42,577 nucleotides of DNA from Chromatiaceae bacterium (lineage in GTDB: Bacteria; Pseudomonadota; Gammaproteobacteria; Chromatiales; Chromatiaceae): the NCBI GenBank assembly GCA_020851955.1, contig JADZBU010000232.1, positions 1 through 42,577 of the forward strand. Reading direction: 5' to 3'. The number at the start of each line of letters is the position of its first letter. Position 1 is the first letter of the stretch. Below the pieces are notes generated by a model. The model had not been told where the DNA came from. It saw only the letters and a list, made by a program, of their open reading frames with translations, and ran no database searches. Below, in pieces: positions 1 through 42,577 of the stretch. The position numbers were made by a program, and so were the translations under genes.

Positions 1-75
1 AGGGCCACATGGGTGACATCCCTCAGCCGTAGCCCCGCGTCCGCCAGCAGTCGCCGGATGGCCTGGGCCGCTCCC
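1..75 (-). CDS. possible partial CDS running off the left edge (unknown family)
   Basis: Manual translation of the minus strand gives an open frame ...GGAAQAIRRLLADAGLRLRDVTHVAL... that differs from the GT remnant frame and continues off the window; too short to assign. Confidence 0.25.
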
Positions 76-495
76 CCTGGCCCAACACCCAGCGATACAG
101 CGCCAGGGTCTCCACCGCGATGGCGTTACAGTCGTAGCGTTGCACATAGGCCAGGCCGCGCTCGCCCATGGCCCGGCGCTCGTCATCACTCAGCGCCAGG
201 GCCTCCTGCAACGCCAGCATCAGGGGCGCCACACCGGTCTCGATCCACCAGCCGCAGCCGTAGGTCTCCAGATCCGCCCAAGGTGCGCCGTGGGTCGTGA
301 TCACCGGCACCCCGGCGGCCAGAGCCTCGGCCACCACCACGCCAAAATTCTCGCTGAAGGTCGGCAACACAAAGAGGTCCGCCTCCCGGTACAGCGCCGC
401 CCGCAGCTGAAAAGCATCAGCGCCAGCCGCTTCTTTAAGGCCTTCTGACTCAGCGCCCAGGGTTCGAGCATGCCCCGAGGCAGACTGGGAACGCC
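23..495 (-). pseudogene. remnant of a GT4-type glycosyltransferase, N-terminally truncated, internally deleted and frameshifted
   Basis: Two frames carry pieces of one GT: VPSLPRGMLEPWALSQKALKKRLA (about 416-495) and QLRAALYREADLFVLPTFSENFGVVVAEALAAGVPVITTHGAPWADLETYGCGWWI (about 70-409). The intact paralog at 3113-4213 has STRGMLEPWALRHKRWKKRLAWALYQ and AADLFVLPSYSESFGMAIAEALAHELPVLTTTGAPWAELPPHGCGWWV, with about 125 aa between them that are missing here. Confidence 0.75.
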
Positions 496-509
496 CTGCA
501 GGACCCGGA

Positions 510-2405
<1,896 letters not shown>

Positions 2406-2519
2406 TGGATCGCAAAACCTACTGAATTAAATTGTCTTTCTATACATCATGCGGAGATGTAACAGATATCCCTGATTGCTGCCAAGGCGTGTCCAAGCAA
2501 CATTTTTTACGTGCTGGGA

Positions 2520-3116
2520 TCAACGACTGTGTTTCTCGCGGCCCTCGCCCACCTCACCCAGCCGAGCGTCCGATGCAGCCCTGGCCTCACGCGGCTTCAG
2601 CGGAACGGCCGGATTACCGCGATAGACCCAACCCGGCGCCAGATCGCGGGTCGCAACCGCCCCAAGGGCAAGCACGACGCCACGGCCGATGGTGACCCCA
2701 GGCCCCACGCAGGCCCGCGCCGCCACCCAAACCTCATCCTCGATCCTGATCGGCTTCACAACCAGATCGAACGAATCGACCGACCAATCATGACTCCCTG
2801 TGCATAGATAGGCGTTCTGAGAGATGACGCAGTTAGACCCAATTTCGACCGTCGCGAGGTTATCGATCCAAACCCGCTCGCCAATCCACGAATGATCGCC
2901 AATCCTCAAGCGCCACGGAAACTTCACCCGTACCCCTGGCTTTATGACGACACCTCGACCTATCCGCGCCCCAAAGGCCCGCAAAATCAACCGCCGTTGC
3001 CAAGATCCCGGCACCCAGGAGGCAAGGAGCAGCGCCTGCCCTAATAGCCACAAGGCCTCCACCCATAACCCATGCCCCCGACTGAAGCTCCGGGTGGAAT
3101 AGCCGTCCAGTCTCAC
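2520..3116 (-). CDS. WcaF-like hexapeptide-repeat acetyltransferase
   Basis: Left-handed beta-helix hexapeptide pattern (GARIGRGVVIKPGVRVKFPWRLRIGDHSWIGERVWIDNLATVEIGSNCVISQNAYLCTGSHDW) and GNPAVPLKPR tail; typical WcaF-type N-terminus. Confidence 0.88.
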   Translation of the reverse strand: MRLDGYSTRSFSRGHGLWVEALWLLGQALLLASWVPGSWQRRLILRAFGARIGRGVVIKPGVRVKFPWRLRIGDHSWIGERVWIDNLATVEIGSNCVISQNAYLCTGSHDWSVDSFDLVVKPIRIEDEVWVAARACVGPGVTIGRGVVLALGAVATRDLAPGWVYRGNPAVPLKPREARAASDARLGEVGEGREKHSR

Positions 3117-4213
3117 GAGCCAGATCCAACCGTTTCGAGATAAAGCGAACGCATGGCTTGGCCCACACGGTCCCAGCTAAACTCCGCCGCCATCCAAGCA
3201 CGCCCCCGGTAGCCCATCCTTTTCAACTCGACCGACCCTAATGCGGTCGCTTCTTTCAGAGCGGCCACCAGTCCGGGAACGGTTGGCGCAACCCACCACC
3301 CGCAGCCATGCGGTGGCAGCTCGGCCCATGGCGCTCCCGTTGTCGTCAGCACCGGCAGCTCATGGGCAAGTGCCTCGGCTATGGCCATACCAAAACTTTC
3401 GGAATAGCTCGGCAGAACGAACAGGTCGGCGGCAGCAAGAGCAGCCGACTTCACCTCGCCCGACAATTCCCCAGCAAACGATATCCTGTCTCCAAGGCCA
3501 TAGCCCGCGATCTGCATCTCCAATTCGGCGCGATGCCCCGCCTCGTCCGGTCCCGCCAGTACGAGCTGCCAACCCGCTGGACGCACCTCATGCCAGGCAT
3601 CGATCAGCATGGGTAGTCCTTTCACCGGATAAAGCCGTCCCAGAAATAAGGCCGTCCTCATTGTGCTGCGCCCGTGACGGCATGCGGACAAGTCCGGCAA
3701 ATCGACGCCATTCGCAACGACTCCGATCCGCACGCCAAGGCCGAGATGGCGCAAATGTTCCACCTCGGGAGCCGAGGTAGCATGATGGCAGCCTGCCGAC
3801 AGCAGATCCTGGCGCTGATACAAGGCCCAGGCCAACCGTTTCTTCCACCGCTTGTGCCGTAGCGCCCAAGGTTCCAGCATGCCGCGCGTGCTCACCAGGC
3901 GCGGCACCCCCCGGCGCCGCGCCAACACTGCCAGTTGATGGTTGTGCGGCAACCAGAGTCCATTGTCGTGAATCAGGTCCAGCGGGCCGAAGGCTCGCAG
4001 TGCCGCCGCCAGGCCACCCTCTAGCCGGATCAGGTGCCGCGTGTCCGTCAGGCCGGGAATCGCGCTCACCGAACCATCCGCTGACCAGAGACCCACCGTG
4101 ACGCCCGCCGCCGCCAAGGTGCTACCCAGGCGCGCCACCGACAGCGCCGGCCCGCCATAAGCAGGCTTGAAGCTGGTCCCGGCTAGGAAAACACGCATTC
4201 CGGTCAGCCCCAT
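3113..4213 (-). CDS. glycosyltransferase family 4 (GT-B)
   Basis: GTs_group1 pattern: GPALSVARLGSTLAAAGVTVGLW, STRGMLEPWALRHK, FLGRLYPVKGLPMLIDAW, DLFVLPSYSESFGMAIAEALA; 4-bp ATGA overlap with the downstream WcaF-like gene. Confidence 0.92.
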   Translation of the reverse strand: MGLTGMRVFLAGTSFKPAYGGPALSVARLGSTLAAAGVTVGLWSADGSVSAIPGLTDTRHLIRLEGGLAAALRAFGPLDLIHDNGLWLPHNHQLAVLARRRGVPRLVSTRGMLEPWALRHKRWKKRLAWALYQRQDLLSAGCHHATSAPEVEHLRHLGLGVRIGVVANGVDLPDLSACRHGRSTMRTALFLGRLYPVKGLPMLIDAWHEVRPAGWQLVLAGPDEAGHRAELEMQIAGYGLGDRISFAGELSGEVKSAALAAADLFVLPSYSESFGMAIAEALAHELPVLTTTGAPWAELPPHGCGWWVAPTVPGLVAALKEATALGSVELKRMGYRGRAWMAAEFSWDRVGQAMRSLYLETVGSGS

Positions 4214-5311
4214 TCAGCCAAAGATCGCCCGCACTCGCGCCTGAAAGGCCGTGCGACCGAAGGTCTGGCCCACCGCCGCGCTCAAAGCCTGCCGATCAAA
4301 CCAGGTCGCGGGACCCTCGCCCCGCAACAGCCGCGCGATACCCGCGCCAATGGCCTCCACCGCCAGCGGATCCACCAGGGCGCCCAGTCGCCCCCCCGCC
4401 AAGGCATCCACCGAGCCATCCCGATTCCCCGCCAGGACCGGCGTACCGCACGCCATCGCCTCCAGAAACACGATGCCAAACCCCTCGCCCGTGCTCGGCA
4501 TGGCAAAGACGTCGGCCAGCCGATAATAGTCGGGTAGGGCCGCGTCGGGCACGAAACCCGCCAGGACCAGGTGCTCCCCCACCCCCCGGACCCGAGCCAA
4601 TTCCCGCAACCGCCCGCCATCCTCCCCCTGGCCGACGATCACCAACCGCACCGGCCCACAGGCCCGCATGATCTCCGGCAAGGCTAGCACCAACCGGTCG
4701 TACCCCTTATAGGCCTCTGCCGGAGCGAGCCGCGCCACCGTCAGGATGACCCGCTCCCCAGCCCCAATGCCCAGGCGCGCCGCCAGTGCCACCGGCCGGG
4801 CACCGACCCGAAAGCGTGTCTCGTCGAAGGTATTGGGCAAGACCTGAATCCGGTCCGCCGCCATACCGGGCAAACCCAGCAGGCGCTGTCGGGTCCAGGC
4901 GCTGACCGCCAACAACCTCTCCGCCCCCCGTAGCGCCGCCAGCCGCCTCCGGGAGAGAAAGGCCGGCTCTAGGTCCAAACCATGCGCCACCAGGGTCGTC
5001 CTGGCGCCGCACCAGGTCCGGGCCCCCATCGCCAGCGGCCCCAGATTGAGATGGGTACAGATGATCTCATCTGGACGATCCACTCCGGCGTACCAGACGC
5101 ATTGGCCCGCGAACATCGCCCGCCGCCCCCAACCGGGCGCGGCCCCAGCCCCGAAGACCGGGAACCCGTGCCAAGGGCCGCACCGGTCCATCAAGCCTCC
5201 CAGGCGCACCTCATGCCCCAAAGCGCCCAGCCCCCCGGCCAACTCCAGGCTGAAGGCGCGGATACCGCCGCCAAATTCCGTCACCCCCGGCGACCAAAGC
5301 TGGATTTTCAT
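4214..5311 (-). CDS. glycosyltransferase family 4 (GT-B)
   Basis: Start placed at MKIQLWSPGVTEFGGGIRAFSLELAGGLGALGHEV (ORF track extends to 5434); LTVARLAPAEAYKGYDRLVLALP, FAMPSTGEGFGIVFLEAMACGTPVLAGNRDGS. ATGA overlap with the stop of the upstream gene. Confidence 0.92.
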   Translation of the reverse strand: MKIQLWSPGVTEFGGGIRAFSLELAGGLGALGHEVRLGGLMDRCGPWHGFPVFGAGAAPGWGRRAMFAGQCVWYAGVDRPDEIICTHLNLGPLAMGARTWCGARTTLVAHGLDLEPAFLSRRRLAALRGAERLLAVSAWTRQRLLGLPGMAADRIQVLPNTFDETRFRVGARPVALAARLGIGAGERVILTVARLAPAEAYKGYDRLVLALPEIMRACGPVRLVIVGQGEDGGRLRELARVRGVGEHLVLAGFVPDAALPDYYRLADVFAMPSTGEGFGIVFLEAMACGTPVLAGNRDGSVDALAGGRLGALVDPLAVEAIGAGIARLLRGEGPATWFDRQALSAAVGQTFGRTAFQARVRAIFG

Positions 5312-6696
5312 GGCGGCGGCGTCTGGTCCCACCTCGCCGGCATCGTCGGAGGCCGGGCCGGGAGCCGGCGCCGGAAGAGGCGCGCGAGTTGATAGCGGAC
5401 CAACAGCACAACGACGAAGGACTTCACCGCCCAATTGACGGCATTACCCACCGTATCCTCCGCCTTGATCGTCACCAGAAAGATAAAGGGCCCCCACGCC
5501 CACCACAGCGGGTTGGCATGCGCCGCCTGTTTGAGTCGCTCAATAGCGACACCAAACAAGAGCCCATAGAAAAAGCCCGCCAGGATGCCCCCCTGCGACC
5601 CGAAGGCGGCATAAAACTCCCCGGCATAGCCAAGCCCCATGCTCGCTTCAAATAACTGATGCCCAGTGTAGCGCTCGAAATGCTCGCGACCGCCGGCCAC
5701 GTATTTGTCGGGCAGGATGAAACGCGGCAACAGCACCCCGATGCCCTGGCGCGTCATCATCGACAGCCCAGCATAGGGCTCGCGGCTGGGCACCCAGACC
5801 ATGACGCGATGGACGATCCACCCCTGATTCATGCGCATGAAGGTCTGAGCGAGGACCTCCGGCGTGTAGGCCCGCTCAGGGTGAGTCACATAATCCAGCA
5901 GCACGGTCCCAAAGCCAGATACCCCGCCACCCTGAGTCCGGAAATAGACCTTCGCCGGTTGGAAGATGGACACAAAGAGCAAGCCGCCCAGCAGCACATA
6001 CTTAAATCCGCGGCCCCGGAACCGGATCGCCCAATACGCCATGACATAAAAGAGCAGCCACAATAGAAAGCTATGGAACACGGTCGCGCCGACGGAGCCG
6101 GCAAAGTTCCAGCCCAGCACCAGCAGGGCCAGCTTCCACCAATAGGGGCGCCGTCCCAGCAGCAGCATCAGGGGGCATACCCACGCGATCTCACCCAGCA
6201 GGAGCACGAAAAAGGCCAAGACACCGGGCACGGGCACCCAGGGTGCCAACACCTTCAGGCCAAAGGCGGCCCAGAAAAGCTTGAGGATCGCCCCCTCCGT
6301 GATCGGATCAAGGTTCAGGAGCCACAGGCCCGGCATCCCCCGCCCAACGCGCGGAAAAAAAACGCGCGCCACCACCAAACCGAGACCGACCGCCAGACAC
6401 AAGGGCACCGCATAGGCCAGGTAGGTCGCAAACGCCTCTTTAGGGATCTGATAGGCGGGATTGCTATGCGGGTAATACTGCGTCAACCAGGGTGCGATGA
6501 TGAGTTGCAGGCACCCGATGATGAACATCAAGGGGCCCAAGGCAATAGGATCGGAGCGCAGTTGGCGTTCCAGATCCACCGTCACATAGACCACGGCGAA
6601 CAACCCGACCCCGACCAGCAGGCTGCTGTCGGCATAAAAAGGCACCAAGGCCAGCGCCGTCACCAACGCCACAACAAAAGGCAGGGGATAGATCAT
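5308..6696 (-). CDS. polytopic membrane protein, O-antigen/oligosaccharide polymerase-like (Wzy-type)
   Basis: 462 aa, many hydrophobic segments, a large loop between late TM segments (QPAKVYFRTQGG...), located among GT genes. Family inferred from architecture only. Confidence 0.6.
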   Translation of the reverse strand: MIYPLPFVVALVTALALVPFYADSSLLVGVGLFAVVYVTVDLERQLRSDPIALGPLMFIIGCLQLIIAPWLTQYYPHSNPAYQIPKEAFATYLAYAVPLCLAVGLGLVVARVFFPRVGRGMPGLWLLNLDPITEGAILKLFWAAFGLKVLAPWVPVPGVLAFFVLLLGEIAWVCPLMLLLGRRPYWWKLALLVLGWNFAGSVGATVFHSFLLWLLFYVMAYWAIRFRGRGFKYVLLGGLLFVSIFQPAKVYFRTQGGGVSGFGTVLLDYVTHPERAYTPEVLAQTFMRMNQGWIVHRVMVWVPSREPYAGLSMMTRQGIGVLLPRFILPDKYVAGGREHFERYTGHQLFEASMGLGYAGEFYAAFGSQGGILAGFFYGLLFGVAIERLKQAAHANPLWWAWGPFIFLVTIKAEDTVGNAVNWAVKSFVVVLLVRYQLARLFRRRLPARPPTMPARWDQTPPP

Positions 6697-7722
6697 CTAG
6701 GACACCGCCATCACCCTGTCCAACATCTGGCGTAAACGCCCCTGGTTACCGTACCCCTCGCGCAGACAGCGCTCCCGCCCCCGCTCGCCGATGCGCCGGG
6801 TCTCCTCGGGATGGTCCAGATAATACCGGCAATGGTCCAGCAGCTCCGCATCGTTGGCAAACAAGACCACCTCCCGGCCCTCGGCGAACATCGCCCGATG
6901 CGCCGCCGTCCGCTCCGCCAGCATGAAACCGCCGCAGGCCGGTATCTCCAGGCTGCGAGTGGTGATCTCATCGCGCGCCGCCTTACGCAGAAAGGCCAGA
7001 TTGATGTCGAAGTTGCAGATGGCCCGGGCATACTCTTCACCGATCAGGCTTCGCCCCTCGATCACCACCCCCGCCGGCGGATCGGGCCAGCGCGACGACC
7101 AGTTGGGCCCCCAAATGCGCACCCTCAATCCCGACCGCGCCAAGAAGGCGATGCTGCGCCGCCGCGCCTCCTCGAAATCACCCATAAACCCGATCTCCCC
7201 ACCCAACGTCACCCTGTCCGCCGCGCAGCGCGGCCAGGGCTTATGGGTCTCCTCCGCATAGGCATTCTTCACCAGTTCCACCCGCCGCGCCCCCAGCCCG
7301 AGCAGCGGGGCGACATTATGGGGCTTGGTGGTAAAAAAAACGTCAAAGGCCGGCAGGCAGCGGACCAACCGGCGGGTCCGGTTCGGCATGATCAGCATGT
7401 CATCGGGGCTGTAAGCCGCAAGCCGCAGCCCCGGCGCCCGGCGGTGCACCCAGTCCAGGGTCGATCGTCGGATCGTGATCGGCTTGTCGAACCAGACCAG
7501 GTCCCACCCCCCCTGGCCAACCCCTTCACGCAGCGCTGCAGTCGCTCCATCCAGATCCGCGGCCAGGCCCAGCTTGAGCCCGACCCGCTGCCACGGCGAG
7601 CGGAGCAGCGCCAGATCCGTGCTGCGCAGCTCGACCACCTCATGCCCCAGGGCTCGCATCGCCACCAGCCGCTGCAACGCCGTCGAACCCGCCAGCGTCG
7701 GACCCACGTACAGGATGTTCAT
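6697..7722 (-). CDS. CgeB-like glycosyltransferase
   Basis: MNILYVGPTLAGSTALQRLVAMRALGHEVVEL; C-terminal RSLEIPACGGFMLAERTAAHRAMFAEGREVVLFANDAELLDHCRYYLDHPEETRRIGERGRERC is typical of CgeB/GT1-like proteins. Confidence 0.85.
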   Translation of the reverse strand: MNILYVGPTLAGSTALQRLVAMRALGHEVVELRSTDLALLRSPWQRVGLKLGLAADLDGATAALREGVGQGGWDLVWFDKPITIRRSTLDWVHRRAPGLRLAAYSPDDMLIMPNRTRRLVRCLPAFDVFFTTKPHNVAPLLGLGARRVELVKNAYAEETHKPWPRCAADRVTLGGEIGFMGDFEEARRRSIAFLARSGLRVRIWGPNWSSRWPDPPAGVVIEGRSLIGEEYARAICNFDINLAFLRKAARDEITTRSLEIPACGGFMLAERTAAHRAMFAEGREVVLFANDAELLDHCRYYLDHPEETRRIGERGRERCLREGYGNQGRLRQMLDRVMAVS

Positions 7723-8017
7723 CGCTCTGTTCCCGGGCTGAAATGAATTGTTGCCCTGCTAATCAGGCACTACCCCCTGAGAAATGCAGCGCTAGACTTC
7801 ACCTCTGGGCAGGCACGGGCGAGGAGCAGCATCTCTCTGGGCTAGTGCCCGTCGGTATTGTAATCCTCGCTGCCAAAAAACCGGCAGAATCGGCATCCCG
7901 GGCTGTAAATCCCATCAGCAGAGGGGCGAACTTCGATCGGTGGGCTGATTGGGCGTTACCTGTAGGGGCTAGTGTCAATATCAGCGTCATCAAAACCATA
8001 TCCTAGGAACTAATAAA

Positions 8018-9172
8018 TTGAATATCGAGAAAAGGCTCTATCCTCAGTTTGACGGTTTAAGAGCCATTGCTGTAGGTTTTGTCCTATATCATCACTGGAT
8101 CTGGACGGGCGCCGTGTCACCTAAATACAATGAATGGTATCACTACATATTTAAAGTCCCGCTTGGCGGGCTAGGTGTTTCAATATTTTTCGTGCTGTCG
8201 GGATTTTTAATTACAGAAATACTGTCCAAAGGGAGTTTGTTGAACAAGAATGAAAAAAAGAAATTTATTGTTACATTTTATATAAGGCGTGCCCTGAGAA
8301 TATTTCCAATATATTTTATAACAATTTCAGTTATGGCATTCATTTTTTCAGTCGAGATTGTCCGGCAAGAATTTTTTTGGTTTGCGCTTTATTTAACCAA
8401 CATATTAATATTTATAAAGCAAGATTTTGTTGGTGCCGCAACACACCTGTGGACCTTGGCAATAGAGGAGCAGTTCTATTTGGTGACTCCATTGATTGTT
8501 GTCTACTTCGCCCGGGATTATTGGAAGTTAGCTCTCGGGCTAATTATTGTATCGGCGTTTGTGCAGGCAGTCTGTACATTTTGGCTCGGCGAAATCAGAT
8601 TCATCGGCTTATTGCCAATATTAAGTATGCAGGCTTTGGCAATTGGTGGATTGCTTTCCCTTCAAGATGATATTTCTAGGATAATTGAAAGGGGATCGTA
8701 TCTGTTGGCTTTAACAATGCTTGTGGTTTTCCCGCTTCAGGCTATAGGAGTAGTCCATCCATTACTAGGCATAATTAGCTCATATGGGATTATTGCATTG
8801 TCTGTTTTGCTGGTGGCAGGCGCAAAGCGCGGGTTTAAAGGATTAGGAGGCGCGATTCTGAACTATTATTTACTCTCCTATCTAGGCGTCATAAGTTATG
8901 GTATTTACCTATACCATAATTTCATTGGAATAATATTGGAATATTTTACCACAAAAGCGGGTTGGGAGCTTGATGAGATGGGAGTTGCTGGAAATCTTAT
9001 TTTGAAGTTGTTTTTCACGATTTTATTAGCAAATTTATCATGGATTTTTATTGAGCGACCTATTAATAACTTTAAAAGATATTTCCCTTACTTGGTACTA
9101 CCCCAAAAAACCGTTAAAACTGTATTGCGACCCCTACTGCAAGATGGTTCCAGAGGGGATAATCCTGTGTAG
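8018..9172 (+). CDS. acyltransferase 3 family (OafA/YrhL-like), TTG start
   Basis: QFDGLRAIAVGFVLYHHW, GLGVSIFFVLSGFLITEIL, FYIRRALRIFPIYF, HLWTLAIEEQFYLVTPL motifs; only clear plus-strand gene in the window. Confidence 0.92.
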   Translation: MNIEKRLYPQFDGLRAIAVGFVLYHHWIWTGAVSPKYNEWYHYIFKVPLGGLGVSIFFVLSGFLITEILSKGSLLNKNEKKKFIVTFYIRRALRIFPIYFITISVMAFIFSVEIVRQEFFWFALYLTNILIFIKQDFVGAATHLWTLAIEEQFYLVTPLIVVYFARDYWKLALGLIIVSAFVQAVCTFWLGEIRFIGLLPILSMQALAIGGLLSLQDDISRIIERGSYLLALTMLVVFPLQAIGVVHPLLGIISSYGIIALSVLLVAGAKRGFKGLGGAILNYYLLSYLGVISYGIYLYHNFIGIILEYFTTKAGWELDEMGVAGNLILKLFFTILLANLSWIFIERPINNFKRYFPYLVLPQKTVKTVLRPLLQDGSRGDNPV

Positions 9173-9205
9173 TGGCCGTTTCTATGGTGCGGATACCTTT
9201 GTTGT

Positions 9206-10093
9206 TTAATCTGTTATGTGCTTGTTATACAGTAAAACCAGTCTTCGCCTAATCTTTTGCTGGACGTGTTTCAATTTATCCCAAAAGCTGGGTATGGAAT
9301 AAGCTTTATTTCTCCAAGCGTCCACGGAAGTAAGGGCAAAACCCGCTTGACGTCTGCGGCTATTCACTCTCTCCATCAAATAATTCATGCACTCTTCACT
9401 TGGCGGAGCAAACATGTGAAAAACAGGCCATTTGCAGTCAGTTGGAGAAGCCGTTCCTATTGCTTCGGCTAGAGGCCAGGGGTGTATGGTTGGGCAAGCA
9501 ATAGAATCTATCGGATATCTGTCGCTCATGATTCCAAAAACCATTTCATCGGCTAAGGTTCCGTGAGCGTATTTTGGGTATTTTTTAATACCAGAAGTGT
9601 AGAACTCGTAACAAGCCTGGAACATATTGGTAACTTCGCGTTTGTAAAATACAAAGATACCGGATGTTCCCCAAAAATAGCGCTTTAAGCCAAAATCAGC
9701 GCAGATCTGTTTTGTGGAGTAATAGGTCTGAATGTCAGCTTCCGAGGAGAAATAGGCACCATACATCGCAAGCGGAGCCGTGAACTCGTATTCGAAAAAT
9801 GGTGAAGGACCAAGAAAAAGGATATCGGCATCCACAAAGACATTATGTTCATAAGGAGTTACCTCCGCTAAAAGAAATTTAGCGCCCCAAGGGTGTACAC
9901 GCTGGGGAAGAGTGATAATTTTATCAAATGGGCTTGGTTTGTAACGGTCCAAATATATTTTCGCGGAGCGATCTACGGCGATTGAAATAGGCTCTGAGTG
10001 ATAGTCTCTTAATGACAAAGCCATATCCAAGGCCATTGCAGCATGTTGTCGCCCGAAGGCAACGCTTATAAACCCTTTGTGGTATGAATTCAT
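9206..10093 (-). CDS. GT-A-type nucleotide-diphospho-sugar transferase (GT8-like)
   Basis: GFISVAFGRQHAAMALDMALSLRDYHSEPISIAVD ... HNVFVDADILFLGPSPFFEY (DxD) ... WGTSGIFVFYKRE. Confidence 0.7.
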   Translation of the reverse strand: MNSYHKGFISVAFGRQHAAMALDMALSLRDYHSEPISIAVDRSAKIYLDRYKPSPFDKIITLPQRVHPWGAKFLLAEVTPYEHNVFVDADILFLGPSPFFEYEFTAPLAMYGAYFSSEADIQTYYSTKQICADFGLKRYFWGTSGIFVFYKREVTNMFQACYEFYTSGIKKYPKYAHGTLADEMVFGIMSDRYPIDSIACPTIHPWPLAEAIGTASPTDCKWPVFHMFAPPSEECMNYLMERVNSRRRQAGFALTSVDAWRNKAYSIPSFWDKLKHVQQKIRRRLVLLYNKHITD

Positions 10094-10131
10094 GCGATTT
10101 CCGATGTTATTTGAAAATATATTTAAGAAAT

Positions 10132-10761
10132 TTAAGCAATCTTTCTTAGTACGCTTATTAAATAAATATCACTCCTCCATTGAGTTACAACCTCAAAATG
10201 ACCGTAGAAGCCATACATCCTAGCCCAGGGATTATCACCGCTAAAATATAAAGAGAAAGTCTCGTGTGTTATTACGTTGACATGGGTGGGGTCACTGAAA
10301 GCGGCCGAATATGGATAAATTGGCGTTTTGGATAGAAAAATACCGGTGGGCTTGAGGACCCTCCATACCTCGTTCATTAATTCAATAAACGCGAATCTTC
10401 GGCTTGGCGCATAAACGACACGGGGAACATGCTCAAGGAAATCGTGAGCAGTAACATAATCAAACGAATAATCTTTGAAGGGGATTCTTTCAAGACTTAA
10501 GTCGACAGACTTTATGCTCCCGCTAGAATTTGGTATAATATCTATGCCAAACAGATGCTTGGCCGAAAACGGATTCCGGGGATGTTCTCCGCAACCAAGA
10601 TCCAGGGCGCTGGAACCGCTTAAACCAAGAGATATAGAGTCATATTCTTTTAGTGCGTTTTCCCACTCTGTATATTCCGGAATTGATAATAAACTCGAAT
10701 ATTGATTTTTTATTATTTTCATTAACTTAAAAGCTTTAACCATCTTTCCTATTATGCTCAT
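10132..10761 (-). CDS. class I SAM-dependent methyltransferase
   Basis: SALDLGCGEHPRNPFSAKHLFGIDI (motif I), FDYVTAHDFLEHVP, NEVWRVLKPTGIFLSKTP. Confidence 0.85.
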   Translation of the reverse strand: MSIIGKMVKAFKLMKIIKNQYSSLLSIPEYTEWENALKEYDSISLGLSGSSALDLGCGEHPRNPFSAKHLFGIDIIPNSSGSIKSVDLSLERIPFKDYSFDYVTAHDFLEHVPRVVYAPSRRFAFIELMNEVWRVLKPTGIFLSKTPIYPYSAAFSDPTHVNVITHETFSLYFSGDNPWARMYGFYGHFEVVTQWRSDIYLISVLRKIA

Positions 10762-10820
10762 TATATTTCACCCATCAAAAAAGCAATCTTATAAAAAAGC
10801 AAAATCTAGCGTTAAGCATT

Positions 10821-11534
10821 TTAAACGCCAATGAAGCCTCTCCATATTCTAAGCGCTCGTTGCATCACGGAAGAAAAGAATCCTTGCGGATCATACCTGA
10901 GACGTAAAAGACGACGGATATAGCGATTCCAGTAGGTTTCATCACGCTTTACAACCTCCTTAATATTTTTAAAAATCTTATTTGTTGAAATCGAGTGCTC
11001 TTGCCATCGATCGGTGAAGCCGGAAATCGCGGCAACTTTTTTTCCCCTCCGGACCGCAAGTTCGAACATGAAATTATCGCCGTACCAAATCTTAAGACCG
11101 CTAGGAATGGCAAAGAAATCAGCTCTCCGAATAAATATCATGCATCCAAAGCCAGATTGAAGAACGCCATGTAACCCCCAATGCAAATCCCCGGTAGGAT
11201 GCGGCCAATCTAACCCAATCAGACCTATTGCGGGATTCATTCGGAACAAATCCACGGCAAACTTAATTATCTCGGTTTTGAATGCGAGATCGTCATTTAG
11301 AAAGCAAATAAATTCGCCGGATGACTTTTTTGCGCCCAAATTCCATGCTGGGTTGACGTAGATATTCCGTCTTTGTTTCAATATTTCGATTTTATCATGC
11401 TGTAGATCAGGTGCCTCGTGAGGGTTATTGTCAATAACAAGAATTTCCTTGACTAATGCACATTGTGCTATGTCTGTAACTCGTGAAGGAAAGGTTGGGT
11501 CGGCCCATAAGGTGGGCACAATGATACTGACCAC
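10821..11534 (-). CDS. glycosyltransferase family 2
   Basis: MVSIIVPTLWADPTFPSRV... EILVIDNNPHE ... YVNPAWNLGAKKSSGEFICFLNDDLAF. Confidence 0.87.
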   Translation of the reverse strand: MVSIIVPTLWADPTFPSRVTDIAQCALVKEILVIDNNPHEAPDLQHDKIEILKQRRNIYVNPAWNLGAKKSSGEFICFLNDDLAFKTEIIKFAVDLFRMNPAIGLIGLDWPHPTGDLHWGLHGVLQSGFGCMIFIRRADFFAIPSGLKIWYGDNFMFELAVRRGKKVAAISGFTDRWQEHSISTNKIFKNIKEVVKRDETYWNRYIRRLLRLRYDPQGFFSSVMQRALRIWRGFIGV

Positions 11535-11693
11535 TCTTGATTCTCTTTCAGTATTGACAGGTTGTGAGGTTTGGTGAAAACGCGTTCCCAGATTAAGATT
11601 ATGTCACCAGCTTCTTCATAACATTTCCGAACCCGTTCGATCCGGGGATGGTGGCTTGATTCACAACAAGAAGGCTCCAATTACTATAGCGGT

Positions 11694-12833
11694 TCAACCT
11701 GACACAGCGCCAAAACGCCGCACCAGGTCCAGGTAAACATCTTCACACGCCGGAAACGAGTCCGCCGTGGGCAGTTGGCGTCGTCCGTTGCGCCGATAGC
11801 GCATGGAGTCGCCATCGTGAAAATCCCACTCGAGCACTCGCGGTTGCATCTGGCTACGTGCATAGGGCCGCACCCCCCGCATTTCGCGTGGATAGATTAC
11901 ATCGAGTCCACAGGCCAGATACTCAAACAGCTTGTTCGTGGCGTTAAAGACAAAGTTTGTCGTGCAAGCCCGATAGAGCAGCAGCCCGACATGGCAGGCA
12001 TTGAGGATCTCCGGAACCCGGTCATAAGCGATACCCTCGGGATGGAAGCCGACCCGCGAAGACCGTCCGGCCACGTCAGTCAAAAACCGGCAGGTCTCGC
12101 CATCGACGTTATAGCCGTAAATATCCAAGCGGCAGGACCCTGGCGGCTGCGCGAGGAGCCATGCCACAAACTCCCGCACATAGGTGTCACGCAGCGACAG
12201 CGAGCCGACATAGACAAAGGCGGTCGGTACCGTATCCCCCGCACCCCAGGCCCTGTTCCGACTCCGGTACCAATCCGCCGGCGGATAGTTTGGCATTACC
12301 CAACACCTGCCAGCATTCACGCCGGGATTGTCGCCCAAAAACAGTTTCAATCGTTCCGCATTGGTTTGTGAAATCCAAGCCGCGCGCGAGAACAGCAATC
12401 CCTGCTCAAGGCGGTGGCAGAGTTTCACCAGGCGCATGCCCGGTCCTTGATAGTCTTCTGGTGCATAGTACTCATGATGATGAATCAGGAGGCGCGCCTT
12501 ACCCCCGAGGATTCTGTAGTAGATCCAAACCGCAAGCGCGGAATGTGGCTCGATCGACACGACCACGTCCGGGCGCCAGCGCGCCATCGCCCAAGCCGTG
12601 CGGACATGCCAGCCCAGGTATTTCCAAACGCGTCGCAACACCGCTTCGTCGGCCCTGGGAAATGGCGGCCGCTCAATCGCAACGCCGGGGAGGGTCTCGG
12701 GCAATAGTCCTTTATGATTCGGGCTACTCCAGGCACGCACCCGGCAGCGACCGGGTGATGAGAGAAATCCGAGCAGATTCCTGGCGGGCGGGTAATACTC
12801 CAGGGGGAGCACATGGACATAGGCCACTTTCAT
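11694..12833 (-). CDS. glycosyltransferase (GT4-like, GT-B)
   Basis: Start placed at MKVAYVHVLPLEYYPPARNLLGFLSS; WRPDVVVSIEPHSALAVWIY, TAFVYVGSLSLRDTYVREFVAWL, NATNKLFEYLACGLDVIYPRE. Confidence 0.8.
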   Translation of the reverse strand: MKVAYVHVLPLEYYPPARNLLGFLSSPGRCRVRAWSSPNHKGLLPETLPGVAIERPPFPRADEAVLRRVWKYLGWHVRTAWAMARWRPDVVVSIEPHSALAVWIYYRILGGKARLLIHHHEYYAPEDYQGPGMRLVKLCHRLEQGLLFSRAAWISQTNAERLKLFLGDNPGVNAGRCWVMPNYPPADWYRSRNRAWGAGDTVPTAFVYVGSLSLRDTYVREFVAWLLAQPPGSCRLDIYGYNVDGETCRFLTDVAGRSSRVGFHPEGIAYDRVPEILNACHVGLLLYRACTTNFVFNATNKLFEYLACGLDVIYPREMRGVRPYARSQMQPRVLEWDFHDGDSMRYRRNGRRQLPTADSFPACEDVYLDLVRRFGAVSG

Positions 12834-12864
12834 CGGCTCAGGACCAGCGCTCCCCACCGCCGGA

Positions 12865-14079
12865 TCAAGCGCTATCCTGCCCGGTCAGCCGACGCCCTAA
12901 CCGCTGCTCAATGAGGTCCGCCATCCGTTCGCCGAGCCGATCCCACGTCGCATGCTCCAGGGCTTGGGCGCGCGCCGCTTGGCGCATGGCGCGATAGCGA
13001 TCCGGATTAGTCAGGAGCGACTCGATCGCCGCCGCCACGGCGGCGGCGGACACGGGTGGCTGAATCAGGATGCCCGTGGAGCCGTCGGCAACCAACTCGG
13101 GGATCGCGAACTTCCGCACCGACACCGACGGACAGCCGAAGTAGGCGGCCTCGGTCAGCACCAGCGGATTCGTGTCCTCCCGGGTGGGATGCACGAGCAG
13201 GAATGCGTTTGCAAGCAGTTGCCGCAGCCGGTTAAGTTCGCCCGGTTCATCGGGACGCAGGATACCCTCGTAAACAAGGCCCTCGTCTTGAGGCTTTAGC
13301 CCCGCGGGAGGGCCGCCGATGATGTGCCAGCGTAGTTTCGGATAGCGAGGCTTCAGCATACGGTAAGCCTCCAGCACGAAATCCCCGCCCTTTTGATAAA
13401 AATTCATCGCCATCGTGAGCAATGTCAGCGACTGGCCATCCCAGGTATCCGTCTCTGGAGGCTCGATTCCGCCCCCCCGACCCAGGGCATAGTAATGTTT
13501 GCCGCTCAGACCGTTTAGGCTGATCGCCTCCCGCATACCCCAGGCGGATTCGAAGAAGACCGCGGAGGCCCCCTCAAGAAAAGTGGTTTCCGCTTCACGG
13601 ATCCGTTGTAGATCGGCGGTATCAAAGGTTCCGTCCCTGAAGGTATTCTGGTAAAAGTTCGTAAAAACGATATCCAGATAAACAAAATAGGGTACATCGA
13701 CTCGACACCGGCACCACCGCGTGGCGGCCCGGAAGAAGACCGCATCAAGGTCTCGCGGCAGCCAGGCCAACACCCGCGCCGCGTTGTCGGCCAGGGTACG
13801 CTCCGAAAAATAGGCGAACTTTCCCGGTCTTCCGATCGAGCGCATCAGCTTAGAGGTGATCTTCTCGGTCAAAGCCACATGTGGGCGTATCGGTCCGACC
13901 TCCGTCACCGAGAACCGCTGGGCTAACTGCGTATATGCCTGCCAATTGACCACATAGGACCCACCCCCGGAGCAACACAAGGGCAGATCCGAGACAAATG
14001 CGATCCGTGGTGCGCGATAAGCTTGCACTATATTCATAAGATCAAACGCACGTTTAGATCCAGAGTGACCATTACCCAT
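12865..14079 (-). CDS. glycosyltransferase family 4
   Basis: IAFVSDLPLCCSGGGSYVVNWQAY ... YQKGGDFVLEAYRMLKPRYPKLRWHIIGG ... LLVHPTREDTNPLVLTEAAYFGCPSVSV. Start may be internal. Confidence 0.87.
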   Translation of the reverse strand: MGNGHSGSKRAFDLMNIVQAYRAPRIAFVSDLPLCCSGGGSYVVNWQAYTQLAQRFSVTEVGPIRPHVALTEKITSKLMRSIGRPGKFAYFSERTLADNAARVLAWLPRDLDAVFFRAATRWCRCRVDVPYFVYLDIVFTNFYQNTFRDGTFDTADLQRIREAETTFLEGASAVFFESAWGMREAISLNGLSGKHYYALGRGGGIEPPETDTWDGQSLTLLTMAMNFYQKGGDFVLEAYRMLKPRYPKLRWHIIGGPPAGLKPQDEGLVYEGILRPDEPGELNRLRQLLANAFLLVHPTREDTNPLVLTEAAYFGCPSVSVRKFAIPELVADGSTGILIQPPVSAAAVAAAIESLLTNPDRYRAMRQAARAQALEHATWDRLGERMADLIEQRLGRRLTGQDSA

Positions 14080-14116
14080 ACCAAACGTAATAGAACCAAA
14101 TATGTTGATTCGCCAC

Positions 14117-15061
14117 CTATGCTGGGAGTGATTTCATCAGTTGTTGCAAAGCCATAGTGGCATTGAATCCTACCAGCCTGCTCAGAGCCCGGAACATACC
14201 GCCGCCAATCACTGGGTGTGGCTGCGCATTGACACGTTTGAGATCGCGCAACGCCTGCCGTGAGACGTCAGGATAGGTTGCTGCGAATTCATAGGCGACC
14301 TGGGCATACTGGGTTGCTATCGCTCGGCGGACCATCTCATCATCCCGGACGGCGCGCAGATGCCGCTCCCGCGCCCGGCTAACCTCCAACGAAGAGCGCG
14401 CCGCCGCCGCACTGCGGCGGCGGCTGAGACCATCGTTCAGGTCCCGATAGTGCACCAATGCCTGCGGTACGAACAGATTGCGGGAGGCTTTGAGCAAAAT
14501 CCGTGAAAAATATTCGCCGTCGTCGTGCAACGTCAGACGTTCATCCCAAGGCCCCACGGAATCCACGACCGCGCGTGGCGTCAACCAAGCCGCCGTCTGC
14601 ATCATGCCGCCGCCCGCCAGCGAGGTCACCAGCCAGTCAACCGGGTCCGATACCGTCCAGACCGGCTCAGGCACAGGGGGATGCTCCCCAGGAAAGGCTT
14701 GAAAGCGCGCCCAAGCGCACGACGCCACCGCACCCACAGGCCCTTGCTCCAGCGCCCGCAATTGAGCTTCCAGCTTCTGCGGCGCCAGGAGATCGTCCGC
14801 GTCAAGGTACTGAATATAAGACCCACGCGCGTCACTCAGGCCGCGATTGCGCGCCGCTGTCGCGCCTTGATGATGCTGCCGTACAAGTCGCACGCGCGCA
14901 TCGTCCACCGCCTCCACGGCCCCGGCAGTCGCGTCGCTCGAACCGTCATCCACCACGATCAGTTCCCAGTGGGTCCAACCCTGGGCAAGCACCGATGCGA
15001 TCGCGTCACCTATCCAGGGCTTGGCATTGTAGGCCGGCATAATGATGGAAATGAGATGCAT
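14117..15061 (-). CDS. glycosyltransferase family 2
   Basis: MHLISIIMPAYNAKPWIGDAIASVLAQGWTHWELIVVDDGSSDAT ... RNRGLSDARGSYIQYLDADDLLAPQKLE. Confidence 0.93.
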   Translation of the reverse strand: MHLISIIMPAYNAKPWIGDAIASVLAQGWTHWELIVVDDGSSDATAGAVEAVDDARVRLVRQHHQGATAARNRGLSDARGSYIQYLDADDLLAPQKLEAQLRALEQGPVGAVASCAWARFQAFPGEHPPVPEPVWTVSDPVDWLVTSLAGGGMMQTAAWLTPRAVVDSVGPWDERLTLHDDGEYFSRILLKASRNLFVPQALVHYRDLNDGLSRRRSAAAARSSLEVSRARERHLRAVRDDEMVRRAIATQYAQVAYEFAATYPDVSRQALRDLKRVNAQPHPVIGGGMFRALSRLVGFNATMALQQLMKSLPA

Positions 15062-15065
15062 AGCA

Positions 15066-15941
15066 CTAGCTTCCATAGCCAAGGAGGCCTAGCCATAGGT
15101 CCGCGGGAGTGAGCCTTCCGCTACGAATTAAACGCAACGCTCGGACCGGTGCGCCGCCTTTGATGGCAATCGCGAGGAGTCGGCGGGCGTGGTGTCGGCG
15201 GAGACGATCCAGCGCCCCTATACGATCGCTCGGGGATAACAGCGTCGTCTGCGAAGCAAACTCATAGGAGAACGCATACCTCGCGTGCAGCACCTCGATA
15301 TCTCTCATCTCCGCTGCCATTTGCTGGCCCTCATGACATCGCCACCAGACCAGCGCGGGCGGAAGGCTCACCAGTGGCCAGCGCGAGGCCAGCTTGAGCC
15401 AAAGCTCTGAATCACCCAAATACCGTCGACCAGAAAACCCCCCCAGGTCATTAAACGCATCCCGTCTGATAATGGCGCCGGTTGGTCCCGACCCGAGGCG
15501 GCTCCGGCCCAGGAAATGATTTCTGATCGTGGCGTGCGAGTCGGATAATCTGGGATAAGGATCGCGAGGATCAATCACCGAATCCGACAAGCCCAGTGCC
15601 GCCTCGGGGTACTGCTCCATCGCCTCGACCATGATCGCAAGGGAATGTGGGTATATCAGATCGTCCGAGTCAACATATTTGAGATACTTTCCTTGCGCGA
15701 GAGAGGCGGCTCTCATCCGATTCGGGTAGTCGCCCAGGTTCCGGTCGTTACGATGGACCTTGATCCGTGGATCACGGACTGCGTATTGCATCGCCACCTC
15801 GACGGAGGTATCCGTCGAGCAATCATCCACTACCACGACCTCGAAGCCAACCCAGGTCGAGGCGAGGATGCTCTCCAGGCAAGCGCTCAAAAAGCGTTCG
15901 CGGTTATAGACCGTAACCAGGACTGAAACGAGATGGTTCAT
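15066..15941 (-). CDS. glycosyltransferase family 2
   Basis: MNHLVSVLVTVYNRERFLSACLESILASTWVGFEVVVVDDCSTDTS ... KYLKYVDSDDLIYPHSL ... LGDSELWLKLASRWP. Confidence 0.93.
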   Translation of the reverse strand: MNHLVSVLVTVYNRERFLSACLESILASTWVGFEVVVVDDCSTDTSVEVAMQYAVRDPRIKVHRNDRNLGDYPNRMRAASLAQGKYLKYVDSDDLIYPHSLAIMVEAMEQYPEAALGLSDSVIDPRDPYPRLSDSHATIRNHFLGRSRLGSGPTGAIIRRDAFNDLGGFSGRRYLGDSELWLKLASRWPLVSLPPALVWWRCHEGQQMAAEMRDIEVLHARYAFSYEFASQTTLLSPSDRIGALDRLRRHHARRLLAIAIKGGAPVRALRLIRSGRLTPADLWLGLLGYGS

Positions 15942-16038
15942 AATAACTTATTGAATGAGAACGATGGGCTCATTTCCAGTGTCAAGGGAAATTAATCAGA
16001 GTTGGTTCTCGTCATGGCTTCCAAGGGCTTCCCTATTC

Positions 16039-17628
16039 TCAGAGCGAGGTCCTGCGATAGAGAGCAAACTGGTATCCGGGCATTTGTCCACGCAAGTTGA
16101 TGCCAAAAAGGCGCGGAGGTTCCATTGTCCACCCGTCATAGACCAACTCGCAGCGTTCCCTGCCAACAAAGAGTACATCCGGGGCATGCCCACGGTAGGG
16201 CTGGGGATAAATGAAGAACTCAATGGGACGGTGGAACTTGTCCGAATAGGCGACCAGATCCGGGTCTACTGCCCCTTGGGGGCTAAATTCCGCTCTCCCG
16301 GATATGAAGCGCTCGCCGCCATCGCCAAAAACAATAAAGGATGGACGGGTCAGGCCATTGAAAACAACAGCAATTGGTTGGTCAATCCAGGCCATGGCAC
16401 CCAAGTTTGTGAGTTGGGAGCGTGTCTCGGCCATTGAGGGGCCTCTTGCGACATGCACCCAGGCAAGCGCGGTTGTTCGCACAAAGACCAACGCGTAAAT
16501 GCACGCGAGAACCATAAGGAGTCGAAGAATGGCCTCTTTTCCTTTGGGGCTTGGTAATCTCGGAACAGGAGGAAATAGTCTTCCAATAAAAAATAAAAGG
16601 ATGCATGGAAAAAAAGCGACGTAGCCGTAATCGGTCAGTCGGGGCACGCAATAGAGCATCAGCGCCGTGAAGATCGCGAGACCGATCCACTTCTTTCGTC
16701 TCAACAGTGTGAATGCGGCAAGTGCGGCCGTGGCCAATACAAAGACATTCCAGAGTGGAGCATCCAAACTGATCCCTTTGACATCAAGGGGATGAAACCT
16801 GAAGAGATGACTAGAGAAGTCAAACGCGACACTCGAGCTGAAAAAAACATGAGTAAACCATTCAAGAAAGGTAAAGGGGCAGCAAAGAGTCACCACGCAC
16901 CAGGCGGTGACTAGGGCTATGCAGCCCGCGACGATCAGTTCAGACCAGAACTGGCGGTTATTCTCCCTCTCATATTTCAGTGACAGCCAGAAGACCAGAC
17001 CTGTTCCGAAGAGCAGGCCACTTGCCGGAGATGTGATAAAAAGCAAGCCGGAGGTGGCATAAATCCCAATCTGAAAAGTCCGCCTTGGCACGCCCAGATC
17101 GCGGAAAATCAGTGGGAGAGCGATCAATAGGGGTGCGAGGTGTTCAGGCCTGCCTTGGAGACCGATCGCGATGACCCCAGCCATTAAGCCGAGACAGATG
17201 GGTCGAAAAAATCCTGGCTGGCCACCCCGCCGGAGGGTGCCGCTAAAGAGATAGGTCCAGGCGACAAAGGTCGTGGCATTGACGATGCCGCACCAGAAAA
17301 GAAATTTTTCCCAGGTGTCGCATTGGAGCAGGAAGCCGAAAACGAGGACGTGGATCACGCCATGGATTGAGTAGCTGGGTGGGTCGATCCCTATCAAGGC
17401 TGGGGTATGTCCGCCGAAGATCCAGCCCTTCCCAGTCGCCACATTGATGACCGGGGTGGCAAAAAGACTGGCGTCCCAATGCAAGCCGGGCCACCCAGCG
17501 ATGCCCATGGCGACGAACAAGGCGGCTATGACCACAAGGACAAGGCCTGCGCTTAGATTCCCGAAAAGAGGAAATTCCTTGATTTCGGGATTTATCCTAA
17601 TTTGAACTTTGTCCACGGTCCTTGGCAT
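16039..17628 (-). CDS. polytopic membrane protein, GT-C/GT39-like glycosyltransferase candidate
   Basis: 529 aa with about 10 hydrophobic segments; early GLHWDASLFATPVINVATGKGWIFGG luminal loop resembling GT-C acidic loop; family by architecture only. Confidence 0.5.
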   Translation of the reverse strand: MPRTVDKVQIRINPEIKEFPLFGNLSAGLVLVVIAALFVAMGIAGWPGLHWDASLFATPVINVATGKGWIFGGHTPALIGIDPPSYSIHGVIHVLVFGFLLQCDTWEKFLFWCGIVNATTFVAWTYLFSGTLRRGGQPGFFRPICLGLMAGVIAIGLQGRPEHLAPLLIALPLIFRDLGVPRRTFQIGIYATSGLLFITSPASGLLFGTGLVFWLSLKYERENNRQFWSELIVAGCIALVTAWCVVTLCCPFTFLEWFTHVFFSSSVAFDFSSHLFRFHPLDVKGISLDAPLWNVFVLATAALAAFTLLRRKKWIGLAIFTALMLYCVPRLTDYGYVAFFPCILLFFIGRLFPPVPRLPSPKGKEAILRLLMVLACIYALVFVRTTALAWVHVARGPSMAETRSQLTNLGAMAWIDQPIAVVFNGLTRPSFIVFGDGGERFISGRAEFSPQGAVDPDLVAYSDKFHRPIEFFIYPQPYRGHAPDVLFVGRERCELVYDGWTMEPPRLFGINLRGQMPGYQFALYRRTSL

Positions 17629-17712
17629 TATTTGCTATTCCTGAAAAATTCCACTAATAAATAAAATGGAGGAGACAGTCTATTCGTGAGCCTGTCTATC
17701 TAGTTCGAAATT

Positions 17713-18792
17713 CTAAACCCCCATTCTTTCGGTAAGCTTAACCCGAAGACGTTCCATCTGGGGTTGCTCTAACCGCCGATTGCCATTCGTGTCCATCCGC
17801 GGAAAATAAGTATCTGGCAAAACCGCCTGTATCACACGTCTCGCGACACGGACGATGAAATAGGCTTTATGACGACAACTCTGAACAATCGCCGCGTAGG
17901 CGACAACAACGGCATATTGCCATCTCCTTGGTGGCAAATGGTGCTGCCATGCCTGCAACAAAGGCTTGATCCAAAGCCCCGCCTGATCTACGTTGAACAG
18001 GAGAAACTCAATTTCGAAAAAATACTGACCCTCCCAAATCTGCATGAGCCGGTTGCTCGCTGTGGCCGCGCGGAGCGCACGCGTGCCCTCTTCAAGCCGC
18101 ACCTGGCGGGACTTAAGCAGCGACTCGGAGACTGAGTTTGTGATGCGCGGCTGCTCAGACCGGCGCACAAAGAGATCCGGCAGGGCGTCAGCCTCGACCA
18201 TGTAGGGTACTTGGGCAAGCAAGGCGCGGATATGCAGGTCGGCATCGTCACCGTAGATAACCCGCTCATTGAAACCGCCAATGCGATCGAGCCCTGCCCG
18301 GGTCCAAAGGCCGGAGGAGGTATGCCAAGGCCCGTCTGAGCACAGGAAACGTTCAAGATGCGGCTTCGCTCCCGGATCATTCCATAATTCAGCGGTGTCT
18401 CCCGGTTGGTCGCGGAACAGCATGACGCTGAAGATCATGAAGTTCTGCGGTGGGCGCCCCAAAGCTAACTTGAGGCGCTCCTCAAGGCACCAGGGTGCGA
18501 GGAGATCATCGGAATCCAAAAAGATCAAATACGGGGCGCGTGCTGCTCGCCAACCGAGGTTTCTGCAGCGCGAAGGTCCTTTTGGTTCATCGTGGCGCAC
18601 GAGCAACCGGATTCTATCCTCGACATAGGTTTTCAAGAGCTGAATCTCGTTCGCGGCAGAGCCATCGTCGACGATAACGACCTCCCAATTGCTCATGGTT
18701 TGCGCACGGATTGAGTCCAGGGTCTCCGCCAGGAGACGCGCCCGATTCCAGTGCGGGATGATTAAGGATACGGCGGGGGAGATCGTAACCAT
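17713..18792 (-). CDS. glycosyltransferase family 2
   Basis: VSLIIPHWNRARLLAETLDSIRAQTMSNWEVVIVDDGS ... CRNLGWRAARAPYLIFLDSDDLLAPWCLEER. Confidence 0.93.
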   Translation of the reverse strand: MVTISPAVSLIIPHWNRARLLAETLDSIRAQTMSNWEVVIVDDGSAANEIQLLKTYVEDRIRLLVRHDEPKGPSRCRNLGWRAARAPYLIFLDSDDLLAPWCLEERLKLALGRPPQNFMIFSVMLFRDQPGDTAELWNDPGAKPHLERFLCSDGPWHTSSGLWTRAGLDRIGGFNERVIYGDDADLHIRALLAQVPYMVEADALPDLFVRRSEQPRITNSVSESLLKSRQVRLEEGTRALRAATASNRLMQIWEGQYFFEIEFLLFNVDQAGLWIKPLLQAWQHHLPPRRWQYAVVVAYAAIVQSCRHKAYFIVRVARRVIQAVLPDTYFPRMDTNGNRRLEQPQMERLRVKLTERMGV

Positions 18793-18805
18793 TTACTGCT
18801 CAACC

Positions 18806-19564
18806 TCAAGGTTTCATCCGCATCAGTCCGCGGAGAACCCGCCCGGGGAGACTTGCCCAAGTCCGCCGACGATCAAAACGCCACCCGACGCGATGACTTG
18901 GATTGACCAAATTCCACCAAATGGCCCTAGGTAAAGACCAAAGGTTTTGTGGCCATAGGTAGGCGTAGGGGCCCTCAACGTGGTTCGATCCGGCTACTGG
19001 GTACTCGCTCCTTACGCCACCGTGCAGGTGGAGACAGCGGATCATGAAGGCAGGGTTTTTTACCCGATATCCGGCGGCCTTCAGCTCGTGTAGGAACCGA
19101 TTGTCGCAACGTGGTACCCCGACGGAAAAATCACCCCGCACCGGCCGGATCGGACCCTTAAACATCCAAACATCCTGACTATCATTCCGATCGAAGAGAA
19201 GCGATGATCCATCCGGCTGCACGTCCCAACGCGCCAGTGCGAAGCAGGTCTCTTCGTCTAAAGCAGCCGCTACCACCGAGAGCGACGGGTCAAAGTAGAT
19301 ATCACCGTTTGCGATGATCGTGACGTCCTCTCGACCAGGGTCAAGCTGCCGTGCCCATCCGAGGTAGTCTGTATAAGTCGGCCGCACCGAAATCTGACGC
19401 ACCACGATCTTGGACGATATGGGCGACACGGAGATGTCACCCTCGACGTAAAGCATGATCGCGCTGAGATTAGAATCAGCACAATTATGGTCGAATACCG
19501 CTCGGTATTCCCTACGCCGATCGGCGCGTCTCTCCGGAAATGCACAGGTAAACAATCGAATCAT
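18806..19564 (-). CDS. conserved-looking glycosyltransferase-like protein of unassigned family
   Basis: 252 aa; DVTIIANGDIYFDPSLSVV (DxxxD near a GT-A-like core), VRGDFSVGVPRCDNRFLHELKAAGYRVKNPAFMIRCLHLHGGVRSEY; packed between GT2 and SDR genes. Confidence 0.6.
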   Translation of the reverse strand: MIRLFTCAFPERRADRRREYRAVFDHNCADSNLSAIMLYVEGDISVSPISSKIVVRQISVRPTYTDYLGWARQLDPGREDVTIIANGDIYFDPSLSVVAAALDEETCFALARWDVQPDGSSLLFDRNDSQDVWMFKGPIRPVRGDFSVGVPRCDNRFLHELKAAGYRVKNPAFMIRCLHLHGGVRSEYPVAGSNHVEGPYAYLWPQNLWSLPRAIWWNLVNPSHRVGWRFDRRRTWASLPGRVLRGLMRMKP

Positions 19565-19573
19565 TTAGCATTT

Positions 19574-20560
19574 TCACTCGCGACCATACCACTCGACGGC
19601 ATGTCGAATGCCTTCTTCAATCGCAATAGCCGCCTCAAAACCAAATGCTGCCTGCTTGGTGATTGCACCCCCCCGAGCAAAGACCCCCGTTGGCTTATTG
19701 GACAGTCCGACGACCTCCGGCGTATAGCCACAGGCTTCCGCCGCCATGCCTGCAAACTGCCTGAAACTGGTGTAGATGCCGGTGGACAGATTCAAGGCAT
19801 CGCCGTCATTGATTTTATCCATCGTCGTCAGAACGCCGTCAACGCAATCCTCGATATGGATAAAATCGCGCATCTGATCGCCCGTCCCCCAGACGGTGAG
19901 GGTCGGGGACCCGACCGCTGCCATGGCCCGCTTGATGATGCTGGGGAACGGATAGGTATCATCCTGGTCCTCCCCGTACCCGGAGAAGGGTCGGTAACAG
20001 ACCGACTTCAGCCCATGCTTCTCGAAGGCGAGACGCGCGAGGTACTCACAGGTCAGCTTTGCCCAACCATAGGTCATATCCGGCATGCCGATACGCGCAT
20101 CGAAGCTGATATCGTCCTCGCGCAGGAGGCGATAACCCTCTTGACGCTGAAGGTCGATCGGGTAGGCGGCGCTCGAAGAGAAACAGACGGTCTTCGCCGG
20201 CCGTGCCGCCTCGGCCCACTGCCAGTATCCGGCATCGATAGCCAGATCGTCGGCGACCGCGAGCGGGCGGTTCTCGATCATGGCCCGACCGCCCACCATG
20301 GCCGCCAGATGAAAGGCATAGTCAAAATCAGTATCCCCGTGTTCCCGAAACCAAGGCCGACAATCCTCGCGATAAAACCGGAAATTGGAAAAGTCGCGGG
20401 GCTCGAAGAGCGGCCATCCCGCGCCGGTTTCAGGGTCGATACCACCGGTGTCCGGTGCGATGGGGTCAACACAATGGACTTCATCGCCTACTTCCAACAG
20501 GCGCCTACAAAAGCGGCGACCGACGAAGCCAGCACCGCCGGTTACGAGAATTTTTCGCAT
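19574..20560 (-). CDS. NAD(P)-dependent epimerase/dehydratase (extended SDR)
   Basis: Start placed at MRKILVTGGAGFVGRRF (Rossmann GxxGxxG); FSSSAAYPIDL; MTYGWAKLTCEYLAR (YxxxK catalytic motif intact). Confidence 0.9.
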   Translation of the reverse strand: MRKILVTGGAGFVGRRFCRRLLEVGDEVHCVDPIAPDTGGIDPETGAGWPLFEPRDFSNFRFYREDCRPWFREHGDTDFDYAFHLAAMVGGRAMIENRPLAVADDLAIDAGYWQWAEAARPAKTVCFSSSAAYPIDLQRQEGYRLLREDDISFDARIGMPDMTYGWAKLTCEYLARLAFEKHGLKSVCYRPFSGYGEDQDDTYPFPSIIKRAMAAVGSPTLTVWGTGDQMRDFIHIEDCVDGVLTTMDKINDGDALNLSTGIYTSFRQFAGMAAEACGYTPEVVGLSNKPTGVFARGGAITKQAAFGFEAAIAIEEGIRHAVEWYGRE

Positions 20561-21639
20561 GTCCTGTAAAGATCCGTATAGAGCCTTGCGCATTGCTCAA
20601 CAGTCCATTGACTGAGAGCCCGTTCCCGGTTGGCGGCCGAAATCTCACCACCCGCGGCCAGTCGAAATCCCTCCTCCATGGCCGCCGCGGCGGTCTCGGG
20701 ATGATCCGGATCGAAGACCGGATTACCGGTCTCACGCAGCAACTCCCCCACATCCCAGGAATCTGGCCCTACGACGACCCGACCGAAGGTCATGCCGAGG
20801 GTGATATTTCCAGAATTCAGGACCCGCAGGCGGGGGATAAAGAGCACATCGGCCGCATTCAGATAGCGTTGGGCGTCGGATTCGGCGACGAAGCCGTAGT
20901 TGAAGGTGAAGCGGGGATGCAGGCGATACCAGAGCCGCGTGAGGTCGCGAATCCAATATTTAAGGCGTATCCATGACACGTCGGCAAGTTGCTCACGCCA
21001 TCTGGAAACCAACAAATGTTTGTGCTTCACCCGAATCCCACGAAAGGTTTCCAAGATGAGCTGCCGCTCTGCGTCATTACGAATCGCGCCAAAGACCAAC
21101 ATGACCCGCGCATTCGGGGCGATCCGGAGTGCCCGGCGCGCCTCGGCACGGGAAACGGTATTCGGCAGGCTCGCGTAATTCTGGTGGGGGATGATGGCAT
21201 GCACCGGTGCGTGACCGCGATAAAAGGCCATCCCGGCGTAACGCTCGCGAAATTCATCGATGCTCGCCTGGGCAAAGTGGGCCACGCCATCCGCATAGTG
21301 ATAGACGGCTTTATACAGGCGTTCCCACATCGGATCGGACAAGGCATCGTGTGGCAGAAGCACATGTCGGGTGATGACAATGTGTGCTCGCTCCGCCCAC
21401 CAGCGTAGCCGCTCCTCCGTGTCCGCGATGAGGGTGTCCGTGAGTCCGGTCAGGTAGGCTTCCTGTAAGGCATAAGTCAGATATTCCGGGAAGTGGAGGT
21501 GAACCACATCGAAGGCGCCCTCCCGGTTCCAGAAGATTTCGGCATCATGCACGACCTGGTGGTGATTGCCTAGGGCTGCGTTGAGGTCAACGAGGAAGCG
21601 GTTTGTCGGCAGTGGGATATTGGCTACAAGGATGCGCAT
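20542..21639 (-). CDS. glycosyltransferase (GT-B-like)
   Basis: MRILVANIPLPTNRFLVDLNAALGNHHQVVHDAEIFWNREGAFDVVHLHFPEYLTY; MLVFGAIRNDAERQLILETFRGI; YLNAADVLFIPRLRVLNSGNITLGMTFGRVVVGPD. Confidence 0.75.
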   Translation of the reverse strand: MRILVANIPLPTNRFLVDLNAALGNHHQVVHDAEIFWNREGAFDVVHLHFPEYLTYALQEAYLTGLTDTLIADTEERLRWWAERAHIVITRHVLLPHDALSDPMWERLYKAVYHYADGVAHFAQASIDEFRERYAGMAFYRGHAPVHAIIPHQNYASLPNTVSRAEARRALRIAPNARVMLVFGAIRNDAERQLILETFRGIRVKHKHLLVSRWREQLADVSWIRLKYWIRDLTRLWYRLHPRFTFNYGFVAESDAQRYLNAADVLFIPRLRVLNSGNITLGMTFGRVVVGPDSWDVGELLRETGNPVFDPDHPETAAAAMEEGFRLAAGGEISAANRERALSQWTVEQCARLYTDLYRTCEKFS

Positions 21640-21673
21640 AACTGAATCATTCAGATGAATCTTCTCATCCCAG

Positions 21674-21698
21674 CCCCCTCCCCCCTTGCGGGGGAGGG
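21674..21698. repeat. short G/C palindromic hairpin (REP-like or terminator-like) between two GT genes
   Basis: CCCTCCCCC-CTTGC-GGGGGAGGG, a perfect 9-bp stem in the 74-bp gap between 20542-21639 and 21714-22907; followed by GTTGGGGAGAGGGGG. Confidence 0.6.
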
Positions 21699-21713
21699 TT
21701 GGGGAGAGGGGGT

Positions 21714-22907
21714 TTAAAGGCTCTGTTTAAACTGTCTCGCCTCGTCGATGATCTTGTCGATGCATCCAATGTGCCGATCGATATTGAAATTGGCTCGAAT
21801 ATGCGCCCGCGCGGCGTCACCCAATCTCCGGCAGAGTTCCTGATCATCAAGCAGCGTCCGCATGTAATGCGCCATGCCGTCAACATCCCGTTCCTCGACC
21901 AGATACCCAGTTTTACCGTGTATGACCGCATCGGGAATCCCGGCATGCCGAGTTGAAAGGACGGGTAGGCCAGCCGCACCCGCTTCCAGGATGGCCACCG
22001 GTGTGCCTTCCGCATCGCCATAGGTGGGTATCACCGAATGCTGGACAAAACAACACGCCTGAGAAAAGAGCGGGACGACCTCCTCATGGCGCAGTGCCCC
22101 CGGGAAAGAGACCTGCGATTCAATATTCCAGGTCCTGGCCAGGGTCTGGCAGACCTCCAGCAGTTCGCCATGCCCCCCCATCACTAGATTTGCATCAGGG
22201 TGGGTTGTTAGAACCTGCTTGAAGGCCATCAGGGTGAGGTAGGGGGCCTTGATGTCAGTGAATCTGCCGAGGGCGAGGAAGGTCTTCCGATAGTCCGAGC
22301 GGTTTTCATAGAAAGACACGCGAGGGCCGTAGGGGTTATAGACAATCTTTTCCGGATCGGCACCCATGCGTATCAACTTCTCGGTCATAAAGTGCGATAC
22401 GCTGAGCAGTTTAAAGGCGTAGTCAAACATGCCCAGATAACGATTCTTGTAGCCCTCGAGGAGGGGATCGCGGTGGGCATCGTGGCCATGGAAATGGACG
22501 ATAAGGGGGATTCCCAGATCACGGGCATGAGGAAAAATGGATGAACCATGAATGCCAAATTCAGCAAGAATGACGTCAACCTTATGGATCCTCATAAACG
22601 CTGCGATCGCATCCTGCCGGCCGGCATAGGTCTCTTCCCACAAAGTCACATAACGATGATAGAGCCAGTGCGGAAGTAGCTTTGCAAGCTTTTTCAGTAA
22701 AGGGCGTTGACCGTAGAAATAGCGAATCTGTTGGCCTTTGAACGTGAGCTTGGGGTAGTACTCGGTAAGTGCTACCTTATCGCCAGCCAGATACTCGACA
22801 TGGGCACGGATGAAGGAAGAGCTATGGAAATTATCGTCGCCTTGAATGATGCAGGTTGCCATATCAGTTCGATCCGTTGGTTCGCGATAGCGCCAACCGA
22901 ATATCAA
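21714..22907 (-). CDS. glycosyltransferase family 4 (colanic-acid WcaL-like)
   Basis: VDVILAEFGIHGSSIFPHARDLGIPLIVHFHGHDAHRD; LALGRFTDIKAPYLTLMAF; FVQHSVIPTYGDAEGTPVAILEAGAAGLPVLSTRHAGIPDAV. Actual start may be internal at MATCIIQGDDNFHSS. Confidence 0.92.
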   Translation of the reverse strand: MIFGWRYREPTDRTDMATCIIQGDDNFHSSSFIRAHVEYLAGDKVALTEYYPKLTFKGQQIRYFYGQRPLLKKLAKLLPHWLYHRYVTLWEETYAGRQDAIAAFMRIHKVDVILAEFGIHGSSIFPHARDLGIPLIVHFHGHDAHRDPLLEGYKNRYLGMFDYAFKLLSVSHFMTEKLIRMGADPEKIVYNPYGPRVSFYENRSDYRKTFLALGRFTDIKAPYLTLMAFKQVLTTHPDANLVMGGHGELLEVCQTLARTWNIESQVSFPGALRHEEVVPLFSQACCFVQHSVIPTYGDAEGTPVAILEAGAAGLPVLSTRHAGIPDAVIHGKTGYLVEERDVDGMAHYMRTLLDDQELCRRLGDAARAHIRANFNIDRHIGCIDKIIDEARQFKQSL

Positions 22908-24848
22908 TTAATTGGATTGTGGCTTGGTATAATTAGCTAACATCGGTCCTAAAACGCTTTTTGTTATTAAATTATTTGTAAGCATAATCGACCCTTCGCT
23001 TGACAGATGCCCGCTATCCCATGAACTAAGAGTAAAACCACTTTTACTCTTAATAACAGCCGGGCACAAGTCTTGTTTACAAATATTATCAATTATTGAA
23101 ATGAAGGTAGCGCCACCCTCGCTCGCTATCGAGGAAATTTCCTGGTCAATATCATGCAATTCGTGATAGCTTGAAATTCTTAGATTTGATTCATGGGTCA
23201 TGTCATTTCGTTTTTCAGCTAGATAGCGAGGTAACTCAGGTTTCCACTCAGGAGCATTGCCAAATATAATAATTTCTGATTCCGGAATAATTTTATGTAA
23301 TAAAGCGCAGGTGTCCTTTAGTTTGCCGATCTCTTCATTGTAAACAATCCAATGGGCGAATAATATAATATGTTTTGGGCGCAATAATTTGATTTTTTCA
23401 ATAATAAATTCATTTGTTTCCCCGCAGGGAGGGTTCCAGGGGACCATCACATCGGCAATGGGAGGGCAGGAGCCGGCAGTGTAATGAATTACATTACTAA
23501 AGCTGTTTCTCATGCCAAAAGAAAGAGTGGCTGCATAAGAGTCCCCCCATATGAAAATAGCGTCTTCTTGTGTCGACGGCATGCATTTATAATCGAATTC
23601 TAAAAATCGATGACCACCTTCGATAAAGCAATCCCAAATCTCAGCCATTTTTGATAGGTCTTGTTCTTTAAAATTGAGAATATATTGTTGATCTTCGGAA
23701 TATCGCTTCTCGAAACCTTTGTTGATGTGACCAAAGAAACCAGTCAGCCCAAAAAATACAGACCCCAATATCGCGAAAAGGAAAATCTTCCTTCTACTAA
23801 AAAGCCCTTTAACCCTAAATGGCGATTCGATGAAACGCCAGCTAAAGTAAGCTAACGCGAACGATAATAAGCAAAGCAAAAGGAGCAATCCCGTGCTCGA
23901 CTCGGTTGTGCTTGAATATTTATTGAAAGCAAAGATTGGTTGGTGGAATAAATATGCACTGTAGCTGAGCAGGCCAATAAATACTAGCCATTTGATTCCT
24001 AATAATCGGCCAACAAAGGTGTCTTGTGTTGAATATATGATTATTAAGGCCGTGCCGACGGTCGGGATTAAAGCATGAAAGCCGGGATAGAGAGTTGCCT
24101 TATCGAAAACAAAAATGGCGTAAACTAGCAGAGCTAAACCAACTATACCAAATGATTCGTTTAAGGCCCTATTTGATACTATCGATTCATGTGGTTTCGA
24201 TTTTTGAATAAAAAAAATCGCGATTAGCGCGCCGATAGCGAGTTCCCAACCACGCGTAGGGAGGAGGAAATAATTAGCTACGGGGTAATTATATGATCCA
24301 TATGCTGCCAAGGAAAAACTGACTATAGCCGTTAAGCCGATCGCAAAAAAAATCCAATGTTTATTCATCCTCCACATGAATAAGAATGATAAGGGGAACA
24401 GCAAATAATACTGTTCTTCAACCGCTAAGCTCCATGTATGTAAAAGGGGATTCAGTTCAACTGCAGTGGCGAAATATCCACTTTCTCTCCAAAAAAAGAT
24501 ATTGGATATAAAAAAAGCCACAGCGGCAAGACTGTCGGAGAATTTTATTAGTTCATGCGGCGGCAACCACCACCAGGCAAAGGGAAGGCAGCAAAATAAA
24601 ACGAAAAAAAGCGCAGGCAAAAGGCGGCGTGCTCTTCTCTCATAAAATCGTGCAAGGGAGAATCGCCCATTCTCCATGTCTTCGAGAATAATAGTCGTGA
24701 TAAGATAGCCACTAATAACAAAAAAAACATCGACGCCAACAAATCCACCTTCAAATATGTTAAGTCCACTGTGAAATAAAATGACAGGCACAACTGCAAC
24801 GGCTCGTAACCCATCAATTTCTTTTCTGTATTTCAATACCCTCTCCAA
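22908..24848 (-). CDS. acyltransferase 3 family with C-terminal SGNH domain (OafA-like)
   Basis: YRKEIDGLRAVAVVPVILFHSG, GGFVGVDVFFVISGYLITTIILEDMENGRFSLARFYERRARRLLPALF, LLHTWSLAVEEQYYLLFPL; C-terminal IFIWGDSYAATLSFGM (GDS) and WDSGHLSSEGS (DxxH). Confidence 0.95.
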   Translation of the reverse strand: MERVLKYRKEIDGLRAVAVVPVILFHSGLNIFEGGFVGVDVFFVISGYLITTIILEDMENGRFSLARFYERRARRLLPALFFVLFCCLPFAWWWLPPHELIKFSDSLAAVAFFISNIFFWRESGYFATAVELNPLLHTWSLAVEEQYYLLFPLSFLFMWRMNKHWIFFAIGLTAIVSFSLAAYGSYNYPVANYFLLPTRGWELAIGALIAIFFIQKSKPHESIVSNRALNESFGIVGLALLVYAIFVFDKATLYPGFHALIPTVGTALIIIYSTQDTFVGRLLGIKWLVFIGLLSYSAYLFHQPIFAFNKYSSTTESSTGLLLLLCLLSFALAYFSWRFIESPFRVKGLFSRRKIFLFAILGSVFFGLTGFFGHINKGFEKRYSEDQQYILNFKEQDLSKMAEIWDCFIEGGHRFLEFDYKCMPSTQEDAIFIWGDSYAATLSFGMRNSFSNVIHYTAGSCPPIADVMVPWNPPCGETNEFIIEKIKLLRPKHIILFAHWIVYNEEIGKLKDTCALLHKIIPESEIIIFGNAPEWKPELPRYLAEKRNDMTHESNLRISSYHELHDIDQEISSIASEGGATFISIIDNICKQDLCPAVIKSKSGFTLSSWDSGHLSSEGSIMLTNNLITKSVLGPMLANYTKPQSN

Positions 24849-24991
24849 TAGTTTTTCGAATTATTTTCAAGAGTGATGCTGTTAATTAAAATTGTTAAAG
24901 GGTGCATGGTGATGCTCAATAATTTCCGATTGGCTTGTTAAGTGAAAAAAGTACGTAACGACCCATTGATTTTCATTTATTAATATAATGG

Positions 24992-25993
24992 TCAGGTATT
25001 TCTGTGCTTCATGATGGCGCTTAATCGTCGCCTCACCTCTGCTTGGATTTTTTGCAAAATGAATTGAAGTTTGTCAGTACCATGCTGCGTTTTCCTATTA
25101 AACCGCTGAATACGCTTTTTCAAAGGGGAGATTGGTGGACTCGAATTTTCTGTAACCCCGCGAAAAAAACAGCAATAAGCCGCATCCGTCAGGCGGTCTG
25201 GCAATCGGTCGTCGCGGAAGATGGGCGCGGACACATATTTCTCCCAAAGCGCCTCGTCGGCATCGATTCGCAACACCTCCTCGATGACTGCTTCGAAATC
25301 CGGAAAACGCTGCACGTTGATAAAGCAATCGGGGTTGAAGTCTTCTTCAATGTAGGGATCCCCCCAATAGATCGGGATGCTTCCCTGCAAAAGCGGTTCG
25401 ATGATTTTCTCGGTGGCATAACCCGGATGGCTCTCGTTCTCAAAGGCGATCGTAAATTTGCAGCGAGCAAGGTACGCGGATTTGTCATCAATCCGACCAC
25501 CAAGGTTGTTCATCACCTTGCCACCGGAATCGACGGTTTTACGATGGTTAAGGAGTTGGAAGAATTCAATTCGGTGCCTTGCCCTATCGTTGCTATAGAT
25601 GAAATTACAGAACCGATCCACCCGCTGGCAAACGACGGAAAAATCCCGTTGCACCTGGGTGTGGCCGGGATCGTAGTAATGCCTCCAGAGCGGTGCCCGC
25701 CAGTGACGGTCATCCCAGATGCGCTCGTGGGTTAGCGCATAATCCGCCTCACGCCAGTCCGGTGCAATATTTTCGCCAGTAACAAAGATCCGCCGTGTCC
25801 GCGATGGGTAGCATAAGTGTTCACCATTGCCGATATCACCGTAGAAAAGGAAATCAGGCTTGGCATCCCACCGGAATTGAAAATGTCGTGCCAGCAGCCA
25901 AACGGGAAACCAGGAATACTCCGGCGGCGTCTCGTCCGAAAGTCCACGAAAGGTTGGTCGGCATATGTTGGCAGATATGATTGAAGGTTTCAT
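24992..25993 (-). CDS. alpha-(1,3)-fucosyltransferase family GT10
   Basis: FTIAFENESHPGYATEKIIEPLLQGSIPIYWGDPYIEEDFNPDCFINV matches the GT10 acceptor/donor motif; FNFIYSN segment; RBS AGGAG just before ATG. Confidence 0.9.
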   Translation of the reverse strand: MKPSIISANICRPTFRGLSDETPPEYSWFPVWLLARHFQFRWDAKPDFLFYGDIGNGEHLCYPSRTRRIFVTGENIAPDWREADYALTHERIWDDRHWRAPLWRHYYDPGHTQVQRDFSVVCQRVDRFCNFIYSNDRARHRIEFFQLLNHRKTVDSGGKVMNNLGGRIDDKSAYLARCKFTIAFENESHPGYATEKIIEPLLQGSIPIYWGDPYIEEDFNPDCFINVQRFPDFEAVIEEVLRIDADEALWEKYVSAPIFRDDRLPDRLTDAAYCCFFRGVTENSSPPISPLKKRIQRFNRKTQHGTDKLQFILQKIQAEVRRRLSAIMKHRNT

Positions 25994-26053
25994 GGCTCCT
26001 AACTGGTCGGTTGTCCCAACAGCCTAACCTTGATATTTTTGGAAGTTACATAG
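25761..26053. repeat. direct repeat copy 1: GT10 5' end plus upstream leader
   Basis: Aligns without gaps to 27291-27583 at a constant offset of 1530; about 16 mismatches over the first 280 positions by hand count. Confidence 0.95.
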
Positions 26054-26060
26054 CCATTTC

Positions 26061-26330
26061 CTATGCACAGTAAGACCCACTTGGAGAGACTAGTATTTGC
26101 CCTGGAAGACTATAGTGGACCCCCTGTCCAAAACAGGTTTCCCCCGAATTTAAGCTATCGCACCCACATTCATCGCAGCAGTTTGGCACTGTCTTAGCCG
26201 CGTCGGAGCAGCCGTTTAAGACGGCATCGCGGAACAGCGATTTAGAGAAATACTCTGTTTCTGTTACGCCGCAGGCGTTCTCAACTAGCTTGCGACATTC
26301 ACGCTTTGTCAACACGCGGTTCGCCAGCAT
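26061..26330 (-). CDS. small Cys-rich ORF, unknown
   Basis: 89 aa with 9 Cys (NCCDECGC cluster), 19 bp downstream of the 26350-27171 gene on the same strand; no obvious RBS; may be a fragment or non-coding. Confidence 0.3.
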   Translation of the reverse strand: MLANRVLTKRECRKLVENACGVTETEYFSKSLFRDAVLNGCSDAAKTVPNCCDECGCDSLNSGETCFGQGVHYSLPGQILVSPSGSYCA

Positions 26331-26349
26331 GGGGGTGTTGCACCTGATT

Positions 26350-27171
26350 CTAGTTTCCGCCCAGTAATCTTTTTAATGCCTTATCCATTTTTTCTTCCTC
26401 AGATCTAAATATATTTCTTCCCTTCAAGCCGTCTATATAAATATTAGGTAAATGATGAATTATATTATCTTCAAACTCTGAAATACATATCATCTTTTTT
26501 ATGCCGCCATACTCATATACATCTGTATTTACTTTGCATTTTACGCTGTATTTATCCATTCGGTTTATTTTGGCCCTAAATATACTACTACACTTATTAA
26601 GTATTCGCCTTTTTAAACTAGTATCATTGACTAATTGCAAGAAATTAAATTTCTTACCCACGCGCAATAACTGTTGTTTTGTTAATATAAAAGTAGCCTG
26701 ATGTAGGTTTGAAAAATGCGCAAATTTCTTCCCACCATATATTTCTATCGAATCGTAAATCCAATCAAAATCACAATGGTATCCTGGATAATACTTCCCG
26801 GTTTCATTTTCTTCGTATTGTATTAAACCAGAAATTCTGTTAGCTGGTAAAATTTTAGTGTATTCTAAATGTCTATCAATATGCTTTTCAACTATTAAAT
26901 GATCATTTTCACCATAAATAAAAATATCAAAATTTTTTCTATTATCCCATATAACCTTTCGGCAAGATAATGGTAAAAATTGGTAATCATCTAATTTGAT
27001 GATATTTAGTTGGTCTATGCCTTGAATTGTTAATGGGATATTGCTTTGCACAATTATAGTAACGCGGTACTTCACAAAGCTTTTTAATTCAGTGATTACC
27101 TGCTCCAAATAATTTAACTGTTCATCTCCATAATTAACCAATACTGACAATATTTTCTGTTCAATAATCAT
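26350..27171 (-). CDS. AT-rich gene, glycosyltransferase-like protein of unassigned family
   Basis: 273 aa uninterrupted frame in very AT-rich DNA: ILSVLVNYGDEQLNYLEQVITELKSFVKYRVTIIVQSN ... FDIFIYGENDHLIVEKHIDRHLEYTKIL (DxD-like region replaced by ENDH). Confidence 0.65.
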   Translation of the reverse strand: MIIEQKILSVLVNYGDEQLNYLEQVITELKSFVKYRVTIIVQSNIPLTIQGIDQLNIIKLDDYQFLPLSCRKVIWDNRKNFDIFIYGENDHLIVEKHIDRHLEYTKILPANRISGLIQYEENETGKYYPGYHCDFDWIYDSIEIYGGKKFAHFSNLHQATFILTKQQLLRVGKKFNFLQLVNDTSLKRRILNKCSSIFRAKINRMDKYSVKCKVNTDVYEYGGIKKMICISEFEDNIIHHLPNIYIDGLKGRNIFRSEEEKMDKALKRLLGGN

Positions 27172-27523
27172 TTTGGTAGTGCCCTTGACAGCAGGGGTAG
27201 CGCCTCAATCGGCAGGATGTATGGTTAGCGAAAGCCTTATTTACTAGCCAATTTGCCAAGATGCACCCTACGCATTGGGGCAATACCTCCGGGGCAATAT
27301 TTTCACCAGTAACAAAGATCCGCCGTGTCCGCGATTGGTAGCATAAGTGTTCACCATTGTCGATATCACCGTAGAAAAGGAAATCAGGCTTGGCACCCCA
27401 CCGAAATTTAAAATGTCGTGCCAGCAGCCAAACAGGAAACCAGGAATACTCCGGCGGCGTCACGTCTGAAAGTCCACGGAAGGTTGGTAGGCATAAGTTG
27501 GCAGATATGATTGAAGGTTTCAT
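27161..27523 (-). pseudogene. truncated GT10 5' duplicate (first ~78 aa) fused to an unrelated 42-aa tail
   Basis: MKPSIISANLCLPTFRGLSDVTPPEYSWFPVWLLARHFKFRWGAKPDFLFYGDIDNGEHLCYQSRTRRIFVTGENIAP is nearly identical to the start of 24992-25993; homology ends after GENIAP. Confidence 0.93.
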
Positions 27524-27583
27524 GGCTCCTAACTGGTCGGTTATCCCAACAGCCGCACCTTGATATTTTTAGAAATTATTTAG
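27291..27583. repeat. direct repeat copy 2: GT10 5' end plus upstream leader
   Basis: See copy 1 at 25761-26053. The breakpoint is flanked by a short direct repeat GGGGCAATA (27277-27285 and 27291-27299). Confidence 0.95.
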
Positions 27584-27716
27584 ACACTTGCGAATTAAAA
27601 TATGGCCCGCTGGAAGAGGTTATACTTGACTTTGGAATGCATCCTCGGAAATTTGGCGTCCCAATCATTCCCGAAATAATTCCCGTATAATAAATTATTT
27701 GGTATCAGCATTATTG

Positions 27717-28979
27717 TCAAGAGATCCCATCCATAAGTTTCCGTCGAATGAAACCAACCATTCTGTGTCCCCGGCGCAGGGCTCTCAGCAGGATCGGTAC
27801 CCGAGATGGACGTGGATCGCCACCGCCAAGGGCAGGATTTCTACGAGGTAAATGGATTCGGTACGGGATACGCATAGGCTTGATCTTGACATGCTGATTC
27901 GCCGCCTCATGGAGGAGTCCCGTCCATGCTCGTGCATTGGCTTCAATCGAGAATTCACACTCCACGCGGGCCCGCGCGGCGGCGGACAGCCGCACAAGCA
28001 GATCCGGCTGATCCCGAAGTTGTCGCACGGCCGCCACGAACCCCTCTTCGCGGTCCTCCACGATAAGACCTGTGACCCCATCCTCAACCAACTCAGGGAT
28101 GCCACTGCGCATGCGCAAACAGACTGGTACAACCCCAGCAGCCATTGCCTCAAGAACCGCGATGGGTAAGCCCTCGTAATCCGACAACAGCACTATGACA
28201 TCGGCCTCGAGGAGCCGATCCTGCATCTGCTCTGGGTCGATGCGGCCTACAAGCGTGACGGGTAACCCCACGCCTTCCCTCTTTAGTATGGCTTCAACAT
28301 GTTCACGGTCTGGGCCATCCCCATACAGTGCAGCTTCGGTTCCGGGCACATCACGTACCACTCGACAGAGCGCACGAGTGAGTTCTGAAATCCGCTTCTG
28401 CTCCTCCGCTAGGCGCCCAACAAAGGCCAATCTTAGCCGGTTGCTAGCCGGATAACGGGTTCGGGAAGGTATAGGCACCCCATAGGGAATCCTATGGACC
28501 TGACTTGTACTAGGCGTTTGAGTCAACACCTGCTGTTCCAATAGGCGTGAGACACAGACCAGGTGAGAGACCTGGTATTTGCGCGGTCCAAATACGAATT
28601 CGCTCTGGATTGCACGGTAGAACGGATCGTCCGAGTGTAAAATCCCAATGGTCGGAATGCCGGCTAATCGCGTCCAGCGCCCTGCGAAGTACCCGGCAAC
28701 CACCAAGTTTGGGACGAAGATATCCGGGGGATCCGCTACGAGTTGTTCTAGTACCCATTTAACACGCAGTTCTGATCGCTCATGCGCTGGAGTGACAGCA
28801 CACTCAATGCCCGCCGCGCGCAGTGCTTCCACCAAGGGCCCAGTTTCACCCCAGTGCAGCAGTACTAGACACCGAACTATTATGCCGCGTTCGCAGAGGG
28901 CAGGTAGGAGTCGCATCAACCAAGTTACGGGACCACCAACACTGTCGGGTTTGTCGTAGGCGCAGAAAGCTACCTTCAT
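27717..28979 (-). CDS. glycosyltransferase family 4
   Basis: MKVAFCAYDKPDSVGGPVTWLMRLLPALCERG; LAFVGRLAEEQKRISELTRAL; DVIVLLSDYEGLPIAVLEAMAAGVVPVCLRMRSGIPELVEDG. Confidence 0.94.
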   Translation of the reverse strand: MKVAFCAYDKPDSVGGPVTWLMRLLPALCERGIIVRCLVLLHWGETGPLVEALRAAGIECAVTPAHERSELRVKWVLEQLVADPPDIFVPNLVVAGYFAGRWTRLAGIPTIGILHSDDPFYRAIQSEFVFGPRKYQVSHLVCVSRLLEQQVLTQTPSTSQVHRIPYGVPIPSRTRYPASNRLRLAFVGRLAEEQKRISELTRALCRVVRDVPGTEAALYGDGPDREHVEAILKREGVGLPVTLVGRIDPEQMQDRLLEADVIVLLSDYEGLPIAVLEAMAAGVVPVCLRMRSGIPELVEDGVTGLIVEDREEGFVAAVRQLRDQPDLLVRLSAAARARVECEFSIEANARAWTGLLHEAANQHVKIKPMRIPYRIHLPRRNPALGGGDPRPSRVPILLRALRRGHRMVGFIRRKLMDGIS

Positions 28980-29142
28980 GTTTGGGAAACAACTAATCCT
29001 AATGGTGTTGTTGATATACAGGCCAGTTATGCACCCTGTGGGTGTGTCGCGACGGCTGCATGACAGTCAGGGCAGCCTACGCACCGGAAATCGGTTGTCA
29101 CTGCAATTACTTATTGGCCAGTTGTTCAATGCATACGGGATT

Positions 29143-29961
29143 TCACCGGCGGATCCGAGACCAATTAAGAAATCGCGATAAAAAAGACTTGCGGGGCAAG
29201 CTATGAATAGAATGAGGTAAGACTGTATCGAAAAGCCCCTTCTGAGATTGATAAATAATTAACTCATGATTTCTTTTTTCTGGCAACATGAGCGCGACTG
29301 AAAGTCCCGCAAACATGGAGCGTGGTGGAGCGGTATCAAATGCTTCATAGTGATAAACTCCGGGTACGAAATCTACCTCGACAAAGTGAACATAGGGACA
29401 AAGTTGCCAGTCAGCTGCGAGAATTCCTTCGCGACAAGGTGGGTGGAAGCTGTCATGGAAAACTATGTACAAGGGTCGAACCGGTTTGTACTGCAATACC
29501 CCATTAATATCACTTCGAACACCTTCTGTTGAATGGTCTCCATCGATCAGAATAAATCCAAGAGATTCGTTTTCGTTGCTGATTCTTTTTAAAAGAGCCG
29601 GTAATAGCTGCTTTGAATCACCAGTTAGGAACTCAACATTATCAAAGTGCTCGCTGAGGTTTTCCCTGCAATTCACTTCCGTATCTATTGAATATACTTT
29701 CTTTGAATTTTTTGAGATGATCTGAAGACTTCCACCTTTATATGTACCTATTTCAATTGCCACATCAGGATGGGCAATTTCGACAAGCGATGCGAAGGCA
29801 TACTTTTCGCATCTCGTCATTTGCCAGTGAAGGGGAAGGTCATCAAATAGGAATGTTGGTTCGTTGGGATTGGATTTAATCATTGCTGCGTTTCTTAATT
29901 CCGTGAAGGGTAATATAGAACGAAAGGGCAGATGTCGTCGTATGGTTTTTCTAGGGAGCAA
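29143..29961 (-). CDS. class I SAM-dependent methyltransferase (CmcI/cephalosporin hydroxylase-like fold)
   Basis: AIEIGTYKGGSLQIISKNSKKVYSIDTE, FILIDGDHSTEGVRSDINGVL, YIVFHDSFHPPCREGI. Start may be internal at MIKSNPNEP. Confidence 0.8.
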   Translation of the reverse strand: MLPRKTIRRHLPFRSILPFTELRNAAMIKSNPNEPTFLFDDLPLHWQMTRCEKYAFASLVEIAHPDVAIEIGTYKGGSLQIISKNSKKVYSIDTEVNCRENLSEHFDNVEFLTGDSKQLLPALLKRISNENESLGFILIDGDHSTEGVRSDINGVLQYKPVRPLYIVFHDSFHPPCREGILAADWQLCPYVHFVEVDFVPGVYHYEAFDTAPPRSMFAGLSVALMLPEKRNHELIIYQSQKGLFDTVLPHSIHSLPRKSFLSRFLNWSRIRR

Positions 29962-31194
29962 TTAACAAACCTTGACTTCATCGGCTGGTGTCTTTGTATA
30001 AACTTGATCAAGTTGCTGCTGAACGATATTCCATCCATAGTTTCTGATTACGGACTGACGAATCCTCGCGGAATTCGATACCGACGTAGCGGCCTTTTGC
30101 AGGATATCGCTTAGATCATTGACATCTGATGAGGTCCACACTAGTCCAAAATTGCCTCCATTAATCGCCTCCATGCAACCAGGTTCGTCCGGGACGACAA
30201 CTAGTTTGCGATGGACGAGTGCTTCAAGAACCACAGTTGGTAAACCCTCACGCTTGCTCGTCACGACCAATGCTCGACAGGCAGCAAGGGCATCCTGAAC
30301 AACGGCATGGGTCGCAGGTCCGAAAATAAGCAAATTAGGCGGAGGATCAATGTCCCAATCCCTGCGTAGACTCTCGACTGTCAAATCATGTCCCATCATC
30401 ACGAAGTCCTGTGTTGGCATCCGTTGAGCCAGTTCAACGAATGGCTTCGGATTTTTTACCGGATCATTCCGGCCAACCCAGAGGACAAAGTCATGACGCC
30501 GGGACCGCCGCTGGAATCGTTGAGCATCGCCCAGGTCGCATGCGGCCGCATCGACGCCGTTTGGGAGGTAGGTGGTCTCGATACCATATCTTTGGCGCAG
30601 GTCATCGACCTGCCACTTCGAGACCGATAACCGGATGTCAGCATGACGTGCCTCATGGATCAAGGCTTGGTTAATCTCCTCTTGCCATGGCTCAAGACCG
30701 GCGGTGCCGTGCTCGGGGTAGTACATCAGATGGTAGGTATGCACCCAACGTACACCCTGCTCTTGTTGCCTACGGCACCATCGGATCATCCACGGCAGGA
30801 CATGCGAATGCACCGCCAAACGGGCAAGGGGTTCGACCCGCATAAAGCGTTCCCGGACTGTTTCCGTAAACAGGTGCAGGCTGCCCATCGCCTTTTCATT
30901 CGGAACCAGTTCCACCTTATGTTTTGAGTAACGCTGGATCGCGTGAATATGCCCGCGCACTCCGCCATACTTGAAGTCTGGGCCTAGCATCACGTCTGGG
31001 AGGTCGGTTCGTAGGCGTCTAAGCCAGCGCTCATAGCGATATTGACTCAGCGCAGCCCAGCGACGAGAACTCCACATGGCCCATTCATGAGCCAATCTGC
31101 GCTGATAATTAACGATTCTGTTCACCGACGGTCCGAGGAAACAACTCTGTCCCTGCCGGCTTGCCCATCGATGAGCGACATGAACCACCGACAC
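29962..31194 (-). CDS. glycosyltransferase family 4
   Basis: FVLWVGRNDPVKNPKPFVELAQRM, CRALVVTSKREGLPTVVLEALVHRKLVVVPDEPGCMEAI; N-terminal start uncertain (overlaps upstream gene by 73 bp). Confidence 0.88.
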   Translation of the reverse strand: MSVVHVAHRWASRQGQSCFLGPSVNRIVNYQRRLAHEWAMWSSRRWAALSQYRYERWLRRLRTDLPDVMLGPDFKYGGVRGHIHAIQRYSKHKVELVPNEKAMGSLHLFTETVRERFMRVEPLARLAVHSHVLPWMIRWCRRQQEQGVRWVHTYHLMYYPEHGTAGLEPWQEEINQALIHEARHADIRLSVSKWQVDDLRQRYGIETTYLPNGVDAAACDLGDAQRFQRRSRRHDFVLWVGRNDPVKNPKPFVELAQRMPTQDFVMMGHDLTVESLRRDWDIDPPPNLLIFGPATHAVVQDALAACRALVVTSKREGLPTVVLEALVHRKLVVVPDEPGCMEAINGGNFGLVWTSSDVNDLSDILQKAATSVSNSARIRQSVIRNYGWNIVQQQLDQVYTKTPADEVKVC

Positions 31195-32333
31195 ATGCCC
31201 TCAATCGTGAACTCTGATTCAATCCGCTTCAAGTTCAGCAGACCTATCTCCCCTGCATCCTCGGGTCCCGTAAGAAATTGAAACATCTTCTCGGCGAGGG
31301 CATCGCCGTCTCCAGGCTTTGCGAGACAGCGTTTCGCAATATCCTCACCCAACGCCTGCCGCATCCCTGGGATGTCTGTCCCCACAACCGTCTTACCCAG
31401 CGCCATGGCTTCGCAAACGGCGTTCGGGCATCCTTCTGTCACAGAACTATGGACCATTAGATCGGATTCGTACACGAGTTCATTCGTCGTGTTGATCGCG
31501 CCAAGAAAGCGCACCGACTTCGCACTGATGCCGAGATCAAAGGCTAGGGTTTTGAGCATTCCGACATGATCGGAGTTATTCAGTCCCCCAGCCAATGCCA
31601 GGACTGGCATCTGTTCGGGCCTTTGGCCCCGCTGTATCAGCAAGTCCTGCAACTTATTCCATGCGTGGAAAAGCGTGACATGATCCTTAAACGGTGTGAT
31701 GTTCGCGAGCATGGAGACGAGTTGCACCGTGGGCGCAAGGTTCAGCTCTGCACGCCAAAGGGGCTTGAGTGATGATGGGTCCACGATCGGCGTGCCATTG
31801 TTGTAAACCAGGATTGTTGCGCGAGGAATTTTGTAGGTTTCCGCCAGGAAATCCGCACCCACCGTTGAGTTCGAAGTGATATGCACGGCATTCCGCAGGG
31901 CTCTGCGCTCGGTTGGCGTGCCGTACAATCCCCGTCCTTCGTCTTGCTGGTTCCACCAGCAGTAACCGGCTCCGGTCCAGCGCCAAATCAAGCAAACAGG
32001 CTTACTATGTATGGATACGAACGGCAGAATCACGTCCGGTCGAATGCGGGTGCGGATGAACCAGGCGAGATGGGCAAGATTCCGCAGCTTTGCCGTCCCC
32101 TTCGCCTTTTCCTGGTAGGGAAAGTTATAGGTCCTACATCCCATCGCATGGAGTTCAACGGTTAGCGGCCCGTCACCGTACCAGCCAAGGACTGCCACGG
32201 ATGCGTCCAACTCCCGCCGAAGATAGTGGATGAAGTGAAAAGCCTGACGCTCCCCGCCACCCATATGGCCAAAGTGCCCGAGTATTATGAGATAAGTCTG
32301 ACTCATCGATGGACCAACACTGATGCGATTCAC
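31122..32333 (-). CDS. glycosyltransferase family 4
   Basis: LIILGHFGHMGGGERQAFHFIHYLRREL; SMLANITPFKDHVTLFHAW; LMVHSSVTEGCPNAVCEAMALGKTVVGTDIPGMRQALG. Confidence 0.94.
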   Translation of the reverse strand: MNRISVGPSMSQTYLIILGHFGHMGGGERQAFHFIHYLRRELDASVAVLGWYGDGPLTVELHAMGCRTYNFPYQEKAKGTAKLRNLAHLAWFIRTRIRPDVILPFVSIHSKPVCLIWRWTGAGYCWWNQQDEGRGLYGTPTERRALRNAVHITSNSTVGADFLAETYKIPRATILVYNNGTPIVDPSSLKPLWRAELNLAPTVQLVSMLANITPFKDHVTLFHAWNKLQDLLIQRGQRPEQMPVLALAGGLNNSDHVGMLKTLAFDLGISAKSVRFLGAINTTNELVYESDLMVHSSVTEGCPNAVCEAMALGKTVVGTDIPGMRQALGEDIAKRCLAKPGDGDALAEKMFQFLTGPEDAGEIGLLNLKRIESEFTIEGMCRWFMSLIDGQAGRDRVVSSDRR

Positions 32334-32363
32334 TGCGATTTCTTGCCAGCGATCAAAGTTACG

Positions 32364-33620
32364 CTAGTTATCCAGGTTCCAAACCGCTGGAACAAGGGTG
32401 TGCGCCCAACTGGCTGCGGTTGCCTCTACGAAGAGGTTCCCGACACGGTCATCTCGGCAGTAGATGCGGCTCTGGTCCTCGGCGATGGCGATGGCACTTA
32501 GGATGTACTTGCCGCCGTTAAGGAAAATGTGATCGACTCGAGCGGAGACTTTAACGCCCCCCGAGTTGGGTACGTCAACGGCGTATCCCCGCCGATCGGC
32601 ATCCATAATATCCATGACCGGCAGCATTTCCATGTTCCACACGACGATCTGGATGCGTATCCGAGGGATTCCCGGATCAACCTGGAAGCCAACGTGAAAT
32701 GTGACGGCACCACCATGGGCAACGCGAAGCATTTCGCCTTTGTTGGCGGTGGCGTTTTGTGACTCCATGTGAAACGACCCCAGGGTTGCCTGTCCTGACC
32801 CGGCGACGATATTCGAGGAAATATTGAATTCCGAGAGGTAGTGGTCCACGCCCTTGCCAACGTCCGTGCTGGAAATGATGACGCGTCCCCGATTGAGTAC
32901 TGTGACCTGTGTTGCAACTCGGAAGACCTGGGGCATGGAATGGGAGACAAATATCACTGCCGAGCGGTTCATCAAGTCTGCCATGGCGTTCAGGCACTTG
33001 AAGCGGAAGCCGACGTCGCCCACCGCCAGCACCTCATCGACGATGAGGATGTCGGGTTCCATCTGGGCGGAGACGGCAAAGCCGAGCTTGACCTGCATAC
33101 CGGAGGAGTAGTTCTGGACCGGCATATCAAGGAAGTCTTCGATTTCGGCAAAATCGACGATGGCATCGAATTTCCGGTCGATCTCCGATTTCGAAAAGCC
33201 GAACAGGGTTGCGCGGTTGTAGATGTTCTCACGGCCACTTAGGATGGGGTTGAAGCCGGCGGAGAGTTCGATCAGGGCGCCGACCCGCCCGCGGATGGTG
33301 ATACGCCCCGTGTCCGGACGGATGAGCCTGTTGAGGATCTTGAGCAGGGTGCTCTTCCCTGCGCCGTTGTGGCCAATCAGACCAAGACATTCCCCACGAC
33401 GGACCTCGAACGAGATGTCTTTGAGCGCCCAGAACTCATCCGTGCGGAGGGCTGGAAAGGGGTAATCCGCGTCCGGGTCGGCACTGATCTCTGCGTCGAC
33501 CTGGCGGGTCCACGGCAACAAAGAGCGTGTGACATCTTGAGCGCCATACCAGAGAGATCGCTTGAGTGAGCGACAAAACTTTTTCGAGACATGCTCGGCC
33601 TTGATCAACACTTCGTCCAT
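32364..33620 (-). CDS. wzt: polysaccharide ABC transporter ATP-binding protein with C-terminal Wzt-type domain
   Basis: Walker A GHNGAGKST, signature YSSGMQVKLGFAVS, Walker B PDILIVDEVLAVGD, H-loop VSHSMPQ; about 160 aa C-terminal extension. Confidence 0.93.
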   Translation of the reverse strand: MDEVLIKAEHVSKKFCRSLKRSLWYGAQDVTRSLLPWTRQVDAEISADPDADYPFPALRTDEFWALKDISFEVRRGECLGLIGHNGAGKSTLLKILNRLIRPDTGRITIRGRVGALIELSAGFNPILSGRENIYNRATLFGFSKSEIDRKFDAIVDFAEIEDFLDMPVQNYSSGMQVKLGFAVSAQMEPDILIVDEVLAVGDVGFRFKCLNAMADLMNRSAVIFVSHSMPQVFRVATQVTVLNRGRVIISSTDVGKGVDHYLSEFNISSNIVAGSGQATLGSFHMESQNATANKGEMLRVAHGGAVTFHVGFQVDPGIPRIRIQIVVWNMEMLPVMDIMDADRRGYAVDVPNSGGVKVSARVDHIFLNGGKYILSAIAIAEDQSRIYCRDDRVGNLFVEATAASWAHTLVPAVWNLDN

Positions 33621-33689
33621 TATGTGGTCTCGGATTGTTAGGCGATAACTTGCCGCGTTGCTGCGGCAATTACGGCGCAGGCCCGCGAC

Positions 33690-34619
33690 TCAAGCACTGA
33701 TGCGCTCGATGAGGTGCGGCATCGCCACTTTGAAGGCCAGGGTGGATAGGGCGAGGACGAGCAGGCTGACGACGAATACCAGCAGGGTCGCGCTTGGTAG
33801 TGCCTCGGCGCTGCCGATCAACCAGGCGCGGCTGGATACCAGCGGTGCGGTCAGGGGATTCAGGGTGAGCAGGGTCCGGGTCAGCCCGGGTGCTTGCGGC
33901 ATGGCATAGATTACCGGGGTGACAAAGAAGGCGAAGCGCAGACCGAGTTGGATGGCGCGCCCGACATCGTCATAGAGGGCGCCGATTGGGACGAAGGCGA
34001 GACCGAGTGCGCTGCCAAGGATGACCACGGTGAGAAAGCCGAACGCAAACAGGAGGGTTTCTGGACCGATGCTCACGCCGTAGAAGATCATGACGGGTAT
34101 CAGTAGCAAGATGGGTGGGAGACCGTTGAGCAGGGCCTTGGCAAAGGCGGTCATGATCAGCGCCTCGTGGGGAAAGTTGACCTTGGACAGCATTGAGCGC
34201 GCTTGGCCCATGATTTCTTGCATCGCCATGAGGGCGCTGTTGAAGGCTGTCCATAGGACGGTGCCGGTCATGACGAACAAGGGATAGGGGACGTCGCCGG
34301 TATCGATTGTTACCAACTGCTGCTGGTTGAGGAAAATCCAGACGGACACGGTTGCCAGCGGTGGCAGGAACAGCCAGAGGTAGCCGAGCAGACTCTGGCG
34401 ATACATGGCGCTGATGTCTCTGCGGAATAAACGCCAGGCCAAGGCCCGGCTTTGGGCAAAGTCGCGCGTCATGGAGCGCATGGCCTCGGTGAAGCCCTCT
34501 AGGCCGGCGTGTGGCGTGATGACGACTTCGGGAAGCTCGGTGGTTGAGCGGGGGCGATCGGCGTCGTCTGGAACGGGGTTGGATTGGACCATGATCTGTT
34601 GGGGAGTGTCAGCAATCAC
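33690..34619 (-). CDS. wzm: polysaccharide ABC transporter permease (ABC-2 type)
   Basis: WRLFRRDISAMYRQSLLGYLWLFLPPLATVSVWIFL, multiple TM segments, ALNPLTAPLVSSRAW-like C-terminus (LTLNPLTAPLVSSRAWL); adjacent to Wzt. Confidence 0.93.
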   Translation of the reverse strand: MIADTPQQIMVQSNPVPDDADRPRSTTELPEVVITPHAGLEGFTEAMRSMTRDFAQSRALAWRLFRRDISAMYRQSLLGYLWLFLPPLATVSVWIFLNQQQLVTIDTGDVPYPLFVMTGTVLWTAFNSALMAMQEIMGQARSMLSKVNFPHEALIMTAFAKALLNGLPPILLLIPVMIFYGVSIGPETLLFAFGFLTVVILGSALGLAFVPIGALYDDVGRAIQLGLRFAFFVTPVIYAMPQAPGLTRTLLTLNPLTAPLVSSRAWLIGSAEALPSATLLVFVVSLLVLALSTLAFKVAMPHLIERISA

Positions 34620-34628
34620 TGCTTGAGA

Positions 34629-34973
34629 TTAGTTTGGAGCCGGTCGCGGGGCGGCGGGCAGGGATTTTATTAAATCGTCGAGGGTATAGACCATGTCGGA
34701 CAGCTCCAGGCGGTGAACTTGGGCCAGATGATAGCGCAACAGCCGGGCCACCGGGACGCTCGGCTGGAAATTGTCCAGCTCTAAGCGAATGCGTCTCTGT
34801 TCGCTGGCTAAGGGTTCCCAGGCCGTTGCGCGGATGGTCGGCGCTGGCCTTGGGGACGATGAGGTGAAGTCGGCGGGGTCGTGGGCGGCGGCCTGACCGG
34901 ACAGGCGCTGAATGATGAAGACCTCCAGGCGCTGTCTCTCCAGATAGCGCTGATGGCTGTCGTAGCAATCCAC
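34629..34973 (-). CDS. hypothetical protein (possible fragment; frame open further upstream)
   Basis: GTG-start ORF; the same frame stays open upstream (...NVIVNGSASPQRIEDPDRDQVRGRELLFLQKGRLRVDCYD...), overlapping the end of the upstream GT gene. Confidence 0.4.
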   Translation of the reverse strand: MDCYDSHQRYLERQRLEVFIIQRLSGQAAAHDPADFTSSSPRPAPTIRATAWEPLASEQRRIRLELDNFQPSVPVARLLRYHLAQVHRLELSDMVYTLDDLIKSLPAAPRPAPN

Positions 34974-35037
34974 CCTCAGCCTGCCCTTCTGGAGAAACAG
35001 TAACTCCCGACCGCGTACTTGGTCACGGTCAGGATCT

Positions 35038-36264
35038 TCAATCCGCTGGGGACTGGCGCTTCCATTGACGATAACGTTCGGTGCGCGCCTTGCCGAGAAA
35101 GTTCTTTACCGTAAGGGCAATAAATCGCCTCTGAAACACGATCGGGGGATGTTGCGCGAAGATCCGTCCGAGGTGTTTGAATGCGGCCTTGCGGTCATCG
35201 CGAAGGAGCATCGGGTCCACTATTGCCAAATCCATATGCGCTTGGCGATGCGCCTCGCCGTAAGTCCACAACAACAGCGTCAGAGACCGGGGTGCGAGGA
35301 GGAGATACCTTTGTAACAAGATGTTCCTGACAGTGTGCTCGGGTGGTGGGCTGAAACGATCGACGAAGGGTAAATCGGCCAACTCGGCACAGCGTTTGAG
35401 GGCATCCAGGTAGGGAAGATGCAGACCCCGCAATTGCGAACTGGTAATGACGTATTCTGGCGGATTCGTAAACGCCAACCAGGGCGACACACAGAGTAAA
35501 CTATGAAAATGGTAGAAGATTAGCGGTGCATCATCGACGCTACCAATCCCGTGCCGGAAGGTTGTCCGGGATCCTGACAGGTTCCAGGGCGCAAGTCCCG
35601 CCCCCGGATGCTTAAGGACCACCACACCTGAAAACCGCTCCGGCCAGTCATCCAGATACTTCTGATCGCCATACTTGCCGTCTTCGAAGCGGGCATAGCA
35701 CCATTCATTGCAGCGGTCTCGCCACCAGTGCAGGCATTCCAGGCCGGAGGCGTCTCGCCGGAAGGACAAGAGCCCGACGTTATAGATTCCGGATGTGTCG
35801 GCAAAGTGCGCGTGCTCCGGCGCATATCGATGTCCATGAATCAAAATCGATCCAGCGCCGAATTCATCGAAGATAGGCTGCGGGTCGCTGTAGAAGAAGA
35901 GATCCGCGTCCAGATAGGTGATGAGCGCAATGGTCTCGTCCTGGCGCAGGATATATAAGGGCAGCGATGGGGTACAGGTCCAGAAGTATTCGACGGCGCT
36001 GCGGTTGGCGCGGGCGGCGGTGAGTTCGGCGTCGCCGGCCTCGAAGTCGGCACGGTGGATCAAGCGCATGCCCTCCAAGCCGAGGCGGCTGAGAATGGCG
36101 TGGGACTCGTCGTCGAAGCAGAGGGTCCAAAGTATGAAGGGCCGCCGGCAGTGTTCCCGCAGAGATTGGTAGAGCGCTAACCCGCGCGTCAGGTAGTTGC
36201 GGTCAAAGTAGGTGCAGAAGTGATAGGGCTCAAACGGTACCTGCGGTGGGCGGGGCGGGGTCAT
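35038..36264 (-). CDS. GT-A-type glycosyltransferase (GT8-like nucleotide-diphospho-sugar transferase)
   Basis: YHFCTYFDRNYLTRGLALYQSLREHCRRPFILWTLCFDD; IALITYLDADLFFYSDPQPIFDEF (DxD); GIYNVGLLSFRRD; KYGDQKYLDDWPERF. Confidence 0.82.
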   Translation of the reverse strand: MTPPRPPQVPFEPYHFCTYFDRNYLTRGLALYQSLREHCRRPFILWTLCFDDESHAILSRLGLEGMRLIHRADFEAGDAELTAARANRSAVEYFWTCTPSLPLYILRQDETIALITYLDADLFFYSDPQPIFDEFGAGSILIHGHRYAPEHAHFADTSGIYNVGLLSFRRDASGLECLHWWRDRCNEWCYARFEDGKYGDQKYLDDWPERFSGVVVLKHPGAGLAPWNLSGSRTTFRHGIGSVDDAPLIFYHFHSLLCVSPWLAFTNPPEYVITSSQLRGLHLPYLDALKRCAELADLPFVDRFSPPPEHTVRNILLQRYLLLAPRSLTLLLWTYGEAHRQAHMDLAIVDPMLLRDDRKAAFKHLGRIFAQHPPIVFQRRFIALTVKNFLGKARTERYRQWKRQSPAD

Positions 36265-36325
36265 GGCGATATGCCGGTCAATAGGGAAGGGTTCAGGGAA
36301 ATGGGTGCGAGGCTGCGCTGTATAT

Positions 36326-37450
36326 TCAGCAATTCAGTAGGTTGCGCAGAGTCTCTGCCACCCTTGCCACCTGGGCATCCGCGAGCTCGGGGTACATCGG
36401 CAGACTGAGGACGCTGGCGGCGGCTTGCTCGGAATGGGTCAGGTCACCGTGCGCCAAGCGGTCCGCATAGGCCGGTTGGGAATGGACGGCCCGAGGATAG
36501 TGGACCAGGGTGCCGATACCCAGCTCCTGGAGTTGGCCCTGGAGGCGATCCCGTTCTGGCGAGCGGATGACGAATTGGTGGTAGACATGATCGACGCCCG
36601 CTTCGCAGATCGGCAAACTGACCCTCGCTCCGGACAGCGCCTCCCGATACCTTGCCGCGATGACGCGCCGCCGTTCGTTCCCGGCATCCAGATGACGGAG
36701 CTTTACCCGGAGCACAGCGGCCTGCAACTCATCCAGCCGGGAGTTGATGCCGGGCACGGCGCTGATATAACGCTCCCGCCAACCGTACTGGCGCAACTCG
36801 CGCACTCGCGCTGCGAACGCCGGGCTGGCCGTGACCACCGCCCCGCCATCGCCGAGGGCGCCCAGATTCTTGGTCGGATAGAAGCTGAAGGCCGCGGCGT
36901 CCCCCCAAGTCCCGGTTAGCCGACCCGCGAGCCGGGCGCCGTGGGCTTGGGCACAGTCCTCGACTACCCGCAGATCGTGGCGGCGGGCGATGTCGAGGAT
37001 CGCGGGCATGTCCGCCGGGTGGCCGTAGAGATGCACCGGCACCACCGCTACGGGCCTGTTATCGCGCCTGACCCGCACTGCGCCCTCCAACGCGTTGGGA
37101 TCAAGCGTGTAAGTCGCCGGGTCGATATCCACCAGCACAGGTTCCGCACCACAGCGCTCAATGGCGGCGACGGTGGCCACCGCCGTGTGGGAGACGGTGA
37201 AGACGACATGGCCCGGCCCGATACCACAGCCGCGCAGGGCCAGTTCCAACGCATCGGTGCCGGTAGCCACCCCGATGGCGTGGGGCAGACCCAGATAAGC
37301 CGCGAATTCCGCCTCGAAGGCGGCCACCTCCGGGCCCAGGATGTACCAGCCACTCTCGAGCACGCGCCGCAGGGCGGCGTCGATCTCGACCTGGTGGGCC
37401 AGATACCCGGCCTTGGGGTTCGATTGAAGAATCACGGCGTCAGCGGTCAC
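36326..37450 (-). CDS. DegT/DnrJ/EryC1/StrS family PLP-dependent aminotransferase
   Basis: GVATGTDALELALRGCGIGPGHVVF, VVEDCAQAHGA, AAAFSFYPTKNLGALGDGGAVV (PLP Lys). Confidence 0.95.
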   Translation of the reverse strand: MTADAVILQSNPKAGYLAHQVEIDAALRRVLESGWYILGPEVAAFEAEFAAYLGLPHAIGVATGTDALELALRGCGIGPGHVVFTVSHTAVATVAAIERCGAEPVLVDIDPATYTLDPNALEGAVRVRRDNRPVAVVPVHLYGHPADMPAILDIARRHDLRVVEDCAQAHGARLAGRLTGTWGDAAAFSFYPTKNLGALGDGGAVVTASPAFAARVRELRQYGWRERYISAVPGINSRLDELQAAVLRVKLRHLDAGNERRRVIAARYREALSGARVSLPICEAGVDHVYHQFVIRSPERDRLQGQLQELGIGTLVHYPRAVHSQPAYADRLAHGDLTHSEQAAASVLSLPMYPELADAQVARVAETLRNLLNC

Positions 37451-38430
37451 AGGTAATGGGCCAGGTGTTCGCGATAGTAGGCCAGGGTGCGGGCCAGCCC
37501 CTCCTCCAGCCCGATGCGCGGCGCCCAGCCCAACTCGGCGCGGATCAGACGGTCGTCGGCATAGTAGTCGCCGATGTCGATGCGTTTGCGGTCGGCGGGG
37601 AACTCGCGCAGGGTGAAGGCCCCCCCGCCGTTAGCCGCCACTGTCAGTTCCGCCAGTTGGGCGAGACTCACCACCCGGTCACCTCCCAGGTTATAGACCT
37701 TGCCATTGGCCGTCTCATTAGCCGCCGCTTGCAGCAAGGCGTCCACGACATCATCGATATAGGTAAAGTCGCGCAGTTGCTCGCCGCCCCACACCTCGAA
37801 GGGCTTGCCCTCCACCAGCAGCCGCACCCAGATGCCAAGAAAGGTCTGGCGCGCGTCCTTGACGCGCATGCAGGGGCCATAGCTATTGGTCAGGCGCAGG
37901 GCACAGGCGTGGATGCCGTACACATTGTTGTAGAGAATGTGGTACCACTCACCCGCCATCTTATTGATGCCGTTCACATCCACGGGACGCAGCAAGTGTT
38001 TCTCGTCCACCGGCAGATAGTCCGGCTTGCCATAAAACTGGCGGGTACTGGCGAAGACGACCTTGATGCCGGGGTTGTGGTGCCGGCAGGTCTCCAGGAT
38101 GGCGAGTTGGGCACGGGCGTTGATGTCCAGGTCGGTAAAGGGGTCCTGCATGGAGTCCATGTGGCTGGTTTGACCCGCCAGGTTGAACAGCACGTCCTGC
38201 CCCTGCACCAGATATTTCATGCTGTGCGTATCGCGCACGTCCGAGATATTGACCCGCACCCGGTCCTCGATATCGGCAATGTTGAACAGGTTGCCGCCAT
38301 ATTCCGGGATCAGGCTGTCGACCAGCGTCACCCGCGCCCCCAGCGCGACCAGCCGCCGCGCCAGATTGGCGCCGATAAAGCCGAGGCCGCCGGTGATGAG
38401 CACCTTTCTTTGGGAGAATGCACCACTCAT
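37447..38430 (-). CDS. NAD-dependent epimerase/dehydratase (extended SDR), noncanonical active site
   Basis: Start placed at MSGAFSQRKVLITGGLGFIGANLARRL; VFASTRQFYG; PVDVNGINKMAGEWYH at the YxxxK position; ATGA overlap with DegT gene. Confidence 0.92.
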   Translation of the reverse strand: MSGAFSQRKVLITGGLGFIGANLARRLVALGARVTLVDSLIPEYGGNLFNIADIEDRVRVNISDVRDTHSMKYLVQGQDVLFNLAGQTSHMDSMQDPFTDLDINARAQLAILETCRHHNPGIKVVFASTRQFYGKPDYLPVDEKHLLRPVDVNGINKMAGEWYHILYNNVYGIHACALRLTNSYGPCMRVKDARQTFLGIWVRLLVEGKPFEVWGGEQLRDFTYIDDVVDALLQAAANETANGKVYNLGGDRVVSLAQLAELTVAANGGGAFTLREFPADRKRIDIGDYYADDRLIRAELGWAPRIGLEEGLARTLAYYREHLAHYL

Positions 38431-38547
38431 TGAATTACCTCTAGTGGCTGATGTATCCCCGGCATTTGTGAAACACGATTCATCCAAGATAAGTCGAAGT
38501 CAAATCGCTAGCCGAGAATGGGTTATTTATAATCGCTGCGCATGGGG

Positions 38548-39507
38548 CTAGCGAATCAGCATACGGCCAAATTTCCTGATTGCTCGCCGGAGCAGAGAGG
38601 GAGACCGATTGTTTTGAGTGGCTTTGGTTTCCAATATAGTCAATGGCTCGTTTTGTATCAGATTGGTCCATTCGTCGCTCCCAAAGCATCGCATATATGC
38701 TTCGGCCACATCAAGCGCAAATCCATATTGCTCATCCAACATAGCAAAGACCCACAATAGTAGAAATCGGTCTTTGGTAGCTCCGATTTTTACCAACCAA
38801 TCTTGATCGCGTAGATAACGAGCCTCACACCATCCTGGACTGGTTCGTTGAGTACTCGAAACCATGGGAATGAAGTGCTCACCCAACTTACTCGCAGTCG
38901 AACGGCGTAGCCGTATCGAACCGCACACTTGTAGATTTGAGAGCCAAAAACCTTGATTTAAGAGTTCACGATGTGCCTCGACAAAGAGATCCTCACCTTG
39001 ATACGCATCAATCAGACCCGGCTCAATGTCCACGGCAAGGACCTGTGACCGGATATTATCTGGCAAGCTCTGAAATAGCCTGAGGTCGGTACCTTGCGAA
39101 TCGGTCTTGAACCAGTCAATCCCCGGTAAGGAAAATTGGTCAAGTATCCCGGCTATTGTGGTCGCGGGTACAGAAACCTCCTGTTCAACCACGAAGAGGT
39201 CTGAAAAAAGGTAATTTGATAGCGATTTACTGTCCGGACGCAGAGTACTTGAACAGTAGGGTGAATAAGTGAGGTAGAACTTTGTTTCATTTTCAGCGGA
39301 TGTCGTTAATGCCTTGTTGACAATGATTGATCTCGCATAATGACCATCCGGGACGTCATGTAGCTCACGCCGATCCGGGTCAAAACCAAGATAAACCGCC
39401 TTGGTGCGAATTGCATCCCATATTCTTGGTGGTTCACCCGATGCACCAATATCAATCAATACTGGTGGAGAAGTCAGTGCCGCCAGTGGCTGCAGATATT
39501 TTTCCAT
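38548..39507 (-). CDS. FkbM family methyltransferase
   Basis: VLIDIGASGEPPRIWDAI, GFDPDRRE, IDWFKTDSQGTDLRLFQSL, VDIEPGLIDAYQGEDLFVEAHRELLNQGF. Confidence 0.85.
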   Translation of the reverse strand: MEKYLQPLAALTSPPVLIDIGASGEPPRIWDAIRTKAVYLGFDPDRRELHDVPDGHYARSIIVNKALTTSAENETKFYLTYSPYCSSTLRPDSKSLSNYLFSDLFVVEQEVSVPATTIAGILDQFSLPGIDWFKTDSQGTDLRLFQSLPDNIRSQVLAVDIEPGLIDAYQGEDLFVEAHRELLNQGFWLSNLQVCGSIRLRRSTASKLGEHFIPMVSSTQRTSPGWCEARYLRDQDWLVKIGATKDRFLLLWVFAMLDEQYGFALDVAEAYMRCFGSDEWTNLIQNEPLTILETKATQNNRSPSLLRRAIRKFGRMLIR

Positions 39508-39550
39508 AATTTATTCACGCTGTTGGTCTATCTTGACGCGTCCTTGATGA

Positions 39551-41338
39551 TCAAGGAATCCGGACCGCTATTAAACCCCGAAAATTCAAAGGGACTGGGG
39601 CCGCCATACGAGCATGATCATCAAAATCAGCGATAATGCTCCAGTGTAAGCTAAGGATTGATCGGAAGCGTGACCAGGAAAATATCCACGCGGGATAACT
39701 CGCTGGATAGATGTCGGGTGGCACATGCTGTACGCAAAGTCGGTCATTGGGGCCTGCCCAAAAAAAAGTCAAATCCAAGATAAGAAAGCGGCAGGACGTG
39801 GCTTGTAGGCTATTGAGCAAGTCGTATGGAACTTCTAAATATTGAAGCACACCGCTGAGCAAAATCACGTTAGGCTGTGTTTCCGCGAGGCAGGCATCGA
39901 TTGACTGGTAGAAACGCAGCCGCTCGTCTTGAAATGCTTGCCGTCCAACTTCTACATGGCGCGGTTGTTCAACGATGTTCCAGCGGACCATTCCAAGCCG
40001 GTCCAGGAAGGCGCGATTTTGGAAATAGGTACTGCCCAGTGAACCGCCTAAGTCCAACACGTTCAGCCGGCAGTCGTGCTGCGCTGCGACCCACATGAGA
40101 CCCGCCAGCACGGGCCAGGAATACTCAATTACCTCGAAAAGCACCGAGTCTCGCTCATAGACGGCCTCGCCGCGCTTGACCTTGAGTAAGGCTGCGCGGG
40201 TGCGTTCCAGGATGACCCCGGCATCGTAGCCGGCGCTGTCGGCTTGGGCGGCGGACCAGGTAGCATACTGACCCGTGAGTTGGAGCGCGGCGGATGGGGC
40301 AACCGCGATGGCGGTGCCACCCGCCATCCGGCGTCGGCCCGCCCGATAAGCCCGCAGCAGGAGCGGCGGCGTCAGCCCTTCAACCGCGGGCCGCACACTC
40401 AGGGATTCCAGCCGCGTGCTTCCCGTCAGGGCAACGGTCAGGCGCCGCAGTCTGCGCGTGATCCGGCGCGCCAGCCCCGGCGGGGGCGAGGGCGGGAGAA
40501 CCGGCGGCGGGGGAAAGGCCCGCCGCTGCAGCGCACCACACGCCGCATGCTCCACCGCATCTGGCCAGGTGCTAGGCACCGGCGGACAGGCCCTTAGCGG
40601 GGGATTCGCCCATCCACTTGCGCTACCGGCGTTGGTCGCCAGGGCATCAAAGCCGATATGCTCGACCAGGCTCCAGGGCGGTCGCAGGCAGAGCCCCCCC
40701 CGTAGCAGGTGGTGATAAAGCCACCGCACCGCCCAGATATTCTGCCGGAGCTCGGCCGCCGCCATGATCGGCAAATCGTTGCCATAGTGGTTGCGATCGA
40801 TTCCTCGCGCCTCGCAGGCCAGCATCATCTGCTCCGCGGTCTGGTCGTTCATCCCCGCCCAAGCCCGCGCCCAGGTTCCCCACACCCAACATTCAGCGCG
40901 TCCATCGAAATAAGGTCGGTCGGCGACATCCTTCGGCGTCAACCGTGGATGGGTCCAGCCTGTGACACTCATGACCTGCGGATCGTCCTGATAGTGTCGC
41001 AGCGCGGCGCACAGGTAGTCATAGGCCCCGGGAACGCAAATCAAGTCGTCCTCAAAGACTAGACAGGAATTGTATCGGTCGAGCACTTCGGTCACGCCCG
41101 CCATGATCGATCGACCAAGACCCCGGTTATCCTCGCGCTCGTGCAGTTCCACTTCGCACCAATCAATGCCCCGCAACAGTGCCCGCACTTCGGCTACCTG
41201 GGGCGCCTTATCCGGCGTTTTTGGCCCGTCGCAGATAGCAATAATCAGCGGGACGCGATTATCGCGCAGACAGGCTAGTGTGCGCCGCAGGTGATCCGGG
41301 CGTGCATAGGCGAAGAGAGCGATGGGTATCAGTTCGGT
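39551..41338 (-). CDS. fusion protein: N-terminal GT-A-like glycosyltransferase plus C-terminal TIGR04325-type putative methyltransferase
   Basis: N-term ELIPIALFAYARPDHLRRTLACLRDN ... NRGLGRSIMAGVTEVL ... SCLVFEDDLICVPGAYDYLCAAL; C-term LNVLDLGGSLGSTYFQNRAFLDRLGMVRWNIVEQPRHVEVGRQAF...ILLSGVLQYLEVPYDLL. Start at MTELIPIA assumed (ORF track extends to 41353). Confidence 0.85.
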   Translation of the reverse strand, partial: TELIPIALFAYARPDHLRRTLACLRDNRVPLIIAICDGPKTPDKAPQVAEVRALLRGIDWCEVELHEREDNRGLGRSIMAGVTEVLDRYNSCLVFEDDLICVPGAYDYLCAALRHYQDDPQVMSVTGWTHPRLTPKDVADRPYFDGRAECWVWGTWARAWAGMNDQTAEQMMLACEARGIDRNHYGNDLPIMAAAELRQNIWAVRWLYHHLLRGGLCLRPPWSLVEHIGFDALATNAGSASGWANPPLRACPPVPSTWPDAVEHAACGALQRRAFPPPPVLPPSPPPGLARRITRRLRRLTVALTGSTRLESLSVRPAVEGLTPPLLLRAYRAGRRRMAGGTAIAVAPSAALQLTGQYATWSAAQADSAGYDAGVILERTRAALLKVKRGEAVYERDSVLFEVIEYSWPVLAGLMWVAAQHDCRLNVLDLGGSLGSTYFQNRAFLDRLGMVRWNIVEQPRHVEVGRQAFQDERLRFYQSIDACLAETQPNVILLSGVLQYLEVPYDLLNSLQATSCRFLILDLTFFWAGPNDRLCVQHVPPDIYPASYPAWIFSWSRFRSILSLHWSIIADFDDHARMAAPVPLNFRGLIAVRIP

Positions 41339-41600
41339 CATGCAAGCTCGCACTGCTCCAAAAGCTGCTGAATCGTGAGGAGGGCAAGATAGGCATTGTA
41401 GGTGGAAAGCCAGGGAGCCCCGCGATTTCGTTCCTCCAGGCGTCGCAGCACCTCGCCGACCGCGCGCACCCCCAGCAGTTCATTGATCCGATCATCCCGC
41501 TTCAAACCCCATCGTCCCGGCAACTGGCGAATGATCCAAGCACATATTCTGGCTTGATCCATTCACCCATCCGTTGCGCATCCAGTGGCAGCATAGGCAT
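41338..41600 (-). pseudogene. C-terminal gene fragment, probably frameshifted; family uncertain
   Basis: Frame 1: MPMLPLDAQRMGEWIKPEYVLGSFASCRDDG (from 41600); frame 2: WGLKRDDRINELLGVRAVGEVLRRLEERNRGAPWLSTYNAYLALLTIQQLLEQCELA (to 41338). Both read as natural protein; no start-to-stop gene. Confidence 0.4.
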
Positions 41601-41694
41601 CTAATGGAGAGCTTGAAGGTCTAGGGTGTTCTGCCTGGAACTCTCTTTTTCCTGGTCGACAACGCGTCATCTGGGAGATCAATTGCGATGTGGG

Positions 41695-42141
41695 TCATGA
41701 GGTGATCGCGGTTAGCGCTGGTTGCTGGTGAAAAATTGGGTAATCGGTTGACTGAGCGGGTGAGTATCCGCCGCGCCGATGGGGAGCAGGGGGTCGGGCC
41801 GGCCGGGGGCCTTGGCCCACCCGTCCGAGGTCCTCGCGCCGGGTGCCGCTGCCGATGAGGCCGAGGCGGTAGTATTGGCCGGGGTTTTCGACTTGGATGA
41901 CGACGGACATGAAATTAGGTGAAAGGTGAAAGTCGTCCAGGGCTTGACGCCGTTCTGAGCCGACGCGCTGGCGCCTCAGGCGGTAACTGGGTACGGAGAG
42001 CTGGGGCGAGAGGCTGTAAGGTTCGTCATGCGCCAAGACGGGCTCGTAGCCGCGGTCCCGCAGCGTGGCGACGACGAAGCGGGTCATGGTGGGCACTCCC
42101 CCGCTGATGGGGGTGATGGTGGAGATCAGAACGCGGGGCAT
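41695..42141 (-). pseudogene. N-terminal remnant of a GT4-type glycosyltransferase
   Basis: MPRVLISTITPISGGVPTMTRFVVATLRDRGYEPVLAHDEPYSLSPQLSVPSYRL is a GT-B N-terminus; the GT-like sequence ends after ~RRQALD and no C-terminal GT domain follows. Confidence 0.6.
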
Positions 42142-42437
42142 GATCCGGGGGATTGTACGCTGATGAGGGGTGCTGTGCGGTCGATTGGACCCCGGGTGCT
42201 GATGATCTGTAGCGTCATCCCTGGGGCGAAGCCGAGCTGGCGGCCCCTGCGGGCGGCGCAGGCCTGTTCGCAGCGCTGCACCAAGGGGCCTTTGGAAGAA
42301 CTCCAGCCGGTGTTGATGCACTTTGCGAGGATTGCGGCTCGTTACCGTCCCGCGGGGGTGCGTTGACGGGGATGAAATCGGCGCAACTTACCGGGCGCAT
42401 TGATCATTGAGAAGGACCTGGGGGGGAGAGGGGGATC

Positions 42438-42577
42438 TTAGGTCGCGGCTAGCACCTCTTCCAGGGTCTGGGCGGTGAGCACCCGCTCGGACCAGAGCAG
42501 CAGGGTGTCGGCGTCGGCCGCTTCGATGCGCTGCTGGACGGCGACGGGCAGGTCGCCAAAGCGGAGGCGTAACTGAG
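42438..42577 (-). CDS. C-terminal end of a DUF4351-type (Rpn/PD-(D/E)XK-associated) protein, partial at the right edge
   Basis: Manual translation QLRLRFGDLPVAVQQRIEAADADTLLLWSERVLTAQTLEEVLAAT*, resembling the DUF4351 C-terminal module; not in the ORF track because it is truncated. Confidence 0.65.
   Translation of the reverse strand, partial: QLRLRFGDLPVAVQQRIEAADADTLLLWSERVLTAQTLEEVLAAT

Follow-up and report, generated by a model that had tools for sequence, protein, structure and literature searches.

The region described here belongs to a polysaccharide cluster that includes numerous glycosyltransferase genes and an ABC exporter gene, and lies within the 42.6-kb stretch of DNA that was analysed as a whole (hereafter "the window"). 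It contains an intact gene resembling GT10 alpha-fucosyltransferases (copy A), a truncated second copy of the start of that gene (copy B) and, between the two, an AT-rich gene placed between two element ends (Table 1). All genes here are on the minus strand, which corrects an earlier interpretation made from the sequence alone (the sequence-only reading).

Table 1 Features of the GT10 locus, in window coordinates.
Feature	Position	Strand	Description
GT10 alpha-fucosyltransferase-like gene, copy A	24992..25993	-	Intact, 333 aa; PF00852 E 2.3e-18; PF18025 (FucT_N) E 1.8e-14
Direct repeat, copy A	25758..26057		High identity to ~26038; weak similarity on to 26109
"Cys-rich ORF"	26061..26330	-	89 aa, composite frame: 139 bp of unmatched DNA, IS3 end and upstream flank
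IS3-family terminal remnant	26110..26191	.	Solo end, transposase missing; 74-81% to repeats in family relatives
158 bp between IS end and AT-rich gene	26192..26349	.	No relative of encoded peptide in 273 genomes, no other own-genome DNA match below E 0.3
AT-rich gene	26350..27171	-	273 aa, putative GT-A-type glycosyltransferase; 31-33% identity to N-terminal domain of three proteins (L054, L055 and L056)
ORF B	27161..27523	-	GT10 N-terminal 79 codons continuing through the MITE-like element; PF18025 partial, E 1.2e-6
Second MITE terminal repeat, partial	27175..27184	+	GGTAGTGCCC; sole exact GGTAGYGCCC in window, 0.14 expected
MITE-like element	27196..27287	.	92 bp; 14-bp terminal inverted repeats GGTAGCGCCTCAAT / ATTGGGGCAATACC
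Direct repeat, copy B	27288..27587		Starts at base adjoining the MITE end; weak similarity on to 27639

In copy A, both Pfam GT10 domains score above cutoff and a donor motif of the FEN-x5-Y-x-TEK type is present, which together assign the gene to the GT10 family; the catalytic-type motif FENESHPGYATEK was read in the translation of 24992-25993. The GT10 part of copy B comprises the first 79 codons alone, running from 27523 down to 27288, where the MITE-like element begins. It lacks the C-terminal donor-binding domain, and Pfam recognises the FucT_N part only. The reading frame of copy B (ORF B) stays open across the MITE-like element and overlaps the first 11 bp of the AT-rich gene before it stops (27161-27171). 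Translational coupling between the two could be conceived from this overlap and, since the fused frame ends inside the AT-rich gene, we speculate that the transcription and translation start signals of copy B now help to express it. Promoter and terminator scans gave nothing informative, and an Rfam search returned zero matches.

A repeat search of the window identified one two-copy family of direct repeats: 25758-26057 and 27288-27587 align without gaps at 93% identity over 300 nt with a spacing of 1530, and no second repeat of comparable size is present in the window. Sixteen mismatches fall within the first 280 bp (25758-26037) and 22 within all 300 positions, the longest identical runs being 46, 35, 30 and 27 bp. 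The gapless repeat of about 290 bp described in the sequence-only reading was thus reproduced exactly, offset and mismatches included, and the approximately 60 bp upstream of the ATG and 78 codons that it assigned to both copies correspond to ~65 bp and 79 codons of copy B at high identity. Its suggestion of weaker similarity further upstream also holds in a fixed register: at the same 1530 offset, 26058-26109 is identical at 29 of 52 bases, a level reached by 0 of 20,000 shuffles, and no other plus-strand placement in the window matches this segment as well. With the register left free, gapped local alignment reaches marginal significance for this stretch (95 of 2000 shuffles scored equally well). 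The identity between the copies breaks sharply at ~26038, with 16 mismatches in 281 positions before this point and 29 in 71 after it (Fisher p 2e-12), i.e. identity drops from 94% to 59%. A single-age duplication does not explain this drop, which points either to separate histories of the two units or to gene starts equalised by a conversion tract. Another possibility considered is that the weak upstream homology comes from a lost upstream gene, of which it would be the 3' end; a frame that ends in YFGNDWDAKFPRMHSKVKYNLFQRAIF and a stop precedes copy B. The open frame at 27596-27720 on the minus strand, which ends in LYGNYFGNDWDAKFPRMHSKVKYNLFQRAIF and a stop and also precedes copy B, may be the tail of such a gene.

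At its inner edge, copy B abuts the MITE-like element: homology to copy A starts at 27288, the base right after the end of the terminal repeat at 27287. The element is short and non-coding, carries terminal inverted repeats and is present in several copies in the genome, as is characteristic of MITEs. Four other full-length copies (74-81% identity; contigs C15, C459, C373 and C6) and two partial ones (C455 and C303) were found in the same genome, the strict terminal-repeat pattern being matched by two MITE copies, and the family is absent from the 19 relatives examined. By-eye inspection of the flanks of the aligned copies recognised no constant direct repeat indicative of target-site duplication. 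The partial second copy of the terminal repeat, GGTAGTGCCC, adjoins the AT-rich gene at its start codon. We also considered whether the 92-bp element might be an integron attC site, but rejected this because the attC core motifs are, by eye, missing.

Homology upstream of copy A extends as far as ~26109, the edge of a match to an IS3-family element (26110-26191). The genome of a family relative, G031, contains four copies of sequence matching this stretch; the element there carries IS3-type orfA/orfB and matches plasmid-borne elements annotated as IS3 family or ISPpu29-like. Positions 26110-26191 match the terminal ~80 bp of this multi-copy element, which identifies them as an IS3 end. The likeness to ISPpu29-like IS3 elements (74-81% over these ~80 bp) is confined to one end, without a transposase gene: a complete IS3 element is absent, no transposase ORF was found in 26110-26191, and the IS end shows no recognisable target-site duplication. 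Between this end and the AT-rich gene, the DNA of 26192-26349 has no other match below E 0.3 in its own genome, and a search of 273 further genomes from the class found no relative of the peptide encoded by 26192-26330. The sequence-only reading had placed a "Cys-rich ORF" (26061-26330) in the segment that recombination would excise. Its Cys-rich stretch is supplied by the IS-end segment, and its product has no match in Pfam, NCBIfam or PHROGs. Because the frame is mostly read from the IS end and flank, it probably does not represent a gene.

The AT-rich ORF has a GC content of 29.6% (GC3 27%), compared with ~51-59% GC for most neighbouring genes, and is probably a foreign gene that was imported. 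Its product gave no significant match in Pfam, NCBIfam, PHROGs, plasmid and phage searches. Three relatives of 481-517 aa were found elsewhere in the phylum, in each of which the related N-terminal domain is followed by a SAM methyltransferase. The motifs FIYxExD and HHLxNxY are conserved between these proteins and that of the window, which reads FIYGEND where the relatives have FIYSEDD and which, unlike them, stands alone without a methyltransferase domain. With the alignment of these relatives, AlphaFold modelled the AT-rich protein at pLDDT 65 and pTM 0.66, the single-sequence model reaching pLDDT 32. The best PDB fold matches are GT-A enzymes, namely BoGT6a, alpha-1,3-galactosyltransferase and chondroitin synthase (E 1e-4, TM at most ~0.43). 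Together, the relatives alignment and these fold matches make a GT-A-type glycosyltransferase the likely, not proven, product of the AT-rich gene. The relatives themselves contain an unnamed GT-A-like "FIYSEDD" domain, fused to the SAM methyltransferase and encoded in sugar-gene neighbourhoods, which lies outside Pfam and NCBIfam.

The best GT10 relative found is encoded on L039, a contig of a Planctomycetaceae MAG, at 66% amino acid identity, and was used as the outgroup for polarising the differences between copies A and B. The copies differ at 13 codons (7 nonsynonymous, 6 synonymous; dN 0.040, dS 0.116). Against this single, fairly distant outgroup, 8 of the 13 differences (5 nonsynonymous, 3 synonymous) could be polarised, and 8/8 are derived in copy B (binomial p 0.008). 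Judged by its sequence, copy B behaves as a decaying remnant under little constraint. The similarity to L039 extends beyond GT10: window positions 20542-25993 correspond to L039 1511-6685, with GT10 and two downstream glycosyltransferase genes (21714-22907 and 20542-21639, one GT4-like) 66-68% identical and in the same order, whereas the genes between the shared ones differ (an acyltransferase in the window, two methyltransferases on the L039 contig). GT10 is absent from three same-genus genomes and from all family members tested. A phylum sample of 399 genomes yielded one remote GT10 only (38%), and Azospirillum plasmids carry remote GT10s at 35-37%. Because the counterparts on L039 are in the same order and GT10 is missing in the three same-genus genomes, the cluster is probably horizontally mobile, and it has probably moved between phyla. 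The repeat and cassette were sought in 55 relatives, in which only the IS end and one short weak match inside the AT-rich gene were found.

We consider it likely that the locus is the scar of a rearrangement, associated with mobile elements, in a surface-glycan cluster that is exchanged horizontally. The anatomy of the locus, its element ends, the truncation and, with respect to one outgroup, the derived state of copy B are plainly visible. The scar reading, which the sequence-only reading had listed as an alternative (a scar of cassette acquisition), is supported by the element ends at both inner edges of the duplication, by the foreign composition of the insert (29.6% GC) and by copy B, which besides its truncation is gathering derived changes. 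From these features we infer an order of events in which two related units, each consisting of a short flank and GT10, would have come to lie in tandem, via duplication or import of a second allele. A MITE-like element would then have cut copy B at codon 79, an IS3 element would have cut the flank of copy A, and the low-GC, probably imported glycosyltransferase gene would have come between the two element ends. At present, copy A would provide the fucosyltransferase and copy B would persist as a decaying leader. No intermediate arrangement was found in any relative searched.

Two more specific histories can be envisaged, both of which are sub-models of the scar, so that the confidence we place in them overlaps with that given to the scar itself. 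A single crossover between the start of the resident GT10 and a segment bringing in the AT-rich gene along with a second GT10 allele is a tentative possibility: it would account for direct repeats flanking foreign DNA and for one whole and one truncated gene, and a divergence of 5.7% in the core against 41% just upstream is more readily explained by alleles of separate origin than by copying in place. However, the repeat edges are the MITE and IS ends rather than a plain crossover junction, element insertions or deletions being needed anyway, and the donor sequence was not found. We judge unlikely a history in which tandem GT10 paralogues had their 5' parts homogenised by gene conversion, one of them being later destroyed by element insertions. 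The weaker yet significant homology past 26038 does resemble a conversion tract on an older duplication, but only ~71 bp of older homology survive and the 3' part of copy B is entirely gone, so that an older full paralogue cannot be shown.

The sequence-only reading had also proposed that the repeat could act as a glycan variation or deletion switch. In such a switch, RecA-type recombination between the copies would excise 1530 bp, dropping the AT-rich glycosyltransferase and altering the surface glycan while GT10 is kept. The arithmetic of the proposed excision is correct: at each of the crossover positions sampled, 5 bp apart along the repeat, the product that has lost ~1.53 kb retains an open GT10 ORF of 333 aa. 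The direct orientation, the length, identity and identical runs of the copies, and an insert encoding a probable glycosyltransferase are all compatible with such a switch. However, since GT10 is intact in the present state, it is not switched and a deletion would change only the AT-rich gene. Moreover, the deletion is one-way, reversal requiring re-acquisition; the copies have diverged rather than being kept alike, copy B holding all polarisable changes; and neither a recombinase gene nor inverted repeats permitting inversion were found at the locus. Thus, the switch is possible in principle but unsupported, and we regard it as highly improbable. We think as little of the chances of a one-way, homology-driven loss module, in which the GT10 5' fragment would double as leader of the acquired glycosyltransferase gene and as a substrate for deletion; if it existed, cells would shed the AT-rich glycosyltransferase at a measurable rate, with the surface glycan altered (e.g. 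under phage pressure) and fucosylation kept. A working switch would be of greater interest; nothing at the locus shows one. Finally, the source assembly is fragmented (475 contigs, 88.9% complete, 4.87% contamination) and repeats are classic misjoin points, which raises the question of a duplication or misjoin created during assembly. The copies nevertheless differ at 22/300 positions and have distinct unique flanks, and the junction MITE belongs to a family present on six other contigs of the genome and in 0/19 relatives; an assembly artefact is very improbable indeed.

Polysaccharide clusters commonly contain gene remnants that carry IS or MITE ends, and the locus is a further, clean case. 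It shares with the glycosyltransferase remnants of O-antigen and capsule clusters a truncated copy, an IS end, a low-GC imported glycosyltransferase gene and the setting of an ABC-exporter polysaccharide cluster. It differs from them in that the truncated copy corresponds to the 5' part of the intact GT10 gene next to it, hence the direct repeat. Searches of the literature turned up no direct precedent, either for duplicated fragments of glycosyltransferase genes or for MITEs in clusters of this type. Helicobacter pylori futA/futB are paired GT10 alpha-1,3-fucosyltransferase genes between which segments are exchanged and which undergo phase variation at homopolymers (PMC2583950). The window likewise has two GT10 copies in one genome, between which recombination is possible in principle, but the resemblance is limited, as the second copy is a 79-codon fragment and neither a homopolymer tract nor an exchange between the copies was noticed. 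The locus provides a clear example of the rebuilding of a surface-glycan cluster, with an allele duplicated or imported, junctions marked by a MITE and an IS3 end, an acquired glycosyltransferase gene of low GC and a leftover gene fragment. It also serves as a warning that ORFs and direct repeats at such loci can be by-products of element ends.

Elsewhere in the window, a 33-nt inverted repeat (9087-9119 / 22737-22769) with 73% complementarity is probably due to chance. The gene directly downstream of GT10 (22908-24848, acyltransferase-3/SGNH) is another low-GC gene of the cluster, at 39.9% GC. A second low-GC block (~37-44% GC) at 8018-11534 comprises an acyltransferase-like gene, glycosyltransferase-like genes and a methyltransferase-like gene and was likely acquired too.
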